Notes under the pieces: model-generated | The model's input: the letters and a program-made list of their open reading frames with translations, nothing else | Told to the model about the DNA's origin: nothing | Database searches by the model: none | Assembly: GCF_027925145.1 (NCBI RefSeq) | Contig: NZ_AP027130.1 | Location: forward strand, 434,001-498,000 | Reading direction: 5' to 3' | Origin: Thermodesulfomicrobium sp. WS | Lineage (GTDB): Bacteria; Desulfobacterota; Desulfovibrionia; Desulfovibrionales; Desulfomicrobiaceae | DNA length: 64,000 nucleotides | Part shown: piece after piece, positions 1-64,000 of the stretch | Numbering within the stretch: the stretch's first letter is position 1 | How the letters are laid out: each line of letters begins with the position of its first letter | Made by a program: the position numbers and the translations under genes

Positions 1-84
1 CGCATCCGCCAATCCCTGCGGCGTTTTTTCCGCAACGTCTTGGATCGCGACCCCATTGTCGTGCCCATCGTGGTGCGGGTGTAG
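1..84 (+). CDS. C-terminal end of a ribonuclease J-like protein (partial)
   Basis: Only the last 27 codons are present, in frame 1 from the window edge to TAG at 82-84. The peptide ends RFFRNVLDRDPIVVPIVVRV. That basic stretch followed by a hydrophobic P-I-V tail resembles the C-terminus of bacterial RNase J (metallo-beta-lactamase/beta-CASP RNase). This is recognition from a short tail only, so the product name is tentative. A strong hairpin follows within 30 bases. Confidence 0.45.
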   Translation, partial: RIRQSLRRFFRNVLDRDPIVVPIVVRV

Positions 85-113
85 GGGGCGTTGGGTTTTC
101 TCTCGAAGACGGC

Positions 114-148
114 GGCCCCCTCGAAATCACGCGCGATTCGAGGGGGCC
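114..148. terminator. Symmetrical hairpin between convergent genes
   Basis: The 12-bp arms GGCCCCCTCGAA (114-125) and TTCGAGGGGGCC (137-148) are perfect complements around an 11-base loop. The hairpin lies between the stop of the RNase J-like gene and the stop of the convergent TolC-family gene, so it can end transcription from both sides. The T-run is short (TTT), so efficiency is uncertain. Confidence 0.75.
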
Positions 149-173
149 TTTGCCGGCGGTCGCGTGGTAAGGG

Positions 174-1529
174 CTAGTCTTCCGCCACGGAAAAGGAAAA
201 GATCTCGTTGACGTTGAGCACGCCCACGGCTCGCAGCAGGGCAAACTGGGCCTGGAGGTATTCGGCCCGGGCGCGGGCGAGCGAGAGTTCGGCGTTGACC
301 ACGCGGGTTTGGGCGTCGAGCACGTCCGTGGCCGTGCCCTCCCCGGTCTTGAAGCGCACTTCCGCCATCTCGAAGGCCTCCTGGGCCGAGGCCATGGATG
401 CCTTGGCCACGTCCATGCGGCTGCGGGCATCCTGCATCTCCAGGAAAAACTGGGTGATCTCCGAGCGCGCCTGGGTGCGGGCCTCGTCGCGTTTGGCGCT
501 CAAGCGGTCCTTGTCATGGCGGGCCTGCTGGACTTCCTGATAGGTCTGGCCGCCGGCGAAGAGGTTCCATTGCACCTGCACCCCGCCGGAGACGTATTGG
601 CGGTTTACCTCTGCCTGGGGATAGTTGTCGTAGTCGATATTCTGGTCCGTGTAGCCGAGATTGAGACTGACCCGCGGCAAGGCGTCGGAGGCGGCGATAC
701 GCATGTCTTTGTCCGCCATCTCCACCATGGCCTCCAGGGCGCGGATATCCGGCCGCAGGGCGCTGGCGCGGGCGATGCATTCTTCGCGTGAATAGGGGAA
801 TTCTCCCACGAAGTCCGCCAGTTCGCCGGCAAAATGGGCGTTTTCTTCGGTGGAGCGGCCCAAGAGGCTTTGCAGCTTCACCGTGAAGACCCGCTCCTGG
901 TTGCGCGCCTTGGCCAGGTTTTGTTCTGCATCGGCCAGATCCACTTGCGCCTCCAGGACCGCCAGCCACGGCTTTTCCCCCACCTGGAAAAAGGCCTGGG
1001 CGGCCTGGAGATGGCCGCGGAGCCGTTCCACCGAAGTGGCGTAGGCCCGGGCCGTGGCCCGGTACCAGAGGATGTTGACGAAGGTCTGACGGATGTCGCT
1101 TGCCAGCTCCACTTGGGTTTGGCGCAGCAGGAGTTTTTGGCGGGTGCGCTCGAGCCGCGCCTTGGCCACTTGGTTCACCAACGCGCCGCCGTAAAAGAGC
1201 GGCTGGCGCAGATTGATGGTCCAGGTCGTGGTGTGTTGATTGAGGTAGTCGGCGTCGCGCTCCGAGGCTTCGCTGTCGTTGTGGATACGGTTGCGGACAT
1301 AGGTGGCGTCCACGCGCGGCAAAAGCGCGCCCCAGGCGGCCTTGAGCGCGGCCTCGGCGCGGGCCATGGCCGATTGGGCGGCTTGGATGCCCTGGTTGGC
1401 GCGCAGCCCTTCTTCCACCGCCTTTTCCATGGTGAGCGGCGCAGGGGTTTCCTCCGCCCTCAGGGGTGGGGCGGCCAGCAGCGCCACCATCAGGAGTACG
1501 CCGAAGAGATTAGTTTTCCCGCATGGCAT
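174..1529 (-). CDS. TolC family outer membrane channel of a type I secretion system
   Basis: This 451-aa outer membrane efflux protein would form the trimeric exit duct of the type I secretion machine encoded just upstream. A signal peptide is visible at residues 1-25 (hydrophobic LFGVLLMVALLAAPPLRA, then an acidic mature end). The rest alternates long Ala/Arg/Gln-rich helices with short beta segments in two related halves, as in OEP proteins. The ATG at 1529 is chosen because the longer upstream reading gives no plausible leader and would run deep into the HlyD gene; with this start the two genes overlap by 20 bases, suggesting translational coupling. The transported substrate is not encoded in the window. 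Confidence 0.88.
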   Translation of the reverse strand: MPCGKTNLFGVLLMVALLAAPPLRAEETPAPLTMEKAVEEGLRANQGIQAAQSAMARAEAALKAAWGALLPRVDATYVRNRIHNDSEASERDADYLNQHTTTWTINLRQPLFYGGALVNQVAKARLERTRQKLLLRQTQVELASDIRQTFVNILWYRATARAYATSVERLRGHLQAAQAFFQVGEKPWLAVLEAQVDLADAEQNLAKARNQERVFTVKLQSLLGRSTEENAHFAGELADFVGEFPYSREECIARASALRPDIRALEAMVEMADKDMRIAASDALPRVSLNLGYTDQNIDYDNYPQAEVNRQYVSGGVQVQWNLFAGGQTYQEVQQARHDKDRLSAKRDEARTQARSEITQFFLEMQDARSRMDVAKASMASAQEAFEMAEVRFKTGEGTATDVLDAQTRVVNAELSLARARAEYLQAQFALLRAVGVLNVNEIFSFSVAED

Positions 1530-2829
1530 GACGCAGATTCTCCAGGAGTGGATCGATGAAATAGGCAAGGACCGTGCGTTCCTTGGTGGTGAGGAAGGCG
1601 GCCACGGGCATGCCCGGGGAGAGGTAGAGGTTGTGCTTGTCGAGCTCTGCCCGATCCACCTCCACGTGCACCACGTAGGTGGGCATGTCGCCATGCGGGG
1701 TGCGGGAGAGCACCCGGTCGGCGGACACGTAGACCACCTTGCCTGGGATCATGGGCGTGGTGCGGGATTTGAAGGCCACGAGCTGCACCTCGGCAGGCTG
1801 GCCGACATAGACGTGGGTGATGTCCTGGGTGGGGATTTTGCAGTCGAGGATCAAGGGTTCGTTTTCCGGCACGATCTCCATGAGGGTCTCTCCAGGCCGG
1901 ATCACCCCTTCCACGGAGTGCACCGCCAGGTTGACCACGGTGCCGTCGATGGGCGCGGTGATGTCCAGGCGGGCCAGGGCGTCTTCCAAGGGCCGCAGGC
2001 GTTCGCGCAGCTCGAGGATGCGGGCTTTGGTGTCGGTGAGTTGGGCCGTGGCTTGCTGCACGAATTCGTCTTTTATGGAATTGATGCGCAGCGTCAGCTC
2101 CGCGGATTTTTCCCGCAACTGACCTAAAGTGCTCAGGATTTCTCCGCGCCTGCCTTGGTGGGAGGCGAGCATGCGCTCCAGCTCCAGAATGCGGGATTTT
2201 TCGATGTAGCGGCCTTCCAAGAGCGTCCGTTTGCCCCGCAGTTCTTCTTCCAGGGAGCGGATGATGGCTTCCGTGGAACGGAGTTGCTCATTGTATCCCT
2301 GGATTTGTTCGTTGATTTGCTCGATCTGCGCCTTGATCAGGGCGATTTGGCTCTCCAGGGTGGTGCGCCGGGTCTGGAAGAGCTTGTCTTCGGCCGTAAG
2401 GATGGCGGTCACGTTGGGCTCCGCGTTGCGGCGGGTGAGTTCTTCGGGCCAATGGACCTGCTTGGCCAGGGCGCGTTCGGCCTCCAGCCGCGCTTCCGCC
2501 GCCAGGTGCACATCGAGCTGGCCGCGCAACAGGTCCACCGAGGATCGGGTCTGTTCCCCCTGCAGGCGGATGAGTACGTCGCCTTTGTGCACGCGGCTGC
2601 CATCCTGCACGAGGATCTCTTTGACGATCCCGCCCTCCAGGTGCTGGACGGCCTTGCGGTTGGTGCTCGCACGCACCTCGCCCGAGGCGATGACCGCGCC
2701 GGCCAGTTTGAACACCGCGGCCCAGGTGCCGAGCACGCCGAAGAAGAGGAAGATGACGACCAGTCCCGCAGTGATGATGGTCCGCGGGTTGTCTGGGGTG
2801 AGGAGGTCGTTCTTTTTTTTGGAAGTCAT
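1510..2829 (-). CDS. HlyD family type I secretion periplasmic adaptor
   Basis: A 439-aa membrane fusion protein linking the inner-membrane ABC exporter to the TolC-like channel. There is a short Lys-rich cytoplasmic tail, one membrane segment at about residues 18-40, then a lipoyl/barrel-sandwich half (AVQHLEGGIVKEI, about 60-80). A long coiled coil rich in Glu/Gln/Arg spans about 130-290, followed by the second lipoyl half (LDITAPIDGTVV) and a C-terminal beta domain. Length and order match PrtE/HlyD-type adaptors. It starts 9 bases after the stop of the ABC gene and overlaps the TolC gene, giving the order ABC-HlyD-TolC. Confidence 0.92.
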   Translation of the reverse strand: MTSKKKNDLLTPDNPRTIITAGLVVIFLFFGVLGTWAAVFKLAGAVIASGEVRASTNRKAVQHLEGGIVKEILVQDGSRVHKGDVLIRLQGEQTRSSVDLLRGQLDVHLAAEARLEAERALAKQVHWPEELTRRNAEPNVTAILTAEDKLFQTRRTTLESQIALIKAQIEQINEQIQGYNEQLRSTEAIIRSLEEELRGKRTLLEGRYIEKSRILELERMLASHQGRRGEILSTLGQLREKSAELTLRINSIKDEFVQQATAQLTDTKARILELRERLRPLEDALARLDITAPIDGTVVNLAVHSVEGVIRPGETLMEIVPENEPLILDCKIPTQDITHVYVGQPAEVQLVAFKSRTTPMIPGKVVYVSADRVLSRTPHGDMPTYVVHVEVDRAELDKHNLYLSPGMPVAAFLTTKERTVLAYFIDPLLENLRHAMREN

Positions 2830-2838
2830 GAGGCGCTC

Positions 2839-4509
2839 CTATTGCACGCGCTGCACGCGCACCATGTTGGCCTCGGCCAGTTTCTGGAACACGGCATCCC
2901 GCGGGCCGAAGATCAAGAGTTGTCCGTCGCGCAGGAAAAGCACCTTATCCACGTTGGCCAGGAGACTTGCCTTGTGGGTGATGAGGATCACGGTGCTCCC
3001 CTGCTCCTTGAGCTGGGCGAGGGCCCGCAGCAATGCCTGTTCGCCTTCTTCGTCCAGGCTGGCATTGGGTTCGTCGAGGATGATGAACTTGGGATTGCCA
3101 TACATGGCGCGGGCAAGGCCGATGCGTTGGCGTTGGCCTCCCGAGAGGGTCACGCCGCCGGGGCCGATGGGGGTGTCATAGCCTTTGGGCATGCGCAGCA
3201 CCATCTCGTGGATGCCGGCCTTTTGGGCTGCGGCGATGATCTTGTCCGGGTCCTTGGGCCCGAGGCGGGCGATATTGTCGGCAATGGTCCCGGCAAAGAG
3301 TTCCACGTCCTGGGGAAGGTAACCCAGGTGGGGGCCGAGGCGTTCGGCGTCCCAGCTGGCGATATCCGCGCCGTCCAGCCGCACCTTGCCCAAAGAGGGC
3401 GGCCAAATGCCGAGGAGCACCTTGGCCAAGGTGGATTTGCCGGCCGCGCTGGGGCCGATGAGCCCCATGGATTCTCCAGGGGCCAAGGCAAAGCTGACGT
3501 TATGGAGCAGCGTGCGGCCCCCTACGGCCAGGGAGACGGCTTCGGCCCGCACTTCGCCTTTGGGTTCCGGCAGCTCCATGCGCTCGGGCTCCGGCGGGGC
3601 GGAGAAGAGCTTGTCCAGGCGGTGGTAGGCATCTCGGGCCTCGATGAAGTTTTTGAGGGAGCTGATGAGGATGTCGAGCGGCCCCAAGCCCTTGCCCATG
3701 AGGATGGAGGAGGCGAACATCACCCCGGCAGTGGCCTGATTGGTGATGGCAAGATAGGCGCCCAGGCCGTACATGGCCATTTGGATGGATTGGCGCAGCA
3801 TCTTGACGAGGGTTTGCAGCAATCCGGCGCGTTTGCTCGCCCGGGTTTGCAGGGCCACCACCAGGCGGTTCATTTTGTGCCATTGCTCGGCCACGCCAGG
3901 GAGCATGCCCATGGACTGGATGGCATGGGAGTTTTGCACCGCCGTGCCGATGAGACGCTGGGCGGCGTTGGCGATGGAATTGGCCTGTTCGATGGGCTTA
4001 CGGCTCACTTTGTCCGAGAGGATGCTCAGCACGATGGACACCGCGGCCACACTCAGGCCCACCCAGCCGAGGAGGGGATGGAGCACGAACACCAAGGCGA
4101 GGTAGATGGGCGACCAGGGCATGTCGAAGATGGCGAAGATGCTCGTGCCCGTGAGGAAGTTGCGGATGGTGTTCACATCGCGCAGCCCCACGGCATATTG
4201 GTCGCTTCCCGGGGCCGCGGCTTGCTTGATCATGGTGCGCAGCACATCCGGGCTCAAGGTGTCGTCGATGGCGATACTCGCCCGCACCAAGAGGCGTGAA
4301 CGGATGAACTCCAGCGCGCCTTGGGTGATGAGGGCCAGTACCGCGGCAATGGATACTGCCACCAAGGTCGGCACGCTGCGGCTTTGGAGCACGTGGTCGA
4401 AAAGCGAGAGCATGTACAGGGGAAAGGTGAGGGCAAGGAGATTCAAGAAGAAACTGAAGATGGCCCCAAAGATGAAATACTGGCGCCACAAGGCAAGGAA
4501 CCGTTTCAT
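2839..4509 (-). CDS. Type I secretion system permease/ATPase (PrtD-like ABC exporter)
   Basis: A 556-aa ABC half-transporter that would bind and export a protein with a C-terminal uncleaved signal. The N-terminal 300 residues hold the six-helix membrane domain. The ATPase domain has Walker A GPSAAGKST (about 352-360), signature LSGGQRQR (about 453) and Walker B FIILDEP (about 473), followed by a switch His in ILITHK. There is no N-terminal C39 peptidase or peptidase-like domain, which puts it with the PrtD/AprD group rather than HlyB. It lies 114 bases downstream of murB on the same strand and heads the three-gene exporter operon. Confidence 0.93.
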   Translation of the reverse strand: MKRFLALWRQYFIFGAIFSFFLNLLALTFPLYMLSLFDHVLQSRSVPTLVAVSIAAVLALITQGALEFIRSRLLVRASIAIDDTLSPDVLRTMIKQAAAPGSDQYAVGLRDVNTIRNFLTGTSIFAIFDMPWSPIYLALVFVLHPLLGWVGLSVAAVSIVLSILSDKVSRKPIEQANSIANAAQRLIGTAVQNSHAIQSMGMLPGVAEQWHKMNRLVVALQTRASKRAGLLQTLVKMLRQSIQMAMYGLGAYLAITNQATAGVMFASSILMGKGLGPLDILISSLKNFIEARDAYHRLDKLFSAPPEPERMELPEPKGEVRAEAVSLAVGGRTLLHNVSFALAPGESMGLIGPSAAGKSTLAKVLLGIWPPSLGKVRLDGADIASWDAERLGPHLGYLPQDVELFAGTIADNIARLGPKDPDKIIAAAQKAGIHEMVLRMPKGYDTPIGPGGVTLSGGQRQRIGLARAMYGNPKFIILDEPNASLDEEGEQALLRALAQLKEQGSTVILITHKASLLANVDKVLFLRDGQLLIFGPRDAVFQKLAEANMVRVQRVQ

Positions 4510-4623
4510 ACGCAGTTTTCCTGGTTACGGGGGATGCGCGGCTTTCCGCCACAAGAAAAGTCCGCTGTCCGAATAGTGCCGGCGGGCTTGGGTGTAAACC
4601 CCGGCAGGGGCGATTGGTGGAAA

Positions 4624-5490
4624 TTAAAAAAGCTGGCTCTCGGTGCAGAGTCGCTGTTCGAGCTCCAGGTGCACGCCAAAGCGCTCGGCGACAGTGGTGC
4701 GGCAGATCTCCATGAGGGCGAGGACGTCGGCGCAACTGGCGCCACCGATATTGACAATGAATCCCGCGTGCTTGGGCGAGACTTGCGCGCCACCCACCCG
4801 CGCCCCTTTGAGGCCGGCAGCGTCCACCAGGCGCGAGGCAAAGTCTCCGGGCGGGCGTTTGAAGACACTGCCGGCGGAGGGAAATTCCAGAGGCTGGCTG
4901 TGCTTGCGGCGGGTAAGGATCTGACGGCGCTGGCCCTGGAGCGTGGCGGGATCGCCCGGCACCAGGCGCCAGCGCGCCGCCAGCACGATGGCGCCTGCAA
5001 GTCCGCTCGCGGCGCGGTAGCCAAAGCCACAGGCGGCGCGTGGCATGGTGCGTACGGCGCCGTCTGGGGTGAGCACGGTGACGGATTCCAGGCAGTCGCT
5101 CACTTCCGCGCCGTAGGCCCCGGCATTCATGACCACGGCCCCGCCGACGCTGCCGGGGATCCCCGAGAGTTTTTCCAGGCCGCCAAGCCCGCGGCGCACC
5201 GTGGCCGCTACCAACCGGTCCAGCCATACCCCGGCTTCGGCCACCACCTCCGTGCCGCGGACCTCCCAGCGCTGCAATCCCCGGGTGGAAAGCAGGGGGA
5301 AGGGCAGGTGAGCGTCGCCAAAAAGGGTATTGGCCCCGCCGCCCAGCACCCAAAAGGGCCGGCCCTCCCGGCGCAAGCGGGAGGCGGTTTCCACGAACTC
5401 GTCGATGGTCTCGGGCTCGAACACTTCGGCGGTGCCGCCGATGCGGTAGGTACACAGGCACTTGAGATTGGCTGCGGAAAAATGGCGCAT
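4624..5490 (-). CDS. murB: UDP-N-acetylenolpyruvoylglucosamine reductase
   Basis: FAD-dependent reduction of UDP-GlcNAc-enolpyruvate to UDP-MurNAc in peptidoglycan synthesis. The FAD site shows YRIGG near the N-terminus, VLGGGANTLFGD and GLEKLSGIPGSVGGAVVMNAGAYG. The proton-donating Ser lies in SAGSVFKRP at about residue 205, and the ending GGAQVSPKHAGFIVN is typical of the short type II form. The ATG at 5490 gives 288 aa and leaves 130 bases before the divergent Rrf2 gene; an ATG at 5580 would add 30 weakly conserved residues and cannot be excluded. The gene lies at the edge of the usual cell-wall clusters and is not accompanied by other mur genes here. Confidence 0.92.
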   Translation of the reverse strand: MRHFSAANLKCLCTYRIGGTAEVFEPETIDEFVETASRLRREGRPFWVLGGGANTLFGDAHLPFPLLSTRGLQRWEVRGTEVVAEAGVWLDRLVAATVRRGLGGLEKLSGIPGSVGGAVVMNAGAYGAEVSDCLESVTVLTPDGAVRTMPRAACGFGYRAASGLAGAIVLAARWRLVPGDPATLQGQRRQILTRRKHSQPLEFPSAGSVFKRPPGDFASRLVDAAGLKGARVGGAQVSPKHAGFIVNIGGASCADVLALMEICRTTVAERFGVHLELEQRLCTESQLF

Positions 5491-5620
5491 GCCGCTGTGT
5501 AGTGCGGATGGGGTAGAGGAGGCAAGCAGCGGGGGGCACGGCCGCGGGAAGAGTCTGGGAGCGCGTCGTTGCGTCTCCATTGGCCCTTGCCGGGAGCACG
5601 GATTTTTGCCAAGAGAAGGC

Positions 5621-6082
5621 ATGCGTATTTCTGCCCGTACTCGGTATGCCACTCGGATTTTGCTGGATTTAGCGGAACATGCCGTCAATGCGCCTTCTCC
5701 GGTGTCGGATGTGGCGGATCGCACGGGGATCAGTCCCCAATTCATTGAACAGATTATGAAGGCGTTGCGCCGCTGCGGCTTGGTGGTGAGCCGGCGCGGG
5801 GTGGCGGGCGGCTACGCCTTGGCGGCGGATCCGGCATCCATCTCCCTCGGGACCATCGTGCGCTGCACGGAAGAATTCCAGGACCTCGCCCCGTGCGTGG
5901 ACGAATCCGAGCGCTGCCACCGCGCTCAAGGCTGCCGGACGCGGCAGGCGTGGCAGCGGGTCTCTCAGGTGCTTTTTGCGGAACTGGACGCCATCTCGCT
6001 CCAGGAATTGCTCTCGGGGGAGGTGCAGCGATGCGCTGGGGCCACAGGTCCTCTGGATGGCGACGGCGAGGAAACTGCATGA
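5621..6082 (+). CDS. Rrf2 family transcriptional regulator with a Cys cluster
   Basis: A 153-aa regulator with the Rrf2 winged helix: an N-terminal MRISARTRYATRILLDLA segment, the recognition region ISPQFIEQIMKALRRCGLV, and the wing SRRGVAGGYALA. A Cys triad with C-x6-C-x5-C spacing (APCVDESERCHRAQGC) sits where IscR/NsrR-type members bind an Fe-S cluster, so redox, Fe-S or NO sensing is likely; the signal cannot be told from sequence. It is divergent from murB and overlaps the argJ frame at its stop, so it leads the following operon. The ATG at 5621 follows AGAAGG closely. Confidence 0.85.
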   Translation: MRISARTRYATRILLDLAEHAVNAPSPVSDVADRTGISPQFIEQIMKALRRCGLVVSRRGVAGGYALAADPASISLGTIVRCTEEFQDLAPCVDESERCHRAQGCRTRQAWQRVSQVLFAELDAISLQELLSGEVQRCAGATGPLDGDGEETA

Positions 6083-6102
6083 ATTCTGATGGAGGAGACG
6101 TG

Positions 6103-7281
6103 GTGACCGAACTTCCTCAGGGATTTCGGCTGGGGGCTGCGGCGTGCGGCTTCCGGCGACCGGATCGTTTGGATCTTGCGGTAGTCGTGGCGGACGCCCC
6201 GGCGGTTGCCGCAGGGGTCTTTACCACCAATCGGTTTCAGGCCGCCCCGGTGTGTATCGCCCGGGAACACCTGGCGGCCAATCCCCAGGGCATCCGGGCC
6301 ATCCTCGTCAATTCGGGACAGGCCAATGCCTGCACGGGTGAAGAGGGCTTGCGCCGCTGCCGCGCCACCCTGGACCTTTTGGCCGCTGCCGGCATCGCCC
6401 CCCACGAGGTCTTGCCCGCCTCCACGGGGGTCATCGGCGAGCAGCTGCCGCTGGAGCGTTGGCCCGCCGGGGTGGCCATGGCCTTGGAGCGTCTTGGCCA
6501 GGTGCCCTTGGTGGACGCTGCCCGGGCCATCATGACCACGGATACCTTTCCCAAGGTGGCCACGGCCGGGATCACCGTGGAGGGCCGCAGCATCCGCCTG
6601 GCGGGCATGGCCAAGGGCGCGGGGATGATCTGCCCGCAAATGGCCACCATGCTGGGGTTCATCCTCTGTGACGCTCAAGTGGAGCCCGCCTGGTGGCAGG
6701 CTGCCCTGCGCCGGGCGGTGGACGCGAGTTTCAACGCCATCACCGTGGATGGCGATACGAGCACCAATGACTGTGTGCTGGCCTTGGCGAGCGGCGCCAG
6801 CGGCCCGCTGTCGGAGCGCGCCTTGCCGGAACTCGAGGCCGCTTTGCTGGACGTATGCCAGGAGCTGGCCTTCCAGATCGTGCAGGACGCCGAAGGCGGC
6901 ACCAAGGTGCTGCGCATCCGGGTCTTTGGGGCGGCAGACCCCGCGGACGCCCAGCGTGTCGCCCGGGCGGTGGGGAATTCCCCTTTGGTGAAGACCGCCC
7001 TCTACGGCCGTGACCCCAATTGGGGGCGCATCGTGGCTGCGGTGGGCCGCAGCGGCGCCCAATTTGAGGCCCACCGCGTGCGCGTGGACTTGGCGGGACA
7101 CACCGTCTTTGCCGCAGGGCTGCCGGTGCCTGCGGATTGGGATGGGCTTTTGGCTTCGGCCCTGCGGCGCGACGAGGTGACTATCGACATCCATTTGGGG
7201 GCAGGGGAGGCCGGTTGCGAGCTTTTGGCCTCTGACCTGACCGAGGAGTATATTCGGATCAATGCGCGCTACCGAACCTGA
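6103..7281 (+). CDS. argJ: Bifunctional ornithine acetyltransferase/N-acetylglutamate synthase
   Basis: Catalyses the cyclic acetyl transfer of arginine synthesis (N-acetylornithine plus glutamate). The autoprocessing site with its nucleophilic Thr is visible in GAGMICPQMATMLGF, together with ILVNSGQANACTG near the N-terminus and the C-terminal NPLVKTA-like NSPLVKTALYGRDPNWGR. About 392 aa, normal for the family. A GTG at 6103 is preferred because GGAGGAG (6091-6097) lies 5 bases before it; an upstream ATG at 6079 overlaps the Rrf2 stop but has no such site. Coding overlap with the following HD gene is 20 bases. Confidence 0.93.
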   Translation: MTELPQGFRLGAAACGFRRPDRLDLAVVVADAPAVAAGVFTTNRFQAAPVCIAREHLAANPQGIRAILVNSGQANACTGEEGLRRCRATLDLLAAAGIAPHEVLPASTGVIGEQLPLERWPAGVAMALERLGQVPLVDAARAIMTTDTFPKVATAGITVEGRSIRLAGMAKGAGMICPQMATMLGFILCDAQVEPAWWQAALRRAVDASFNAITVDGDTSTNDCVLALASGASGPLSERALPELEAALLDVCQELAFQIVQDAEGGTKVLRIRVFGAADPADAQRVARAVGNSPLVKTALYGRDPNWGRIVAAVGRSGAQFEAHRVRVDLAGHTVFAAGLPVPADWDGLLASALRRDEVTIDIHLGAGEAGCELLASDLTEEYIRINARYRT

Positions 7282-7885
7282 AGCCACGGGCCGGGTGGTT
7301 TCCTCCTGGGACCGTTTGGCGGATTTCATCTTCGAGCTGGGCATGCTGCGCAAGACGCCGCGCACCGGCTATCAGTTTTTGGGCTCCGGCGCGGAGAACG
7401 TGGCGGAGCACTCCTTCCGCACCGCCATGATCGGCATGCTCCTTGCCCGGCAGGCGGGCGCGGACGTGGGCCGCACGGTGCTGCTTTGCCTGTTCCACGA
7501 CGTGCACGAGGCGCGGGTGGGGGATTTCAACTACGTCAACCGTCTCTACAACACCACGGATGCCGAAGCCGCCTTGCGGGACGCCCTTGCCGGCACCGGG
7601 CTGGAGGCGGAAGGCCTCGGCCTGTGGCGGGAACTGGACGCCGCCGTCACCCTCGAGGCGCGTCTGGCCCACGATGCGGACCAGCTCGATTTCATCGCCA
7701 ATCTCAAAGAGGAGCAGGACCGGGGCAACCCCTACGCGGAGAAGTGGCTCTCCCACGCCATCCCCCGGCTGCGCACCGAAGTGGGCCGGGCCATGGCGCA
7801 GGCCATTGTGGCCGCGGATCACACCCGCTGGTGGTTTGCCGGTCCGGACGCCTCCTGGTGGCGCCGGGGCAATGGCCGGCACTAG
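7262..7885 (+). CDS. HD domain phosphohydrolase (YfbR/HDDC2-like)
   Basis: A 207-aa metal-dependent HD-fold hydrolase. Metal ligands are visible as the His in NVAEHSFRTA (about 50), the HD pair in CLFHDVHEAR (about 79-80) and the Asp in HDADQLDF (about 139). Full-length homologues of this shape are 5'-deoxynucleotidases acting on dNMPs, but the substrate of this one is not shown by sequence. It starts inside the end of argJ and overlaps the next gene by 14 bases, so it belongs to the five-gene plus-strand operon. Confidence 0.82.
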   Translation: MRATEPEATGRVVSSWDRLADFIFELGMLRKTPRTGYQFLGSGAENVAEHSFRTAMIGMLLARQAGADVGRTVLLCLFHDVHEARVGDFNYVNRLYNTTDAEAALRDALAGTGLEAEGLGLWRELDAAVTLEARLAHDADQLDFIANLKEEQDRGNPYAEKWLSHAIPRLRTEVGRAMAQAIVAADHTRWWFAGPDASWWRRGNGRH

Positions 7886-8390
7886 GCGGCTTTGGGGCCT
7901 GTGTGGCCTGTTGTCCGTGCTGGTGCATCTTGCGCCGTTGGTGCCCCAGGCCGCGGCCCTATGGCAGGGGGATGTCCCGAACGTCGCGCTCTCGCGTTCG
8001 TCTTGGCGGGAGGCCTTGGCCGGGGCGGCTCGTTCCCGCCGGCGCGTGGTGCTCTCGGACGTGATCTTGGTGGCGCCATCGGTGCATCTCTTGCGGGTGG
8101 CCACCAGTCGTCCGGAAGTGCAAACCGAGCGGCTGCGCGCCATCCAGCGGGCCATTCGCCTTGCCTGGGACGATGCCGAGGTCTCGGTCCCTGGGCGCGC
8201 CTTGGTGAGTCTGCGCGTGGGCGAAGATGGCCGTATCCACGAATATGTGATCCAGCGCCTGGCAGGCGACGAAAGTTTTGAGCGGTTTGTGGTGGCGTTT
8301 GTGCGCACTCTGCTCCACGCCTCGGCCGCCGCAACCCCTGGGGCGCCGCTCTGGGTGGAATGTGAATTCGTGGTGGAGCCGCCACGATAA
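7872..8390 (+). CDS. Exported TonB C-terminal-like protein
   Basis: A 172-aa protein with a hydrophobic N-terminal segment (LWGLCGLLSVLVHLAPLVP, a signal anchor). The C-terminal 75 residues resemble a TonB C-terminal domain: VSLRVGEDGRIHEYVIQRLAGDESFERFVVAFVRTL. It lacks the long Pro-rich spacer of true TonB and no ExbB/ExbD genes lie nearby, so energy transduction to an outer-membrane receptor is doubtful; a periplasmic domain of TonB/TolA fold is the safer reading. It overlaps the HD gene by 14 bases. Confidence 0.6.
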   Translation: MAGTRRLWGLCGLLSVLVHLAPLVPQAAALWQGDVPNVALSRSSWREALAGAARSRRRVVLSDVILVAPSVHLLRVATSRPEVQTERLRAIQRAIRLAWDDAEVSVPGRALVSLRVGEDGRIHEYVIQRLAGDESFERFVVAFVRTLLHASAAATPGAPLWVECEFVVEPPR

Positions 8391-8401
8391 GGAGCGCGTC
8401 C

Positions 8402-8890
8402 ATGCGTATCGCAGTGCTGTCGGACACCCATCTGATGGAGCCGGATGCCGCGCTGCTTACGGTATTCCGCCGCTATCTGGAGCCTGCGGACATGGTGCTC
8501 CATTTGGGCGACGCCGTGGGCGAGGCCGTGTGGGCCATGCTGAACGCCCATCCCTGCTTTGCGGCCGTGGCTGGCAATTGTGATCATCCGGCGCTGCAGG
8601 CGAGTCTGCCGCGCCTGCGGCGGGTGGAGGCCGCGGGATGGGTGCTGGGCATGGCCCACGGCTGGGGGCCGCGCTCCCAAGTAGGCGCGACCGTAGCCGC
8701 GCAATTTCCCGACGCCGCCATCGTCCTCTATGGGCACACCCACAAGCGCCATTGGGAGCGCCTGCCCGATGGCCGCTGGCTCCTCAACCCGGGGTCGCTC
8801 CTGTGGCCACGGGACGACGGCCCGGGCGGGCTCGCCATCGTCCATCTCGGCGCGGGAGATCCGCAGGTGCAGTGGGTGGATGTGCGCTGA
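8402..8890 (+). CDS. YfcE/MJ0936 family metallophosphoesterase
   Basis: A 162-aa calcineurin-like phosphodiesterase. All dimetal motifs are present in order: SDTH (residues 8-11), HLGDAVG, AGNCD, MAHG and YGHTHKRH. Family members hydrolyse small phosphodiesters with Mn; the physiological substrate is usually unknown and remains so here. AAGGAG lies 5 bases before the ATG. It is the last gene of the operon and is followed at once by a bidirectional hairpin terminator. Confidence 0.88.
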   Translation: MRIAVLSDTHLMEPDAALLTVFRRYLEPADMVLHLGDAVGEAVWAMLNAHPCFAAVAGNCDHPALQASLPRLRRVEAAGWVLGMAHGWGPRSQVGATVAAQFPDAAIVLYGHTHKRHWERLPDGRWLLNPGSLLWPRDDGPGGLAIVHLGAGDPQVQWVDVR

Positions 8891-8905
8891 ACTCGTTGGA
8901 TGAAA

Positions 8906-8938
8906 AAACGCCCCAGGAGCCATGCTTCTGGGGCGTTT
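8906..8938. terminator. Bidirectional intrinsic terminator
   Basis: Perfect 11-bp arms AAACGCCCCAG (8906-8916) and CTGGGGCGTTT (8928-8938) around an 11-base loop. An A6 run precedes the left arm, which becomes a T-run for minus-strand transcripts. The hairpin separates the convergent yfcE-like gene and the PpiD-like gene. Confidence 0.85.
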
Positions 8939-8960
8939 GTACGGCGTTGTCGGTGTCCGC

Positions 8961-10841
8961 TTAGGACTTGGACGGGGAGATGAGCTCCGGGATGAGGATC
9001 TCGATGCGGGCCTTGTCCCACAGCTCCTTGAGATGGGCCTGGAACACCTGCTCTGCGGCTTGGTCGCGCAGGGATTGGGTCCACTGGTTGCGTACCGCTT
9101 CCCAGGCCGCTTCGTCCGGGGGGTGCACTGCGCGTACCCGAGCGAGCACGAAGGCATCGCCCACGGGATAGATCTCGGGGAGCCAGGCGCCGGGTTCGGC
9201 ATGCAACAGTTGCGTCCCCAGGGCAGCACTGACGCCGATACCGGCAAGCTGCCCCTGGCGGTTGACCCCGCTGAGCGACCGCAGTTGGGCCGTTGGGTCG
9301 AGCTGGGGCAGCGCCTTGAGCGCCGCCTCGGCCTTGGCCTTGGCGGCCGCCAGTTGGCGCTCCTGGGCGAGGCGCTGGCGGATTTCTTCTTGGGTCTCTT
9401 CCACGGTGCGGGTGCGGGCCGGGATGTCCTCTACCTTGGTGGCGAGGAGATAGCCATCCGGCAGCAGGATGGGGGCCTTGGTGGTCGTGCCTGGGGCAAG
9501 GAGCATGAGGGCCTTCACGTCCTGGGGCTTGAGGGAAATCCCCAGAGGACCGTTCGCCTCGGTGAAGGGCGTGGGCTCCTGCACGGCAATCCCGAGGGCC
9601 GAGGCCACGGCGCTGACGTCTTCGCCGCGGGCGATGCGCTCCAAGGCCAGATCCAGGGTATCGCCCAACGTTTCCGCGGCCTGGTCGCGGGCCAGCTGCC
9701 TGCGGATGTCGCTGGCCACCTGTTCCAGGGGCTTTTGCCGGGCGGGGCGTTTTTCCTCCACGAAGATGAGGTGCAGGCCGAAGGGCGTGCGCACGATGTC
9801 GCTGACTTGCCCCACCGGCAGGGAAAAGGCGGCCTGTTCGAATTCCGGAACCATGCGGCCGCGCTCGAACCAGCCGAGATCCCCTCCTTGTGCCGCGCTG
9901 CTATCCTGGGAGTGGGCCTTGGCCTCGGCGGCAAAGGAGGCGGCGTCGTGGATACGCGCGCGGATGGCCGTAAGCTCGGCGCGGGCCGCGGCTTCGTCGG
10001 TGGCGTTGGCGTCCGGAGGGAGCAGGCGCAGGATGTGCCGGGCGCGCACGGCCTCGGGCTCGCGGAACTGGTCGCCGTGGGCCTCGTAGAAGGCGCGCAC
10101 CGCCTCGTCCGAGACGGCCTCGGGTTTGGCGATGGTGTCCGCTGTGATGTGCAGAAGACGCACCCGTGCCTTGGCCGGTTCCTGGAACTCCTCGGGGTGG
10201 GCGGCGTGGTAGGCGGCGATGTCTTCCGGGGTGACGGTCGCGGTTTCATTGGAGGCGGCACAAACCAGCACGTCCAGGTCCGCGGTGCGCTCGAGCACCA
10301 TGAAGAGGTCCTTGGCCTGGGCCTCGGAGAGCTTGCCGGCGCCGATGAGGGCGGTGCGCAGCTTGTCCACCACGAGGTCCTTGCGGAAGTCCTCTTCGAA
10401 GAGGGCGGGGGTCAGTCCTTGGGCCTGGAGGGCGCGGCGGTAGCGATCCGGGGAGAATTGACCGTTTTCCTGAAAGGCGGAAATCTTGTGCACTGCGGCG
10501 GCGAGTTCGCTGTCAGTCACGAACAGTCCGAGTTTTTTGGCTTCTTGCACAAGGAGCGTGGAGCCCACCATCTGCCGAAAGACCTGGTCTCGGAGGTTCA
10601 GGGCGTCCAAGATCTCGCTGGAGATGCCCGGGTTTTGGGCGCGCAGACGGTCCATAGTGCTCTGCACGGCCCGCTGGAAGCTCTGCACCGAGATGGGCTC
10701 TTCGTTGACCAGGGCCACGGCGCCGCGTCGGCCCTGATCCATGCGGCTGATGCCAAAGGCCAGCACGAAGACCACGATGATCATGGCGAACATGATCTTG
10801 ATGCCCCAGGAGCGCGCTCCTTGGCGAAGGATATCAAGCAT
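8961..10841 (-). CDS. SurA N-terminal/PpiD-like periplasmic peptidyl-prolyl isomerase
   Basis: A 626-aa membrane-anchored chaperone. Residues 13-33 form a single membrane anchor (IKIMFAMIIVVFVLAFGI), followed by a large SurA-N-like helical region. A parvulin rotamase domain lies at about 250-350 (RARHILRLL ... GGDLGWFERGRMVPEFEQAAF ... FGLHLIFVEE). The C-terminal half is helical with degenerate rotamase-like features, matching PpiD architecture and length. It should fold outer-membrane or secreted proteins on the periplasmic face. Its start overlaps the aconitase stop by 8 bases, so the two are translationally coupled although functionally unrelated. Confidence 0.87.
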   Translation of the reverse strand: MLDILRQGARSWGIKIMFAMIIVVFVLAFGISRMDQGRRGAVALVNEEPISVQSFQRAVQSTMDRLRAQNPGISSEILDALNLRDQVFRQMVGSTLLVQEAKKLGLFVTDSELAAAVHKISAFQENGQFSPDRYRRALQAQGLTPALFEEDFRKDLVVDKLRTALIGAGKLSEAQAKDLFMVLERTADLDVLVCAASNETATVTPEDIAAYHAAHPEEFQEPAKARVRLLHITADTIAKPEAVSDEAVRAFYEAHGDQFREPEAVRARHILRLLPPDANATDEAAARAELTAIRARIHDAASFAAEAKAHSQDSSAAQGGDLGWFERGRMVPEFEQAAFSLPVGQVSDIVRTPFGLHLIFVEEKRPARQKPLEQVASDIRRQLARDQAAETLGDTLDLALERIARGEDVSAVASALGIAVQEPTPFTEANGPLGISLKPQDVKALMLLAPGTTTKAPILLPDGYLLATKVEDIPARTRTVEETQEEIRQRLAQERQLAAAKAKAEAALKALPQLDPTAQLRSLSGVNRQGQLAGIGVSAALGTQLLHAEPGAWLPEIYPVGDAFVLARVRAVHPPDEAAWEAVRNQWTQSLRDQAAEQVFQAHLKELWDKARIEILIPELISPSKS

Positions 10842-12774
10842 GGGCGTCCTCGTGGCGTTTTTTGGCGTTGACCCAATTGAGCAGGCCCCCGGCGCGGATC
10901 ACGGCGATGTCTTGGGCCGTGAGGTCGTGGCGGAGCTCCACGGTTTTTCCGGAATCGGTGCGTGCGGCAAGCGGCGCGCCTGGGGCGAGGGTCGTGGTGT
11001 CCAGGCGCAGGCGTTCGCCCTGGGCCAGGGTATCGTAGTCCGCGGCATTGGCCAAAGTCAGCGGCAGGATGCCGAAGTTGATGAGATTGGCCTTGTGGAT
11101 GCGGGCAAAGGACTTGGCGATGACCGCACGCACCCCCAGATAGCGCGGGGCCAGGGCGGCGTGTTCGCGGCTGGAGCCTTGGCCGTAGTTCTCGCCCCCC
11201 AGGATGCAGCCTTGGCCGGCGGCCTTGGCCCGGGCCACGAATTCGCCGTCCACGCGGGCGAACACATGTTCACTGATGGCCGGAATGTTGGAGCGCAGGG
11301 CGGTGATGGCCGCACCGGCGGGCATGATGTGGTCGGTGGTGATGTTGTCCCCGGTCTTGAGCAGGATGGGCAGATCCAGGCACTCGGGCAGGGCGTCGAA
11401 GGGCGGCAAGGGCACGATGTTGGGGCCGCGCTCCACAGTGACGCTGGCGCCGTCTTCCGGCGGAAAGAGGAAGAGGTGGCGGATGGAGGGAATGGTCTCT
11501 GGCAGTCGCGGGGGCGTGATTTCCGCCTTCCAGGTGGCGGGATCGGTAAATCGGCCTTCCCGGGCGCAGAAGGCGGCGGTGATGGGGCTTGCCAGGTACA
11601 CCTGGGCGTCCTGGGTGCCGCTTCGGCCTTCGAAGTTGCGGTTGAAGGTGCGCACGCTCACCCCGCCGCTGACAGGTGATCCCCCCATGCCGATGCACGG
11701 GCCGCAGGTGCACTCCAGGAGGCGACCGCCGGCATCGAGCATGGGATCCAGGAGCCCTTCGGCCACGAGCATCTTGAGCACCGCCTTGGAGCCCGGGGAG
11801 ATGAGGAGGTCCGTGGACGGCGCCACGCGGTGGCCGCGCAGGATTTCCGCCACGGCCTTGAGGTCCGCGTAGGACGAGTTGGTGCAGGAGCCGATGGCCA
11901 CCTGGTCCACGGCCAGGCCATGGAGCTCGGCCACGGGCACCACCCGGTCCGGCATGTGGGGTGCGGCGGCGAGGGGGACCAGGGCGGAGAGGTCGATATG
12001 GATTTCCTCGTCGTAGACGGCGTCCGGGTCTGCGGCAAGGGGCGTGAAGTCCGCCTCGCGTCCTGTGGCGCGCAAAAAGGCCAGGGTCTGTTCGTCGCTG
12101 GGGAAGAGGGACGTGGTGGCCCCCAGTTCCGCGCCCATGTTGGTGATGGTGGCGCGTTCCGGGACAGTCAGTGTGGCCACGCCGGGACCGGCGTATTCGA
12201 AGATGATCCCGACTCCACCCTTGACCGTGCGCTGCCGCAACAACTCCAAGATCACGTCCTTGGCCGAGGCAAAGCCGGTGAGTCTGCCGGTGAGCCATAC
12301 CCGGCACACCTTGGGCATCGTCAGGGTGTACGGCTCCCCGGCCATGGCCAGGGCCACGGACAAGCCGCCAGCACCCATGGCCAGCGCCCCCATGCCGCCT
12401 GCGGTGGGGGTGTGGGAGTCGGAGCCGATGAGGGTGGTCCCAGGCTTGGCGAAGTTTTCCAGGTGGAGCTGGTGGCAAATGCCGGTACCGGGAGGCGAAA
12501 ACACGATGCCGTAGCGGGCGGCCACGGTGCGCAGGTAGCGGTGGTCGTCAGGGTTGCGGAAGCCCATCTGCAGGGTGTTGTGATCGACATAGCTCACGGA
12601 GAGCTGCGTACGCACCCGGTCGAGCCCCATGGCTTCCCATTGGAGATAGGCCATGGTACCGGTGGCGTCCTGCGTGAGGGTTTGGTCGATGGCGAGGGCG
12701 ATTTCCGCCCCTGGCGTGAGCTCGCCGGAGACGAGATGACTGGCGATGATTTTGTGGGCAAGACTTTGTGGCAT
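10834..12774 (-). CDS. Aconitate hydratase (single-chain, ~646 aa type)
   Basis: Interconverts citrate and isocitrate through a [4Fe-4S] cluster. Cluster ligands are visible in IGSCTNSS and LLECTCGPCIGMGG; substrate motifs include IGSDSHTPTAGGMG near residue 120 and the swivel-domain GQGSSREHAALAPRYLG. At 646 aa it is shorter than AcnA (about 890) and follows the compact aconitase type common in anaerobes. It would feed isocitrate or 2-oxoglutarate synthesis for glutamate. AAGGAG lies upstream of the ATG. A small hairpin with a T-run lies between it and the coiled-coil gene upstream. Confidence 0.92.
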   Translation of the reverse strand: MPQSLAHKIIASHLVSGELTPGAEIALAIDQTLTQDATGTMAYLQWEAMGLDRVRTQLSVSYVDHNTLQMGFRNPDDHRYLRTVAARYGIVFSPPGTGICHQLHLENFAKPGTTLIGSDSHTPTAGGMGALAMGAGGLSVALAMAGEPYTLTMPKVCRVWLTGRLTGFASAKDVILELLRQRTVKGGVGIIFEYAGPGVATLTVPERATITNMGAELGATTSLFPSDEQTLAFLRATGREADFTPLAADPDAVYDEEIHIDLSALVPLAAAPHMPDRVVPVAELHGLAVDQVAIGSCTNSSYADLKAVAEILRGHRVAPSTDLLISPGSKAVLKMLVAEGLLDPMLDAGGRLLECTCGPCIGMGGSPVSGGVSVRTFNRNFEGRSGTQDAQVYLASPITAAFCAREGRFTDPATWKAEITPPRLPETIPSIRHLFLFPPEDGASVTVERGPNIVPLPPFDALPECLDLPILLKTGDNITTDHIMPAGAAITALRSNIPAISEHVFARVDGEFVARAKAAGQGCILGGENYGQGSSREHAALAPRYLGVRAVIAKSFARIHKANLINFGILPLTLANAADYDTLAQGERLRLDTTTLAPGAPLAARTDSGKTVELRHDLTAQDIAVIRAGGLLNWVNAKKRHEDAHA

Positions 12775-12792
12775 GGAGGCTCCTTGCTATGG

Positions 12793-12813
12793 AAAAAAAC
12801 GGGCCTTAGGCCC
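12793..12813 (-). terminator. Small intrinsic terminator or attenuator before the aconitase gene
   Basis: On the minus strand the sequence GGGCC-TAA-GGCCC is followed by G and seven T residues. The TAA of the loop is the stop codon of the coiled-coil gene. The stem is only 5 bp, so partial read-through into the aconitase gene, 19 bases further, is likely. Confidence 0.5.
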
Positions 12814-13066
12814 ATTGGCTGTGCAGCAGACGGATTTTGTTGCGCCGAAAGAGGATCTCCGTATCCAGGCGGAGTTTTTCCTGCTGGAGGGTAAAGATCT
12901 CCGCCGCGTGGGAGAGCGTGGGATCTGCGGCCTCGGCGTCGCGGAGCTCGCGGATACGGGAGAGCAATTGGGTTTGCTCGTGTTCGAAGGCAGCGATTTC
13001 TCGTTCCAATTGGACGATGGTGGTGTCAGGATTGGATGCGGATGCGTTTGCGTTGAGGTTGTTCAT
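12806..13066 (-). CDS. Small coiled-coil protein of unknown function
   Basis: An 86-aa acidic/basic helical protein without recognisable domain. After a disordered Asn/Ala/Ser-rich start it is almost wholly predicted coiled coil (QLEREIAAFEHEQTQLLSRI, then LQQEKLRLDTEILFRRNKIR). It overlaps the 3' end of the EPSP-synthase-like gene by 41 bases, which argues that it is translated by coupling. It may be a partner or scaffold for a neighbour, but nothing in the sequence says which. The ATG at 13066 has only a weak ribosome site. Confidence 0.65.
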   Translation of the reverse strand: MNNLNANASASNPDTTIVQLEREIAAFEHEQTQLLSRIRELRDAEAADPTLSHAAEIFTLQQEKLRLDTEILFRRNKIRLLHSQWA

Positions 13067-14639
13067 GAACGGTGGCCGGTTCCTGTGGTTGGGAAAGAAA
13101 GAGTTGGGGTTCGGGAAGGTTCATGTAGATCTTCCAGAACCAGGGCCATACGGACGAGACGTTGTCCGCGCCGGAGAGGCAAAATCCCGGGCGGGTGAAG
13201 GAGGCCAGGGCCGCCGCCAGGGTCCAGAAGGGGTCCGGGCTTTGCCAGGTCCCTTCCGGGGCGCGGCCATGCACTGGTAGGTTGAGGTGCAGTGAACTCT
13301 CCGTTCGCTCAAAATCCACCCCCAGGGCCGTGAGGAGTTCGGCGCCGGTGTCGAGCAGTTCTTCCTGGGGTAGGCGCAGGGTGCTTGGACCCTTGAGGCC
13401 CAAGGTAAGGGCGAGGATGAGCGGAAAATATTCCGGGCAGGACGAGAGATCGGCATCAAGCGCCACGGGCGGTTCGGTCATGGTGGCGGTGATATGGCCT
13501 TCTGTGGCTTCCAGGCGCAGGCCGAGTTCCTCAAGGATGTCCAGGGCGCTCTGCAGGTGCGGGTGATGCGGCGGCCAGGTGCCGCGAAGTCGTGCGGTGC
13601 CGCCATGGAAAAAGGGAAAGGCCAACACATGGAGCGAAAGGAGCGGGTCCATGGGGACGTCTGCGTGGCGGAGTCCCAGGCGTACTGGTCCGGGCGGAAC
13701 CACGATGGTGGCGTCGTGGAATTGGATCTCAGGGATCAGCTCCTGGAGGAATCCAATGCCTTTGCGCAGCAGCGGGCTGGTTTTGTACCCCGGCTCTATA
13801 TGGATGACGAGGCCCTTGGGATACGTGGTGGCCGCCACCGCCAGGGCCAGGATGAACTTCTTGGAAAAGCCCGGGGGGATGGTGACGCTGTCGGGAAGTT
13901 GGCCGCTGGCTTCCAGGCGGGCGGGCAGCCCGGTGCTGTGGGGTTCGATGGTGGTGAGCCGCGCTCCGAGCGTGGGGAGAAAGTCCTGGATGGGGCGCAG
14001 GTCGTGCACCTTGAGGCGGGTGGAGCCGGTGAACTTGACCTTGGTGATCCGGCCAAGGCTGAGGCAGAGCAGCAGGTACAGGTGGAACTTCCCTTGGCCT
14101 GCATAGATGATGGTGTTGTCCGCGCTCCACGAAGGCACCGGTGTGCTGGAGTAGGACTCTGCCTCTGCGGTGAGGTTGAGTCCAAATTGCCGCAGGGCGT
14201 TCATGAGCTCCAAGGAGAGGTCCGTGCCTTGGAAGGGCGCAACGGTGACGGGTTCGGCGTTGACCGCGGCAAGGATCATGAGGATGCTCGCCAGAATCTG
14301 GTCGCGCGGGGCGTCCAGGTCGATGCGTACCGGCTTGCGGCGGGGATACAGGCAGAGGGAGTCCGTGCCGCCGTCTTTTTCCGCCCGGGCGTAGGCCAAG
14401 GTATTGGTCAGGTGGAAAAGACGGCGGGCGAGCTGCGGGTCGAGATTGTCTTTGGCGCTGGCCAGCCGCCAGGTATTCCAGAGGGTCTTTTCTTGCTGGG
14501 CATCGGTGATCCCGACTCCTTTGGCGCGGCGGCTTTGGGCGGCCTTGGCCAAAAGCCGGGTGCGTTGGGCGAGGAGGGTCAGGAGTTTTTCGTCAATACG
14601 AGCGATTTCCTGCGTCAAGGAGAGGGGTTTGTCTGCCAT
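13026..14639 (-). CDS. Chorismate-mutase-like domain fused to a degenerate EPSP-synthase-like domain
   Basis: A 537-aa protein. Residues 1-90 look like an AroQ-type helical chorismate mutase (EIARIDEKLLTLLAQRTRLL, then helices to about 90). Residues 105-520 have the length and repeat pattern of the EPSP synthase (AroA) fold, for example RIDLDAPRDQILASILMILA and HDLRPIQDFLPTLGARL. The catalytic Lys, Ser and Arg of the usual PGSKSxSxR motif are replaced (APRDQILASI), and the NAGTAxR segment is not recognisable, so classical EPSP synthase activity is doubtful. ATG 14639 is chosen as the first Met before the AroQ helix. It heads the coiled-coil/aconitase/ppiD run. Confidence 0.65.
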   Translation of the reverse strand: MADKPLSLTQEIARIDEKLLTLLAQRTRLLAKAAQSRRAKGVGITDAQQEKTLWNTWRLASAKDNLDPQLARRLFHLTNTLAYARAEKDGGTDSLCLYPRRKPVRIDLDAPRDQILASILMILAAVNAEPVTVAPFQGTDLSLELMNALRQFGLNLTAEAESYSSTPVPSWSADNTIIYAGQGKFHLYLLLCLSLGRITKVKFTGSTRLKVHDLRPIQDFLPTLGARLTTIEPHSTGLPARLEASGQLPDSVTIPPGFSKKFILALAVAATTYPKGLVIHIEPGYKTSPLLRKGIGFLQELIPEIQFHDATIVVPPGPVRLGLRHADVPMDPLLSLHVLAFPFFHGGTARLRGTWPPHHPHLQSALDILEELGLRLEATEGHITATMTEPPVALDADLSSCPEYFPLILALTLGLKGPSTLRLPQEELLDTGAELLTALGVDFERTESSLHLNLPVHGRAPEGTWQSPDPFWTLAAALASFTRPGFCLSGADNVSSVWPWFWKIYMNLPEPQLFLSQPQEPATVHEQPQRKRIRIQS

Positions 14640-14815
14640 GGTCTGCCGCCGGGGAAAGAGGTGGATCTGTCCGGAAACGCGAGGAACGATACCCGAATTC
14701 TCTGTGCCAAGCAAGGCTTGCAGCCTCTCCCCGGTCACAAAGGCGGAGGTGTTTTGACTTCCCATGCCCCCGTGGGTACACAACAAACGTCTCCCTTTCC
14801 GGCATGGAGGTTTCC

Positions 14816-16384
14816 ATGGAGCGCAAGAAACTACCCATCGGCATCCAGACCTTTGCCAAGATCCGCCAGGAAAACTGCTATTACGTGGACAAAACGCCGT
14901 TCGTGGCGCGTCTGGCCGAGGACGGCGGCTACTACTTCCTCTCCCGGCCGCGGCGCTTCGGCAAATCCCTGTTCCTCGACACCTTGGCCGAAGCCTTTGC
15001 CGGCAACCGCGCGCTTTTTTCCGGCCTCTATCTGGAAAATCACTGGAATTGGGAGAAGCGCCATCCGGTGATCCGGCTCTCCTTTGCCGAGGGGCGGCTT
15101 GAGCGCCGCGAAGAGCTTGATCGCAGCATCCGCCGCCAACTGCACGAACATGCGCAGCGATTCGGCATGACGCTTTGCGACCCGGAGGACATCCCGGGGA
15201 GCTTCGGCGAGCTCATCACTGGCGCAGCCGAGCGTTTGGGCGAGCGCACCGTGGTGCTCATCGACGAGTACGACAAACCCATTCTCGACAATCTCACCGA
15301 TCCGGACACGGCGCGGGCCATGCGCGAGGGCCTGCGCAATCTCTACTCGGTGCTCAAGGGCCGGGATGCGGACCTGCGCTTCGTGTTTCTCACCGGGGTC
15401 TCCAAGTTCAGCAAGGTGAGTCTCTTTTCCGGGCTCAACAACCTCTATGATCTCACCTTGGATGCCTCGGTGGCCACCATCTGCGGCTATACGGAAGCGG
15501 ACCTGGACACGGTCTTTGCCCCGGAGTTCGCCGCAGCCGCCCAAGACGGCCAGCCCCTTTCCCGGGATGCCGTGCGCGCCTGGTACAACGGCTACCGCTG
15601 GGGAAGCGAAGAGAGTGTCTACAACCCGTTCGATGTGCTGCTGCTCCTGCGCCAACGGGAATTTCGCGCCTGGTGGTTCGAGACCGCCACCCCCACGTTT
15701 CTCGTGGAGTGGCTCACGCGCCATCAGTTCTTCACCCCGCGTCTCGAGCGCCTGTACGCCGACGACGCCCTGCTTTCGGCCTTTGACGTGGAGGCCATCG
15801 CCCCTGAGGCCCTGCTTTGGCAGACGGGCTACGTCACCATCACCCGCGTGCACCGCAGCGAAGACGGGGTGGAGTACGAGCTGGGTCTTCCCAACCGCGA
15901 GGTGCGCATGGCCCTCAACCGCGCCCTGGTGCGGGGCTTGGTGCCCGAGCTTCCGCACGCCCCGAGCTTTGCCCTCACCACCATGCTCAAGGAGGGCGAC
16001 GCCCACGGCCTGGGCGAGCACATGCGCAGCCTCTTTGCCGGCATTCCCGCGGACTGGTACCGCAAAAACCCCATGGCCCGGTACGAAGGTTATTTTGCCA
16101 GCGTGTTCTATAGCCACCTGGCGGGCCTTGGGGTGATGACCATCCCGGAGCGCGTCTGCACCCCGGGGCGGTTGGACCTGGTGGTCATCGCCGGGGCAGT
16201 GGTGTGGATCTTCGAGTTCAAGGTCATCGACGGCGACACCCCCACGGGCGAGGCCCTACGCCAGATCCAGGAAAAGGGCTACGCCGCGGCCTACCGGGGT
16301 AAGGCGGCAGGAGCGCGGGTCGTGGAAGTGGGGGTGGAATTCAGCACGGCCAAACGCCAGATCGTGGGCTGGGAGGTGGCATAG
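14816..16384 (+). CDS. AAA-ATPase-like protein with C-terminal PD-(D/E)XK nuclease-like domain
   Basis: A 522-aa protein of the family pairing an AAA-ATPase-like N-terminus with a PD-(D/E)XK nuclease C-terminus. The P-loop is RPRRFGKSLF (about 43-52), Walker B VVLIDEYDKPI (about 145), and the nuclease core is GRLDLVVIAGAVVWIFEFKV (about 445-465), with the EFK pair conserved. The cellular role of the family is not established; members are often multicopy and patchy, suggesting horizontal spread. GGAGG at 14806-14810 fixes the start at 14816 rather than the ATG at 14804. It stands alone on the plus strand between two minus-strand operons. Confidence 0.82.
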   Translation: MERKKLPIGIQTFAKIRQENCYYVDKTPFVARLAEDGGYYFLSRPRRFGKSLFLDTLAEAFAGNRALFSGLYLENHWNWEKRHPVIRLSFAEGRLERREELDRSIRRQLHEHAQRFGMTLCDPEDIPGSFGELITGAAERLGERTVVLIDEYDKPILDNLTDPDTARAMREGLRNLYSVLKGRDADLRFVFLTGVSKFSKVSLFSGLNNLYDLTLDASVATICGYTEADLDTVFAPEFAAAAQDGQPLSRDAVRAWYNGYRWGSEESVYNPFDVLLLLRQREFRAWWFETATPTFLVEWLTRHQFFTPRLERLYADDALLSAFDVEAIAPEALLWQTGYVTITRVHRSEDGVEYELGLPNREVRMALNRALVRGLVPELPHAPSFALTTMLKEGDAHGLGEHMRSLFAGIPADWYRKNPMARYEGYFASVFYSHLAGLGVMTIPERVCTPGRLDLVVIAGAVVWIFEFKVIDGDTPTGEALRQIQEKGYAAAYRGKAAGARVVEVGVEFSTAKRQIVGWEVA

Positions 16385-16585
16385 GCGGCACGAACGAAGC
16401 CGCCCCTTTGGTTCCGAGGGCCTTGTATTTGGCGGAAATTGTTCCTCCCGCCTGCCCACGAAGCGCCCTTGCTGGGCGGATGTGGCTTTTCGTGGTGCAG
16501 CCCACAAGGCGGTCTCCTGGCAGGAGGCGCTGGATATGCCCCTCGGTATGCCGAGGCGGGGTGCTGCTGGTGGCGGACCAGGACG
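16385..16585. other. Gene-free 200-base spacer with short hairpins
   Basis: The space between the convergent AAA/nuclease and YcaO genes holds several short inverted repeats, for example GCGGC/GCCGC just after the TAG and CCTCGG-TATG-CCGAGG near 16540. None is followed by a convincing T-run. The spacer has no promoter or reading frame that I can support. It may terminate both genes by unfamiliar or factor-dependent signals. Confidence 0.4.
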
Positions 16586-18223
16586 CTAGTGCTGCATGCG
16601 CCGTACGGCCGCAGCCGCCAGGCGAGGGCTGATGCGGGAGAATTCGTCCAGGTCTGTGGCGGTCTCCAGGCCGGGGATGATGGTCCGCACCACGGGGATG
16701 CCCACGCTCTGTTGGGTGAGGTCGGCGTAGATGGGGCACAGGCCTTGGTCCGCCAGCAGGGCCTCCACGAGCATGCGGTCGCCGGCGGCAGAGCCGGTGG
16801 ACAGATCCGGGAGCTCCTCGAGCACGCGCTCCGGGAACTCCTCCGGCCACTGCCCCGAGGCCGGACCTTGGGGGAAGGGAAAAGGGACCTCGGTGATGGC
16901 CGCCAGGGCCGCAGCCTTGGCGCAAAGGTTCGCGGCCGTGGCCTTGACGAAACCACCGTGGGGCAGGGGGACCCAAGCGCGCATGCAGGGGACGCCGAAC
17001 TCGGTGGTGATGTCTTCGAGCACCAGGGCAATGCCTTGGGCGGCGTAGGCGTCCAAGAGCCTTTGGATTTCGGGGTCGCGGCTTTGGGGACGGAAGGCGC
17101 GGGAGGCATCCCAAGGGGAGACGGTCTCGGCGTCGCGCTCGAGCACTTCCAGGAGTCCGGCGAGACAGGCCTCGTCCACGCTGGATCCCGATGCCAGGCC
17201 GGTGGACCCCAACGCGCCGAAGAGTTTGGGCTCGTCGAGATTGGCAAAGAGATACACGCATTGCACCGGCACCCAGATGGGCGCGCCGTAGGCTGTGGTG
17301 GCGGTCATCCAGGCCATGGGGGCGTCGGGCGCCGGGGCCTCCAAACAGAGCTGGTTGGGATCCACGGCACGGTCGCCCAGTTCGCACGCCCGGGCGGTAC
17401 GAATTTCGCCGCCGTGGATACGCCCCGTGATGCGGCCGCCGCGGATGTCGGCAAAGGACGAGACCCGTTCCACGATCTCCATGGCCAAGGACACTCGGGC
17501 CGCCTCCAGGTGCAGACCACGGCCATAGCTCGTCATGGTCCCGGAGAGGCGATAGGCGAGGCGCCCGTGTTCCACGGTGCGGTCCAGACGCCAACAGCGG
17601 GTCAGCCCCCAGGGCGCCAGCGAGGCCCCGTGGCGCATCTCCGGGCCGGCGAGGACGCCGAGGCCGTAGAGGACCTCCATGGCGCGGGAGAGCACGTGCG
17701 CCAGGGGCGGCCTGGAGGCGGCTGGCGGCAGGGAAAGTCCGGCCCGTACCGTGTGGGCATCGGTGGGTCGCAGGGGCTTGGGGGTGGTGGGAAGGGGCGG
17801 CAGCCCGTCGGGCAAGGAGGCGGCCTCGAACACCGCCGCCCCCAAGGCGAGACTCCAGGCGCGGTGGATTTGGGCGTCGGCCAGGGTGCGGGAGCGCAGG
17901 AACACGAGGGGGGTGGCTGCGGCAAGCTCGGGAAGGCGCGGGTGCTCGAGGAGGTCGGTGAGGTGCTCCACATCCGGATGCAGGAGCACGGTCTCCAGCG
18001 CCAGGGCCGCCAGGGTGGGGTCGGCATGGTCGGCGAGGGCGCGCACGCTCTCTTCCCCCGCCTGCGCGAGCAGACGCCGTGCTTCGGCGCGCAGGAAGGC
18101 GTCCGTGGGCGTGGTCTGTACCATCTCCAGGATGGTGGGGAGGTCCACAGGAGGCGTAAGCTTGGGCGTGAAAAAGGCCACGCCCAGGTGGCTATGCTGG
18201 TGGGCCAGGGTGTAGTGGCGCAT
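16586..18223 (-). CDS. YcaO family protein with N-terminal extension
   Basis: A 545-aa protein whose C-terminal 370 residues carry the YcaO ATP-binding fold: LSGTMTSYGRGLHLEAARVS with LAMEIVERVS (about 230-260), then LASGSSVDEACLAGLLEVLERD (about 345). YcaO enzymes activate a peptide backbone amide with ATP to make azolines or thioamides. The first 170 residues are helical and HEAT-like (DPTLAALALETVLLHPDVEHL), perhaps for substrate binding. It ends the hisS-aspS-def-fmt-DUF116-rsmB operon, 12 bases after rsmB, which points to a housekeeping or translation-related substrate rather than a RiPP. No precursor peptide or radical partner lies next to it. Confidence 0.78.
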   Translation of the reverse strand: MRHYTLAHQHSHLGVAFFTPKLTPPVDLPTILEMVQTTPTDAFLRAEARRLLAQAGEESVRALADHADPTLAALALETVLLHPDVEHLTDLLEHPRLPELAAATPLVFLRSRTLADAQIHRAWSLALGAAVFEAASLPDGLPPLPTTPKPLRPTDAHTVRAGLSLPPAASRPPLAHVLSRAMEVLYGLGVLAGPEMRHGASLAPWGLTRCWRLDRTVEHGRLAYRLSGTMTSYGRGLHLEAARVSLAMEIVERVSSFADIRGGRITGRIHGGEIRTARACELGDRAVDPNQLCLEAPAPDAPMAWMTATTAYGAPIWVPVQCVYLFANLDEPKLFGALGSTGLASGSSVDEACLAGLLEVLERDAETVSPWDASRAFRPQSRDPEIQRLLDAYAAQGIALVLEDITTEFGVPCMRAWVPLPHGGFVKATAANLCAKAAALAAITEVPFPFPQGPASGQWPEEFPERVLEELPDLSTGSAAGDRMLVEALLADQGLCPIYADLTQQSVGIPVVRTIIPGLETATDLDEFSRISPRLAAAAVRRMQH

Positions 18224-18235
18224 ACGCAGGACTCC

Positions 18236-19471
18236 TCAGGAACGTTCGAGTAGGGCCGCGAAGAAGACTTCGCCCCACTCTGGCGGGGTCATGAAGCAGT
18301 GCCGCAGTCGCAGCTGCGGGTGCTGGGCGCGGAGTCGGTCCAACTGTCCTTCGTTTTCCTGCCGACTGACGGTGCAGGTAAGGTAGGCGAGCATGCCGCC
18401 CGGCGGAAGGGTGCGTCCGGCGGCATCGAGGATCTCGGCCTGGAGGCGGGCGAGGACGGTGACGTCGTCAGGTGTTCGCTTCCAGCGGATATCCGGCCGC
18501 CGGGCAAGGACCCCAAGGCCGCTGCAGGGGGCATCCACCAGGATGGTGCCTGGGGGGATGCGCAGGGGCGGTTTGCGGGCGTCGGCCTGCAGGATGGGAA
18601 GGTCTACCCCAAGGCGCCGGCAGTCGTTGCGAAGCCCACGCAGCCGGAAGGCATTGGGGTCAGAGGCCAGCACCTGTTTGCCCAAATCGTGCACGAGAAG
18701 CGCCTTGCCGCCGCGGCCGGCGCAGGCATCCCACACGGGCTGCGGCCAAGACAGGGGTTCAAGACCAAGGACGGCTTCTTGGCTGGCGAGGCTCATGCGC
18801 ACCGCAAGGCCCTGCGCCTCGGCGGCCTCCAAGCACTGCGGCCAGGTCTCGAGGGCCATGCCTTTTTGGCCGCCAAAGCGGGCCACGGGGCGCAGGCGCT
18901 CGGCAATGTCCGGGGGGACCTGGCCGCGCAGGCGCACGCCCACAGGTGCAGGCGTGAGGCTCATGGCGGCGAGTTCCCGGGCCGCGTCCAAGCCGCGCTC
19001 CTGCTCCCACAGCGCCCAGATCCACGCCGGCAAGGAAAACCACTCCCAGATGCTGCCGGCGCTGGCAAGGAAGGCGGTTTCGTCGTGGGCAAGGTCCGCG
19101 TGGGCCTCCAGGCGCCGCAAGCTGGCGTGCACCAGTGCTGCGAGCTTTGCCCCCAGGAGCTTCTTGGCCCCCTGCGTGGCCCAGGAGCGCGTGGCGTGGG
19201 CAGGGACGCGTAGGAAAAGGAGTTCGTAGGCCGCAAGTTCCAGCAGGCGGCGCGTGAGCAGCGAGAGGCGGTGGAAGCGGGGAAGCAGCAGCCGCAGCAG
19301 GGCCTGGATGCGGCCAAGGAGCCGCACCGTGCCGTAGGCGAGCTCCGTGGCCAGGGGCCGCTCGCTTGGGGCAAGGTCGCGCAGGAGATGGTCCACGGCG
19401 GCCTGGATGTCCTGGCCGCGGTCCAGGGTTTGGCGCAGGGCGGCGAGGGCGGCGCGGCGGGCAGGGGTCAT
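18236..19471 (-). CDS. RsmB/NOP family rRNA cytosine-C5 methyltransferase
   Basis: A 411-aa SAM-dependent RNA methyltransferase. The N-terminal 140 residues are a NusB-like helical RNA-binding domain (RAALAALRQTLDRGQ ... ELAYGTVR). The catalytic domain has WDACAGRGGKALLV for SAM, DAPCSGLGVLARRPDIRW for motif IV and TCTVSRQENEGQ with the nucleophilic Cys of motif VI. It likely modifies 16S rRNA as RsmB does. The ATG at 19471 overlaps the DUF116 stop by 4 bases. The gene follows fmt-def as in many bacteria. Confidence 0.88.
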   Translation of the reverse strand: MTPARRAALAALRQTLDRGQDIQAAVDHLLRDLAPSERPLATELAYGTVRLLGRIQALLRLLLPRFHRLSLLTRRLLELAAYELLFLRVPAHATRSWATQGAKKLLGAKLAALVHASLRRLEAHADLAHDETAFLASAGSIWEWFSLPAWIWALWEQERGLDAARELAAMSLTPAPVGVRLRGQVPPDIAERLRPVARFGGQKGMALETWPQCLEAAEAQGLAVRMSLASQEAVLGLEPLSWPQPVWDACAGRGGKALLVHDLGKQVLASDPNAFRLRGLRNDCRRLGVDLPILQADARKPPLRIPPGTILVDAPCSGLGVLARRPDIRWKRTPDDVTVLARLQAEILDAAGRTLPPGGMLAYLTCTVSRQENEGQLDRLRAQHPQLRLRHCFMTPPEWGEVFFAALLERS

Positions 19472-20259
19472 GCGGACTTTCCTGCCACGAAACGCTCCAC
19501 CGCGGCGCGGACTTCCTCCAACACCACCCGCGTGTCCCGGCAGGGGCCGTGGGGGCGCTGGTTGAGGATGCCGAAGACCGGGATGGGAAAGGTGTCCTGG
19601 ATGCCGTGGGCGAGGTCCCGCTCGCAGGCCACGGCGATGATGAGTTGCGGCCGGTTTTCCACCACGATGCGCCGGGCGATGGTGCCTCCTGTGGCCACGG
19701 CCAGGCGCAGCCCCAAGGCGTCGCGGAGCTTCAAGAGCTCGCCGATGTCGCACAGGCCGCAGCGTCGGCAATGGTCCACGTCGTAGGTCAGGCGTTGGGG
19801 GCAGCGGCTTTGTTGCAGGCAATGGGGGACGAGCACCAAGATGCGTTCGGCGGGCACGCGGAGGCCTTCCGCGCTCACGAGTTCGTTGTTCACCCGGATA
19901 AACGAGGACTGGACATCCTGGGGCGGGATGCCCAGGACCCGGCCCAGCATGGTCATGAGGGGCAAGAACACCCGCACCGTCACCCCGCGCAGGCGTTTGC
20001 CGCCGAGCACCGGCCGGCCGAGGAGGATGTTGAGCACCAAGGCGAGGCTCGCCCAACTGAGGGCCAGGATGGCGCTGAGCACCAGCGCACCCAAAAGCCA
20101 GGGGGCCAAGGGGTGGATGGCGCCAAGCCCCACCACCGGCACGACCCAGAGTCCCACCAAAACGAGGCACACCAATACTGAAGAGCCGGTGATGAGCCCG
20201 ATGAACAGGCGTTTGCGGGCCCGGGGAGGTGCGGGGAAGGTGGTCGGAGTCTGGGGCAT
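19468..20259 (-). CDS. DUF116 membrane protein with Cys-rich cytoplasmic domain
   Basis: A 263-aa protein with two membrane segments (about residues 18-45 and 53-82), then a DUF116 domain. The domain carries HCLQQSRCPQRLTYDVDHCRRC followed by GLCDIGEL. These conserved Cys could bind Fe-S or zinc; the family has no proven function. The start at 20259 is set by AAGGGG before it and leaves 10 bases after fmt. Its conserved place between fmt and rsmB suggests a link to translation start or quality control, but that is inference from location only. Confidence 0.82.
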   Translation of the reverse strand: MPQTPTTFPAPPRARKRLFIGLITGSSVLVCLVLVGLWVVPVVGLGAIHPLAPWLLGALVLSAILALSWASLALVLNILLGRPVLGGKRLRGVTVRVFLPLMTMLGRVLGIPPQDVQSSFIRVNNELVSAEGLRVPAERILVLVPHCLQQSRCPQRLTYDVDHCRRCGLCDIGELLKLRDALGLRLAVATGGTIARRIVVENRPQLIIAVACERDLAHGIQDTFPIPVFGILNQRPHGPCRDTRVVLEEVRAAVERFVAGKSA

Positions 20260-20269
20260 GCCACGCCCC

Positions 20270-21232
20270 TTAGAGACACAGCCGCAAATACCCGCAGGCA
20301 AAGGCGCGGCCGGTCATGGGTTTGCCCCCTTCCGGGGTCAGGCGGGAAATCAAGTAGGCGCGGTCGGCGCAGGCGATGGCGAGGGCATCGTCATCCACGC
20401 CGAGCATGGTCCCCGGGGCGGTCCCTGGCGGCAGGGTTGCGCCGATGCGGCCGGGATGGATATTGAGGCGCAGGCGGCGGCCTTCGTGCTCCCAGAAAAA
20501 CCAGGTGCCGGGCCAGGGATGAAAGGCGCGCACGTGGTTGTGCACCACGGTGGCGGGACGGTCCCAGGAGAGGAGTCCTTCTTCCTTGCGCAGCTTGGGG
20601 GCGTAGCTCGCCCGCGCATGGTCTTGGGGTAGGCGCATGAGGCGGCCTTGGGTGAGGCGCGTCAGTGCCTCCACCAGCAGTCGGCCGCCCATGTCCGCCA
20701 GCTCGTCGTGGAGGGTGGCGGCGGTGTCGTCGATGCCGATGGCCAGGGAGCGCTGCAAGAGGATGTCGCCGGTGTCCATGCCGGCATCCATCTGCATGAT
20801 GGTGATCCCCGTCACCGGACAGCCGTCCTGGATGGCCCGCTGGATGGGAGCGGCCCCGCGGTAGGCGGGAAGGAGCGATGCGTGGACGTTGATGGCGCCA
20901 AGGGGCGGGATGTCCAGCACCGCCTGCGGCAGGATGAGCCCGTAGGCCACCACCACGAAGAGATCTGCCTGCAGGTCCTTGAGGGCCTGCTGCGCCTCCC
21001 GGGTCTTGAGGGTTTCGGGCTGGAGGACGGGGATGGCGTGCTCCATCGCCAGGACCTTCACCGCTGGCGGCTGGCAGCGGTGGCCGCGGCCGCACGGGCG
21101 GTCCGGCTGGGTGATGGCCGCCACCACCGTGGCCCCGTCAAAGGCCACAAGGTGCCGGAACACCGTGGCCGCGAACGGCGGGGTGCCGAAGAAGGCTATT
21201 CGGAGGAGGTGCGCTCTTTCTGCTTGAGCCAT
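20270..21232 (-). CDS. fmt: Methionyl-tRNA formyltransferase
   Basis: Formylates initiator Met-tRNA with 10-formyl-THF. The N-terminal Rossmann domain begins LRIAFFGTPPFAATVFRHL; the catalytic INVHASLLPAYRGAAPI and the later GITIMQMDAGMDTGDIL motifs contain the Asn, His and Asp triad. 320 aa, normal length, with the C-terminal OB-like tRNA-binding domain. ATG 21232 is the only reasonable start and lies inside the end of def (37-base overlap), so translation is coupled to the deformylase. Confidence 0.95.
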   Translation of the reverse strand: MAQAERAHLLRIAFFGTPPFAATVFRHLVAFDGATVVAAITQPDRPCGRGHRCQPPAVKVLAMEHAIPVLQPETLKTREAQQALKDLQADLFVVVAYGLILPQAVLDIPPLGAINVHASLLPAYRGAAPIQRAIQDGCPVTGITIMQMDAGMDTGDILLQRSLAIGIDDTAATLHDELADMGGRLLVEALTRLTQGRLMRLPQDHARASYAPKLRKEEGLLSWDRPATVVHNHVRAFHPWPGTWFFWEHEGRRLRLNIHPGRIGATLPPGTAPGTMLGVDDDALAIACADRAYLISRLTPEGGKPMTGRAFACGYLRLCL

Positions 21233-21717
21233 TTTTGGAGCCGTTTTTCGTAGAGGGTTCGCTTGAGACGGCTGATGCGGTCGATGAAGAGGATCCCGTC
21301 CAGATGGTCGATTTCGTGCTGCAGGCAAATGGCAAACAGTCCGTCCGCGTCTTCCTCGATGGGATTGCCGTCCAAGTCCGTGGCCGAGAGGTGCACGCGC
21401 TCGGCCCGGGGCACGGTGGTGCGGTAGCCGATCACCGAGAGGCAGCCTTCCTCGGAGTCCACCTCCCCCGCGTGCCCCGAGAGTACGGGGTTGACGAAGA
21501 CCCTCGGGGCCGTGCGCTCCTTGGGACCGGAGAGGTCCATGGTCACCAGCCGCACGCCCTCGCCCACCTGGGGGGCGGCGAGGCCGATGCCGTCGTTGTG
21601 GTACATGAGCTCGAGCATCTCGCGGGCGAGCTGACGGATCTCCTCCGTAACCTCGGCGATGGGCGTGGCCTTTTGGGCGAGCACCGGGTCCGGATAGGTG
21701 CGGATGGCGCGGGCCAT
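21196..21717 (-). CDS. def: Peptide deformylase
   Basis: Removes the N-formyl group from nascent proteins. All three metal motifs are present: GIGLAAPQVG, EEGCLSV (metal Cys) and QHEIDHLDG (two metal His and the catalytic Glu). 173 aa, slightly long because of a Lys-rich tail (KRLQKWLKQKERTSSE). It starts 1 base after the aspS stop and overlaps fmt, forming the classical def-fmt pair. Confidence 0.96.
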   Translation of the reverse strand: MARAIRTYPDPVLAQKATPIAEVTEEIRQLAREMLELMYHNDGIGLAAPQVGEGVRLVTMDLSGPKERTAPRVFVNPVLSGHAGEVDSEEGCLSVIGYRTTVPRAERVHLSATDLDGNPIEEDADGLFAICLQHEIDHLDGILFIDRISRLKRTLYEKRLQKWLKQKERTSSE

Positions 21718-21718
21718 A

Positions 21719-23518
<1,800 letters not shown>

Positions 23519-23540
23519 TGGGAAATCCTTGAATATGATG

Positions 23541-24788
23541 TCAGGCGGCCCGAAGGCCGAGCGCCTGGGCGAGATCGTCTTGGGCCACCGTGGTCTGGAC
23601 GCCGGTGGCCATATCCTTCACCACGATGACCCCGCGGGCCATTTCATCGCTACCTAAGAGCAGGCAGGTCTTCACCCCCAGCTTGTTGGCCTGGCGCAGA
23701 TGGGCCTTGGGGCTTTTGGCCTCGAAGGCGGTTTCGCCGCGAAATCCGTGGCGACGCAGGGTTTGTCCCAAGATCAGGGCCGTATCCAGGGCGGTTTCCT
23801 CCAAGACCGCCAGATAAAAATCCATGGCCCGGTCCGCAAGGGGGGGGAGCAGCAGGGCGAGCCGCTCCATGCCGCAGGCAAAGCCGATGCCCGGCACCGC
23901 CGGCCCTCCGAGGGCTGCCACCAGGCCGTCGTAGCGGCCGCCGCCGGCCACAGCGCTTTGGGCGCCGATGTCTCCGGAGAGGACCTCGAAGGTGGTGCGC
24001 TGATAGTAGTCCAGGCCGCGCACGAGGCGGTGGTTGATGGCGTAGGGCGTGGCTACGGCGTCGAGGATGGCGCGCACGCGCGCGAAATGGGCCGCGCATT
24101 CCGGGCAGAGGTAGTCGGCGATGCGCGGGGCCGCGGCGGTGGCCTCCCGGCAGCCGGGGACCTTGCAGTCGAGCACGCGCAGCGGGTTGGTGGTGGTGCG
24201 GCGCTGGCAATCTTCGCACAGGGCGGCGTCGTCGAGAGTACCAAGGAAGTCCCGCAGCGCCTGATGAAAGGTCGGCCGACACTGGGGGCAGCCCAGGGAA
24301 TTGAGCTCCAGGGCCAAGGATGGAATGCCCAGGTGCTCGAGAAAGGTCCAGAGCATGAGGATGACTTCCGCGTCGGCCTGGGGGGCGCTGGCGCCCAAGA
24401 CTTCCACGTCCAATTGATGGAATTGGCGCATGCGGCCTTTTTGCGGGCGCTCGTAACGGAACATCGGGCCGCAGGTGAAGAGCTTGGTCACGCCCTCGGC
24501 GCCTCCGGCTTCGATGAAGGCCCGGAGTACCCCGGCCGTGGCTTCCGGGCGTAGGGTGAGGGAGCGGCCTTTGCGGTCGGCAAAGGTATACATCTCCTTT
24601 TGCACTACGTCGGTTTCTTCGCCGATGGAGCGGGCAAAGAGCTCGGTGCGCTCAAGGATGGGCACGCGGACTTCCTTGCACCCGTAGGCGCCGAAGACCT
24701 CACGGGCCACGGCTTCCATATGGGTAAAGACCGTGCTTTCGGGTGGAAAGAGGTCGGAAAAACCTTTGATCTTTTGGATTCTTGACAT
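23541..24788 (-). CDS. hisS: Histidine--tRNA ligase
   Basis: A 415-aa class IIa synthetase. It begins [15 protein letters not shown], has [14 protein letters not shown] and [20 protein letters not shown] (motif 2 with the HisRS signature), [15 protein letters not shown] (HisA/B motif region) and a C-terminal anticodon domain. ATG 24788 is preferred over an upstream start at 24836 because the family begins at this point. It is the first gene of the seven-gene minus-strand operon and has a recognisable promoter at 24863-24891. Confidence 0.96.
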
Positions 24789-24862
24789 ATCGGGGCCACA
24801 CCTTGAAAAAGAGACAACTCGGACGTTCGTTCCCAAACGATGAGCGTTGCGGAAAGCGACCT

Positions 24863-24891
24863 TTGCTAGTGCACGACGCCGCCATTGTCAA
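24863..24891 (-). promoter_or_regulatory. Probable promoter of the hisS operon
   Basis: On the minus strand TTGACA (24886-24891) is followed after 17 bases by TAGCAA (24863-24868), about 75 bases before the hisS ATG. The -10 starts with TAG like those proposed for rpsA and dsrC. Confidence 0.5.
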
Positions 24892-24904
24892 AAAGGAGGA
24901 TGCC

Positions 24905-25609
24905 ATGCGTGCCGTTGCCTTGGTGGGATGGAAAAAGTCGGGCAAGACCACGTTGGCCGTGGCCCTGGCCCAAGAACTTTCCCGCCGTGGTCTGCGGGTG
25001 GGCGCGGTGAAACATTCGCACCACGGACTCGATGTCTCGGGGACGGATACCGCCCGGCTTGCCGAGGTATGTCGCGCGGTGGCGGGGGTGAGTCCGGGGC
25101 AGAGCGCCGCCTGGTGGGGGACCGCGCGTTCCCCCCACGATCTCATGCCATTGCTGGGTGCCCAGGTGCTGCTCGTAGAGGGCGGCAAGGAGTGGGGGTG
25201 GCTGCCGCGCATCTTGGTCGCCCCGGGGCAAGGTGAAGACCCGGCTGCTTTGGTGACCGGACGGGAGCTTGGGGTCTTTGGTCCTGCGCCCGTGGCAGGG
25301 CTTGCCGCTACCCAGGATGTGGCTGTGGTGGCCGACTGGGTGCTGGAGCGCGGCTTTGTCTTGGCCGGGCTTGATTGTGGCGGCTGCGGCAAGGCATCCT
25401 GTGCCGAGCTTGCTCAGGCCATCGTGGTAGGGCAAGCGCAGCCGCAGGATTGCGTGGCGCAGAGCTCTGCCGTGCGGGTGCGTTGCGGCGACCGCGATCT
25501 CGCTTTGGGGCCCTTTGTGGAGCGCCTGGTGCGGGCTACGGTGCAGGGCCTGCTTTCGGAACTCAAAGGCTATGTGCCGGGGCTGCCGGTACGTATCGAG
25601 ATGGAGTAG
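24905..25609 (+). CDS. MobB-like molybdopterin-guanine dinucleotide protein with Cys-cluster extension
   Basis: A 234-aa P-loop protein. Walker A is GWKKSGKTTL (residues 9-18), followed by a MobB-type AVKHSHHG; MobB is an accessory GTPase for attaching GMP to molybdopterin. The C-terminal part has CGGCGKASCAELAQAIV plus a later Cys, a CxxCxxxxC arrangement like the four-Cys Fe-S domains seen in other anaerobe Mo-cofactor proteins. AAGGAGGA lies before ATG 24905. It is followed by moaD and a thiF/moeB-like gene at 3- and 2-base gaps, so all three probably serve molybdenum cofactor synthesis for the many molybdo-enzymes of this organism. Confidence 0.82.
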   Translation: MRAVALVGWKKSGKTTLAVALAQELSRRGLRVGAVKHSHHGLDVSGTDTARLAEVCRAVAGVSPGQSAAWWGTARSPHDLMPLLGAQVLLVEGGKEWGWLPRILVAPGQGEDPAALVTGRELGVFGPAPVAGLAATQDVAVVADWVLERGFVLAGLDCGGCGKASCAELAQAIVVGQAQPQDCVAQSSAVRVRCGDRDLALGPFVERLVRATVQGLLSELKGYVPGLPVRIEME

Positions 25610-25612
25610 ATC

Positions 25613-25837
25613 ATGCGCGTCGCGATCAAATGCTTCGCCACCCTTGCACGTTTCGCCCCGCCTGCGGGGTTTATGGAGCTTCCCGAAGGCGCCCGCGTGC
25701 TCGATCTTTTGGCCGCCTTGGAAATCCCCGTGAGCGAGGTCAAACTCGTGTTCCGCAACAATCGTCACGCCGCCGTGGAGGCGGAGCTTTCCGACGGTGA
25801 CGAAGTGCGACTCTTCCCGGCCGTGGGCGGGGGTTAG
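25613..25837 (+). CDS. MoaD/ThiS family sulfur carrier
   Basis: A 74-aa beta-grasp protein ending in GGG, the C-terminal glycine pair that is adenylated and thiocarboxylated. Core motifs are ATLARFAPPAG and ELSDGDEVRLFPAVGGG. Placed between mobB-like and an E1-like thiF gene, it is most likely the molybdopterin synthase small subunit, though a role in thiamine or tungsten-cofactor chemistry cannot be ruled out. Confidence 0.88.
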   Translation: MRVAIKCFATLARFAPPAGFMELPEGARVLDLLAALEIPVSEVKLVFRNNRHAAVEAELSDGDEVRLFPAVGGG

Positions 25838-25839
25838 AC

Positions 25840-26655
25840 GTGGACAGGCCATCCATTCTCGACCGGGCGTGCCGCGATCCTCGACGGGGGGTGCCAACGA
25901 TCTCCATGGCGGACCTCGCGGCGGTGGGCGCAGGGCCTCTGGATGCCTTGGCCTGTGGGGTCACTCCAGCCCCATGGGTGCGCTCGGCCCACAGCATCGA
26001 TGGGGCGGCGCAGACGCGCCTGGCCCGGGCCCGGGTGGCGGTGGTGGGGGCCGGCGGGCTTGGCGGCTACGCCATCGAGCTTTTGGCGCGCATAGGCGTG
26101 GGTTTTTTGCGGATCATCGACGGCGACACCTTTGAAGAGACCAATATGAACCGCCAGCTTCTGGCCGAGCCGGCGACCCTGGGGCGGCCCAAGGCCCAGG
26201 TGGCCCAGGAGCGTCTGGCGCGTATCGCCCCGTGGTGCGTCGTGGACGCCCGGGCGGTGTTCGTGGACGTCGGCAATGCTGCAGAGCTTCTTGGTGGTGT
26301 GGATGTGGTGCTCGACTGTCTGGGCGGCGTGGACCCCCGCCCGGTGGTGCACGCCGCCTGCGCCGCGGCTTCGGTGCCGGTGGTGGCGGCGGCGGTTGCT
26401 GGCTGGACCGTGCTGGTGGGTTCCGAACTGCCGGGCAAGCCGGGAATCTCGCTGGTATGGGGCGATGCGTCTGCCGTGGATGCGGAAGGGCAGCTGGGGA
26501 GCCTCGCCCCGGCGGTCGCCATGGCGGCGAGCCTCCAAGCCGCAGAGGTGGTGCAGTATCTCACGACTTCCCGATTGGAGCTCGCGGGTAAGGTCCTGCA
26601 CGCGGACCTCGGCACGTGGGCATTTTCCCTCTATCACATGAGCGAGGACGAATAA
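25840..26655 (+). CDS. ThiF/MoeB/HesA family adenylyltransferase
   Basis: A 271-aa E1-like enzyme expected to adenylate the C-terminal Gly of the neighbouring MoaD/ThiS protein. The nucleotide site GAGGLGGYAIELLARIG (about 70-86) and the DGDTFEETNMNRQLL segment with the Arg/Asn/Gln activation residues are intact, as is DVVLDCLGG. A pair of zinc CxxC motifs typical of full MoeB is not seen, which is common in the shorter HesA-type. GTG 25840 follows the moaD stop by 2 bases; its TAA shares one base with the rdgB ATG. Confidence 0.85.
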   Translation: MDRPSILDRACRDPRRGVPTISMADLAAVGAGPLDALACGVTPAPWVRSAHSIDGAAQTRLARARVAVVGAGGLGGYAIELLARIGVGFLRIIDGDTFEETNMNRQLLAEPATLGRPKAQVAQERLARIAPWCVVDARAVFVDVGNAAELLGGVDVVLDCLGGVDPRPVVHAACAAASVPVVAAAVAGWTVLVGSELPGKPGISLVWGDASAVDAEGQLGSLAPAVAMAASLQAAEVVQYLTTSRLELAGKVLHADLGTWAFSLYHMSEDE

Positions 26656-27275
26656 TGGAACTCATCTTGGCCACAGGAAACCCCGGCAAGGTGCGGGAGA
26701 TGGCGGTGTTTTTGCAATCCTACCTGCCGGGGCTCGTGGTTTTGGGACTGAAAGATGTCGGCTTTGCGGCGGATATTCCGGAAACTGGAGACTCCTTTTT
26801 GGCCAATGCCCGCATCAAGGCCCACACCGTGGCCAAGGCTACAGGCAAGGTCGCCTTAGCCGATGACTCGGGCCTGTGCGTGGACGCCTTGGGCGGCGCA
26901 CCGGGCATCCATTCGGCGCGCTACGCCGGGGAAAAGGCTACGGACGCCGACAACGTGGCCAAGCTCCTTACCGCCATGGCGGGCGTGCCTGAGGAAGCGC
27001 GGGGCTGCCGCTTCGAGTGCGTGTTGGTGGTGGCCGATCCCCAGGGCCGCGAGGTCATTGCCCGGGGGACGTGGCACGGCCGGGTGCTTTGCGCCCCGCA
27101 AGGAAACGGCGGCTTTGGATACGATCCGATTTTTTGGGACCCGGAGCTTGCGCAAAGCGCCGCCGAGCTCCCCCTCTCCCTCAAAAACCAGCGCAGCCAC
27201 CGCGGCGCCGCCCTGCAGGACTTGGCGCGGCAATGGGCCGCGGTGGAACGGCTCCTGCGCGAAACCCAAGGATAA
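26655..27275 (+). CDS. XTP/dITP diphosphatase (RdgB/HAM1 family)
   Basis: A 206-aa house-cleaning enzyme that hydrolyses inosine- and xanthosine-type triphosphates. Signature ATGNPGKVREM at the N-terminus, LADDSGLCVDALGGAPGIHSARYAG in the middle (metal Asp residues), and GFGYDPIF plus SHRGAALQ near the end. Full length. Its ATG overlaps the preceding TAA by one base (TAATG). Confidence 0.94.
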   Translation: MELILATGNPGKVREMAVFLQSYLPGLVVLGLKDVGFAADIPETGDSFLANARIKAHTVAKATGKVALADDSGLCVDALGGAPGIHSARYAGEKATDADNVAKLLTAMAGVPEEARGCRFECVLVVADPQGREVIARGTWHGRVLCAPQGNGGFGYDPIFWDPELAQSAAELPLSLKNQRSHRGAALQDLARQWAAVERLLRETQG

Positions 27276-27280
27276 AACCC

Positions 27281-29092
27281 ATGTGCGGCATTATTGGATA
27301 TACCGGACACCGGCCAGCAGTACCGGTGATCATGGATGGACTGCGGCGGCTGGAGTACCGGGGCTACGACTCCGCGGGGCTGGCCTTTGTGGAAGGACGC
27401 TGCCTGCGGGTGCTGCGCGCCGAAGGCAAGCTCGCCGCCCTGGACGCCTGCTTGCAAGGCCAGGAGTGTTCGCTCGCCCTCTTTGGCATTGGACATACGC
27501 GCTGGGCTACCCATGGTCTGCCCGTGGTGCGCAATGCCCATCCCCATCAGGACGCTTCGGGCCGGTTTGCCCTGGTGCATAACGGCATCATCGAAAATTA
27601 CGCCGAACTCAAGGCGGAGCTGCAGGCCCAAGGAGTGTCCTTCGTCTCGGATACGGACACCGAGGTGCTGGTGCAGCTTCTGGCCCGGGAGGTCACGGCC
27701 TCTGGCGACGTGCGCCAGGGCATTGCCGCGGCACTCAGCCGGGTGGAAGGGGCCTACGCCTTTGCCTTCATCGACCGTGAGAGCCCTGGGGTGGTGTGGG
27801 CCGGACGCCAGGCCAGCCCCTTGGTGCTGGGTGTGGGCGTGGGCGAGCATTTCGTGGCCTCGGACATCCCGGCCTTCTTGCCCTTTACCCGGGACGTGGT
27901 CTTTTTGGACGACGGCGACGTGGTGGAGATGCGTCCGGATGCGTGGACGGTGTTCGACGCCCGCACCTTGGCGCCTCGGGACAAGACCGTGGCGCGTATC
28001 TCCTGGGACGTGCAGGCCGCGCAAAAAGGCGGATTCAAACACTTCATGCTCAAGGAGATCCTGGAGCAGCCGCGGGTGGTGCGCGACGCCGTGGCCGGTC
28101 GGCTGCGGGGCAGCCGTGTGGTGCTGCCGGAGTTGGAAGGGCTCGCCCGGCCTGAGCGGCTGGTGGTGGTGGCCTGCGGCACCTCCTGGCATGCCGGGTT
28201 GTGGGGGCGGTATCTTTTGGAGTCCATGGCTGGCATCCCCACCCAGGTGGAAGTGGCCTCGGAGTTTCGCTACGGCGGCTTTGTCGTGCGACCTTCGGAT
28301 ACGGTGCTGGTCATCAGCCAGTCAGGCGAGACCGCCGATACCCTGGCCGCCCTGCGCATGGCTCGGCAGGCTGGCGCCACGGTGCTCGGCATCTGCAACG
28401 TGGTGGGGTCATCCATCGCCCGGGAGGCGCAGCGCGTTCTCTACACTCAGGCCGGCCCGGAGATCAGCGTGGCCTCCACCAAGGCCATGACCTCGCAGAT
28501 GCTGGTGCTCCTCCTTCTGGCCCTCCATTGGGGGGAGGAGCGCCTTACCGTCTCGCAGCGGGAGACCATCCTCCATGGCCTTTTGGCTCTGCCGGAGATC
28601 GTGGAGGCCTCCTTACCGGGATTGCGTCATGAGGCTCAAAAACGGGCACGGGTCTATGCTGCGGCTCGGGGCTGTTTTTATTTGGGGCGCGGCCCGATGT
28701 ATCCCTTGGCGTTGGAAGGGGCCCTCAAGCTCAAGGAGATTTCGTACATCCATGCCGAAGGCTACGCCGCCGGCGAGATGAAGCATGGCCCCATCGCCTT
28801 GGTGGATCCCGAGTTCCCTACCGTGGCGGTGTGTCTGCGCGACGAGCTCTTGCCCAAGATGCGCTCCAACCTCCAGGAAGTGGCGGCCCGGGGCGGCCGC
28901 ATCCTCGCCATCACCAATCCTGGGGTGGAAATCCCGGCTGCGGACACGTGGACCGTGCCCGAGGTGCCTGCGCCGCTGGGGGCGTTTATGGTCTTGCCGG
29001 CCCTGCAGCTTTTTGCCTACGAAGTGGCCGTGTATCTTGGCTGTGACGTAGACCAACCGCGCAACCTCGCCAAAAGCGTGACGGTGGAGTGA
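27281..29092 (+). CDS. glmS: Glutamine--fructose-6-phosphate aminotransferase (isomerizing)
   Basis: Makes glucosamine-6-phosphate for peptidoglycan and LPS. Cys1 nucleophile is in MCGIIGYTG; the amidotransferase half has HTRWATHGLP and HNGIIENYAEL. Two SIS domains follow (VACGTSWHAG ... SQSGETADTLAALR ... STKAMTSQ), with the invariant tail NLAKSVTVE. 603 aa, normal. No glmS ribozyme is expected in this lineage and none is seen. It lies five bases after rdgB and its TGA overlaps the amidase ATG. Confidence 0.96.
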   Translation: MCGIIGYTGHRPAVPVIMDGLRRLEYRGYDSAGLAFVEGRCLRVLRAEGKLAALDACLQGQECSLALFGIGHTRWATHGLPVVRNAHPHQDASGRFALVHNGIIENYAELKAELQAQGVSFVSDTDTEVLVQLLAREVTASGDVRQGIAAALSRVEGAYAFAFIDRESPGVVWAGRQASPLVLGVGVGEHFVASDIPAFLPFTRDVVFLDDGDVVEMRPDAWTVFDARTLAPRDKTVARISWDVQAAQKGGFKHFMLKEILEQPRVVRDAVAGRLRGSRVVLPELEGLARPERLVVVACGTSWHAGLWGRYLLESMAGIPTQVEVASEFRYGGFVVRPSDTVLVISQSGETADTLAALRMARQAGATVLGICNVVGSSIAREAQRVLYTQAGPEISVASTKAMTSQMLVLLLLALHWGEERLTVSQRETILHGLLALPEIVEASLPGLRHEAQKRARVYAAARGCFYLGRGPMYPLALEGALKLKEISYIHAEGYAAGEMKHGPIALVDPEFPTVAVCLRDELLPKMRSNLQEVAARGGRILAITNPGVEIPAADTWTVPEVPAPLGAFMVLPALQLFAYEVAVYLGCDVDQPRNLAKSVTVE

Positions 29093-30444
29093 TGCCCTTG
29101 CGATGGATTTTGGTGTTGGCGCTGAGTCTGGCCGCATCCTGCCCGGTCTGGGCTGCGGATTCGTATCCGGACGCTGTGGGCGCCTTTCAGGCGCTCTCTC
29201 AGGACGAGGCGCGCGCCAATCGTCGGGATGTGTGGATCGCCCTCTCGGAGCGTTTCCAGCGTTTGGCCGAGCGCGCGCCGTCAGCGGACGAGCGGGTCAA
29301 GGCCTTGTGGTATGCGGCCCGGGCTTGGGAGGAGATCGCCCGGCGTTCGCATCTGCCCATGGACGCCCGCCGGGCGGCCGACGCCTATGGCCAGGTGGCC
29401 TCTCGGGCCCCGACCCATCGCCTGGCCGATGACGCCACCCTGAATCAGGCCCTGCTTTTGGCCAAGATCGGAGATGTAGGCGCAGCCCGCAGCGTCTTGG
29501 AACGCCTGATCGTGCAGTTTCCCCAAGGCGACGTGGTGCCCCAGGCGCGGCGTGAGCTTGCCCGCTTGGGCGGGGAGCCGCCGGTGGCCCAATCTTCCCC
29601 TTCCCGTGCGTCCAAGTCTGCTCCGCAACCTTCGCTCCAGGGGCCTGAGCGCGACGTCGCGCCTCTTGCGCCATCCAGCCCTGCCCCTCGCCCCATCACC
29701 GAAAAGCAGAAAAAGCAGGCCGGAACCCTAGTGGAACAGTTGGGGCTCACGGTGCGCACGGTGGTGATCGACGCCGGTCACGGCGGCAACGACCCCGGGG
29801 CCATGGCGTACGGCCTGCGGGAGAAGGACATCAACTTGCGCATGGCCCGGATCCTCGGCCCGCTCCTGGAAGCCCAAGGGTTCCGGGTGGTCTATACCCG
29901 CACCAAGGACGCGTATCTCTCCTTGGACAAACGCACCCAGCTCGCCAATGCCGCCAAGGGCGACCTCTTTCTTTCCATCCATTGCAACGCCCATACAGAC
30001 CCTTCCATTCAGGGGTTTGAACTCTATTATCTCGATTTGGCCACGGACAAACAGGCCATCCGGGTGGCTGCCCGGGAAAATGGCATATCCGAAAAAAAGA
30101 TCAGCGACATGCAGCTCATTCTCTCGGATCTCTTGCTGCATTCCAAGATTGATGAGTCCAAGACATTGGCCAGGGTGGTGCAGCAACACGTGATGAACCT
30201 GGCAGGAAAGGAGTTCGGTCTCCAGGACCATGGGGCGCGCGGTGCGTTCTTCTACGTCCTCACCGGGGTGCGCATGCCGGCGATTTTAGTGGAGTTAGGA
30301 TATATCACCCATGCCGAGGATGCCCGGCGTCTGGCAAGTGATGCCTATTTGCGGATCATGGCCCAATCACTGGTTCACGGTGTGGTGGCGTATAGGAAAC
30401 AATTGGAACGGTTCGCCCAGGAGAATACGGGCGGGGGATCCTGA
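29092..30444 (+). CDS. N-acetylmuramoyl-L-alanine amidase (Amidase_3) with helical-repeat N-terminus
   Basis: A 450-aa exported peptidoglycan amidase. A signal peptide is at residues 1-21 (LRWILVLALSLAASCPVWA). Residues 25-165 are TPR-like helical repeats (DAVGAFQALSQDEA, ARSVLERLIVQFPQGD), then a Pro/Ser linker. The zinc amidase at about 220-440 has VVIDAGHGGNDPG, REKDINLRMA and LFLSIHCNAH, and the end ILVELGYITHAEDARRL. It splits cell-wall stems during growth or division. The ATG is translationally coupled to glmS by TGATG. Confidence 0.92.
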   Translation: MPLRWILVLALSLAASCPVWAADSYPDAVGAFQALSQDEARANRRDVWIALSERFQRLAERAPSADERVKALWYAARAWEEIARRSHLPMDARRAADAYGQVASRAPTHRLADDATLNQALLLAKIGDVGAARSVLERLIVQFPQGDVVPQARRELARLGGEPPVAQSSPSRASKSAPQPSLQGPERDVAPLAPSSPAPRPITEKQKKQAGTLVEQLGLTVRTVVIDAGHGGNDPGAMAYGLREKDINLRMARILGPLLEAQGFRVVYTRTKDAYLSLDKRTQLANAAKGDLFLSIHCNAHTDPSIQGFELYYLDLATDKQAIRVAARENGISEKKISDMQLILSDLLLHSKIDESKTLARVVQQHVMNLAGKEFGLQDHGARGAFFYVLTGVRMPAILVELGYITHAEDARRLASDAYLRIMAQSLVHGVVAYRKQLERFAQENTGGGS

Positions 30445-31130
30445 TGCATTTTCCAAGTGGTGTGGCGCTCAATGCCGGGGCCATTGTTCTCGGCTCCCTT
30501 GTTGGTTTGCTGCTCCATGGTAAATTGCCGGAGCGCATTCGTACTGTTGTGTTTCAGGGTCTTGGGCTGTGTGTGCTCATCATCGGCATCCAAATGGCCC
30601 TGCAGGCGCAAAACGGGCTCTTTGTGGCGCTGAGTGTCCTGGTGGGCGGCATCGCCGGTGAACTCTTGCGGTTGGAAGAATGTTTGGAATCCCTGGGGAA
30701 CGTGGTCAAACGCCTGGTCCGCTCTTCCAATGCCCAATTTACGGACGGTCTGGTGAGTGCGTCGCTGCTTTTTTGCGTGGGCGCCATGGCCATCGTGGGT
30801 TCTTTGGATGAGGGGCTGCGGGGTGACGGGACGGTTTTGGCGACCAAAAGCCTGCTCGATGGCTTTTCGTCCATTGCCCTGGCCTCCACCTACGGTCTGG
30901 GGGTCGCCTTTTCGGCGCTGCCGGTGCTCCTCTATCAGGGCGGCATCGCGCTTGCGGCAAGCGCGGTGCAGGATTTGGTCTCCCCCCTGCTCATGGCGCA
31001 GATTACCGGAACCGGCGGGGTGCTCATCGCGGGCATCGGGCTTTCGCTTTTGGGCGTGGTGCGTGTGCGCTTGGCGAGCCTGCTCCCGGCTTTGGTGGTG
31101 ATCGTGCCCATCACGGTGTGGGGAGGATGA
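30444..31130 (+). CDS. DUF554 family membrane protein
   Basis: A 228-aa integral membrane protein with about six to seven helices and the DUF554 pattern: a short N-terminal NAGAIVLGSLVGLLLHGKLPE, EECLESLGNVVKRLV, then FVGAMAIVGSLDEGLRGD-like FCVGAMAIVGSLDEGL and LLYQGGIALAA. Function is not established for the family; transport is a common guess. ATG 30444 overlaps the amidase TGA. Confidence 0.9.
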   Translation: MHFPSGVALNAGAIVLGSLVGLLLHGKLPERIRTVVFQGLGLCVLIIGIQMALQAQNGLFVALSVLVGGIAGELLRLEECLESLGNVVKRLVRSSNAQFTDGLVSASLLFCVGAMAIVGSLDEGLRGDGTVLATKSLLDGFSSIALASTYGLGVAFSALPVLLYQGGIALAASAVQDLVSPLLMAQITGTGGVLIAGIGLSLLGVVRVRLASLLPALVVIVPITVWGG

Positions 31131-31201
31131 CGCCCTCAGGACATCGTATGGGGCGTCGGGAGACGTGGGCCGGGCGCGTTTGGACAGAGGGGGGATGGTT
31201 G

Positions 31202-31573
31202 ATGGGAACGCTCCTAATCGTGGATGATGAGTCCGCTATCCGGCAGAGCCTGCAGGGCTATTTTCAGGACCTGGGCTTCCAGGTGCTCACTGCGGCCTCC
31301 GCGGAAGAGGTCTTGGCCATGGACGGCTTGGATGCCGTGGATGCGGTGATCATGGACATCCGTCTGCCCGGCCAAGATGGCGTTGTCTGCATGCGGGCTT
31401 TGGCGGCCCGTTTCCCGCAGATCCGCTTTGTGGTGCACACCGGTTCTCTGGATTTTGCGCTGGGGGAAGAGGAGGAATTTTTGGGGATTTCGGAAGAACA
31501 GATCTTCCTCAAGCCTGTGCCGGACTTGGAGGTGCTGCGCGCTGCCCTGGAGCGTCTGGGAGTGCGGCCGTGA
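31202..31573 (+). CDS. Single-domain response regulator (CheY-like)
   Basis: A 123-aa receiver domain with nothing attached. The acidic pocket is VDDES, the phosphoacceptor is in AVIMDIRLPGQDG (about residue 52), the Thr/Ser switch in VHTGS and the Lys in FLKPV. ATG 31202 is chosen because the receiver fold begins there. It overlaps the following sensor-kinase start by 4 bases (GTGA), so the two are probably a pair. Confidence 0.9.
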   Translation: MGTLLIVDDESAIRQSLQGYFQDLGFQVLTAASAEEVLAMDGLDAVDAVIMDIRLPGQDGVVCMRALAARFPQIRFVVHTGSLDFALGEEEEFLGISEEQIFLKPVPDLEVLRAALERLGVRP

Positions 31574-32760
31574 GCGCGCGGGTCTTGGTGGTGGACGACG
31601 AGCCCTTGCTGCGGGCCGCTGTTGCCATGAGCCTGGGAGACCAGGGCTTTATAGTTGACGAAGCCCCGGACGGCGAGGCCGGTTGGGAGCGCTTTGTGGC
31701 CGTTGCGCCGGACGTGAGTTTGGTGGATCTGCGCATGCCGCGTCTCCATGGCCTGGGCCTTGTGGAGCGCATCGTCCGCCATGACCCTGATGCCGCAGTG
31801 GTGGTGATCTCTGCAGCTGGGGAGGCCGCCGATGTCATTGCTGCCCTGCGTGCCGGGGCATGGGACTATCTCGTCAAGCCGGTGGTGGACATGGGCATGC
31901 TGCTCCATGCCGTGGAGCGCGCCCTGGAGCGTCGGCGCTTGATCCGCCAAAACCGGGAGTACCAGGCAGAGCTGGAGGCGTCGCTTCGCCAGCTGCGTTG
32001 CGCCCAGGAAGAGGCCATTGCTGCGGCCAAGATGGCTGCGGTGGGGGATCTGGTGGCTGGAGTGGCTCATGCGGTGAACACGCCCTTGGGCGTTGGGCTC
32101 ACCGCGGCGAGCCTCATGGCGGAACGCAGTCGAACCCTTGCGACGGATTTGCGGCGGGGATGCCTTTCGCGTTCCGAATTGGACCGAGGCTTGAACCTTT
32201 TGTCCGAAGCGGGCGCGACTTTGGTCGCCAGCCTGCGTCATGCCGCCAGCGTGGTAGAAAGTCTGGGCAAGCTGGCGGCGGACCAGCAGCGGGAAGATCC
32301 GGTGGATTTGGAGCTTGGCGCCTATTTGGCACAAATGGCCTTAAGCCTTGCCCCGCAGGTGGAATCTGCTGGCCACCATCTGGAGGTGCGCTGCGCGGCC
32401 CCGCTCTGGGTGCGGGTGCCTCCGGGGGCCATCATGCAAATCCTTTTGCAACTGGTGCGCAACAGCCTCGATCACGGGCTTTGCGGACTGCCTTCGGGGC
32501 AATCCATTACGATTGCAGCGGATTTTGCTCCTTCCGGCCGGGTGGTGCTGCGCTGCTGCGACTCGGGCCGCGGGCTTGCGGCAGAGATCCTGCCCCGGAT
32601 TTTCGATCCATTTTTTTCCACCACTCCAGGGGCGCGGCACTCGGGCCTTGGCCTTGCCATCGCCCACGCCTTGGCCACCCACGCTTTGGGGGGCCGTCTC
32701 TGGGTGGAAGCCGTGCCCCAGGGCGCATGTTTTGTGCTGGAGTTTCCCAGCCGGCGGTAG
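31570..32760 (+). CDS. Receiver domain-histidine kinase hybrid protein
   Basis: A 396-aa cytoplasmic kinase with the receiver first. Residues 1-125 form a receiver (VVDDEPLLR, Asp in DVSLVDLRMP, Lys in YLVKPV). Residues 150-235 are a coiled coil and dimerization domain with the phospho-His in LVAGVAHAVNTPLG. The C-terminal 150 residues are a HATPase (QLVRNSLDHG, DSGRGL, SGLGLAIAHALA). No membrane helix or sensor domain is present, so its input is probably phosphorylation of its own receiver, perhaps by a partner or the CheY-like protein beside it. GTG start overlaps the previous stop. Confidence 0.9.
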   Translation: MSARVLVVDDEPLLRAAVAMSLGDQGFIVDEAPDGEAGWERFVAVAPDVSLVDLRMPRLHGLGLVERIVRHDPDAAVVVISAAGEAADVIAALRAGAWDYLVKPVVDMGMLLHAVERALERRRLIRQNREYQAELEASLRQLRCAQEEAIAAAKMAAVGDLVAGVAHAVNTPLGVGLTAASLMAERSRTLATDLRRGCLSRSELDRGLNLLSEAGATLVASLRHAASVVESLGKLAADQQREDPVDLELGAYLAQMALSLAPQVESAGHHLEVRCAAPLWVRVPPGAIMQILLQLVRNSLDHGLCGLPSGQSITIAADFAPSGRVVLRCCDSGRGLAAEILPRIFDPFFSTTPGARHSGLGLAIAHALATHALGGRLWVEAVPQGACFVLEFPSRR

Positions 32761-32910
32761 CCGTCTTTGCTTTGGCGTGGCCAGAAACCCTGGTCGATCG
32801 GACCTATGGACGGATCTCGTCGTTTTGGACTACCGATGTTTCCACCCTATCTACAGGAGCGCCGCGTGGGCAAAAACGCGGTGCAGCAGAAGAGATACAG
32901 GAGGACGCGG

Positions 32911-34938
32911 ATGCGGATTCGTTTATTTGTCAAGATCATGGTCATGATGGCGGTGGCAGTGGTGGTGACCGGGGGCAGTATTTTTGTGGCCACGGACCGG
33001 CTGGCCAACGAGGCCTTGGATGGGATCATGGCGCAGTCCATTGCCTCGTTCCAGCGCAGTGTCCATCAACGCATTGAGGATATGCTGCAGACGCACCGGG
33101 AGGAGGCCGAGATCTTGGCGAGCCGTCCAGACTTGGCCGCTGCCGTGGCTGCTGGCGATGCCGAGGCGGTACGCGCCATCGTGGTGCCGGCCATGCGGAG
33201 CATGGGGGTGGAGGTCATCACCGTGGCCAATGCCCAAGGGGTGGTGGTGGCCCGCGCCCATTCGGATAAACGCGGCGACAGCGTCCTGAGCCAGGTCAAT
33301 GTGGCCCGGGCGCTTCAGGGCGAGGTGAGTGCCGGTGTGGAGACGGGGACCGTGGTGGCGTTTTCGCTGCGCGCCGGTGCCCCTTTGCGCCTTGATGGCC
33401 GCATCGTGGGGTGCGTGACCGTGGGCATGGACCTTTCTTCCGAGGCCTTTGTGGATAGCTTCAAAATGCTGACCGGCCTAGAATGCACGGTGTTTCAAAA
33501 CGATACCCGGGTCATGACCACCATCGTGCGCGACGGCAAACGCGCCATCGGCACCAAGATGGACAATCCTAAGGTGCTTGAGACCGTCATCACCCGCGGC
33601 GAGATTTTTCTTTCCCGCAATACTATCCTCGGCAAAGAATACGAGACGGCCTACTGGCCTATCCGTGATCCTCACGGTAAGATCGTGGGGATGTGGTTCA
33701 TCGGCCAGTCCCGGGATGCCGTGATGCAGGCCCGGGCAGGAATGGAGCGGGCCATGCTCCTGATGACGTTGGCGGTGGCTGCGGTGATGCTCGGTGTGGG
33801 AGGCTGGTTTGCCCGTACCCTCACCCGCCCATTGGGCGAGACCACCAACTTTGCCGTGGCCGTGAGTCAAGGAGAGATGGAGCGGCAGTTGGGTGTGCAG
33901 CGGAATGATGAGATCGGCATCTTGGCCGATGCCCTGCGCCGCATGCTGGAGCAGCTGCGCGCCCAGGTGCAGGCTGCACAGGAGCAGACCGCTCGGGCCG
34001 AAGCGCAGGCCCGGCAGGCGGAAGAAGCCATGCGTCTGGCCCAGGAGGCGCAGGCCAAGGCCGAGGCCGCCCGTCGCGAAGGGATGCTGGAGGCCGCAGC
34101 GCATATTGGCGTGCTCGTGGAGCGTTTGGGTTCTGCCTCTGAGGAGCTGGCGGCCCAGGTGGAACAGTCCAGCCGTGGGGCCGACGTGCAGCGCGACCGC
34201 GCAAGCCAGGTGTTCACGGCCATGGAGCAGATGAACGCATCTGTCTTGGAAGTGGCGCAAAACGCCTCGCGGGCGGCCTCTTCGGCGGACGAGGCGCGCA
34301 GCATCGCTGGCACGGGGCAGGAAGGGGTGGACTTGCTGCAAAAGGCCGTGGGCATCGTAGAAGGCTTGGCCCAAGCCATGAAGGCCAGCCTTGCCGAACT
34401 GGGCACCCAAGCCGAGGGCATCGGCCGGGTGGTGGACGTCATTGCCGATATTGCGGATCAGACCAATCTCCTTGCCCTGAACGCCGCCATCGAAGCCGCC
34501 CGTGCCGGTGATGCGGGCCGCGGTTTTGCCGTGGTGGCGGATGAGGTCCGCAAGCTGGCGGAAAAGACCATGGCCGCCACCAAGGAAGTGGGCGCGGCCA
34601 TCAGCGCCATTCAGGCCAAGACCCGGGAAAACGTGGGCCGCATGGACGAGACCGCCGCTGCCGTGGCCGCGGCCATGAGCCGGGCGGAGGACTCCCGCAG
34701 GGTCTTGGAGCGCATCGTGGCCCGGGCGCAGGACACCTCGGATCAGATCCGTGCTATTGCCACTGCGGCGGAAGAGCAGAGCGCCTCCAGCGAGGAGATC
34801 CATCGTGCTACCACCGAGATGCAGCAGGTGGCCGAGGAGACGGCCCGGGCCATGGCCCAGGCCGCGGAGGCAGTGAGCGAATTGGCGCGGGCGGCCCAGG
34901 AATTGCAAGCTCTGGTGGCACAGATGCGCCAGGCATAG
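32911..34938 (+). CDS. Methyl-accepting chemotaxis protein with a Cache-type sensor
   Basis: A 675-aa chemoreceptor. TM1 is at residues 8-30, a periplasmic Cache-like sensor ([13 protein letters not shown] ... [14 protein letters not shown]) lies between about 30 and 280, TM2 at about 282-302, then HAMP, a long Ala/Glu/Gln-rich helix (about 350-395) and the signalling domain. The highly conserved tip is [20 protein letters not shown], followed by [24 protein letters not shown] sits before ATG 32911. It is 150 bases downstream of the kinase gene and ends with a hairpin at 34970-34988. The ligand is unknown. Confidence 0.92.
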
Positions 34939-34969
34939 CGGCGCAGTATCGGAGCCACAAAATGCGGTG

Positions 34970-34988
34970 CGCCCCCCATTTGGGGGCG
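34970..34988. terminator. Hairpin between convergent MCP and FmdE/MoeA-like genes
   Basis: Arms CGCCCCC (34970-34976) and GGGGGCG (34982-34988) form a 7-bp GC stem with a 5-base loop, followed by TTTG on the plus strand. It sits about 30 bases after the MCP stop and faces the stop of the minus-strand gene at 35040, so it may serve both. Confidence 0.65.
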
Positions 34989-35039
34989 TTTGCCGTTTTT
35001 GGACTGCAGTTGGCGCGGCGGGTGTCGGCGTGCCCGGGA

Positions 35040-36647
35040 CTACTTGGCAAAGGGGCACTTGGGGTAGGTGCAGATGTCGCACCCGAGGCAGATGCCGCCT
35101 TCGGCCATCTGCGCCAGATCCTGGCGGGTGATGGGAACGCCTGCCAGAAGCCGGGGGAGCAGCACGTCCAGGCTGGTGGTCTTGAAGAACAGGGCGCAGG
35201 CAGGGACCCCAAGGACTTGAACGTCTCCCACACGGCCGATCAAGGTCATGGCACCGGGGAGCAGTGGTGCTCCGTGCAGGACGTCGGCGAGCCCCGCATC
35301 CATCAGCCCCGGCAAGGTGACGTCGTCAGGGTCCACGGACAGCCCGGCGGTGGTGATGATGAGATCTGCGCCAACATCCACAAGCTCGGCCACGGCTGCG
35401 GCGATGGCCGTCCTTTGGTCCGGGGCAAAGCGCACGGCCACCACGTGCGAGCCCAGGGCTTCGACCTTGCCGCGCACGATGGGGGCAAAGCGGTCCTCGA
35501 TGAGGCCTTGGAAAACCTCGGTGCCGGTGACGAGGATGCCCACGCGCGCCGGACGCAGGGGACGGACGGCAAGCAGCGGCCCTTCCCCCAAGGCCGCCAA
35601 GGCGCGCTGGAAGAGGTCGCGGGAGAGATACAAGGGGATGGCCCGGGTACCGCCGAGGATGCGGCCTGCCTCCACCACGCTGCCGCTTTGGCGGGTGGCG
35701 CACATCACCTGGGGCACGAGGTTGAAGGCCACCAGCCGTTGCCGGTCCACCCAGAGCAGCCCGGGGTGGCTGGCGAAGAAATCCAGCCGGCCTTCCTTGG
35801 GCGAATCGCTGACGCGGACCCCAGGACCGGCCATACGGGCGGCAAAGGCGCGGACCGCCTCGTTTTCGTGCACCGCCCCGGCAGGGGCGCTCTCCTCCAC
35901 GTACACATGCATCCGCCCCATCTGCTGCAGCCGACAGATATCGCCGGCGGTAATCTCTTGGCCGGCACGAAACGCCGGGCCTTTGACCTTTCCAGGGATG
36001 ATCTGGGTCATGTCGTGGAGCACCCGTTTGCCCACGGCCTCGGCCAGGGGCACGGCCTGGAGCTGGACGGTTTCCGGCCCGGCCTCCAGATACGGGGCTT
36101 CCCCCTGGCAGCCGCGGCAGAGCGCCCCGTCGCTAGCCGGATAGGCCTCGGCGCACACCGGGCAAATGGCGATGGCGGACATGGAGCGGTGTCCCAAAAA
36201 ACGATTGGACACAGTCACGGCCTGCTCCATGAGGATACTGTCTCCTGCGGCTTCGATCTCGCGAAAGAGTGCCTCGGTGTCTTGCTGCGCCTTGGGCGTC
36301 TGTTTGAGAAACCAGCCGCGGATGTGCGGCCAGGCATCAAGGGCAGGTACGTGGATGTGGACCCGGCTGCCGACGCCGGTGTACTTGTCGTACAGGGTGA
36401 CGGCATAGCGGCCGAGGTTGATGACCTTCATCCAGCCATTGCCGGTGCTGCACAGGGTAAGCAGCTGTACGGCATCGGGGAGGCATTTTTTGGTCTCCAC
36501 GATGGCCTCCAGTAGGGTGCCCTCGGGCAGAGCGGCCTTGGCCCGTTCTACCATGTAGCCGCCGATGAGTAACCCGGGTGCAGGATAGCCATGGAAGGCT
36601 GCGGCCATGGCCTTGAATTCGTCGAAGGAGTACGGTCCGATGTGCAT
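35040..36647 (-). CDS. FmdE domain fused to MoeA-like molybdopterin-binding protein
   Basis: A 535-aa fusion. Residues 1-135 are FmdE-like (FHGYPAPGLLIGGYMVERA, LCSTGNGWMKVINLGRYA), a zinc-ribbon-like CPVCAEAYPASDGALCRGC lies at about 165-185, and the rest is MoeA/MogA-like. It contains VPLAEAVGKRVLHDMT, GPAFRAGQEITAGD and an MPT-binding core VGILVTGTEVFQGLIEDRF ... LIITTAGLSVDPDDVTLPG. The tail CLGCDICTYPKCPFAK suggests an Fe-S or metal site. It probably inserts or checks the molybdenum or tungsten cofactor. ATG 36647 follows GAGG; the TTG four codons earlier is rejected. It sits just past the terminator of the molybdoenzyme operon upstream. Confidence 0.82.
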   Translation of the reverse strand: MHIGPYSFDEFKAMAAAFHGYPAPGLLIGGYMVERAKAALPEGTLLEAIVETKKCLPDAVQLLTLCSTGNGWMKVINLGRYAVTLYDKYTGVGSRVHIHVPALDAWPHIRGWFLKQTPKAQQDTEALFREIEAAGDSILMEQAVTVSNRFLGHRSMSAIAICPVCAEAYPASDGALCRGCQGEAPYLEAGPETVQLQAVPLAEAVGKRVLHDMTQIIPGKVKGPAFRAGQEITAGDICRLQQMGRMHVYVEESAPAGAVHENEAVRAFAARMAGPGVRVSDSPKEGRLDFFASHPGLLWVDRQRLVAFNLVPQVMCATRQSGSVVEAGRILGGTRAIPLYLSRDLFQRALAALGEGPLLAVRPLRPARVGILVTGTEVFQGLIEDRFAPIVRGKVEALGSHVVAVRFAPDQRTAIAAAVAELVDVGADLIITTAGLSVDPDDVTLPGLMDAGLADVLHGAPLLPGAMTLIGRVGDVQVLGVPACALFFKTTSLDVLLPRLLAGVPITRQDLAQMAEGGICLGCDICTYPKCPFAK

Positions 36648-36657
36648 GGTATGCCTC

Positions 36658-36683
36658 AAAAAAAGGAGGGGCGACGCCCCTCC
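36658..36683 (-). terminator. Strong intrinsic terminator of the TtrBCA-like operon
   Basis: On the minus strand GGAGGGG-CGTCG-CCCCTCC is followed by seven T residues. It begins 24 bases after the stop of the molybdenum subunit and ends 11 bases before the FmdE/MoeA-like ATG, so that gene would need read-through or its own promoter. Confidence 0.85.
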
Positions 36684-36706
36684 GGTAGTGCATTGCGAAG
36701 TACACT

Positions 36707-39700
36707 TTAGGCGCGGATCACTTTGATCCGGCTTTGGTAGAAGACCGCGCTACCCCCTACGGGATCCACCAGGCCGGTATTGCCGAGCACCGGGTCCACG
36801 CGCATGGCGGCATTGCCATGGAAACCTCGGGCGCGGCGGGGATCTCCGGCGATGGTGACCCCGTCGATGACCATGTCTCCCGCGCCATTGGCCCAGTGGC
36901 CAAATCCCAAGGGGAAGGCCACGACGCCTGGACGCAGACCTTGCACCACTTTGACTTTACCTCGCATGGGTTTGGTGCGGCCATGGCCCAAGTCCCAAAC
37001 ACCGTTGGGATTGGTGGGCGAGATGAGCATGACCTCGTCCCCGTTTTTGAGCCCGAGACGGGCGGCGTCTTCTGCCGCCATTTCCACGAAGCCTTCGGGA
37101 AGGATGGCGTTCAACCAATAGTCCGGGATGGTGCGGCTCTTGGTTTGTGAGATGGTCTTATAGGTGATGAGGGTGAATGGGAATCCATTTTTGGCGTCTT
37201 CCAGGACATTCCCCATGCAATCCACCGGATTCGGCATCCAAAAGGCATGGGGCACGTAGGGCTTGCCGGTCATGGAGTATTTGGTGAGTGCTAGATTCTC
37301 CATGTAGATTCCGACCATTTTGCCATATTTGTTGGCCACTTGATCGCCTTTGTACGCTTTGGCGTATTCCTGGAATCGGCCGCCGCGGTTGAGGACGGTG
37401 ATCACATGGGGCCACAGTTCTGGGCCGACGATGGCCTTCCAGCGCTCGGGATGGAAAACGGTCTCTGGCAGGTGGCTGCGGGCGGCAAGAAAGATGCGTT
37501 CCTCTTCCGCAGAGGCTGCAGGCACCTTGTCCGAGCCATCGGCCTTTTCCCCAAAGGCGACGTTGGCCACCATGCGCAGGTAGAGGTCTTCCATGCGAGT
37601 GAAGTGCTTGCCTTCTCCCCAAGCGTTGGGGCCGAAGTTGGGGAGTTTGAGGGCTTCGGCCATGGCGAGAAGGGTGGATTCCAGGCATAGCGGCATCTTC
37701 TCTCCGTATACCGTCACCGTCTCTGTCATGGGGGCGACTGCCGGCTGGCGGATGGGCGCTACCTTGCAGCTCATAGATGGATGGGAGCCGGAAAACTCCC
37801 AACGCTCCAGGTAGGTGAGATCCGGGAAGATATAGTCCGCGTACATGCTGGTCTCGCCCACGGTGATGTCTGAGGCGATAAAGAGCGGAATCTTCTTGGG
37901 GTCTTTGAGGATTTCCACCAGGGCGTGGCCTGCGGGCAGGGCGTACACCGGTGTGCCCATGTAGAGAAAGAGGCACTTGATCTGGTAGGGGTACATGTCT
38001 GCTGCGCTGGGGATGACTTCCTGGTAGATGTCGCTGGCAAAGGGATACCATACCCGCTTGGAAGGGTAGCCGGCAAAGAGCGTGGTCTTGTCGTAGGCGA
38101 TTCCATGGCGGATGATGGAGATGCCCCAGGGCGAGAGCTTGGGCCCCTTGGTCACGGGATAGGGCATGCCTTCTTTGGAGCCCGTAGTGTCGTAGGTGGT
38201 GGCCTTGATCATCCCCCCGGTCCAATCGTGGTTGCCGATGAGGACGTTGACGGTCATCCAAGTGAGGACGTTGTAGAAACCGATGGTGTGTTGCGAGGCG
38301 CCGCGGTGGATGTCCGCCACGGCGCGCTTGCCGTGGCTGGTGAACTCCCGGGCGACTTCGACGATATCCGCCTCCGCCAGTCCGCAGATTTCCGCCCATT
38401 GGGAAAGGGAGCGGGAGAAGGCCGTTTCTTTGTAGATCTGCAGGACGCTTTTGACCTTTTTGCCGCCGATCTCGGTGTCCACCAGGAGGTCGCCGGTGAC
38501 GGGATCGGTCTCGCTATTGGGGTCGAAGAATCGGGGTTCAGACCCTTGAAGGGTGACGAAGGCGTCGAACTCCCACGTCTGATCTGGGTGTTTGCTCGAT
38601 GGCCGTGTCTCTTTGGGGCGGCCCAGGTCCGAAGCCCGCAGGAACCGGCCTGGAGTCCCGTCGTCGTTCACGATCACCAGCCAGCAGGCCTGCGTCCAGG
38701 TGGGCTCTCCGCTGGCCTTGGCTGCAGCTTTGTTGGCATTGCCCAGATAGCGGGCATCGTAGCGTTCGTTTTCGATGATCCAGCGGATCATAGCTTGCCC
38801 TAGGGCCCCTACAGCCTCGGGAGCCACGGGGAGCCACTTCCACGCCCGTCCTGCGGTCTTGGAGCAGCGGGGGTCCACCACGGCGATCTTGCGGCCTTGG
38901 TCCACCATGCCTTGGGTGACTTTGCCGGCGCGCATGGGCGGGCCGTAGTTGGCTTCATAGGGGCTTGCGCCCACGAAGAGGAGGAACTCGGCATTGCCAG
39001 TGTCTGCCTGCCAATAGAACTTGCTGCCATCGGTGAATTTCCCTTCGACAAACTGGTCGCTCATGGCCTTGCAGGTGAAATAGAGCGATCCCTGGCACAC
39101 AGTGGTGTGTCCGTGGGTATTGGTGGTGCCAAGACCATCGCGGAAAAAGCGGCTGATGAATTCTCCGCGTCCACCTTTTTGCCTGCCCCAGTAGTAACAA
39201 ATCTGATTGTTTTTGGGGCCGAGGTCCGGGTGTTTGGGATCGATAAGATACTTGAGGTTGTCGGCATGCTTGGCCTGGAATTCTTCCAGGGTCATTTTTT
39301 TGTCCGCCACTTTCTTGGCATCCTCGGCCAAGGCCTTGTGGACCGCTGGATCCCGCAAGGCGGCCAGATCGGCGATACCCTCCACGTGCCCTTCGCCAAA
39401 AAGGTCTCCTCCGAAGACAACCTCTTTGATAGCCTGGTCGAAGGGGATGCTGATCCATTTGTTTTCTCCGCGTTTGCCTGCGCGCTTGAGGACTTTGACG
39501 ATGCGGTAGGGGTCATAGAGGGTCTGGACGCCCGCAAAGCCCTTAGGGCACAGCGCGGCATCCACCGTGGCCGCTTCGGTGAGCGGCGTGGAGTAAGGAA
39601 TCTGGGGGCACAGGTTCCATGGGCTGTAGGGGTTCCCATCGATCTTGGCCACGCGCCCTTGGTGGATTTTGACCGTGATGCCGCATTGGGTGTTGCATTG

Positions 39701-39910
39701 CTGGCATGCGGAACGAATTTGATGTTCGGGGCGCAGCAGGGTGTATGCCCCTTGTCCGGGAATGGATGTGGCCTCGGCGGCGTCATCGAGCAAGACGCCG
39801 GCGGCACCGCTTGCAGCGGCAACGCCGCCCAACAAGGCGCAGGTCTTGAGGAAATCGCGGCGATCCATCCCTTCAGGACATGGATGGTGCAGTGGGGACA
39901 TCTCAGACAT
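36707..39910 (-). CDS. Tetrathionate-reductase-like molybdopterin oxidoreductase, catalytic subunit (TtrA-like)
   Basis: A 1067-aa Tat-exported molybdoenzyme. The signal MDRRDFLKTCALLGG (residues 15-29) has the twin-Arg motif. The proximal [4Fe-4S] motif is CQQCNTQCGITVKI with a later CPKG, and the likely Mo-ligand Cys lies in HTTVCQGSLYFTC. Length and gene order (Fe-S, NrfD, catalytic) match TtrBCA and set it apart from shorter Psr/Phs and Nap enzymes; arsenate or another sulfur oxyanion remains possible. It would reduce an external acceptor with menaquinol. GGAGG precedes ATG 39910, which overlaps the NrfD stop by 8 bases. Confidence 0.78.
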   Translation of the reverse strand: MSEMSPLHHPCPEGMDRRDFLKTCALLGGVAAASGAAGVLLDDAAEATSIPGQGAYTLLRPEHQIRSACQQCNTQCGITVKIHQGRVAKIDGNPYSPWNLCPQIPYSTPLTEAATVDAALCPKGFAGVQTLYDPYRIVKVLKRAGKRGENKWISIPFDQAIKEVVFGGDLFGEGHVEGIADLAALRDPAVHKALAEDAKKVADKKMTLEEFQAKHADNLKYLIDPKHPDLGPKNNQICYYWGRQKGGRGEFISRFFRDGLGTTNTHGHTTVCQGSLYFTCKAMSDQFVEGKFTDGSKFYWQADTGNAEFLLFVGASPYEANYGPPMRAGKVTQGMVDQGRKIAVVDPRCSKTAGRAWKWLPVAPEAVGALGQAMIRWIIENERYDARYLGNANKAAAKASGEPTWTQACWLVIVNDDGTPGRFLRASDLGRPKETRPSSKHPDQTWEFDAFVTLQGSEPRFFDPNSETDPVTGDLLVDTEIGGKKVKSVLQIYKETAFSRSLSQWAEICGLAEADIVEVAREFTSHGKRAVADIHRGASQHTIGFYNVLTWMTVNVLIGNHDWTGGMIKATTYDTTGSKEGMPYPVTKGPKLSPWGISIIRHGIAYDKTTLFAGYPSKRVWYPFASDIYQEVIPSAADMYPYQIKCLFLYMGTPVYALPAGHALVEILKDPKKIPLFIASDITVGETSMYADYIFPDLTYLERWEFSGSHPSMSCKVAPIRQPAVAPMTETVTVYGEKMPLCLESTLLAMAEALKLPNFGPNAWGEGKHFTRMEDLYLRMVANVAFGEKADGSDKVPAASAEEERIFLAARSHLPETVFHPERWKAIVGPELWPHVITVLNRGGRFQEYAKAYKGDQVANKYGKMVGIYMENLALTKYSMTGKPYVPHAFWMPNPVDCMGNVLEDAKNGFPFTLITYKTISQTKSRTIPDYWLNAILPEGFVEMAAEDAARLGLKNGDEVMLISPTNPNGVWDLGHGRTKPMRGKVKVVQGLRPGVVAFPLGFGHWANGAGDMVIDGVTIAGDPRRARGFHGNAAMRVDPVLGNTGLVDPVGGSAVFYQSRIKVIRA

Positions 39911-41027
39911 GGGAACCTCCGTGACGGAAAAGGGCAGGAAGCAGTCGGGGACCCAGGGAAAGGGCAAGGAGGGCCAGGGATGCGACAAAAACCACCACCA
40001 GCCATTCTCCCAACTGCGGGGTGGTGTGGAGGGCCAAGCGTTCTTGGATGAAGGCTTGATCGAGACCCGGAAGTGGCGCCACGCTTTGCGGTGGGACCAC
40101 GAAGACCCAGCGGGTGGCGAGGAATGAGACCATGACGCTGAGGCTTCCCCAGGCTGCGGCCCGTGCCGTTCGCCGGAAAAGGATGCAGACCATAGGGACA
40201 ACGATCCCCAGTCCGACGTGGAGGACCCAGAACACCCACCCGTTGGTTCCGGAGAGGATGGCCTGGAGCGCCTGATGGTTGGCCGTGTCGCCGGACTGGA
40301 GCACGGTCAGCCCCATGAGGAGTTCAAGAAGCGCAAAGAGGATGACCAGTGTCAAGACGCCGTAGCCTACTCCCATGACCAGGCGTTCGGCATACCCAAA
40401 GGCCCAGGCCAGAAAGCACATGAGCGCGGTGCCCGCCATGAGGGCTGCCACCACGAAGTACAAGGGCACCATGGGGCCGCCCCAAATGGGCAGATAGGTA
40501 AGCATGCCAAAGATGTATCCATTGGTGGTGTAAAAGAGGAGGGCGATGGGGATGCTTGCGAAGGTGAACAGACGCACGAGCCTGGCATCGTTTTTGTGGA
40601 TAGCCCAAATCTTGAGGAGATAAACTCCAAGGAGGGCGTTGAAGAAAACGAACATCCACGCCATGGGCGAGGTGAGGGCCGGTGCGGTGAGGAAGCGGTA
40701 CATGCGCTCCATGTGGCCCAAGTCCAGGGCAATGGCCAAGCCGGCGCAAAGTTCCGTCACCACCACGGTCCATGCGACCATGCCCGAGAGCGGCTCATAA
40801 TCGTGTTTGCCGAACACCGTTGTTGCCAAGGCTAAAGGAAGACCTCCAGCGGAAAACCCGAGAAAAGTGAGATAGAGGGCGACTCCAAGCCCCCATGGGA
40901 CGAAGGAGGTCAAACCGGTGGCGTGTGTCCCGTAGAGCAGGGCCTCCAGGACGCCCCATGCGCCGAGGATGAGCCCAAGGATGGCGACGCCGAGAACGAG
41001 CCTGTTGGGAGCGGTTGCAGTGGTCAT
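39903..41027 (-). CDS. NrfD/PsrC-type quinol-oxidising membrane subunit (TtrC-like)
   Basis: A 374-aa protein with nine to ten membrane helices, starting near LVLGVAILGLILGAWG and including GHMERMYRFLTAPALTSPMA with the quinone-site-like His/Glu and Arg. It oxidises menaquinol and passes electrons to the Fe-S subunit. It starts 12 bases after the Fe-S gene and overlaps the catalytic gene. No c-type haem motif is present, as in TtrC and PsrC. Confidence 0.86.
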   Translation of the reverse strand: MTTATAPNRLVLGVAILGLILGAWGVLEALLYGTHATGLTSFVPWGLGVALYLTFLGFSAGGLPLALATTVFGKHDYEPLSGMVAWTVVVTELCAGLAIALDLGHMERMYRFLTAPALTSPMAWMFVFFNALLGVYLLKIWAIHKNDARLVRLFTFASIPIALLFYTTNGYIFGMLTYLPIWGGPMVPLYFVVAALMAGTALMCFLAWAFGYAERLVMGVGYGVLTLVILFALLELLMGLTVLQSGDTANHQALQAILSGTNGWVFWVLHVGLGIVVPMVCILFRRTARAAAWGSLSVMVSFLATRWVFVVPPQSVAPLPGLDQAFIQERLALHTTPQLGEWLVVVFVASLALLALSLGPRLLPALFRHGGSHV

Positions 41028-41039
41028 GGGAGCCCTCCT

Positions 41040-41792
41040 TTAGGTGAGGTAAAACACGTGGGGTTGGGTGCCGAGGTGCTCTTTGAGGCGCATGACCCGC
41101 GCAGAGCCGACCAGACGGTGCACCATGGACTGCGGGTCGTTGAGGTTGCCGAAGAAGGTGGCTCGACCCACGCACGAGGTGACACAGGAAGGAAGCTGAC
41201 CATTGTGGACGCGGTGGAGACAGAAGTGACACTTGCGGGCATTGCCCACGGGCGAGGCGCGTCGGCGGTCTCCCCAATCTTTGTCGTATTCCGGGGCAGT
41301 GCGCTTGGCGTACCCTCGCTCCATTTGGCTTCGACTCACCAAGACCCCTGCCAACTCTGGGGTCCCCGTGGAGTAGGCTTCGCCAAAATCAGAGGTGCGC
41401 GCCCCATAGGGACATGCCTTGAGACAGAATCGACATCCGATGCATTTTTCATAGTCAATAACTACTGCCCCTTCATCGTCTTTCCATGTTGCATGGACAG
41501 GGCAGACTGGTACACATGGAGGGTTTTGGCAATGCATGCACGGTCGAGGAAGAAATCGGCGCGCCACATGTGGATATGTGCCGATTTCTTCCTCAATGAC
41601 AGGACGATAGACGACTCCAGGAGGAAGGTTGTTTTCCGTTGCACATGCAATGGTGCAGGCATGACATCCGATGCATTTGGCGAGGTCGATGACCATGCCC
41701 CATGCTGCAGGTATTTTATCCTGTCGCGTGCGGGCAAGATCTCGGTGCATGGTGATGAGAGGATCTTCCGTTGGCAGGGTGGGCTGAAACAT
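41040..41792 (-). CDS. Four-cluster [4Fe-4S] electron-transfer subunit (TtrB-like)
   Basis: A 250-aa DmsB/PsrB-type protein. Four Cys groups are visible: CIGCHACTIAC (about 40-50), CMHCQNPPCVPVC (about 85-97), CIGCRFCLKAC (about 117-127), and CHFC with CVTSC toward the end. There is no Sec or Tat leader of its own, so export probably rides on the twin-Arg signal of the catalytic subunit. AAGGAGG 5 bases before ATG 41792 fixes the start; a longer GTG reading is rejected. A perfect 15-bp inverted repeat lies inside the coding sequence at 41546-41594. Confidence 0.9.
   Translation of the reverse strand: MFQPTLPTEDPLITMHRDLARTRQDKIPAAWGMVIDLAKCIGCHACTIACATENNLPPGVVYRPVIEEEIGTYPHVARRFLPRPCMHCQNPPCVPVCPVHATWKDDEGAVVIDYEKCIGCRFCLKACPYGARTSDFGEAYSTGTPELAGVLVSRSQMERGYAKRTAPEYDKDWGDRRRASPVGNARKCHFCLHRVHNGQLPSCVTSCVGRATFFGNLNDPQSMVHRLVGSARVMRLKEHLGTQPHVFYLT
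41546..41594. repeat. Perfect 15-bp inverted repeat inside the TtrB-like gene
   Basis: Arms GAGGAAGAAATCGGC (41546-41560) and GCCGATTTCTTCCTC (41580-41594) match at all 15 positions around a 19-base spacer, and the spacer itself contains the palindrome CCACATGTGG. In the protein these bases encode EEEIG and RRFLP, so the symmetry is unlikely to be forced by the amino acids. The mRNA could form a strong hairpin. Confidence 0.9.
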
Positions 41793-41846
41793 AGGGGCCT
41801 CCTTAAGGAGCACGGACGAAAAAAGGGGTGATGAAGCTATGGTTCG

Positions 41847-41875
41847 TGGCTAACAAAGGAGAGCGAAAAGGTCAA
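41847..41875 (-). promoter_or_regulatory. Possible promoter of the TtrBCA-like operon
   Basis: Minus-strand TTGACC (41870-41875), 17-base spacer, TAGCCA (41847-41852), about 55 bases before the Fe-S subunit ATG. The -10 is weak, so an activator may be needed; no TtrRS-type two-component genes lie beside the operon. Confidence 0.4.
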
Positions 41876-41916
41876 GTAGTGATTGAAGGATAAAGTGATT
41901 GCCAAACAGCTCATGG

Positions 41917-42621
41917 CTACTGCCCGAGCCACGGGGAAAGCAGGAAAAAGAGGCCCAAGGCGGCGATGCCCACGCCAGCTAGACGGCGGAATGCGGTGCT
42001 GCCTCGTTGCCAGCGGGCGTTTGCCACCAGGCGGCGGATCCAGGCGGTGCAACTGCCGGCCACGGCTATGGGCAGGCAGTGGCCGAGGCCAAAGGCAAGG
42101 ATGAGCAGCGTGCCTTGGGCGATCTGCCCCTGCACGGTGATGATGGCGAGTATCGGGGCGATGAACCCAAAGGTGCAACTTCCGGAGAGCACGCCATAGG
42201 CAAGGCCCAGGATAAGCGCGCCGAAGGGACCGCGCAGCCGCAGACGGCCCAGGAGCCCTCCGTGCAGGGAGCAGCGGGCAAGGCCGAGCATGTCCAGCGC
42301 CACCCACAGGAGCACCAGCCCCACCGCCATGGCCCAGTAGGGACTCACTGTTCCCAGCATTTGGCCCAAGGCGGCGCAGATTCCCCCCAGTGCCGCAATG
42401 GTGGTGAAGAGCCCCAGGGTGAAGAGCCCTGCGTAGAACATGGCCTGACGCCCTTCCACCAAGCGTTCTTGGCCAGCCACGTAGCCCACGATCAATGGAA
42501 TGGAAGCCAGGTGGCATGGGCTCAAGAGAACGCTCACCATGCCCCAGGCAAAGGCCCCGCCCACGGCCAGGAGACTGCCGGTCTCCATCCAGGCGGCAAT
42601 GGTCATGAGCAGGGAATCCAT
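41917..42621 (-). CDS. CcdA/DsbD-type cytochrome c biogenesis transmembrane protein
   Basis: A 234-aa protein with six to seven membrane helices. The two redox Cys of CcdA are visible in VLLSPCHLASIPLI (about residue 36) and SGSCTFGFIAP (about 149). It moves reducing equivalents from cytoplasmic thioredoxin to the periplasm. Its ATG overlaps the stop of the exported thioredoxin by one base (TAATG), so the pair works as a disulfide-reducing relay. It is controlled from the divergent promoter shared with arsR, which ties the relay to whatever the ArsR protein senses. Confidence 0.88.
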   Translation of the reverse strand: MDSLLMTIAAWMETGSLLAVGGAFAWGMVSVLLSPCHLASIPLIVGYVAGQERLVEGRQAMFYAGLFTLGLFTTIAALGGICAALGQMLGTVSPYWAMAVGLVLLWVALDMLGLARCSLHGGLLGRLRLRGPFGALILGLAYGVLSGSCTFGFIAPILAIITVQGQIAQGTLLILAFGLGHCLPIAVAGSCTAWIRRLVANARWQRGSTAFRRLAGVGIAALGLFFLLSPWLGQ

Positions 42622-43025
42622 TAGTGGACCCCCAGCCGGGCGAGGACCTTTTCGATGGATTCTTGGGGAAAGAACCCTTCGTGGCGCATGATCTCCTTGC
42701 CGGAGGCGTCGTAGAAGATCTGGGTGGGGATGGCCCGAATGCCGAACCGCTCGGTCTGCTCCGGGTGCTGCCAGACATCGATGAACACGATGGCGGCCTT
42801 GCCCTCGTACTTGTGCGCGAGGTTTTCGAGCACCGGGGCCATCATTTTGCAGGGAATGCAGCTTTTGGCGCCCAGATCGAGGACCGTCACCATGCCGGGG
42901 GCGGGCACCGGAACCGGGTCTCCGGACAAGGATGATGATGCGGCCCCTGCCTTCGGCCCGGCAGCAAAGAGCGCCATCCCGACGACCACGAAAAGCCATA
43001 TTCCACGTTGGACCTGGTGCAGCAT
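42621..43025 (-). CDS. Membrane-anchored or exported thioredoxin-like protein
   Basis: A 134-aa protein with a hydrophobic N-terminal leader (GIWLFVVVGMALFAAG, residues 8-23) followed by a thioredoxin domain. The active site is AKSCIPCKMMAPVLENLAHK (CxxC with Ile-Pro) and the cis-Pro loop is GIRAIPTQIFYD. It acts on the outer face, fed by the neighbouring CcdA. GGAGG before ATG 43025 sets the start. Transcription begins from a promoter at 43064-43092 that overlaps an ArsR-type operator. Confidence 0.88.
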   Translation of the reverse strand: MLHQVQRGIWLFVVVGMALFAAGPKAGAASSSLSGDPVPVPAPGMVTVLDLGAKSCIPCKMMAPVLENLAHKYEGKAAIVFIDVWQHPEQTERFGIRAIPTQIFYDASGKEIMRHEGFFPQESIEKVLARLGVH

Positions 43026-43059
43026 AGATTCCTCCAGAGTTTTTCGTAAGATGCGAAAA

Positions 43060-43077
43060 TTTGGCAATATGGCCAAA
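43060..43077. promoter_or_regulatory. Left ArsR-type operator (thioredoxin-ccdA side)
   Basis: TTTGGC (43060-43065), 6-base spacer, GCCAAA (43072-43077). The site overlaps the -10 and spacer of the minus-strand thioredoxin promoter. The same TTTGGC-N6-GCCAAA is found at 43143-43160 on the other promoter, centre-to-centre 83 bases away. Two identical half-site pairs on both sides of the intergenic region, next to an arsR gene, strongly suggest its binding sites. Confidence 0.72.
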
Positions 43078-43092
43078 AGATTTGTGGGTCAA
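43064..43092 (-). promoter_or_regulatory. Promoter of thioredoxin-ccdA
   Basis: Minus-strand TTGACC (43087-43092), exactly 17 bases, TATTGC (43064-43069), about 40 bases before the thioredoxin ATG. The operator at 43060-43077 covers its -10, so bound repressor would block polymerase. Confidence 0.65.
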
Positions 43093-43117
43093 GGCAGTCG
43101 CGGCGGGTGTCGGGGCA

Positions 43118-43146
43118 TTGACAGCCGAGGCGCAGAGAATTATTTG
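43118..43146 (+). promoter_or_regulatory. Promoter of arsR-permease-thioredoxin-DGC
   Basis: TTGACA (43118-43123), 17 bases, TATTTG (43141-43146), about 30 bases before the ArsR ATG. The -10 lies inside the right operator, a typical arrangement for an autorepressed ArsR gene. Confidence 0.7.
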
Positions 43147-43162
43147 GCCAAATCGCCAAATA
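43141..43162. promoter_or_regulatory. Right ArsR-type operator (arsR side)
   Basis: Extended arms TATTTGGC (43141-43148) and GCCAAATA (43155-43162) form a perfect 8-bp inverted repeat with a 6-base spacer. It contains the same TTTGGC-N6-GCCAAA core as the left operator, overlaps the -10 and ends just before the ribosome site GGAGGT. Confidence 0.78.
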
Positions 43163-43174
43163 TTGGAGGTCGTC

Positions 43175-43525
43175 ATGCAGGAACAAGCCCAGTTGTACCA
43201 GCGGCGTGCGGAGATTTTGAAGGCCTTGGCCCATCCCACCCGGCTGTGGATGGTGGATCAGCTCGCCCAGGGTGAGGTGTGCGTGTGTCAGTTCGTGGAG
43301 GCGGTCGGTGTAGATTTTTCTACGATATCCAAGCACTTGACGGTACTGAAGCGCGCAGGGCTGGTGGAGGACGAGCGTCGCGGCAAACAGGTGTTCTACC
43401 GTTTGCGGATGCCGTGTGTGACGGGATTTTTCCGTTGTGTAGATCAGGTGTTGGACCATTCGGCTGCGGCCGGGATATGCGCCGCCTGTGCGACGGCGAA
43501 GGAGGATTGCCATGAACTGGCGTGA
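43175..43525 (+). CDS. ArsR/SmtB family metalloregulator
   Basis: A 116-aa winged-helix repressor. The recognition region is FSTISKHLTVLKRAGLVEDE with wing RRGKQVFYRL. Before it lies GEVCVCQFVEAVG: the CVC pair at the position where E. coli-type ArsR binds As(III), so a thiophilic metalloid or metal, or a thiol-reactive species, is the likely signal. Further Cys near the C-terminus (CAACATAKEDCHE) could add ligands. GGAGGT sits before ATG 43175. It is divergent from thioredoxin-ccdA and overlaps the permease gene by 14 bases. Confidence 0.92.
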   Translation: MQEQAQLYQRRAEILKALAHPTRLWMVDQLAQGEVCVCQFVEAVGVDFSTISKHLTVLKRAGLVEDERRGKQVFYRLRMPCVTGFFRCVDQVLDHSAAAGICAACATAKEDCHELA

Positions 43526-44813
43526 AGAATGGAAGATGTTGGTTGCCATGGTGGGGGCGTTCGTCGTCTGTTGGTATTTACCGGTGGGCGTGCCGCGTTT
43601 TGATGCCGCAGTGCTCGAGGCCTTCCATCTGGTGAAATGGTATGCCCAGGAGCATGTGCTCTTGTGCTTGGTCCCGGCCTTTTTCATTGCGGGCGCCATT
43701 GGCGTTTTTGTGAGTCAGGCGGCGGTGATGCGCTATCTGGGCGCTGGGGCCAAGAAGGTGCTCGCGTACGGCGTGGCTTCGGTGTCGGGCACGATTTTGG
43801 CGGTGTGCTCCTGCACCGTGCTGCCGCTTTTCGCCGGTATCTACCGCATGGGCGCCGGGCTTGGGCCGGCGTGCGCCTTTCTCTATTCCGGGCCTGCCAT
43901 CAATGTGCTCGCCATCGTGCTCACCGCCCGCATTTTGGGCCCGGAACTGGGTATTGCCCGCGCCGTGGGGGCCGTGGTGTTCAGCCTTGTCATCGGTCTT
44001 TTGATGGGGTTTTTCTTCCGCCAGGAAGAAGGGGAGCGTCTCGCCATGCAGCCCGTGACCTCCGACGAGGAGCCCGTGCGGCCCTTGTGGCAGACCGCCA
44101 TCTATTTTGCCCTCATGGTGGCCATCTTGGTATTCGCCAACTGGGGGCGGCCGCAGGAGGACACGGGGCTGTGGGCCGCTATCTTCGCCGCCAAGTGGTG
44201 GCTCACCAGCGTGGCGGCTGCGGGACTGGCCGTGGTGCTGGTGTCGTGGATGCGGCTTGCGGCGTGGAAGGTGGGGCTCACCGCTTTGGCCACAGCCCTG
44301 ACGGCCGTGGCCTTTCCCCAGGAGCCGGTGGCCGCGTTCACGGTAGGCGTGGTGGGGTTGTCGTGGATGACCAGCGTGGACCCCGGCGAGAGCGGGCAGT
44401 GGTTTTCTACCTCGTGGACGTTTGCCAAGCAGATCCTGCCGTTGCTTTTGGGCGGCGTGCTCGTGGCAGGGTTCCTCTTGGGCCGCGTCGGGCATGAGGG
44501 GATCATCCCTTCTTCGTGGGTGGCCGGCTTCGTGGGCGGAAACTCCCTGATGGCCAATTTCTTCGCCTCGTTCGTGGGGGCGTTCATGTACTTCGCCACC
44601 CTCACCGAGGTGCCCATCGTCCAAGGCCTCATTGGCGCGGGCATGGGCAAGGGGCCGGCCCTGAGCCTGCTGTTGGCCGGTCCGGCTTTGAGTTTGCCGA
44701 ACATGCTCGTCATCGGGAGCATCATGGGGGCGCGCAAGACGGTTGTCTTCGTGAGCTTGGTCGTGGTCATGGCCACGGTTTCGGGATGGGCTTTTGGACT
44801 CTTCTGGACGTAA
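43512..44813 (+). CDS. ArsP-like permease (PF03773-type)
   Basis: A 433-aa membrane protein with about ten helices in two halves. The first half holds the family signature with a Cys pair, TILAVCSCTVLPLFAGIYRM, then ACAFLYSGPAINVLAI. The second half repeats the pattern, EVPIVQGLIGAGMGKGPALS and LLAGPALSLPNMLVIG. Some members export trivalent organoarsenicals; others are uncharacterised. The CSC pair may bind a thiophilic metalloid. GGAGG precedes ATG 43512. It overlaps arsR and is followed by a mini-thioredoxin and a DGC-domain gene. Confidence 0.85.
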   Translation: MNWREEWKMLVAMVGAFVVCWYLPVGVPRFDAAVLEAFHLVKWYAQEHVLLCLVPAFFIAGAIGVFVSQAAVMRYLGAGAKKVLAYGVASVSGTILAVCSCTVLPLFAGIYRMGAGLGPACAFLYSGPAINVLAIVLTARILGPELGIARAVGAVVFSLVIGLLMGFFFRQEEGERLAMQPVTSDEEPVRPLWQTAIYFALMVAILVFANWGRPQEDTGLWAAIFAAKWWLTSVAAAGLAVVLVSWMRLAAWKVGLTALATALTAVAFPQEPVAAFTVGVVGLSWMTSVDPGESGQWFSTSWTFAKQILPLLLGGVLVAGFLLGRVGHEGIIPSSWVAGFVGGNSLMANFFASFVGAFMYFATLTEVPIVQGLIGAGMGKGPALSLLLAGPALSLPNMLVIGSIMGARKTVVFVSLVVVMATVSGWAFGLFWT

Positions 44814-44857
44814 TGCGGCCAGAGGCATAGACACATGAGCGGGAAGGAGGAACAGAA

Positions 44858-45109
44858 ATGACGCACATTCAGATTCTCGGCACCGGGTGTCCCAAGTGTA
44901 TCAAGTTGGCGGAGACCGCCAAGGCGGCGGCGGACGCCCTGGGAATTGCGTATGAGTTGGAAAAGATCACGGACATCAACAAGATCATGTCCTTTGGGGT
45001 GATGATGACCCCTGGACTGGCGGTCAATGGCAAGGTCCTCATGGTGGGCAAGGTGCCGAGCCTGGAGGAGATGAAGACCGTTTTGGCCAAGGAGGCGAAA
45101 AATGTCTAA
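44858..45109 (+). CDS. Small thioredoxin-like redox disulfide protein
   Basis: An 83-aa mini-thioredoxin of the MTH895-like redox-active disulfide type. The active site is GTGCPKCIKLAETAK (CPKC) and the cis-Pro loop is MMTPGLAVNGKVLMVGK. It is cytoplasmic, with no leader. It lies between the ArsP-like permease and the DGC gene and overlaps the latter by 8 bases, so it probably reduces or carries a thiol adduct handled by them. Confidence 0.9.
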   Translation: MTHIQILGTGCPKCIKLAETAKAAADALGIAYELEKITDINKIMSFGVMMTPGLAVNGKVLMVGKVPSLEEMKTVLAKEAKNV

Positions 45110-45476
45110 CTGCCAATGTTCCTGTCAGGGGGCGCCGACCTTGATCTTTGCCTGCTCCGGCGCGGCCGACGTGGGGGCCCTCGCTGATGCCGCGGCCCGT
45201 GCCCTCACCCGGCAGGGCAAGGGCCGTATGTATTGTCTGGCGGGCATCGGCGGTCGGGTGAGCGGTATTGTGGCCACTACCCAGGCCGCGGACAAAATCC
45301 TCGTGATCGACGGCTGCCCTTTGGAGTGCGCCCGGAAGACCCTCGAGGAAGCCGGATTTTCCTCCATGGTGCATGTCCAGCTGCAGGACCTTGGCTTTCG
45401 CAAAGGCGAGAGCCCGGTCACCGAGGAAAACGTGGCGACGGTGATGGACGTGGCCGTTGCCCGCATGGGGTGTTGA
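45102..45476 (+). CDS. DGC-domain putative metal-binding protein
   Basis: A 124-aa protein with an N-terminal CQCSCQG cluster, FACSGAADVGALADAAARAL, YCLAGIGG and the signature VIDGCPLECARKTLEEAGF, which contains Asp-Gly-Cys. The family is annotated as zinc-binding but has no proven job. Its constant company with thioredoxins and permeases suggests a chaperone or sensor for a thiophilic metal or metalloid. Last gene of the ArsR-driven group; lgt follows after 7 bases. Confidence 0.85.
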   Translation: MSNCQCSCQGAPTLIFACSGAADVGALADAAARALTRQGKGRMYCLAGIGGRVSGIVATTQAADKILVIDGCPLECARKTLEEAGFSSMVHVQLQDLGFRKGESPVTEENVATVMDVAVARMGC

Positions 45477-45483
45477 GATCGGT

Positions 45484-46263
45484 ATGTTCGTGTGGGACAT
45501 GGATCCTGTGGCATTGGAAGTGGGGCCTCTGGCCATCCGCTGGTACGGGATCCTGTTCGCCCTGGCCTTTGTGGCAGGGTATCACATGATGGTCGTTATG
45601 AGCCGCGCCGAGGGGCGGGATCCCGCCCCTTTGGAGCGGCTATTGACGTTCGCCGTCGTGGGGACGGTGGTGGGCGCCCGCTTGGGGCATTGCCTGTTCT
45701 ACGAGCCGGAGTGGTATTTGGCGCACCCGTGGGAGATCCTCAAAATTTGGGAAGGCGGCCTGGCGAGCCATGGCGGCGCCGTGGGCCTGGTGGCGGGGGT
45801 GTGGGCTGCCCGTCTGCGGGATCCGGGCGTGGATGTGGGCTGGGTCCTGCGGCGGCTGCCTCTGCCCGCAGCGGTGGGCGGCGCGTGCATCCGGTTGGGA
45901 AATTTCTGGAATTCCGAAATCTTGGGTAAGCCTGCCACGGTGCCGTGGGCGGTGGTGTTTGCCCGGGTGGATGGGGTTGCCCGTCATCCGGTACAGCTTT
46001 ACGAGGCTGCCACCTATCTGGGGATCGGCATGCTTCTGGCCGTGCTCTACCGGCGTCCATGGTGGCGGGAGCGGCTTTTGGGGCTCTTTTTGCTTTTGGT
46101 CTTTGGCCTGCGCATGGTCTGGGAAACCGTGAAGATGCCCCAGGCCGCGCTGGACGCGACCGGGATGTGGACCACGGGGCAGCTTTTGAGCATCCCCTTT
46201 GTGCTCGTGGGGCTGGGGCTTGTGCTGTGGCCGCAGGGCGGCCTGAAAAGACGCCAAGGATGA
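45484..46263 (+). CDS. lgt: Prolipoprotein diacylglyceryl transferase
   Basis: A 259-aa membrane enzyme that moves diacylglycerol from phosphatidylglycerol to the Cys of lipoprotein precursors. About seven helices; motifs GGLASHGGAVG (catalytic His region), RLGNFWNSEILGKP and a C-terminal GLRMVWETVKMPQ. Normal length. The ATG at 45484 has a weak ribosome site and the gene may depend partly on translation of the upstream DGC gene. The RlpA lipoprotein two genes later is a plausible substrate. Confidence 0.93.
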   Translation: MFVWDMDPVALEVGPLAIRWYGILFALAFVAGYHMMVVMSRAEGRDPAPLERLLTFAVVGTVVGARLGHCLFYEPEWYLAHPWEILKIWEGGLASHGGAVGLVAGVWAARLRDPGVDVGWVLRRLPLPAAVGGACIRLGNFWNSEILGKPATVPWAVVFARVDGVARHPVQLYEAATYLGIGMLLAVLYRRPWWRERLLGLFLLLVFGLRMVWETVKMPQAALDATGMWTTGQLLSIPFVLVGLGLVLWPQGGLKRRQG

Positions 46264-46330
46264 GCTTGCGTTTGGGGGGTATTTGGGCAACCGTTGCCGC
46301 GAGATGGATGCACTGCCACGGAGGATATCT

Positions 46331-46921
46331 ATGACGCAGGATTCGAGCGCCTTGACCATTCGTGTCCAGGCTCCGGTAGTCATAGCCCCTGCCTTTGCGG
46401 GACTGCTGCGGCAGGGGGTCGGGATATGGCTTGGGGCCCCCAAGTCCGTCCGCGATTTTCTTCTGGAAGATCTCGGCTTGGATGTGGAGTACGCCACCCA
46501 CCGCGTCCCCGGGCTGTTTCTCAACGGGGTGGCGGTGGATGACTGGGAAGCCACCCAGGTGGCCGCAGGGGATGAGGTCGCCTTGAGCGGCACCATGCCG
46601 GGCCTGGCTGGCATCGCCTTGCGTCGCCAAAGCCCCCTCAAGCGTTTTCGCGCCGACCTCACCACGGCGTTTCGCGCCCATGATGTGGCGGCCGGGACCG
46701 TGACGGTGCGGCCCTTCAATTTTGTGGCGCAAGACCTCGTGCAACCCCTTTTGGCCCGTGGTATCCAAGTAGGCGGCGACACTCTTGCCACGTACGTCCT
46801 CGACCGAGGCGAAGCATTTGCGTCCTGTCGCTTGCTGGAGAGCGGGGAACCTTTGCCGCAAGGTGTGCAGCAGTGGCGTTTGGCGGAACGCGTGCGTTTG
46901 GTGGTAGAGTGGGTGCCGTGA
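46331..46921 (+). CDS. Unrecognised protein with possible beta-grasp (ThiS/MoaD-like) segment
   Basis: A 196-aa cytoplasmic protein that I do not recognise. Residues 30-95 have a beta-grasp look: SVRDFLLEDLG, then LFLNGVAVDDWEATQVAAGD, then a Pro-Gly-Leu turn (GTMPGLAGIALR) in place of the terminal Gly-Gly of a sulfur carrier. The rest is mixed alpha/beta with VTVRPFNFVAQDLVQPLL. There is no signal peptide. GGAGG before ATG 46331, and its TGA overlaps the GTG of rlpA, so it is coupled to the lipoprotein gene. Confidence 0.6.
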   Translation: MTQDSSALTIRVQAPVVIAPAFAGLLRQGVGIWLGAPKSVRDFLLEDLGLDVEYATHRVPGLFLNGVAVDDWEATQVAAGDEVALSGTMPGLAGIALRRQSPLKRFRADLTTAFRAHDVAAGTVTVRPFNFVAQDLVQPLLARGIQVGGDTLATYVLDRGEAFASCRLLESGEPLPQGVQQWRLAERVRLVVEWVP

Positions 46922-47637
46922 GGTGGACGGGTTGGGCGCTTTTCGCCCTGATGCTTTTCCTGGCGGGCTGCGGCGGTCGCTATCTGCCGTCGTGGCCGTC
47001 GGGAAGTAGCGCGCCATCGACGCCGAAAGGGCACGGCGGCACCGGTAAACCCTATACGGTTATGGGCCAAACCTATTATCCACTCCAATCCGCGGAAGGC
47101 TACGAGGAAGTGGGGGTGGCCTCGTGGTATGGTCCGGATTTTCATGGCAAACGTACGGCCAATGGCGAGATCTATGACATGTACCAGATGACGGCCGCGC
47201 ACCGGATCCTGCCCATGAATACGCGCCTGCTCGTCACCAACCTCGACAACGGCCGCAGCACCGAGGTCCGCGTCAATGACCGCGGCCCGTTTGTGGGCAA
47301 TCGGGTCATCGATCTTTCCTATAGCGCAGCCCGCACCCTTGGGGTGGTGGGGCCGGGGACCGCGCGGGTGCATCTGCGCGCCTTGGGCGGCCCGATCTAT
47401 TTTCAAGGGCCATTTTACGTGCAGTATGGGGCGTTTACCGTGCGTGACAATGCCTACCGCCTGCGCGATCGGCTGATGGCACGCGGATATCCCGGCACCC
47501 GGGTGACCGAGGGGGACGTGGCCGGGGTCCATTTCTGGCGGGTGCAGGTGGGCGCTTTCCCGACGCTCGATCAAGCCCGGGCCGCGCGGGAGCGCTTCCT
47601 GCCGGAGAGCCCGGACTGCTTTGTCATTGCGGATTGA
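46918..47637 (+). CDS. RlpA-like septal lipoprotein
   Basis: A 239-aa lipoprotein. The signal peptide ends in a lipobox LFLAGCGG (Cys about 18), followed by a Pro/Ser linker, a double-psi beta-barrel (GVASWYGPDFHGKRTANGE ... VRVNDRGPFVGNRVIDLS) and a C-terminal SPOR domain (YVQYGAFTVRDNAYRLRDRL). RlpA proteins cleave naked glycan at division sites; the catalytic-type Asp in NDRGPF is kept. GTG 46918 is the only start giving an intact lipobox at the N-terminus. It overlaps the convergent HU gene by 14 bases. Confidence 0.9.
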   Translation: MRWTGWALFALMLFLAGCGGRYLPSWPSGSSAPSTPKGHGGTGKPYTVMGQTYYPLQSAEGYEEVGVASWYGPDFHGKRTANGEIYDMYQMTAAHRILPMNTRLLVTNLDNGRSTEVRVNDRGPFVGNRVIDLSYSAARTLGVVGPGTARVHLRALGGPIYFQGPFYVQYGAFTVRDNAYRLRDRLMARGYPGTRVTEGDVAGVHFWRVQVGAFPTLDQARAARERFLPESPDCFVIAD

Positions 47638-47911
47638 GCTCCGCGCGGAGCTTGCGGGAAATGCGGAACACCACCACCTTGCGGCCGGGAAGGATGATGG
47701 CCTCGTTGGTTTGCGGGTTGCGGCCGCGGCGCGGATTTTTGGCGTAGGCGTCGAATTTGCCGAAACCGCTCACCAAAAGGGCGCCGTCCTTTTTGATCCC
47801 TTCTTTCATGAGTTCGATGAGGGTGTCCACGTGGCCTTTGATCTCCGCCCGGTGACGGCGGGATTTTTCATAAATGGCGTCAATGATTTCTGCTTTGGTG
47901 AGGGTGGGCAT
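47624..47911 (-). CDS. HU/IHF family DNA-binding protein
   Basis: A 95-aa nucleoid protein. It starts MPTLTKAEIIDAIYEKS and has GALLVSGFGKFDAYAKNPRR with the DNA-intercalating arm RRGRNPQTNEAIILPGRKV. Sequence is nearer IHF-alpha than typical HU, but a single gene cannot settle this. It bends DNA for recombination and promoter control. GAGGAGG lies before the ATG; its own promoter is proposed at 47950-47978. The 3' end overlaps rlpA. Confidence 0.92.
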   Translation of the reverse strand: MPTLTKAEIIDAIYEKSRRHRAEIKGHVDTLIELMKEGIKKDGALLVSGFGKFDAYAKNPRRGRNPQTNEAIILPGRKVVVFRISRKLRAELNPQ

Positions 47912-47949
47912 GAGACGAAGACCTCCTCGGGTGGCATGAGAGTTGTCGT

Positions 47950-47978
47950 CGGATAGTGGAAAAGAAAAGACATTGCAA
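47950..47978 (-). promoter_or_regulatory. Possible promoter of the HU/IHF-like gene
   Basis: Minus-strand TTGCAA (47973-47978), 17 bases, TATCCG (47950-47955), about 40 bases before the ATG. Fair match only. Confidence 0.4.
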
Positions 47979-47985
47979 GGGGTTC

Positions 47986-49005
47986 ATGGGAAATTTTTGT
48001 CGCTTTGAGGTGCTCACCGCCCCCCCCAGGCCTCTCCCCCTGCGGCTTGTGCCGGTCTTTCTCCCCTTTGCCGGTTGTCCGCAGCGCTGCCTGTATTGCC
48101 ATCAAGCCGCCCAGACCGGGCAGCGTCCGGTGTCGAGCGCCGATGTCCTCGGTCGCGTGGAGCATGCCCTTTCGCAGGTCCAGGGGCCTGCCAGTGTCGG
48201 CCTCTACGGGGGCAGTTTTACTGCCTTGCCGGAGGCTCTCCAGCGGCAGGTCCTCGAATGCGTGCTGCGGCACATGGATACCTGGGGAGCACGCGGGCAG
48301 GTGCGTCTCTCCACGCGGCCGGATGCCGTGTCGCCGCAGCTCCTGGGGCGCTTGCGGCGCTGGGGTGTGGATGTGGTGGAGCTTGGGGTGCAGAGTTTCG
48401 ACTCCGCCGTGCTTGCCCGAAGCGGCCGAGGATACACGGGCGCGCAGGCACACGCGGCCTGCCGGATGGTACACGATGCCGGCTTGGGGCTGGGAATCCA
48501 GCTCTTGCCGGGGCTTCCGGGCCACACCCAAGCGCACTGGCAGGAGGACGTGGAGCGTACCCTGGCTGCGGCCCCCAAGGTCGTGCGCATCTACCCTTGC
48601 GTGGTGGTTGGGGGCACTCCCCTTGCCCGGTTGCATGCCGAAGGCCGCTACCGTCCGTGGGAGCTTCAGGCCACGGTGGAGCTTGTGGCCGAGGTGTTGC
48701 CCCGGTTGTGGCGCCGCGGCATTCGGGTCATTCGGGTGGGGCTCGCCCCGCAGCCGGGGTTTTTGCTGCAGGCAGGACCGTGGCATCCGGCGCTGGGCAA
48801 TATGGCGCGCTCGGTGGCCATGGCGCGGATGCTCACGAGGGCCGTGGGGGCGCGGCGCGTGGAGCGGATGATCGCCCCGCGCTGGGTGCAGGGAGACCTT
48901 TGGGGGCATGGCCGTGCCAATGCCCCGGTTTTGGCCCGTCTGGGGATCGTCCCGCAGCGGGTGACTTTTGATGCCAACGAAGGAATCCGAATATGGACGG
49001 TGTGA
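47986..49005 (+). CDS. Radical SAM protein (Elp3-like fold)
   Basis: A 339-aa radical SAM enzyme with the cluster motif FAGCPQRCLYCHQ (C-x4-C-x2-C from a non-standard spacing; the Elp3/HemN-type loop), then SVGLYGGSFTALP and VELGVQSFDSAVLARSGRGY. The C-terminal part resembles the Elp3-like oxidoreductase C-terminus without an acetyltransferase domain. The substrate is unknown. AAGGGG sets ATG 47986. It overlaps rimO by 13 bases, so a link to tRNA or ribosome modification is possible but unproven. Confidence 0.8.
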   Translation: MGNFCRFEVLTAPPRPLPLRLVPVFLPFAGCPQRCLYCHQAAQTGQRPVSSADVLGRVEHALSQVQGPASVGLYGGSFTALPEALQRQVLECVLRHMDTWGARGQVRLSTRPDAVSPQLLGRLRRWGVDVVELGVQSFDSAVLARSGRGYTGAQAHAACRMVHDAGLGLGIQLLPGLPGHTQAHWQEDVERTLAAAPKVVRIYPCVVVGGTPLARLHAEGRYRPWELQATVELVAEVLPRLWRRGIRVIRVGLAPQPGFLLQAGPWHPALGNMARSVAMARMLTRAVGARRVERMIAPRWVQGDLWGHGRANAPVLARLGIVPQRVTFDANEGIRIWTV

Positions 49006-50351
49006 TTCGTGTCGCCACGGTGAGCTTGGGATGCCCCAAAAACCGTGTGGACACCGAGCGGATTTTGGGCGGCCTTGGCGCGCACTACCAGCCGGCGCAA
49101 TCCCCGGAAGCGGCCCAGGTGCTGCTGGTCAATACCTGCGGATTTCTGCAGGCTGCGGTGGAAGAATCTCTCGATACCATCATGGAGATGGTGCGTGTGG
49201 CGCAACAGGCGCCTTCCCGTCCGCTCGTGGTGGTGACCGGTTGCCTCGTGGCCCGCTACGGCGCGCACGTGTTGCAGCAAGAGCTGCCGGAGGTGGATCT
49301 CGTGGTGGACATCGCCGGGCAGCACCAATTGCCGGAGCGTATTTTGCGCCACTTTGGTCTGCAGTCCGCCGCCGATGGCCGCGTGGTGAGCACGCCACCC
49401 AGCTTTGCCTACCTGAAGGTCGCGGAAGGCTGCTCCAATCGCTGCCGTTTTTGCACCATTCCGTCCATTCGGGGGGGCTTGCGCAGCCGTCCGCTGGAGG
49501 AATTGGTGGCCGAGGCCTCGGCCTGCGTGGCTGCAGGACGGCGGGAGCTGGTGCTCGTTGCCCAGGATCTGACCGCCTACGGCCAGGATTTGGGCATGCG
49601 CCGGGGGCTGGCGCAGTTGCTCGATGCCTTGGCGCGTGTGCCGGGTCTCTCGTGGCTGCGGCTCATGTATCTCTATCCGTCGGGGCTCACGGAAGAGCTT
49701 TTGGCCGGCATGCGCGACCTGGGGGCGCCGGTGCTCCCGTACTTCGACATCCCGTTCCAGCATGTCCATCCCGAGATTTTAGCCGCCATGGGTCGGCCCT
49801 TTCGTACTCAAGATCCGCGCGCTGTGGTGGAGCGGGTGCGGCGCTATTTTCCCCAGGCAGCCCTGCGGACCTCGCTCATCGTGGGATACCCCGGTGAGAC
49901 GGATGCGCATTTTGCGGCGCTGGAATCGTTTGTGGCCGAGGCGGAGCTCGCCCACGTGGGGGTGTTTGCCTTTTCTCCGGAAGAGGGCACACCGGCGGCT
50001 GCCTTGGACCAGCAGGTGCCAGCGCGGGTGCGCCAGAGTCGGCGGCGGCGGATCATGGCCTTGCAGCGGCGCATCAGCCGTCGGTATTTGGCCCGTTTCC
50101 GGGATCAGGAGTTGGAGATCCTTGTGGATCAGCCCAGCGCCGAATGGCCTGGGCTTTTCGAGGGCCGGGCGTGGTTCCAGGCCCCGGAGGTGGACGGGGT
50201 GGCGTACGTGAGTGGCCCTCAAGTACGGCCCGGGGCCATGGTGCGCGCCCGGGTGGACGCCACCCATGATTACGATCTGGTGACGTTGGCGGAAGATGCT
50301 GGGGACGAAGAAGGGTGCGATTTCAGGCCTATGGATGCGGACGGACTGTGA
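48993..50351 (+). CDS. rimO: Ribosomal protein S12 (aspartate-C3) methylthiotransferase
   Basis: A 452-aa radical SAM methylthiotransferase that thiomethylates Asp on ribosomal protein S12. Order: UPF0004 domain with SLGCPKNRVDTE, VNTCGFLQ and VTGCL (second [4Fe-4S] cluster); radical SAM core VAEGCSNRCRFCTIPSIRG; C-terminal TRAM domain. The PKNxVD feature and the SIRG end favour RimO over MiaB. It lies directly before rpsA. Confidence 0.94.
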   Translation: MDGVIRVATVSLGCPKNRVDTERILGGLGAHYQPAQSPEAAQVLLVNTCGFLQAAVEESLDTIMEMVRVAQQAPSRPLVVVTGCLVARYGAHVLQQELPEVDLVVDIAGQHQLPERILRHFGLQSAADGRVVSTPPSFAYLKVAEGCSNRCRFCTIPSIRGGLRSRPLEELVAEASACVAAGRRELVLVAQDLTAYGQDLGMRRGLAQLLDALARVPGLSWLRLMYLYPSGLTEELLAGMRDLGAPVLPYFDIPFQHVHPEILAAMGRPFRTQDPRAVVERVRRYFPQAALRTSLIVGYPGETDAHFAALESFVAEAELAHVGVFAFSPEEGTPAAALDQQVPARVRQSRRRRIMALQRRISRRYLARFRDQELEILVDQPSAEWPGLFEGRAWFQAPEVDGVAYVSGPQVRPGAMVRARVDATHDYDLVTLAEDAGDEEGCDFRPMDADGL

Positions 50352-50373
50352 AAAATGTGGCGTTGTCTTGCGC

Positions 50374-50402
50374 TTGTCAAGGAGGAGCGCCTTTGCTAGG
50401 GA
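50374..50402 (+). promoter_or_regulatory. Probable promoter of rpsA
   Basis: TTGTCA (50374-50379), 17 bases, TAGGGA (50397-50402), about 40 bases before the rpsA ATG. Its -10 is identical to the one proposed for dsrC. Confidence 0.5.
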
Positions 50403-50438
50403 AAACGAAATTCTTTTTTTGTTAGGGGGTAAACTCGT

Positions 50439-52166
50439 ATGCACACCACACCAACCACAACCCAGCCCGAGGAAACCATGGAGATGGATTTCGCAGCCCA
50501 GCTGGAAAACTATCTCGACTCCGACTTCGGCGAGATCGAAGAAGGGACCATCGTCAAGGGCGAGGTTGTGAAGATTGACGACGCAGCCGTGCTCGTGGAC
50601 GTCAATTTCAAATCGGAAGGACAGATCCCTGTCGCGGAATTCATGGAACATGGCCAGATCGCTGTAAAAGTCGGCGATGTGGTGGACGTATATGTGGTGC
50701 GCAAGAGCGAACGGGAAGGCACCATCGTGCTGTCTCGGGAAAAAGCCAAGCGCATGCAGGTGCTTGATGAGCTGGAGCGCGTGATGGAAAGCGGCGAGAC
50801 TGTCATGGGGCGGATCGTGCGGCGCATCAAGGGTGGCTACGTGGTGGACATCCAGGGCTTGGAAGCGTTCTTGCCGGGTTCGCATGTGGACTTGCGGCCT
50901 GTTCCGGACATGGACGCCTTGGTGGACGGTGACTTCCCATTCCGTGTGCTCAAGGTGAATCGTCGGCGCAGCAATGTCATCGTGTCCCGCCGTGTCATCC
51001 TGGAAGAGGAGCGCGATCGGAAGCGCGCCGAGCTTCTCTCGACCTTGGAAGAGGGGCAGATTGTGCGCGGCGTGGTGAAGAATATCACCGAATACGGCGC
51101 GTTTATCGATCTGGGCGGCTTGGATGGCCTGCTGCACATCACGGATATGGCCTGGAAGCGGGTGAAGCACCCGCGCGAGATGGTGCAGATCGGCGACGAG
51201 CTGGAGCTCAAGGTGTTGAGCTTCGATCGCGAAGAAAAGAAGGTCTCCTTGGGCCTCAAGCATCTGGTGCCGGATCCGTGGCAGAATATTGCGGAAAAAT
51301 ATCCCGAAGGCACCAAGCTTTCCGGCCGGGTCACCAACCTGGTGGACTACGGCGCCTTTGTGGAGCTGGAGCCTGGAGTGGAAGGCCTGGTGCACATCTC
51401 CGAGATGTCCTGGACCCGGAAACTGCGGCATCCCTCGCAGATGGTGCGCGTGGGCGATGAGGTGGACGTGGTGGTCCTGGGGGTGGACTTGGAGCGCAAG
51501 CGCATCTCGCTGGGCATGAAGCAGGTGAGCCCCAATCCGTGGGATTTGGTGGCCGAAAAATATCCCGAAGGCACGGTGCTGGAGGCTGCGGTGAAGAATA
51601 TCACCGAGTTCGGTCTCTTTATCGGCATCGAGGACGGCATCGACGGTCTCATCCACGTCTCGGATCTCTCCTGGACCAAGAAGATCCGCCATCCCGGAGA
51701 GCTCTACAACGTGGGTGACATCGTGCGCGCCAAGGTGCTCACCGTGGACAAGGACAACGAAAAGTTCACCCTGGGCATCAAGCAGCTCACGGAAGATCCG
51801 TGGTCCACGGTCCCTGCCCGCTACCCCGTGGGTACCACGGTGACAGGCACCATCACCAACATCACGGACTTTGGCCTGTTCGTGGAGGTGGAGGAAGGCA
51901 TCGAGGGCCTGGTGCACGTGAGCGAGATGAGCAAGAAGAAAGGCAAAACCCCCAAGGATGTCTTCAAGGAAGGCGAGACCATCGAGGCCAAGGTCATCCA
52001 TGTGAGCGCGGACGAGCGCCGCTTGGGCCTTTCCCTCAAGGAAGAGCGCAAACCTCCCCGTGCCGAGTACCGTTCCACGCAGGTGGGAGGCTCCACGGGT
52101 ATCAATGTGGGGGATATGATCCGCCAGAAGTTGGAGGAAAGCGCTGAGTCTGGCGACGAGGAATAA
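50439..52166 (+). CDS. rpsA: Ribosomal protein S1
   Basis: A 575-aa RNA-binding protein with six S1 domains that brings mRNA to the 30S subunit. The domains start at about residues 35, 115, 205, 290, 375 and 465, each with a G-x-V-x-x-I/V-x-x-[FY]-G-x-[FV] core, for example ITEYGAFIDLGGLDGLLHI and LVDYGAFVELEPGVEGLVHI. Domains 4 and 5 repeat nearly the same DNA (AATATCCCGAAGGCAC at 51298 and 51556). The tail is acidic. It has its own promoter and is followed by a hairpin at 52193-52219. Confidence 0.95.
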   Translation: MHTTPTTTQPEETMEMDFAAQLENYLDSDFGEIEEGTIVKGEVVKIDDAAVLVDVNFKSEGQIPVAEFMEHGQIAVKVGDVVDVYVVRKSEREGTIVLSREKAKRMQVLDELERVMESGETVMGRIVRRIKGGYVVDIQGLEAFLPGSHVDLRPVPDMDALVDGDFPFRVLKVNRRRSNVIVSRRVILEEERDRKRAELLSTLEEGQIVRGVVKNITEYGAFIDLGGLDGLLHITDMAWKRVKHPREMVQIGDELELKVLSFDREEKKVSLGLKHLVPDPWQNIAEKYPEGTKLSGRVTNLVDYGAFVELEPGVEGLVHISEMSWTRKLRHPSQMVRVGDEVDVVVLGVDLERKRISLGMKQVSPNPWDLVAEKYPEGTVLEAAVKNITEFGLFIGIEDGIDGLIHVSDLSWTKKIRHPGELYNVGDIVRAKVLTVDKDNEKFTLGIKQLTEDPWSTVPARYPVGTTVTGTITNITDFGLFVEVEEGIEGLVHVSEMSKKKGKTPKDVFKEGETIEAKVIHVSADERRLGLSLKEERKPPRAEYRSTQVGGSTGINVGDMIRQKLEESAESGDEE

Positions 52167-52192
52167 TCTGGTCATGCTGTGATGACCCAGGA

Positions 52193-52219
52193 GGGGGCTG
52201 CGTCCTGGGCGCAGCCCCC
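52193..52219 (+). terminator. Terminator-like hairpin after rpsA
   Basis: Perfect 10-bp arms GGGGGCTGCG (52193-52202) and CGCAGCCCCC (52210-52219) with a 7-base loop, then TTGCATTT. It stands 27 bases after the rpsA stop and 19 before the mqnE ATG. Confidence 0.75.
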
Positions 52220-52238
52220 TTGCATTTCGGGAGGACGT

Positions 52239-53318
52239 ATGTCGCTTTCCCCTGCGGCCCAGCGCCGTTTGCGTGCGCTGCGACCGGGTGAACGCATCGA
52301 TATGGAATTCGCCCTGGAGCTTGCCCTGCACGCCTCGGTGCATGATCTCGGCGAAGCGGCCTTGCGCCAGCGCCGCGCCCGTCATGGAGACCGTGCGTAT
52401 TTCGTCGCCAATCAGCACATCAATTATACCGATGTGTGCCGCAATGCCTGCCGTTTTTGCGCCTACTCCAAGCGGGTGGGGGACCCGGCGGGAACGACGC
52501 TGTCCTTAGAAGAGATTGCTCAGCGTCTGCGGGAGCGTCTCCACGAGCCTATTCGGGAAATCCACATCGTCGGCGGCCTCAACCCCGAACTTCCCCAGGA
52601 ATATTATCTGGAAATGTTGCGGTTGTGCAAAAAGCTGCGGCCCGAGGCCACGCTCAAGGCCTTCACTGCAGTGGAAATCGCCTACTTTGCCGACACCTGG
52701 AAGATGACCGAGGAAGCGGTGCTGGAACTTTTGCGCCAGGCCGGGCTGGACGTGCTGCCTGGCGGCGGGGCAGAAGTCTTCGATTCCCGCATGCGGCAAA
52801 AGCTCTGCCCGGAGAAGATCCCTGCCGAGCGCTGGCTGGCCATCCACGCCCTGGCCCACCGCATGGGCATGCCCACCAACTGCACCATGCTCTTTGGCCA
52901 TGTGGAAGGCTGGCACGAGCGCATCGCGCATTTGGCCGCCTTGCGTGCCCTGGAGGATGAGTCCCCGGGTTTTGTGTGTTTCATCCCTCTGCCGTACCAG
53001 CCCAAGAACACCGGACTTGGCGTCCCTGGGCCGACAGGGGAAGATATCTTGCGCATGGTGGCCATCTCGCGTCTCGTGCTCGACAACATTGCCCATATCA
53101 AGGCGTATTGGGCATTCATGGGGGTCAAGATGGCGCAGTTGGCGCTCTGGGCAGGGGCTGACGACCTTGACGGGACGATCTTGGGCGAACGCATCGGCCA
53201 CGCCGCCGGCGCCGCGACCCCGCAGGCCCTGACCATGGAAGAGCTGCTCGAGACGATTCGCAGTGCCGGTTTTGTCCCGGTGGAGCGCAATACCGTATTC
53301 CAACCGCTTGCATCTTGA
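52239..53318 (+). CDS. mqnE: Aminodeoxyfutalosine synthase (radical SAM)
   Basis: A 359-aa radical SAM enzyme of the futalosine route to menaquinone, joining the chorismate-derived enolpyruvyl benzoate to SAM. Cluster motif CRNACRFCAYSK (about residues 66-77), preceded by NQHINYTDV. EIHIVGGLNPELPQEYYLEML and PGGGAEVFDSRMRQKLCPEKI are typical of MqnE. The alternative is MqnC, but the CRFCAY core and context favour MqnE. GGGAGG precedes ATG 52239. Menaquinone made here would serve the NrfD-type quinol oxidase at 39903. Confidence 0.9.
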   Translation: MSLSPAAQRRLRALRPGERIDMEFALELALHASVHDLGEAALRQRRARHGDRAYFVANQHINYTDVCRNACRFCAYSKRVGDPAGTTLSLEEIAQRLRERLHEPIREIHIVGGLNPELPQEYYLEMLRLCKKLRPEATLKAFTAVEIAYFADTWKMTEEAVLELLRQAGLDVLPGGGAEVFDSRMRQKLCPEKIPAERWLAIHALAHRMGMPTNCTMLFGHVEGWHERIAHLAALRALEDESPGFVCFIPLPYQPKNTGLGVPGPTGEDILRMVAISRLVLDNIAHIKAYWAFMGVKMAQLALWAGADDLDGTILGERIGHAAGAATPQALTMEELLETIRSAGFVPVERNTVFQPLAS

Positions 53319-53375
53319 CTTTTGGGCTGCCTTGGGGTTTGCCTCGCCAGAAGCTATATCGACGAGGAGGAGCAT

Positions 53376-53519
53376 ATGATCGGCGAACTGGTGACGAACA
53401 TGCTGCACAGCACCGTGGCGGGCTTTATCGGGGTGACGGTGATCTTCGTGTACTTGGCCGCTATCGTGTGGGCGGCTATGTACCGCATCAAGGAAGGCGG
53501 CCACCTGGAGCACCACTAG
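53376..53519 (+). CDS. 47-aa single-pass membrane protein of unknown function
   Basis: A tiny protein with one long hydrophobic helix ([19 protein letters not shown], residues 13-31), a basic RIKEGG turn and a His-rich end HLEHH. GAGGAGG lies 6 bases before the ATG, and a strong terminator follows at once, so it is a real gene. Its form recalls small subunits of membrane complexes, but I cannot name a partner. It follows mqnE by 57 bases. Confidence 0.7.
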
Positions 53520-53543
53520 TCTCGAGTCCTGTTCCAGCATTTC

Positions 53544-53568
53544 AAGGCGGCTTCGGCCGCCTTTTTTT
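53544..53568 (+). terminator. Strong intrinsic terminator
   Basis: Arms AAGGCGGC and GCCGCCTT around the stable TTCG tetraloop, followed by a run of T. It ends the mqnE/47-aa unit, 25 bases after the small gene. Confidence 0.93.
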
Positions 53569-53640
53569 ATGCCGCTTGCCCTTGCGTTTGCCTCCAGGTA
53601 CACGACCCACATCATCTCCAATCATCAATGTGGAAGGATT

Positions 53641-55545
53641 ATGCGTTCTTTTTCCGAGCTCGATGTCTACCTGTTCAAGCAAGGACGGCACACCCGGCTC
53701 TACGAGTTCTTAGGCGGACATTTGGCGGAAGGCGGCAGTGGCGCCCACTTTGCCGTATGGGCCCCCAACGCCACGGCGGTGTTCGTGGTTGGGGATTTCA
53801 ATCACTGGCACGGTGAGGCCAACCCCCTTTCTCTGCGCCCGGATGGCACAGGTATTTGGGAAGGATGGGTGCCCAAGGCCCGGCAAGGCCATCGCTACAA
53901 GTACCGCATCTGCTGGCCTGGGGGCGAAGGGCTGCGGGCCGATCCCTTTGCCGTGCATGCCGAGACCCCGCCGGCCACGGCCTCCATCCTCTGGCCTTTG
54001 GCCGGACATTTCTGGGAGGATGGGCAGTGGATGGAATCTCGGCGCTATGCCAATGCCCTGGACGCCCCTATGGCCATCTATGAGGTGCACTTGGGTTCGT
54101 GGCGGCGCGGCCCTGGAGGACGCTGGCTCTCCTACCGGGAGATGGCCCACGAACTGGCGGACTACGTGGCATCCATGGGTTTTACCCACGTCGAGCTTTT
54201 GCCGGTGGCGGAGCATCCTTTTTACGGGTCCTGGGGATATCAGGCCACGGGGTATTTCGCACCCACCAGCCGTTATGGAACGCCTCAGGACTTCATGTAC
54301 TTGGTGGATTATCTCCACCGCCGAGGCATTGGGGTCATCCTCGATTGGGTGCCTGGACATTTCCCTACCGATGCCCATGGTCTGGCGTGGTTTGACGGCA
54401 CCGCCCTCTACGAGCATGCCGATCCCCGCCAGGGATTTCATCCCGACTGGAAAAGCGCCATTTTCAACTATGGCCGCTATGAGGTAGCTGGGTTTCTTTT
54501 GTCCAACGCATTGTATTGGCTGCGGGAATATCATATTGATGGTTTGCGTGTGGATGGGGTGGCCTCCATGTTGTATTTGGACTACTCGCGCAAACCCGGC
54601 GAGTGGGTCCCCAACCGCTATGGTGGGCGGGAAAATCTCGAAGCGATTCAGCTTTTGCGCACGCTCAATACGTTGGTCTATGGAGAGTTCCCTGACGTAC
54701 AGACCATTGCTGAGGAATCCACCGCCTGGCCCATGGTCTCCCGCCCGGTCTACCTTGGAGGCCTTGGGTTCGGTCTCAAGTGGAATATGGGCTGGATGCA
54801 CGATACCCTTCGGTATATGTCTTTGGACCCCATTTTCCGCAAATACCATCATAATCAACTCACCTTTGCCATTTGGTACGCATTTACCGAAAATTTCGTC
54901 TTGCCCCTCTCCCATGACGAAGTGGTGCACGGCAAAGGATCGCTTTTAGGGAAGCTGCCTGGGGATATTTGGCAAAAGATGGCCGGGTTGCGGCTGCTTT
55001 TGGCCTACATGTACACGTTGCCGGGGAAAAAACTCCTCTTCATGGGCGCGGAGATCGCGCAATGGCAGGAATGGAACCACGACGAGCAATTGGATTGGGT
55101 CCTGCTGGAGTTTCCCTTTCATAGCGGGGTGCAGCGTTTTGTCCGCCACCTCAACCGCCTGTACCGGGCGCTCCCGGCCCTGCATCAGGTGGATTTCGAT
55201 CCTGCGGGATTCCAGTGGGAGAACTGCTTTGATTCCGAGCAGAGTGTGGTGAGTTTCTTCCGGCGCGACAAGGAAGGCCGCGAGGTTTTGGTGGTGCTCA
55301 ACGCCACGCCGGTGCCGCGCCATGAATACATCGTGGGCGTCCCTCGGCCGGGGGTGTGGCGGGAACTGCTCAATTCCGATGCGGCGTGGTATGGAGGCTC
55401 GAACCTGGGCAATGCCGGGGCGGTGACTGCGTGGGAAGGGCCGGTGCGGGAATTCCCGTATGGTGTGCATTTGACCTTGCCGCCGCTGGCAGCAGTGGTG
55501 TTGTGCCACGAGGGCTGTTGTCCTCCGGATTGGGGTGCGATGTAG
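53641..55545 (+). CDS. glgB: 1,4-alpha-glucan branching enzyme
   Basis: A 634-aa GH13 enzyme that adds alpha-1,6 branches to glycogen. An N-terminal CBM48 ([20 protein letters not shown]) is followed by the barrel with [32 protein letters not shown] (nucleophile Asp), IAEESTAWP (acid/base Glu) and [12 protein letters not shown]. The N-terminus is of the shorter type. AAGGA precedes ATG 53641. malQ follows after 12 bases; glgA and glgC are not in the window. Confidence 0.95.
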
Positions 55546-55557
55546 GGAGGCGGGGGT

Positions 55558-57078
55558 ATGATGGATGGGCGTCGCCGAGCAGGGGTCCTGGCGCATGTGA
55601 CGGCCCTGCCTGGGCCGGGCGGTATGGGAGACTTCGGCCCAGGTACGCGGACATTTCTCGATTTTCTGGCCGAGGCAGGGCAGGGGATATGGCAGATCCT
55701 CCCCCTTGCCCCTACCAACACCGGGGCCGGCAATTCGCCCTATAGCGGCTATTCGGCCTTTGCCTGGAATCCGCTCTTGATTTCTCCCCACCTTTTGGTG
55801 CGCGATGGCCTGCTTTCGCCGCAGGATGTGCGTACCCCACCCGTCCTCGTAGAGGGGCGGGTGGATTTCGCGGCGCAGGCGGCCTGGCGCACGGCCTTGC
55901 TCGACGCCGCTTACGATGCCGCCTGGCCGAAGCTTTCCGAGGATAGGGATTTTCTTGCCTTTTGCCAGGAGCATGCCGCGTGGCTGGAAGACTGGGCGGT
56001 GTTTGCCGCTCTCAAGCGTCAGACGCAAGGCGCCCCCTGGTACCAATGGGACGCACCGCTTCGTCTGCGTCATCCCCAGGCCGTGGAGGCTGCCCGTCAA
56101 CGCCTGGGATTTTGGATCCAGCGGGAGCGCTTTGTGCAGTACCTGGCCGCGCGGCAATGGCGCCAGGTGTTGGAGTACGCCGCACGCCTGGGGATCGTGG
56201 TGCTGGGAGACGTCCCCATTTATGTGAGCCTGGATAGCTGTGACGTCTGGGCGCATAGGGAGATCTTCCAACTCGACCGCGAAGGGAGGCCCATTTTCAG
56301 TGCGGGGGCGCCTCCGGATTACTTCAGCGCCACGGGTCAGATGTGGGGAAACCCCGTCTACGACTGGGAGCACCTTGCGCGCACGGGCTACGCGTGGTGG
56401 GTGCAGCGTTTGGCGCATGAACGCCGGCGGTTGCATGCCATCCGCTTGGATCACTTTCGGGGCTTTTGCGCCTACTGGCAGGTGCCGGCCTGCGAGCCCA
56501 CGGCGGAAAATGGGGTCTGGGTGCCGGGGCCAGGAAGACCGCTCTTTGATGCCGTGCGGGCGCAGGTGCCGGACCTCTGGCTCGTGGCCGAGGACTTGGG
56601 CGTGATCACGGAAGACGTGCGCGCGCTCATGGAGAGTCTCGGGCTTCCGGGGATGCGCGTGCTCCAGTTCGCATTTGGCGGCGGAGCGGAGAATCCGTAT
56701 CTGCCGCACCAGATCCCCGAGCAGGCCGTGGCCTATACCGGGACGCATGACAACAATACCGTGCGCGGATGGTGGGAGCACGAGGCCGGGCCAGAGGTGC
56801 GGGCCCATGTGGAGGCCTATTGGGGTCGGCCGGTGCAGGCGGAGACGGTGGCCGATGCCCTTATTCGCCTTGCCTTACTGAGTCGGGCACGTTGGGCGGT
56901 GGTGCCTTTGCAGGACTATCTCGGCCTGGGGAGTGCGGCGCGTTTCAATACCCCAGGAGTGGCGTACGGCAATTGGGCGTGGTGCGCTCCGGCCGATGCG
57001 TGCTCGCCGCGTTTGGCCTCCCGCATGCGCGAACTCGCGCAGCTCTACGGTCGTACCGCGGAGGCGAGGGGTGCGTGA
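55558..57078 (+). CDS. malQ: 4-alpha-glucanotransferase (GH77)
   Basis: A 506-aa amylomaltase. It opens RRAGVLAHVTALPGPGGMGD and continues QILPLAPTNTGAGNSPYSGYSAFA; the catalytic Asp lies in IRLDHFRGFCAYW, the acid/base Glu in WLVAEDLGVIT and a third acid in YTGTHDNNTVRGWW. It disproportionates maltodextrins, complementing glgB in glycogen turnover. Two ATGs in a row at 55558 and 55561 are both possible starts. Confidence 0.94.
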   Translation: MMDGRRRAGVLAHVTALPGPGGMGDFGPGTRTFLDFLAEAGQGIWQILPLAPTNTGAGNSPYSGYSAFAWNPLLISPHLLVRDGLLSPQDVRTPPVLVEGRVDFAAQAAWRTALLDAAYDAAWPKLSEDRDFLAFCQEHAAWLEDWAVFAALKRQTQGAPWYQWDAPLRLRHPQAVEAARQRLGFWIQRERFVQYLAARQWRQVLEYAARLGIVVLGDVPIYVSLDSCDVWAHREIFQLDREGRPIFSAGAPPDYFSATGQMWGNPVYDWEHLARTGYAWWVQRLAHERRRLHAIRLDHFRGFCAYWQVPACEPTAENGVWVPGPGRPLFDAVRAQVPDLWLVAEDLGVITEDVRALMESLGLPGMRVLQFAFGGGAENPYLPHQIPEQAVAYTGTHDNNTVRGWWEHEAGPEVRAHVEAYWGRPVQAETVADALIRLALLSRARWAVVPLQDYLGLGSAARFNTPGVAYGNWAWCAPADACSPRLASRMRELAQLYGRTAEARGA

Positions 57079-57092
57079 AGACGCCCCAAAAA

Positions 57093-57124
57093 CAAACGCC
57101 CTGGGGGGAGGCCCAGGGCGTTTG
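57093..57124. terminator. Bidirectional terminator between malQ and dsrC
   Basis: Perfect 13-bp arms CAAACGCCCTGGG (57093-57105) and CCCAGGGCGTTTG (57112-57124) with a 6-base loop. On the minus strand it is followed by TTTTT, giving a good terminator for dsrC; on the plus strand it ends malQ. Confidence 0.88.
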
Positions 57125-57145
57125 CGGAGCGTCAAGCAAGAGCGC

Positions 57146-57463
57146 TTATACGCAGCCAGTGGGCTTGGGCAGGCCAGCCATTTTGCAGGCGCCTTTGCCC
57201 GGGCCAGAGGGGAACAGCTCGTAGATCTGTTTCAGCTTGTAGCCCGTGGACTTGGACAGGATCCGCACCATCGGGGCAATGCCATTCTTCTTGTAGTAAT
57301 CCTGCAGGAAGTCGATGATTTCCTGATGGGCCGGGGTGAGCTCAGAAATGCCTTCGCTCTCCTTCACGTACTCCACCCACTCCGGACACCAGTCCTCGAA
57401 CTTGAGCAGGAACCCGTCCTCGTCGATTTCAAATGTTTTGCCTTTGAATTCCACTGTTGCCAT
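57146..57463 (-). CDS. dsrC: DsrC sulfur-carrier protein of dissimilatory sulfite reduction
   Basis: A 105-aa small protein that takes the sulfur from sulfite in DsrAB and passes it as a trisulfide to the DsrMKJOP complex. It starts MATVEFKGKTFEIDEDGFL and ends with the C-terminal arm CKMAGLPKPTGCV, with both redox Cys (93 and 104) present. It is a true DsrC rather than a single-Cys TusE/RspA form. The gene is alone, not with dsrAB, as usual in Desulfovibrionales. AAGGAGG precedes the ATG. Confidence 0.97.
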   Translation of the reverse strand: MATVEFKGKTFEIDEDGFLLKFEDWCPEWVEYVKESEGISELTPAHQEIIDFLQDYYKKNGIAPMVRILSKSTGYKLKQIYELFPSGPGKGACKMAGLPKPTGCV

Positions 57464-57522
57464 AGCGATCCTCCTTGATATGTTGCGGATGGTTCCTTTT
57501 GGAAAAGGACGTACTCACAACT

Positions 57523-57551
57523 TCCCTAGAGGGAAGGATTTTTTTTGTCAA
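57523..57551 (-). promoter_or_regulatory. Probable promoter of dsrC
   Basis: Minus-strand TTGACA (57546-57551), 17 bases that include a T/A-rich run, TAGGGA (57523-57528), about 60 bases before the ATG. DsrC is usually strongly expressed, consistent with a perfect -35. Confidence 0.55.
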
Positions 57552-57605
57552 TGATGCAAAATGCCAGCGTCGCTTTCTTGCGCGGCAATGGGTTTATGGT
57601 TGGGG

Positions 57606-57782
57606 TCAGTCGCGAAAATCCCGCACGATAATTTGTTCTTTGCGCAATTTGCACCATGAAGGTCGGTCGGTTTCTTCGGTGAGGATAGGGCGCATGGGCG
57701 GCGTGGCAATGACGCACATGCGCTCACTTCCTTCCTGACGATAAAAAGGACATTCTCGACATTTCGTGACAACGAGAACCAT
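57606..57782 (-). CDS. 58-aa four-cysteine protein, probable metal or Fe-S binder
   Basis: A short frame overlooked by long-ORF methods. ATG at 57782, TGA at 57606. The sequence begins MVLVVTKCRECPFYRQEGSE, then RMCVIATPPMRPILTEETDR and PSWCKLRKEQIIV. Four Cys at 8, 11, 23 and 44 give CxxC-x11-C-x20-C, typical of a small zinc or Fe-S knot. It starts 7 bases after the stop of the zinc-ribbon gene, so the two form an operon. I do not recognise a function. Codon choice and the dense Cys, Pro and aromatic pattern support coding. Confidence 0.68.
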   Translation of the reverse strand: MVLVVTKCRECPFYRQEGSERMCVIATPPMRPILTEETDRPSWCKLRKEQIIVRDFRD

Positions 57783-57789
57783 ATCCCAA

Positions 57790-57975
57790 TTAGACCTCAG
57801 CAGGCAGCGGAGTTTCTTGGCAGTATTGGTCCCATTGGGCGCACGCCATATCTTCGGTGGGCTGGAACTGCGCCTGGCAGCGGCCGCAAATCATAGTGCG
57901 TTCCGCGTTGTTGTCCGGATGAGGTGTGAACTCTTGGACATGGCCGCATTGCGGGCAGGGAATCGAAGGTGCCAT
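57790..57975 (-). CDS. Small double-CxxC zinc-ribbon protein
   Basis: A 61-aa protein with CPQCGHVQEF near the N-terminus and ICGRCQAQFQP 22 residues later, the pattern of a zinc ribbon similar to MJ0042-type finger domains. Two more Cys occur near the end (MACAQWDQYC). AGAGG precedes the ATG. Probably regulatory or structural; no partner named. It leads the two-gene unit with the 58-aa protein, from a promoter near 58016-58045. Confidence 0.78.
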   Translation of the reverse strand: MAPSIPCPQCGHVQEFTPHPDNNAERTMICGRCQAQFQPTEDMACAQWDQYCQETPLPAEV

Positions 57976-58015
57976 ACGAGCCTCTTTGGGGAGAGTCCTT
58001 CCAAAATGATGGGTT

Positions 58016-58045
58016 CTCCTAGAAGCTTTTGGCCGGAAGTGTCAA
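58016..58045 (-). promoter_or_regulatory. Possible promoter of the two small Cys genes
   Basis: Minus-strand TTGACA (58040-58045), 18 bases, TAGGAG (58016-58021), about 40 bases before the zinc-ribbon ATG. The -35 lies just beyond the 3' end of the cardiolipin synthase gene. Confidence 0.45.
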
Positions 58046-58068
58046 CCAGCGGAAATGGAGGTAGATGT

Positions 58069-59487
58069 TTAGAGGTAGGGGCCGAAAAGCCAAAAGAAGG
58101 CGTCGCGCATGCGTATCGGCAGGGGACGGGATCGGAGGTCTTCGGCCGTGACCCGCTGACTGCCGCGGCGCACAGTATCGAGCTGGCGGTGGAGGCGGGC
58201 GCAGATTTCGGGGTCGAAGATTTCCAGTCCCAACTCGAAGTTGAGCGCCAGGCTGCGGCAATCCCAGTTGGCGGAGCCCACATGGGCGTAGTCGTCGTCC
58301 ACGAGAAAGAGCTTGGCATGGCAGAAAGGATCCGGGACGTGGTAGCATTGGACCCCGCGCCTGAGGAGCCCCTCCAGGACATGGCTCGTTGCCCAGGCGA
58401 CGAAAGGGATGTTGCAATGGGCAGGGAGAAAGACCTCCACATCGACGCCGCGTAAGCGGGCGGCGTGCAGAGCCCCGAAGATTTCTCGCGGCGGCAGGAA
58501 ATATGGGGTCATGATGCGGATATGTTTGCGCGCCGCACAGATCAGGCCGGCCCAGAGCTCGAGGAGGACGTCCATGGTTTGGTCCGGACCGGATGCCACT
58601 GCCCGGCAGACGCTGTCTCCCACCATGTCGGCGGTGGCTGGGGGGAGGGGGAGATGTTCCTGGGTGGCGAGGAACCAGTCCTGGACAAAGGCGTGTCCCA
58701 ATTGGCGTGCCGCTGGTCCTTGGATGCGGAAGTGGATGTCGGTGATGGCGAGATGCCCGTTACGGCGCACGTTGCGCTCGCTGATGTTCATGCCGCCGGT
58801 GAAGGCGGTATGCCCGTCCACGAAAAGGATTTTGCGGTGATTGCGCAGGTTGAGGTGGATTTCCGGCGGCAGGATCCGCGGCGGGAGGAAGCCAGTCGCC
58901 GGGACCCCATGGCGTCGCAAGATCGGGAGGATGGACGGCCAGCCATAGAGTTCTCCGACACCGTCCACAATGACCCGCACGTCAACCCCGCGGCGCTGGG
59001 CGTCGAGGAGCGACTGGGCAAAGCGGTGCCCAACGGTGTCCGCAGCAAAAATATAGGAGGCAAGGTACACGCAGCGTTCGGCCTGATCGATGGCTGCGAG
59101 CATGGCGGGATAGGCCTCGTCGCCGTCGTGCAGGATGTGGACGCAATTGCCGCCGGCCAGCGGCGTGTCGAGGAGCGAGGAGCCGATACGGGCCAGGCGT
59201 AAGCGGCGGGGATGGAGCGCGGAGTCAGGAAGGCCGGCACCATCGGCATGGGACGGATAGGGAGAGAGGCCGTGGGCGTGCGCCTGACGCATGCGCTGGG
59301 CGCTGCGGCGGATGCGGTTGATGCCAAAGAGCAGGTAGAGCAGTGGGCCGGCAAGGGGAAAGGTGATGCATACGGCGATCCAGCCCAGGGCAGAGCGGGA
59401 GTCGCGCTTGGTCAGGAGGGCGTGCCCCGCGGAGGCGAGGCTCGGGAGGGCAAAGAGCGCTAGGCTGAGGATTTGGGTGGCGGACAT
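58069..59487 (-). CDS. cls: Cardiolipin synthase (phospholipase D family)
   Basis: A 472-aa membrane enzyme that joins two phosphatidylglycerols. Two N-terminal membrane helices (LSLALFALPSLASAG and IAVCITFPLAGPLLYLLFGI) are followed by two PLD motifs: NHRKILFVDGHTAFTGGMN (about residue 215) and CHAKLFLVDDDYAHVGSAN (about 400), both HxKxxxxD intact. ATG 59487 is chosen because the membrane helix begins there; it overlaps the end of the PAS gene by 28 bases. Confidence 0.92.
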   Translation of the reverse strand: MSATQILSLALFALPSLASAGHALLTKRDSRSALGWIAVCITFPLAGPLLYLLFGINRIRRSAQRMRQAHAHGLSPYPSHADGAGLPDSALHPRRLRLARIGSSLLDTPLAGGNCVHILHDGDEAYPAMLAAIDQAERCVYLASYIFAADTVGHRFAQSLLDAQRRGVDVRVIVDGVGELYGWPSILPILRRHGVPATGFLPPRILPPEIHLNLRNHRKILFVDGHTAFTGGMNISERNVRRNGHLAITDIHFRIQGPAARQLGHAFVQDWFLATQEHLPLPPATADMVGDSVCRAVASGPDQTMDVLLELWAGLICAARKHIRIMTPYFLPPREIFGALHAARLRGVDVEVFLPAHCNIPFVAWATSHVLEGLLRRGVQCYHVPDPFCHAKLFLVDDDYAHVGSANWDCRSLALNFELGLEIFDPEICARLHRQLDTVRRGSQRVTAEDLRSRPLPIRMRDAFFWLFGPYL

Positions 59488-60551
59488 GCTGTCTCGGACT
59501 TGAGGGAGTCGAAAATGGCGATGATGGCATGGTCCAGGTAGGGTTCTTCCTTGTAGGTCAAAAAGGCGGAGTTGAACGCCCGGGTGACGGCGGTGATCTT
59601 GGCGCAGGCTGCTTCTAAATCTTGGCAATACGCGCGGATGGCCTGACGCAGTGCGGCCGGATCGGCTGAGGATTCGATCTCTTCGAGGATGCCGTCTTTG
59701 GCCGCGAGGATCTGCATGAGGTGGGTGTTGAGGTAGTGGCACACACTGCCCGCTGCCTGGCGAAGGACTTGGTTGCGCTGGTTTTCCAATAGCTCGGTAA
59801 TATTGGTTATAATGCCTTCGTAGCTGACGATGACCCCCTGCGGGTTGCGTTTGGCGCGGGCGGTGAGGTCGACTTCGATGATGCGGCCGTCGCGGGTCTT
59901 CATGCGCACATGGCGGCCATGCACGGCCCCGTGCGCCTGGATTTCCGCAAGGATGCGCTCCCGTTCGGCGGGGTCTTCGTAAAAGTCTCGGATGTTGGCG
60001 CCCAGGGCCTCGTCGCGGCTGCAGAATCCCAGCATGTGGGCCCCGGCTTCGTTGATGTCGAGAAAAACCCCATCTGGACGCACCGAGTAGGCCATGTCAT
60101 GGGTGGAGTGGAAGAAGTCGCGGTAGCGCGCTTCGCTGCTGGCGAGCGCGTCCATGGCTTGGCGTCGGGCCGTGACATCCCGCAGGACGTGGTCGATGCG
60201 CTGCCCCATCTGGTCTGGACAATACGCAGTATGCCCCTCGTCGTGCACCCATTTGGTTTGGCCTGCGGGGGTGACGATGCGGTACTCCATCTCATCGAAT
60301 TCGTTGTCCATGACAGCGGCATAGTAGTGCCGTACGGCCTCCCGATCCTCCGGGTGGACGAGGGCGAACAGATTCTCGATGGAGGTGACATCGCGCATGG
60401 GGATGCCGAAAAGCGCTTCCACCGCAGGAGTGACGTACCGGAGTTCTCCCTGCGGGGAGAGGGAGACGATGACCTCGCTCATGGCGTGGAGAATGCTGCG
60501 TAAGCGTTCCTTGATCTGCGCAAATTGGGCCAGATCGATACGGTTGGGCAT
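59460..60551 (-). CDS. Double-PAS signalling protein lacking a kinase catalytic domain
   Basis: A 363-aa soluble protein. PAS1 covers about residues 15-130 (MSEVIVSLSPQGELRYVTPA) and PAS2 about 140-260 (MAYSVRPDGVFLDINEAGAH). A helical segment after about 265 recalls a histidine-kinase dimerization region (GSVCHYLNTHLMQILAAKDG, His present), but no ATPase domain follows before the stop. It may be a sensor that acts through a partner or a remnant kinase. AGGAGG precedes ATG 60551. It overlaps the cls start. Confidence 0.8.
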   Translation of the reverse strand: MPNRIDLAQFAQIKERLRSILHAMSEVIVSLSPQGELRYVTPAVEALFGIPMRDVTSIENLFALVHPEDREAVRHYYAAVMDNEFDEMEYRIVTPAGQTKWVHDEGHTAYCPDQMGQRIDHVLRDVTARRQAMDALASSEARYRDFFHSTHDMAYSVRPDGVFLDINEAGAHMLGFCSRDEALGANIRDFYEDPAERERILAEIQAHGAVHGRHVRMKTRDGRIIEVDLTARAKRNPQGVIVSYEGIITNITELLENQRNQVLRQAAGSVCHYLNTHLMQILAAKDGILEEIESSADPAALRQAIRAYCQDLEAACAKITAVTRAFNSAFLTYKEEPYLDHAIIAIFDSLKSETACPPPKSSA

Positions 60552-60619
60552 ACGACCTCCTGGGAGGGACGTGTAGGCCGGGAGCGCGTCTGGGGTCAAT
60601 GCTCGGTGTTTTGAGGAGG

Positions 60620-60637
60620 TTGATAAAAAAATCACAA
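60620..60637. promoter_or_regulatory. Rex-like site upstream of sat (distal)
   Basis: TTGATA-AAAAAA-TCACAA. The right half TCACAA is perfect against the TTGTGA-N6-TCACAA form known for Rex in Desulfovibrio; the left half matches 4 of 6. It lies just before the TTGACA at 60643. Confidence 0.5.
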
Positions 60638-60642
60638 AAGGG

Positions 60643-60648
60643 TTGACA
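60643..60648 (+). promoter_or_regulatory. Candidate -35 element of the sat promoter
   Basis: A perfect TTGACA 82 bases before the sat ATG and between two Rex-like sites. No good -10 is found at 16-18 bases (CAAAGG at 17), so the start point is uncertain. Confidence 0.4.
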
Positions 60649-60688
60649 TCCCCCGCCTCTGGGAGCAAAGGTCTCGCCCAGCAGTATT

Positions 60689-60706
60689 TTGTGAAAATCG
60701 AAACAA
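60689..60706. promoter_or_regulatory. Rex-like site upstream of sat (proximal)
   Basis: TTGTGA-AAATCG-AAACAA. The left half is perfect and the right half matches 4 of 6. It lies 24 bases before the sat ATG, within the presumed leader, where a bound repressor would block elongation. Confidence 0.5.
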
Positions 60707-60730
60707 ATTATCCGAGGAGGTAATCGCGTT

Positions 60731-62002
60731 ATGGCTCTCGTACCCCCCCATGGTGGAAAGGGATTGGTGTGCTGCCTGCTTCAGGGCGCCGAGCTTCAGG
60801 CCGAGTTGGAAAAGGCCAAGACCCTCAAGAAGATCGAGATCAGCCCTCGCGTCAAGGGCGACCTCATCATGATGGGTATTGGCGGCTTCAGCCCCCTGAA
60901 TGGGTTCATGACCCGCGCGGACTGGAAGTCGGTGTGTGAGAACTTCACCCTGGCGGACGGCACCTTCTGGCCGGTGCCTGTGACCCTGGACACCGACGAA
61001 GAGGTGAAGGTCGGCGAGGAGATCGCCCTGTTCGATCCCAAGAAGGGCGTGTACATGGCCACCATGAAGGTGACCGAAGTGTACGAAATGACCGAGGCCG
61101 ACAAGAAGTGGGAATGCGAGAAGGTCTACAAGGGCCAGGGTCCGGATTCCGCGGACGACAAGTTCTGGTCCGTGGCGCTGGACGATCATCCTGGCGTGCA
61201 GATGGTCATGGCCCAGAAGAAGTACAACGTGGCTGGCCCGGTGAAGGTCCTCTCCGAGGGCGACTATCGCGAGCGTTTCCCCGGCTGCTACATGACCCCG
61301 GCCGAGTCCCGCGCCATCTTCGAAGAGCGCGGATGGAGCCGTGTGGCCGCCCTGCAGCTGCGCAACCCCATGCACCGCTCCCACGAGTACCTGGCCAAGA
61401 TCGCCGTGGAAGTGTGCGACGGCGTGTTCATCCACTCCTTGGTGGGCAACCTCAAGCCTGGTGACATTCCGGCGGAAGTGCGCATCAAGTGCATCGACAC
61501 CCTCATCGACAAGTACTTCGTGAAGGCCAATGTGGTGCAGGGCGGCTATCCGCTGGATATGCGCTACGCCGGTCCCCGCGAAGCCCTGCTCCATGCCACC
61601 TTCCGCCAGAACTACGGCGTGAGCGACATGCTCATCGGCCGTGACCATGCCGGCGTGGGCGACTTCTACGGCATGTTCGAGGCCCAGGAGATCTTCGACC
61701 GCATTCCCAAGAACCTCGGCCCGGGCAAGGACCTCATCACCCAGCCCATGAAGATCGACTGGACCTTCTACTGCTACAAGTGCGACGGCATGGCCTCCCT
61801 GCGCACCTGCCCGCACACCAAGGAAGACCGCGTCATCCTGTCGGGCACCAAGCTGCGCAAGGCCCTGTCCGAAGGCGCTCCGGTTCCGGATCACTTCGGC
61901 CGCGACGAAGTCCTGGCCATCCTGCGCGAATACTACGAAGGCCTCACCGAGAAGGTGGAGATCAAGATGCAGCGTGCTGCCGACGGCAGCGTCATGAAAT
62001 AA
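60731..62002 (+). CDS. sat: Sulfate adenylyltransferase (dissimilatory)
   Basis: A 423-aa ATP sulfurylase making APS from sulfate and ATP, the first step of sulfate respiration. ATP-site motifs [13 protein letters not shown] (about 211-223) and [12 protein letters not shown] (about 312) are intact, and [15 protein letters not shown] supplies the zinc ligands of this type. GAGGAGG lies 9 bases before the ATG. Two Rex-like palindromes upstream suggest repression at low NADH/NAD. aprBA follows after 160 bases. Confidence 0.97.
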
Positions 62003-62017
62003 GCCGTGTGGGTTTTT

Positions 62018-62042
62018 GGGCTCGGGGCGGTGTCCCGAGCCC
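62018..62042 (+). terminator. GC hairpin after sat
   Basis: Perfect 9-bp arms GGGCTCGGG (62018-62026) and CCCGAGCCC (62034-62042), 7-base loop, 15 bases after the sat stop. No T-run follows, so it may be a weak terminator or an mRNA-stabilising end. Confidence 0.55.
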
Positions 62043-62059
62043 CGTCAATTCGCAATACC

Positions 62060-62089
62060 TTGACAGCGGGCGGGAAACGTTGGTAAAAG
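62060..62089 (+). promoter_or_regulatory. Probable promoter of aprBA
   Basis: TTGACA (62060-62065), 18 bases, TAAAAG (62084-62089), about 75 bases before the aprB ATG. A Rex-like site overlaps the -10. Confidence 0.5.
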
Positions 62090-62097
62090 ATTCACAA
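62080..62097. promoter_or_regulatory. Rex-like site at the aprBA promoter
   Basis: TTGGTA-AAAGAT-TCACAA. The right half is perfect, the left half matches 4 of 6 (TTG..A). It covers the proposed -10, which is the usual place for a repressor. Confidence 0.5.
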
Positions 62098-62162
62098 GCG
62101 CAACGCGCCTGCCTGTGTGGTTTGGGTCTTTTTTCCAAACAAATCTAGTGACTGGAGGAATT

Positions 62163-62651
62163 ATGCCAACCTTTGTTGATCCGGCAAAGTGTGATGGGTG
62201 CAAGGGCGGTGAAAAGACGGCTTGCATGTACATCTGCCCCAACGATCTGATGATCTTGGATCCGGTGGAAATGCGTGCCTACAACCAGGAGCCTTCCGCC
62301 TGCTGGGAGTGCTACTCCTGCGTGAAGATTTGTCCTCAGGGCGCCATTACGGCTCGTCCGTACGCGGACTTCGCGCCCATGGGCGGCACCTCGATCCCGC
62401 TGCGGAGCGCCGAAGACATCATGTGGACGGTGCAGTTCCGTTCGGGCGAGGTCAAGCGCTTCAAGTTCCCCATCCGTACGACTCCTGAAGGCTCCATTGA
62501 TCCCTACGCTGGCAAGCCTGAGCCCGGCAACCTGGATGACGAGTTGCTGTTCACCGAGACCGCGCTGAAGAAGCCCCAGGCTGTTCTGGGCAAGAAGTTC
62601 GAGGTGGCCGAGGCCGATCTGAAGCAGGTCTTCAAGTCTGCCGTTGCCTAA
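62163..62651 (+). CDS. aprB: Adenylylsulfate reductase, beta (Fe-S) subunit
   Basis: A 162-aa two-cluster ferredoxin-like subunit that passes electrons to the FAD of AprA. Cluster ligands are C10, C13, C21, C25 (CDGCKGGEKTACMYIC) and C47, C50, C53, C57 (CWECYSCVKICP). The C-terminal tail (LGKKFEVAEADLKQVFK) wraps around AprA. TGGAGG lies 4 bases before the ATG. aprA follows after 42 bases. Confidence 0.97.
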   Translation: MPTFVDPAKCDGCKGGEKTACMYICPNDLMILDPVEMRAYNQEPSACWECYSCVKICPQGAITARPYADFAPMGGTSIPLRSAEDIMWTVQFRSGEVKRFKFPIRTTPEGSIDPYAGKPEPGNLDDELLFTETALKKPQAVLGKKFEVAEADLKQVFKSAVA

Positions 62652-62693
62652 GTTTGGGCCTATTGACCAACGTACGATATTCAGGAGGAACAT

Positions 62694-64000
62694 ATGCCTC
62701 AGATTCCTGTGAAAGATCCTGTAAAAGGTTTGCCCCTGGCCGAGCCGGAGCTCGTGGAACTGGAAACCGATGCCCTTATCGTGGGCGGTGGTATGGGCGC
62801 TTGCGGCGTGGCTTACGAGGCCTGCCGCTGGGCGGACAAGCACGGTGTGCGTGTGCTTTTGGTGGATAAGGCTGCCCTGGAGCGTTCCGGCGCGGTGGCC
62901 CAGGGTCTGTCCGCCATCAATACCTACCTCGGCAAGAACGAGCCCGATGACTACGTGCGCATGGTGCGTACCGACCTCATGGGCCTGGTGCGTGAAGACC
63001 TGATCTTCGACCTGGGCCGCCACGTGGATGATTCCGTCCATCTGTTCGAAGAGTGGGGCCTGCCCTGCTGGATCAAGAAGGACGGCAAGAACCTGGACGG
63101 CGCCGAGGCCAAGAAACAGGGCTTTTCGCTGCGCAAGGGCGACGAGCCGGTGCGCTCCGGCCGTTGGCAGATCATGATCAACGGTGAGTCCTACAAGTGC
63201 ATCGTGGCCGAGGCCGCCAAGAAGGCCCTGGGCGAAGATCGCTACATGGAGCGTGTCTTCATCGTGAAGCTGCTCTTGGACGCCAAGGTGGAGAACCGCA
63301 TCGCTGGCGCCGTGGGCTTCTCGGTGCGCGAGAACAAAGTGTATGTCATCAAGGCCAACGCCATCTGCTGCGCCTGCGGCGGTGCGGTGAACGTGTACCG
63401 TCCCCGCTCCACGGGTGAAGGTATGGGCCGCGCCTGGTACCCGGTGTGGAACGCTGGCTCCACCTACACCATGTGTGCGCAGGTGGGCGCTGAGATGACC
63501 ATGATGGAAAACCGTTTCGTCCCGGCTCGCTTCAAGGACGGTTACGGTCCGGTGGGTGCCTGGTTCTTGCTCTTCAAGGCCAAGGCCACCAACGCCAAGG
63601 GCGAGGACTACTGCGTCACCAACCGCGCCATGCTCAAGCCCTACGAGGATCGCGGCTACGCCAAGGGTCAGGTCATCCCCACCTGTCTGCGCAACCACAT
63701 GATGCTGCGCGAGATGCGTGAAGGCCGTGGTCCCATCTACATGGACACCGCCACTGCCCTGCAGACCACCTTCAAAGAGCTGACTCCCAAGGAGCAGAAG
63801 CACCTGGAGTCCGAAGCGTGGGAAGACTTCCTCGACATGTGCGTGGGCCAGGCCAACCTGTGGGCTTGTATGAACATCAAGCCCGAGGAGCGCGGCTCCG
63901 AGATCATGCCCACCGAGCCCTATCTGCTGGGTTCCCACTCCGGCTGCTGCGGCATCTGGGTGTCGGGTCCGGACGAGGAATGGGTGCCGGAAGAGTACAA
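62694..64000 (+). CDS. aprA: Adenylylsulfate reductase, alpha (FAD) subunit (partial, 5' end)
   Basis: The first 435 residues of the roughly 660-aa flavoenzyme that reduces APS to sulfite and AMP. The FAD-binding motif ALIVGGGMGACGVAYEACRW is near residue 28, then LERSGAVAQGLSAINTYLG. FEEWGLPCW, the RSGRWQIMINGESYK segment and the CCACGGAVNVYRPRS region are typical of AprA. AGGAGG precedes ATG 62694. The gene runs off the window edge. Confidence 0.97.
   Translation, partial: MPQIPVKDPVKGLPLAEPELVELETDALIVGGGMGACGVAYEACRWADKHGVRVLLVDKAALERSGAVAQGLSAINTYLGKNEPDDYVRMVRTDLMGLVREDLIFDLGRHVDDSVHLFEEWGLPCWIKKDGKNLDGAEAKKQGFSLRKGDEPVRSGRWQIMINGESYKCIVAEAAKKALGEDRYMERVFIVKLLLDAKVENRIAGAVGFSVRENKVYVIKANAICCACGGAVNVYRPRSTGEGMGRAWYPVWNAGSTYTMCAQVGAEMTMMENRFVPARFKDGYGPVGAWFLLFKAKATNAKGEDYCVTNRAMLKPYEDRGYAKGQVIPTCLRNHMMLREMREGRGPIYMDTATALQTTFKELTPKEQKHLESEAWEDFLDMCVGQANLWACMNIKPEERGSEIMPTEPYLLGSHSGCCGIWVSGPDEEWVPEEY

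Follow-up and report, generated by a model that had tools for sequence, protein, structure and literature searches.

Two palindromes between an arsR-permease unit and a thioredoxin-ccdA unit are predicted operators of the adjacent ArsR-family repressor

Introduction

In Thermodesulfomicrobium sp. WS, a repressor gene of the ArsR family and an ArsP-type permease gene are transcribed away from a thioredoxin-ccdA pair, and the region between the two units contains two copies of one palindrome. This arrangement raises the question whether the palindromes are the operators of the neighbouring ArsR protein, and whether the two gene sets are controlled together. Here we analyze the locus in its 64-kb window, the whole stretch of DNA under study, and in related genomes. 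Considering the sequence evidence as a whole, it is very probable that the palindromes are operators of the adjacent repressor and that both sides are under its joint control, as predicted.

Results

Two exact palindromes in one intergenic region

The sequence-only reading had placed TTTGGC-N6-GCCAAA at 43060-43077 and at 43143-43160, the right copy lying within a longer 8-bp repeat. Both copies are exact and the longer repeat, TATTTGGC-CAAATC-GCCAAATA, is present at 43141-43162. The arms of the left operator are 6 bp long, versus 8 bp for the right operator, and the right repeat stops two bases short of the GGAGG of arsR. With zero mismatches allowed, these two copies are the only ones in the window and in the whole genome (2,357,780 bases), and both fall in the same intergenic region. 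A first-order estimate from the window composition puts the expected number of exact matches at 0.009 in 64 kb and 0.32 in the genome; for the 149-bp intergenic region, using its own composition, the expectation is approximately 7e-6. The genome scan for further targets, which the sequence-only reading had called for, returned no additional convincing target. We do not claim a wider regulon because the genomic sites with two mismatches are mostly intragenic and the weak sites occur at the level that composition predicts. Helical phasing or looping between the two operators was considered and set aside. Their spacing is 83 bp here and 73 bp in the same-genus locus L011, about one helical turn apart, and we make no looping claim because the spacing in Desulfomicrobium-like genomes varies from 116 to 126 bp.

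Features of the locus, with window coordinates
Feature	Position	Strand	Basis
CcdA/DsbD-type membrane electron carrier, second divergent gene	41917..42621	-	Pfam DsbD_TM 6.1e-11
Exported-looking thioredoxin, first divergent gene	42621..43025	-	Pfam Thioredoxin 6.9e-14; N-terminal hydrophobic stretch
Left operator TTTGGC-N6-GCCAAA, before divergent thioredoxin-ccdA	43060..43077		exact match
Proposed -10 box TATTGC, inside left operator	43064..43069	-	sequence; TATCGC in L011; 3/6 match
-35 box TTGACC, thioredoxin promoter	43087..43092	-	sequence; conserved in L011
-35 box TTGACA, arsR promoter	43118..43123	+	conserved register in relatives
Proposed -10 box TATTTG, inside right operator	43141..43146	+	conserved -35 plus N17; 3/6 to consensus
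Right operator TATTTGGC-N6-GCCAAATA, before arsR	43141..43162		exact match
arsR, ArsR/SmtB-family repressor, 116 aa, presumed binder	43175..43525	+	Pfam HTH_5 5.7e-14
ArsP-type permease (PF03773)	43512..44813	+	Pfam 1.5e-66; overlaps arsR end
MTH895/ArsE-family thioredoxin-like protein	44858..45109	+	NCBIfam TIGR00412 103 bits, cutoff 62
DGC-domain protein	45102..45476	+	Pfam PF08859 6.3e-30; conserved in neighbourhood

The gene products on either side

The regulator scores 52.2 bits against Pfam HTH_5 (cutoff 22) and 92.4 bits against NCBIfam HTH_metalloreg (cutoff 55), which places it in the ArsR/SmtB family, and the sequence and cross-phylum conservation of the palindrome are consistent with the palindromic operator at its own promoter expected of that family. 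It falls below the cutoffs for the BigR sulfite sensor (NF040642; 63 bits, cutoff 155) and the TsoR metalloregulator (NF045707; 40 bits, cutoff 115). The motifs of ArsP cluster 1, Hv(L/I)xClvPAfFIAG and LAV-C(S/T)C (PMC4435449), are found in the translation of the permease as HVLLCLVPAFFIAG and LAVCSC. In many relatives ccdA co-clusters with arsR, and the usual arrangement has the same genes collinear behind arsR. Published ars-type operons contain the same three redox partners, but mostly together with arsC; no arsC was found in the sequence read around the locus, and the thioredoxin-ccdA pair of this locus is transcribed divergently behind a separate operator copy. The SO_0443-SO_0444 pair of Shewanella oneidensis, involved in Cu/Zn efflux, resembles the locus in that a regulator adjoins a permease touched by the same model family. 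However, against the SO_0443-SO_0444 permease family, whose cutoff is 300 bits, the window permease reaches only 101 bits, and the regulator of that pair is described as ZntR-like.

The palindrome accompanies arsR across phyla

Protein similarity was used to gather relatives, drawn from 78 genome contigs as well as genomes of the family; the closest of them belong to assemblies labelled Desulfomicrobiaceae. They were found through peptide patterns that include the recognition helix, and the set is therefore biased toward sharing the operator. Among ArsR relatives in at least nine phyla, YATTTGGY-N6-RCCAAATR lies beside arsR. Because this refined form was derived from the same relative loci, a search with the unchanged 12 fixed bases and a scan of the phylum are the fairer tests. 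With up to two mismatches to the 12 bases allowed, 42 of the 74 relatives that lie outside the genus have a site within the 130 bp before arsR (shuffled controls: mean 0.92, maximum 4). The pattern-only scan, run over 394 genomes of the phylum with no protein query, returned 38 exact sites versus 14 for the reversed control, and 23 of the 29 sites inspected abut an ArsR or ArsP homologue. Within the genus, the right operator is present in L011 and, with one mismatch to the 12 fixed bases, in L012.

The association with arsR is tight. In the 682 kb of relative loci, ATTTGGY-N6-RCCAAAT has 67 matches when one mismatch is tolerated, and 65 of these immediately flank arsR, before or after the gene. 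Palindromes with permuted arms average 0.7 sites in total over the same DNA. Sites are found before and/or after arsR in 66 of the 73 relatives with full context (before only, 33; after only, 11; both, 22; neither, 7). Recurrence beside ArsR orthologues across phyla, and the return of ArsR/ArsP loci by the pattern alone, support the original proposal that the palindrome would be the recognition sequence of the neighbouring ArsR.

Two further features were observed among the relatives. At L067, one of the two exceptions among the 67 sites, an exact operator heads a permease operon and arsR lies about 3 kb downstream (the site is about 2.9 kb upstream of arsR). Many operators, those of L025, L026, L036, L042 and L087 included, have a third half-site (GCAAAT or TCAAAT) behind them as a direct repeat, possibly for a second dimer.

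The predicted operators lie over the probable -10 regions

Each operator copy had been described as covering the -10 box of a promoter. Both -35 hexamers and their N17 spacings are as first given, and the conserved -35 positions uphold the placement of the operators over the -10 regions; the named -10 boxes, TATTTG and TATTGC, are weak, each matching TATAAT at three of six positions. Measured against the sigma-70 pattern of two hexamers 16-18 bp apart, the -35 boxes are good and conserved, and a consensus promoter scan reported no promoter at either proposed site. TTGACA or TTGACG precedes the start of the operator by 23 bp, with N17 spacing, in the window, in L011 and L012, and in the Desulfomicrobium-like L093-L101. 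In other phyla TTGACA is at -15 to -10 relative to the operator, and at -15 the central N6 of the operator (TATTTT, TATATT) would itself be the -10 element; in many relatives this N6 is the best -10 match. We suggest that the -10 region is covered by the operator at any plausible spacing, the exact -10 being uncertain.

Probable joint control and competing explanations

The sequence-only reading also predicted coordinate control of the two gene sets. Comparison of close genomes is consistent with this prediction, as the left operator is missing where thioredoxin-ccdA is missing. L011 retains both operators and both -35 boxes. In L012/G021, of the same genus, neither thioredoxin-ccdA nor the left operator is found at this place; thioredoxin-ccdA of G021 is located elsewhere and has no operator. 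The left operator of the divergent form is thus known from two close genomes only, the window and L011. In Desulfomicrobium-like genomes, arsR-permease is divergent from arsR2-ArsE-thioredoxin-ccdA, with two operators between them. From these arrangements, joint control is likely here but not universal. Genome G017 carries thioredoxin-ccdA and arsR on separate contigs; there, an operator-like AACTTGGCCAAAAAGCCAAATT (L153:2841-2860) precedes thioredoxin-ccdA, which hints at distant control.

These comparisons also bear on a simpler model, in which ArsR is an autorepressor at the right copy only, thioredoxin-ccdA is constitutive or otherwise controlled, and the left copy is a relic. The shorter left arms and the operator-free thioredoxin-ccdA unit of G021 fit such a model. 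However, both left arms are exact and are kept in L011, where the only change is one in the spacer, despite the loss of 10 bp between the operators; in L012 the left site is absent together with the genes it would serve, and the Desulfomicrobium-like genomes retain a site before the thioredoxin-ccdA unit. We therefore regard control of the right side alone as improbable. The palindromes could instead act at the RNA level, as hairpins that terminate transcription or mask a ribosome-binding site, and the right repeat, which could pair and ends close to GGAGG, is in keeping with this idea. With the -35 boxes as placed, however, transcription would begin downstream of the left repeat, which would then be left out of the RNA. 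We reject the hairpin reading, for which we see hardly any likelihood, because the arms are invariant in sequence across relatives and are not compensated (at position 7, T is often opposite G), the pattern expected of a protein site.

A different protein might be the main binder, for example the ArsR paralogue encoded at C1:2114250. The two proteins are 61% identical, their recognition helices are nearly the same (DFSTVSKHL versus DFSTISKHL), and a related half-site precedes the paralogue's own gene. Against this, the site adjoins an arsR of the window type in genome after genome, which makes the paralogue, or any other regulator, a very unlikely principal binder. The paralogue (C1:2114250-2114534, L106) belongs to the same ArsR subfamily and lacks the permease cluster; its upstream site, TATTTTCTCATTTGACCAAATG, includes a tight CATTTG-AC-CAAATG palindrome, and the paralogue could also bind the operator. 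The adjacent ArsR remains our preferred candidate for the main binder at both copies.

A second predicted operator after arsR in relatives

In 34 fetched relatives (for example L039, L044, L058, L061, L073, L173 and L174), an operator lies 12-40 bp past the arsR stop codon. In 28 of the 34, a run of at least five Ts (5-9 T) lies ahead of it, and the gap between run and operator is 5-9 bp, in nearly every case 6-7 bp; such a run precedes 2 of 55 promoter-side operators. The same T-tract spacing is seen at three of four downstream sites in an independent set from the phylum, and a phylum scan for the T-tract plus operator gave 12 hits, similar to its control. No promoter is evident at the downstream operators. 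No hairpin was found before the T run, the preceding 28 nt folding at -2.9 kcal/mol versus -2.35 kcal/mol in shuffles, so that an intrinsic terminator does not account for the T-tract. ArsR on the downstream operator could stall RNA polymerase over the U-tract, ending transcription before the permease gene. In E. coli, ArsR has been listed as one of the proteins that act as roadblocks to RNA polymerase (PMC10310618), which makes a roadblock that releases the polymerase at the U-tract possible. Tentatively, and with more doubt than confidence, we propose that across phyla this ArsR subfamily may put its operator to two uses, one over promoters, as at the locus studied here, and the other as a ligand-released elongation gate. 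The window has no such downstream element, because arsR and the permease gene overlap.

Conserved cysteines and the inducer

Three cysteines of ArsR are nearly invariant among 102 relatives: C36 (101), C81 (101) and C88 (all 102). C38 is replaced in nine. One closely similar known system is ArsR of E. coli R773, in which the gene for a winged-helix repressor likewise heads its own efflux operon, with a palindromic operator at the promoter. Both proteins have a CVC motif at the first metal site, C36 and C38 aligning with Cys32 and Cys34. R773 ArsR requires Cys32-Cys34-Cys37 (PMC11868830), whereas the window protein has CVCQFV, with two cysteines in place of the CxCxxC motif; the equivalent of Cys37 is V41, and C81 and C88 are conserved instead. 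ArArsR of Arsenicibacter rosenii requires Cys41-Cys80-Cys82, and its Cys43 is dispensable (PMC11868830). The likeness here is that the first cysteine of CVC is needed together with two later ones while the second is dispensable, just as C36 is kept and C38 lost in several relatives. By spacing, Cys80 and Cys82 of ArArsR correspond to positions 75 and 77, where the subfamily has no cysteine; the conserved pair, C81 and C88, lies further on and is seven residues apart, in contrast to the CxC pair in the wing region of ArArsR. The arrangement of C36, C81 and C88 matches none of the arsenic-sensing arrangements in the literature compared. Cysteine conservation and the ArsP-type neighbour suggest that C36, C81 and C88 form a three-thiol site for trivalent arsenicals. 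The sequence-only reading had guessed at As(III) or Zn as the ligand. On balance we lean toward arsenicals as the inducer; other possibilities are zinc, copper, cadmium and a redox signal.

Discussion

From the observed sites, their uniqueness, their conservation with the ArsR subfamily, the conserved gene set and the -35 boxes, we infer a mechanism whose proposed elements are repressor binding, promoter occlusion, the metal ligands and the inducer. In the absence of inducer, an ArsR dimer would occupy each operator copy. The right dimer would sit over the -10 region of the arsR-permease-ArsE-DGC promoter and the left dimer over that of the thioredoxin-ccdA promoter, so that with both bound the two units would be off together. 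Induction would begin when a thiophilic toxicant binds cysteines of the repressor, the best candidates being C36 together with C81 and C88; trivalent arsenic, inorganic or organic, is the most likely toxicant. The ligand-bound dimer would then leave both sites, and the efflux permease and the thiol-redox relay would be made together.

The locus represents an ordinary type of ArsR control, and its predicted operator is well defined. An earlier description of this operator was not found in the open literature searched, an absence that is not proof of novelty, and as far as that literature shows the operator is undescribed. A predicted recognition sequence is now available for an ArsR subfamily that spans many phyla, mostly of uncultured anaerobes. 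It would place an ArsP-type permease and a thioredoxin-CcdA relay together under a single switch, and the operator site offers a ready reporter part toward finding the inducer.
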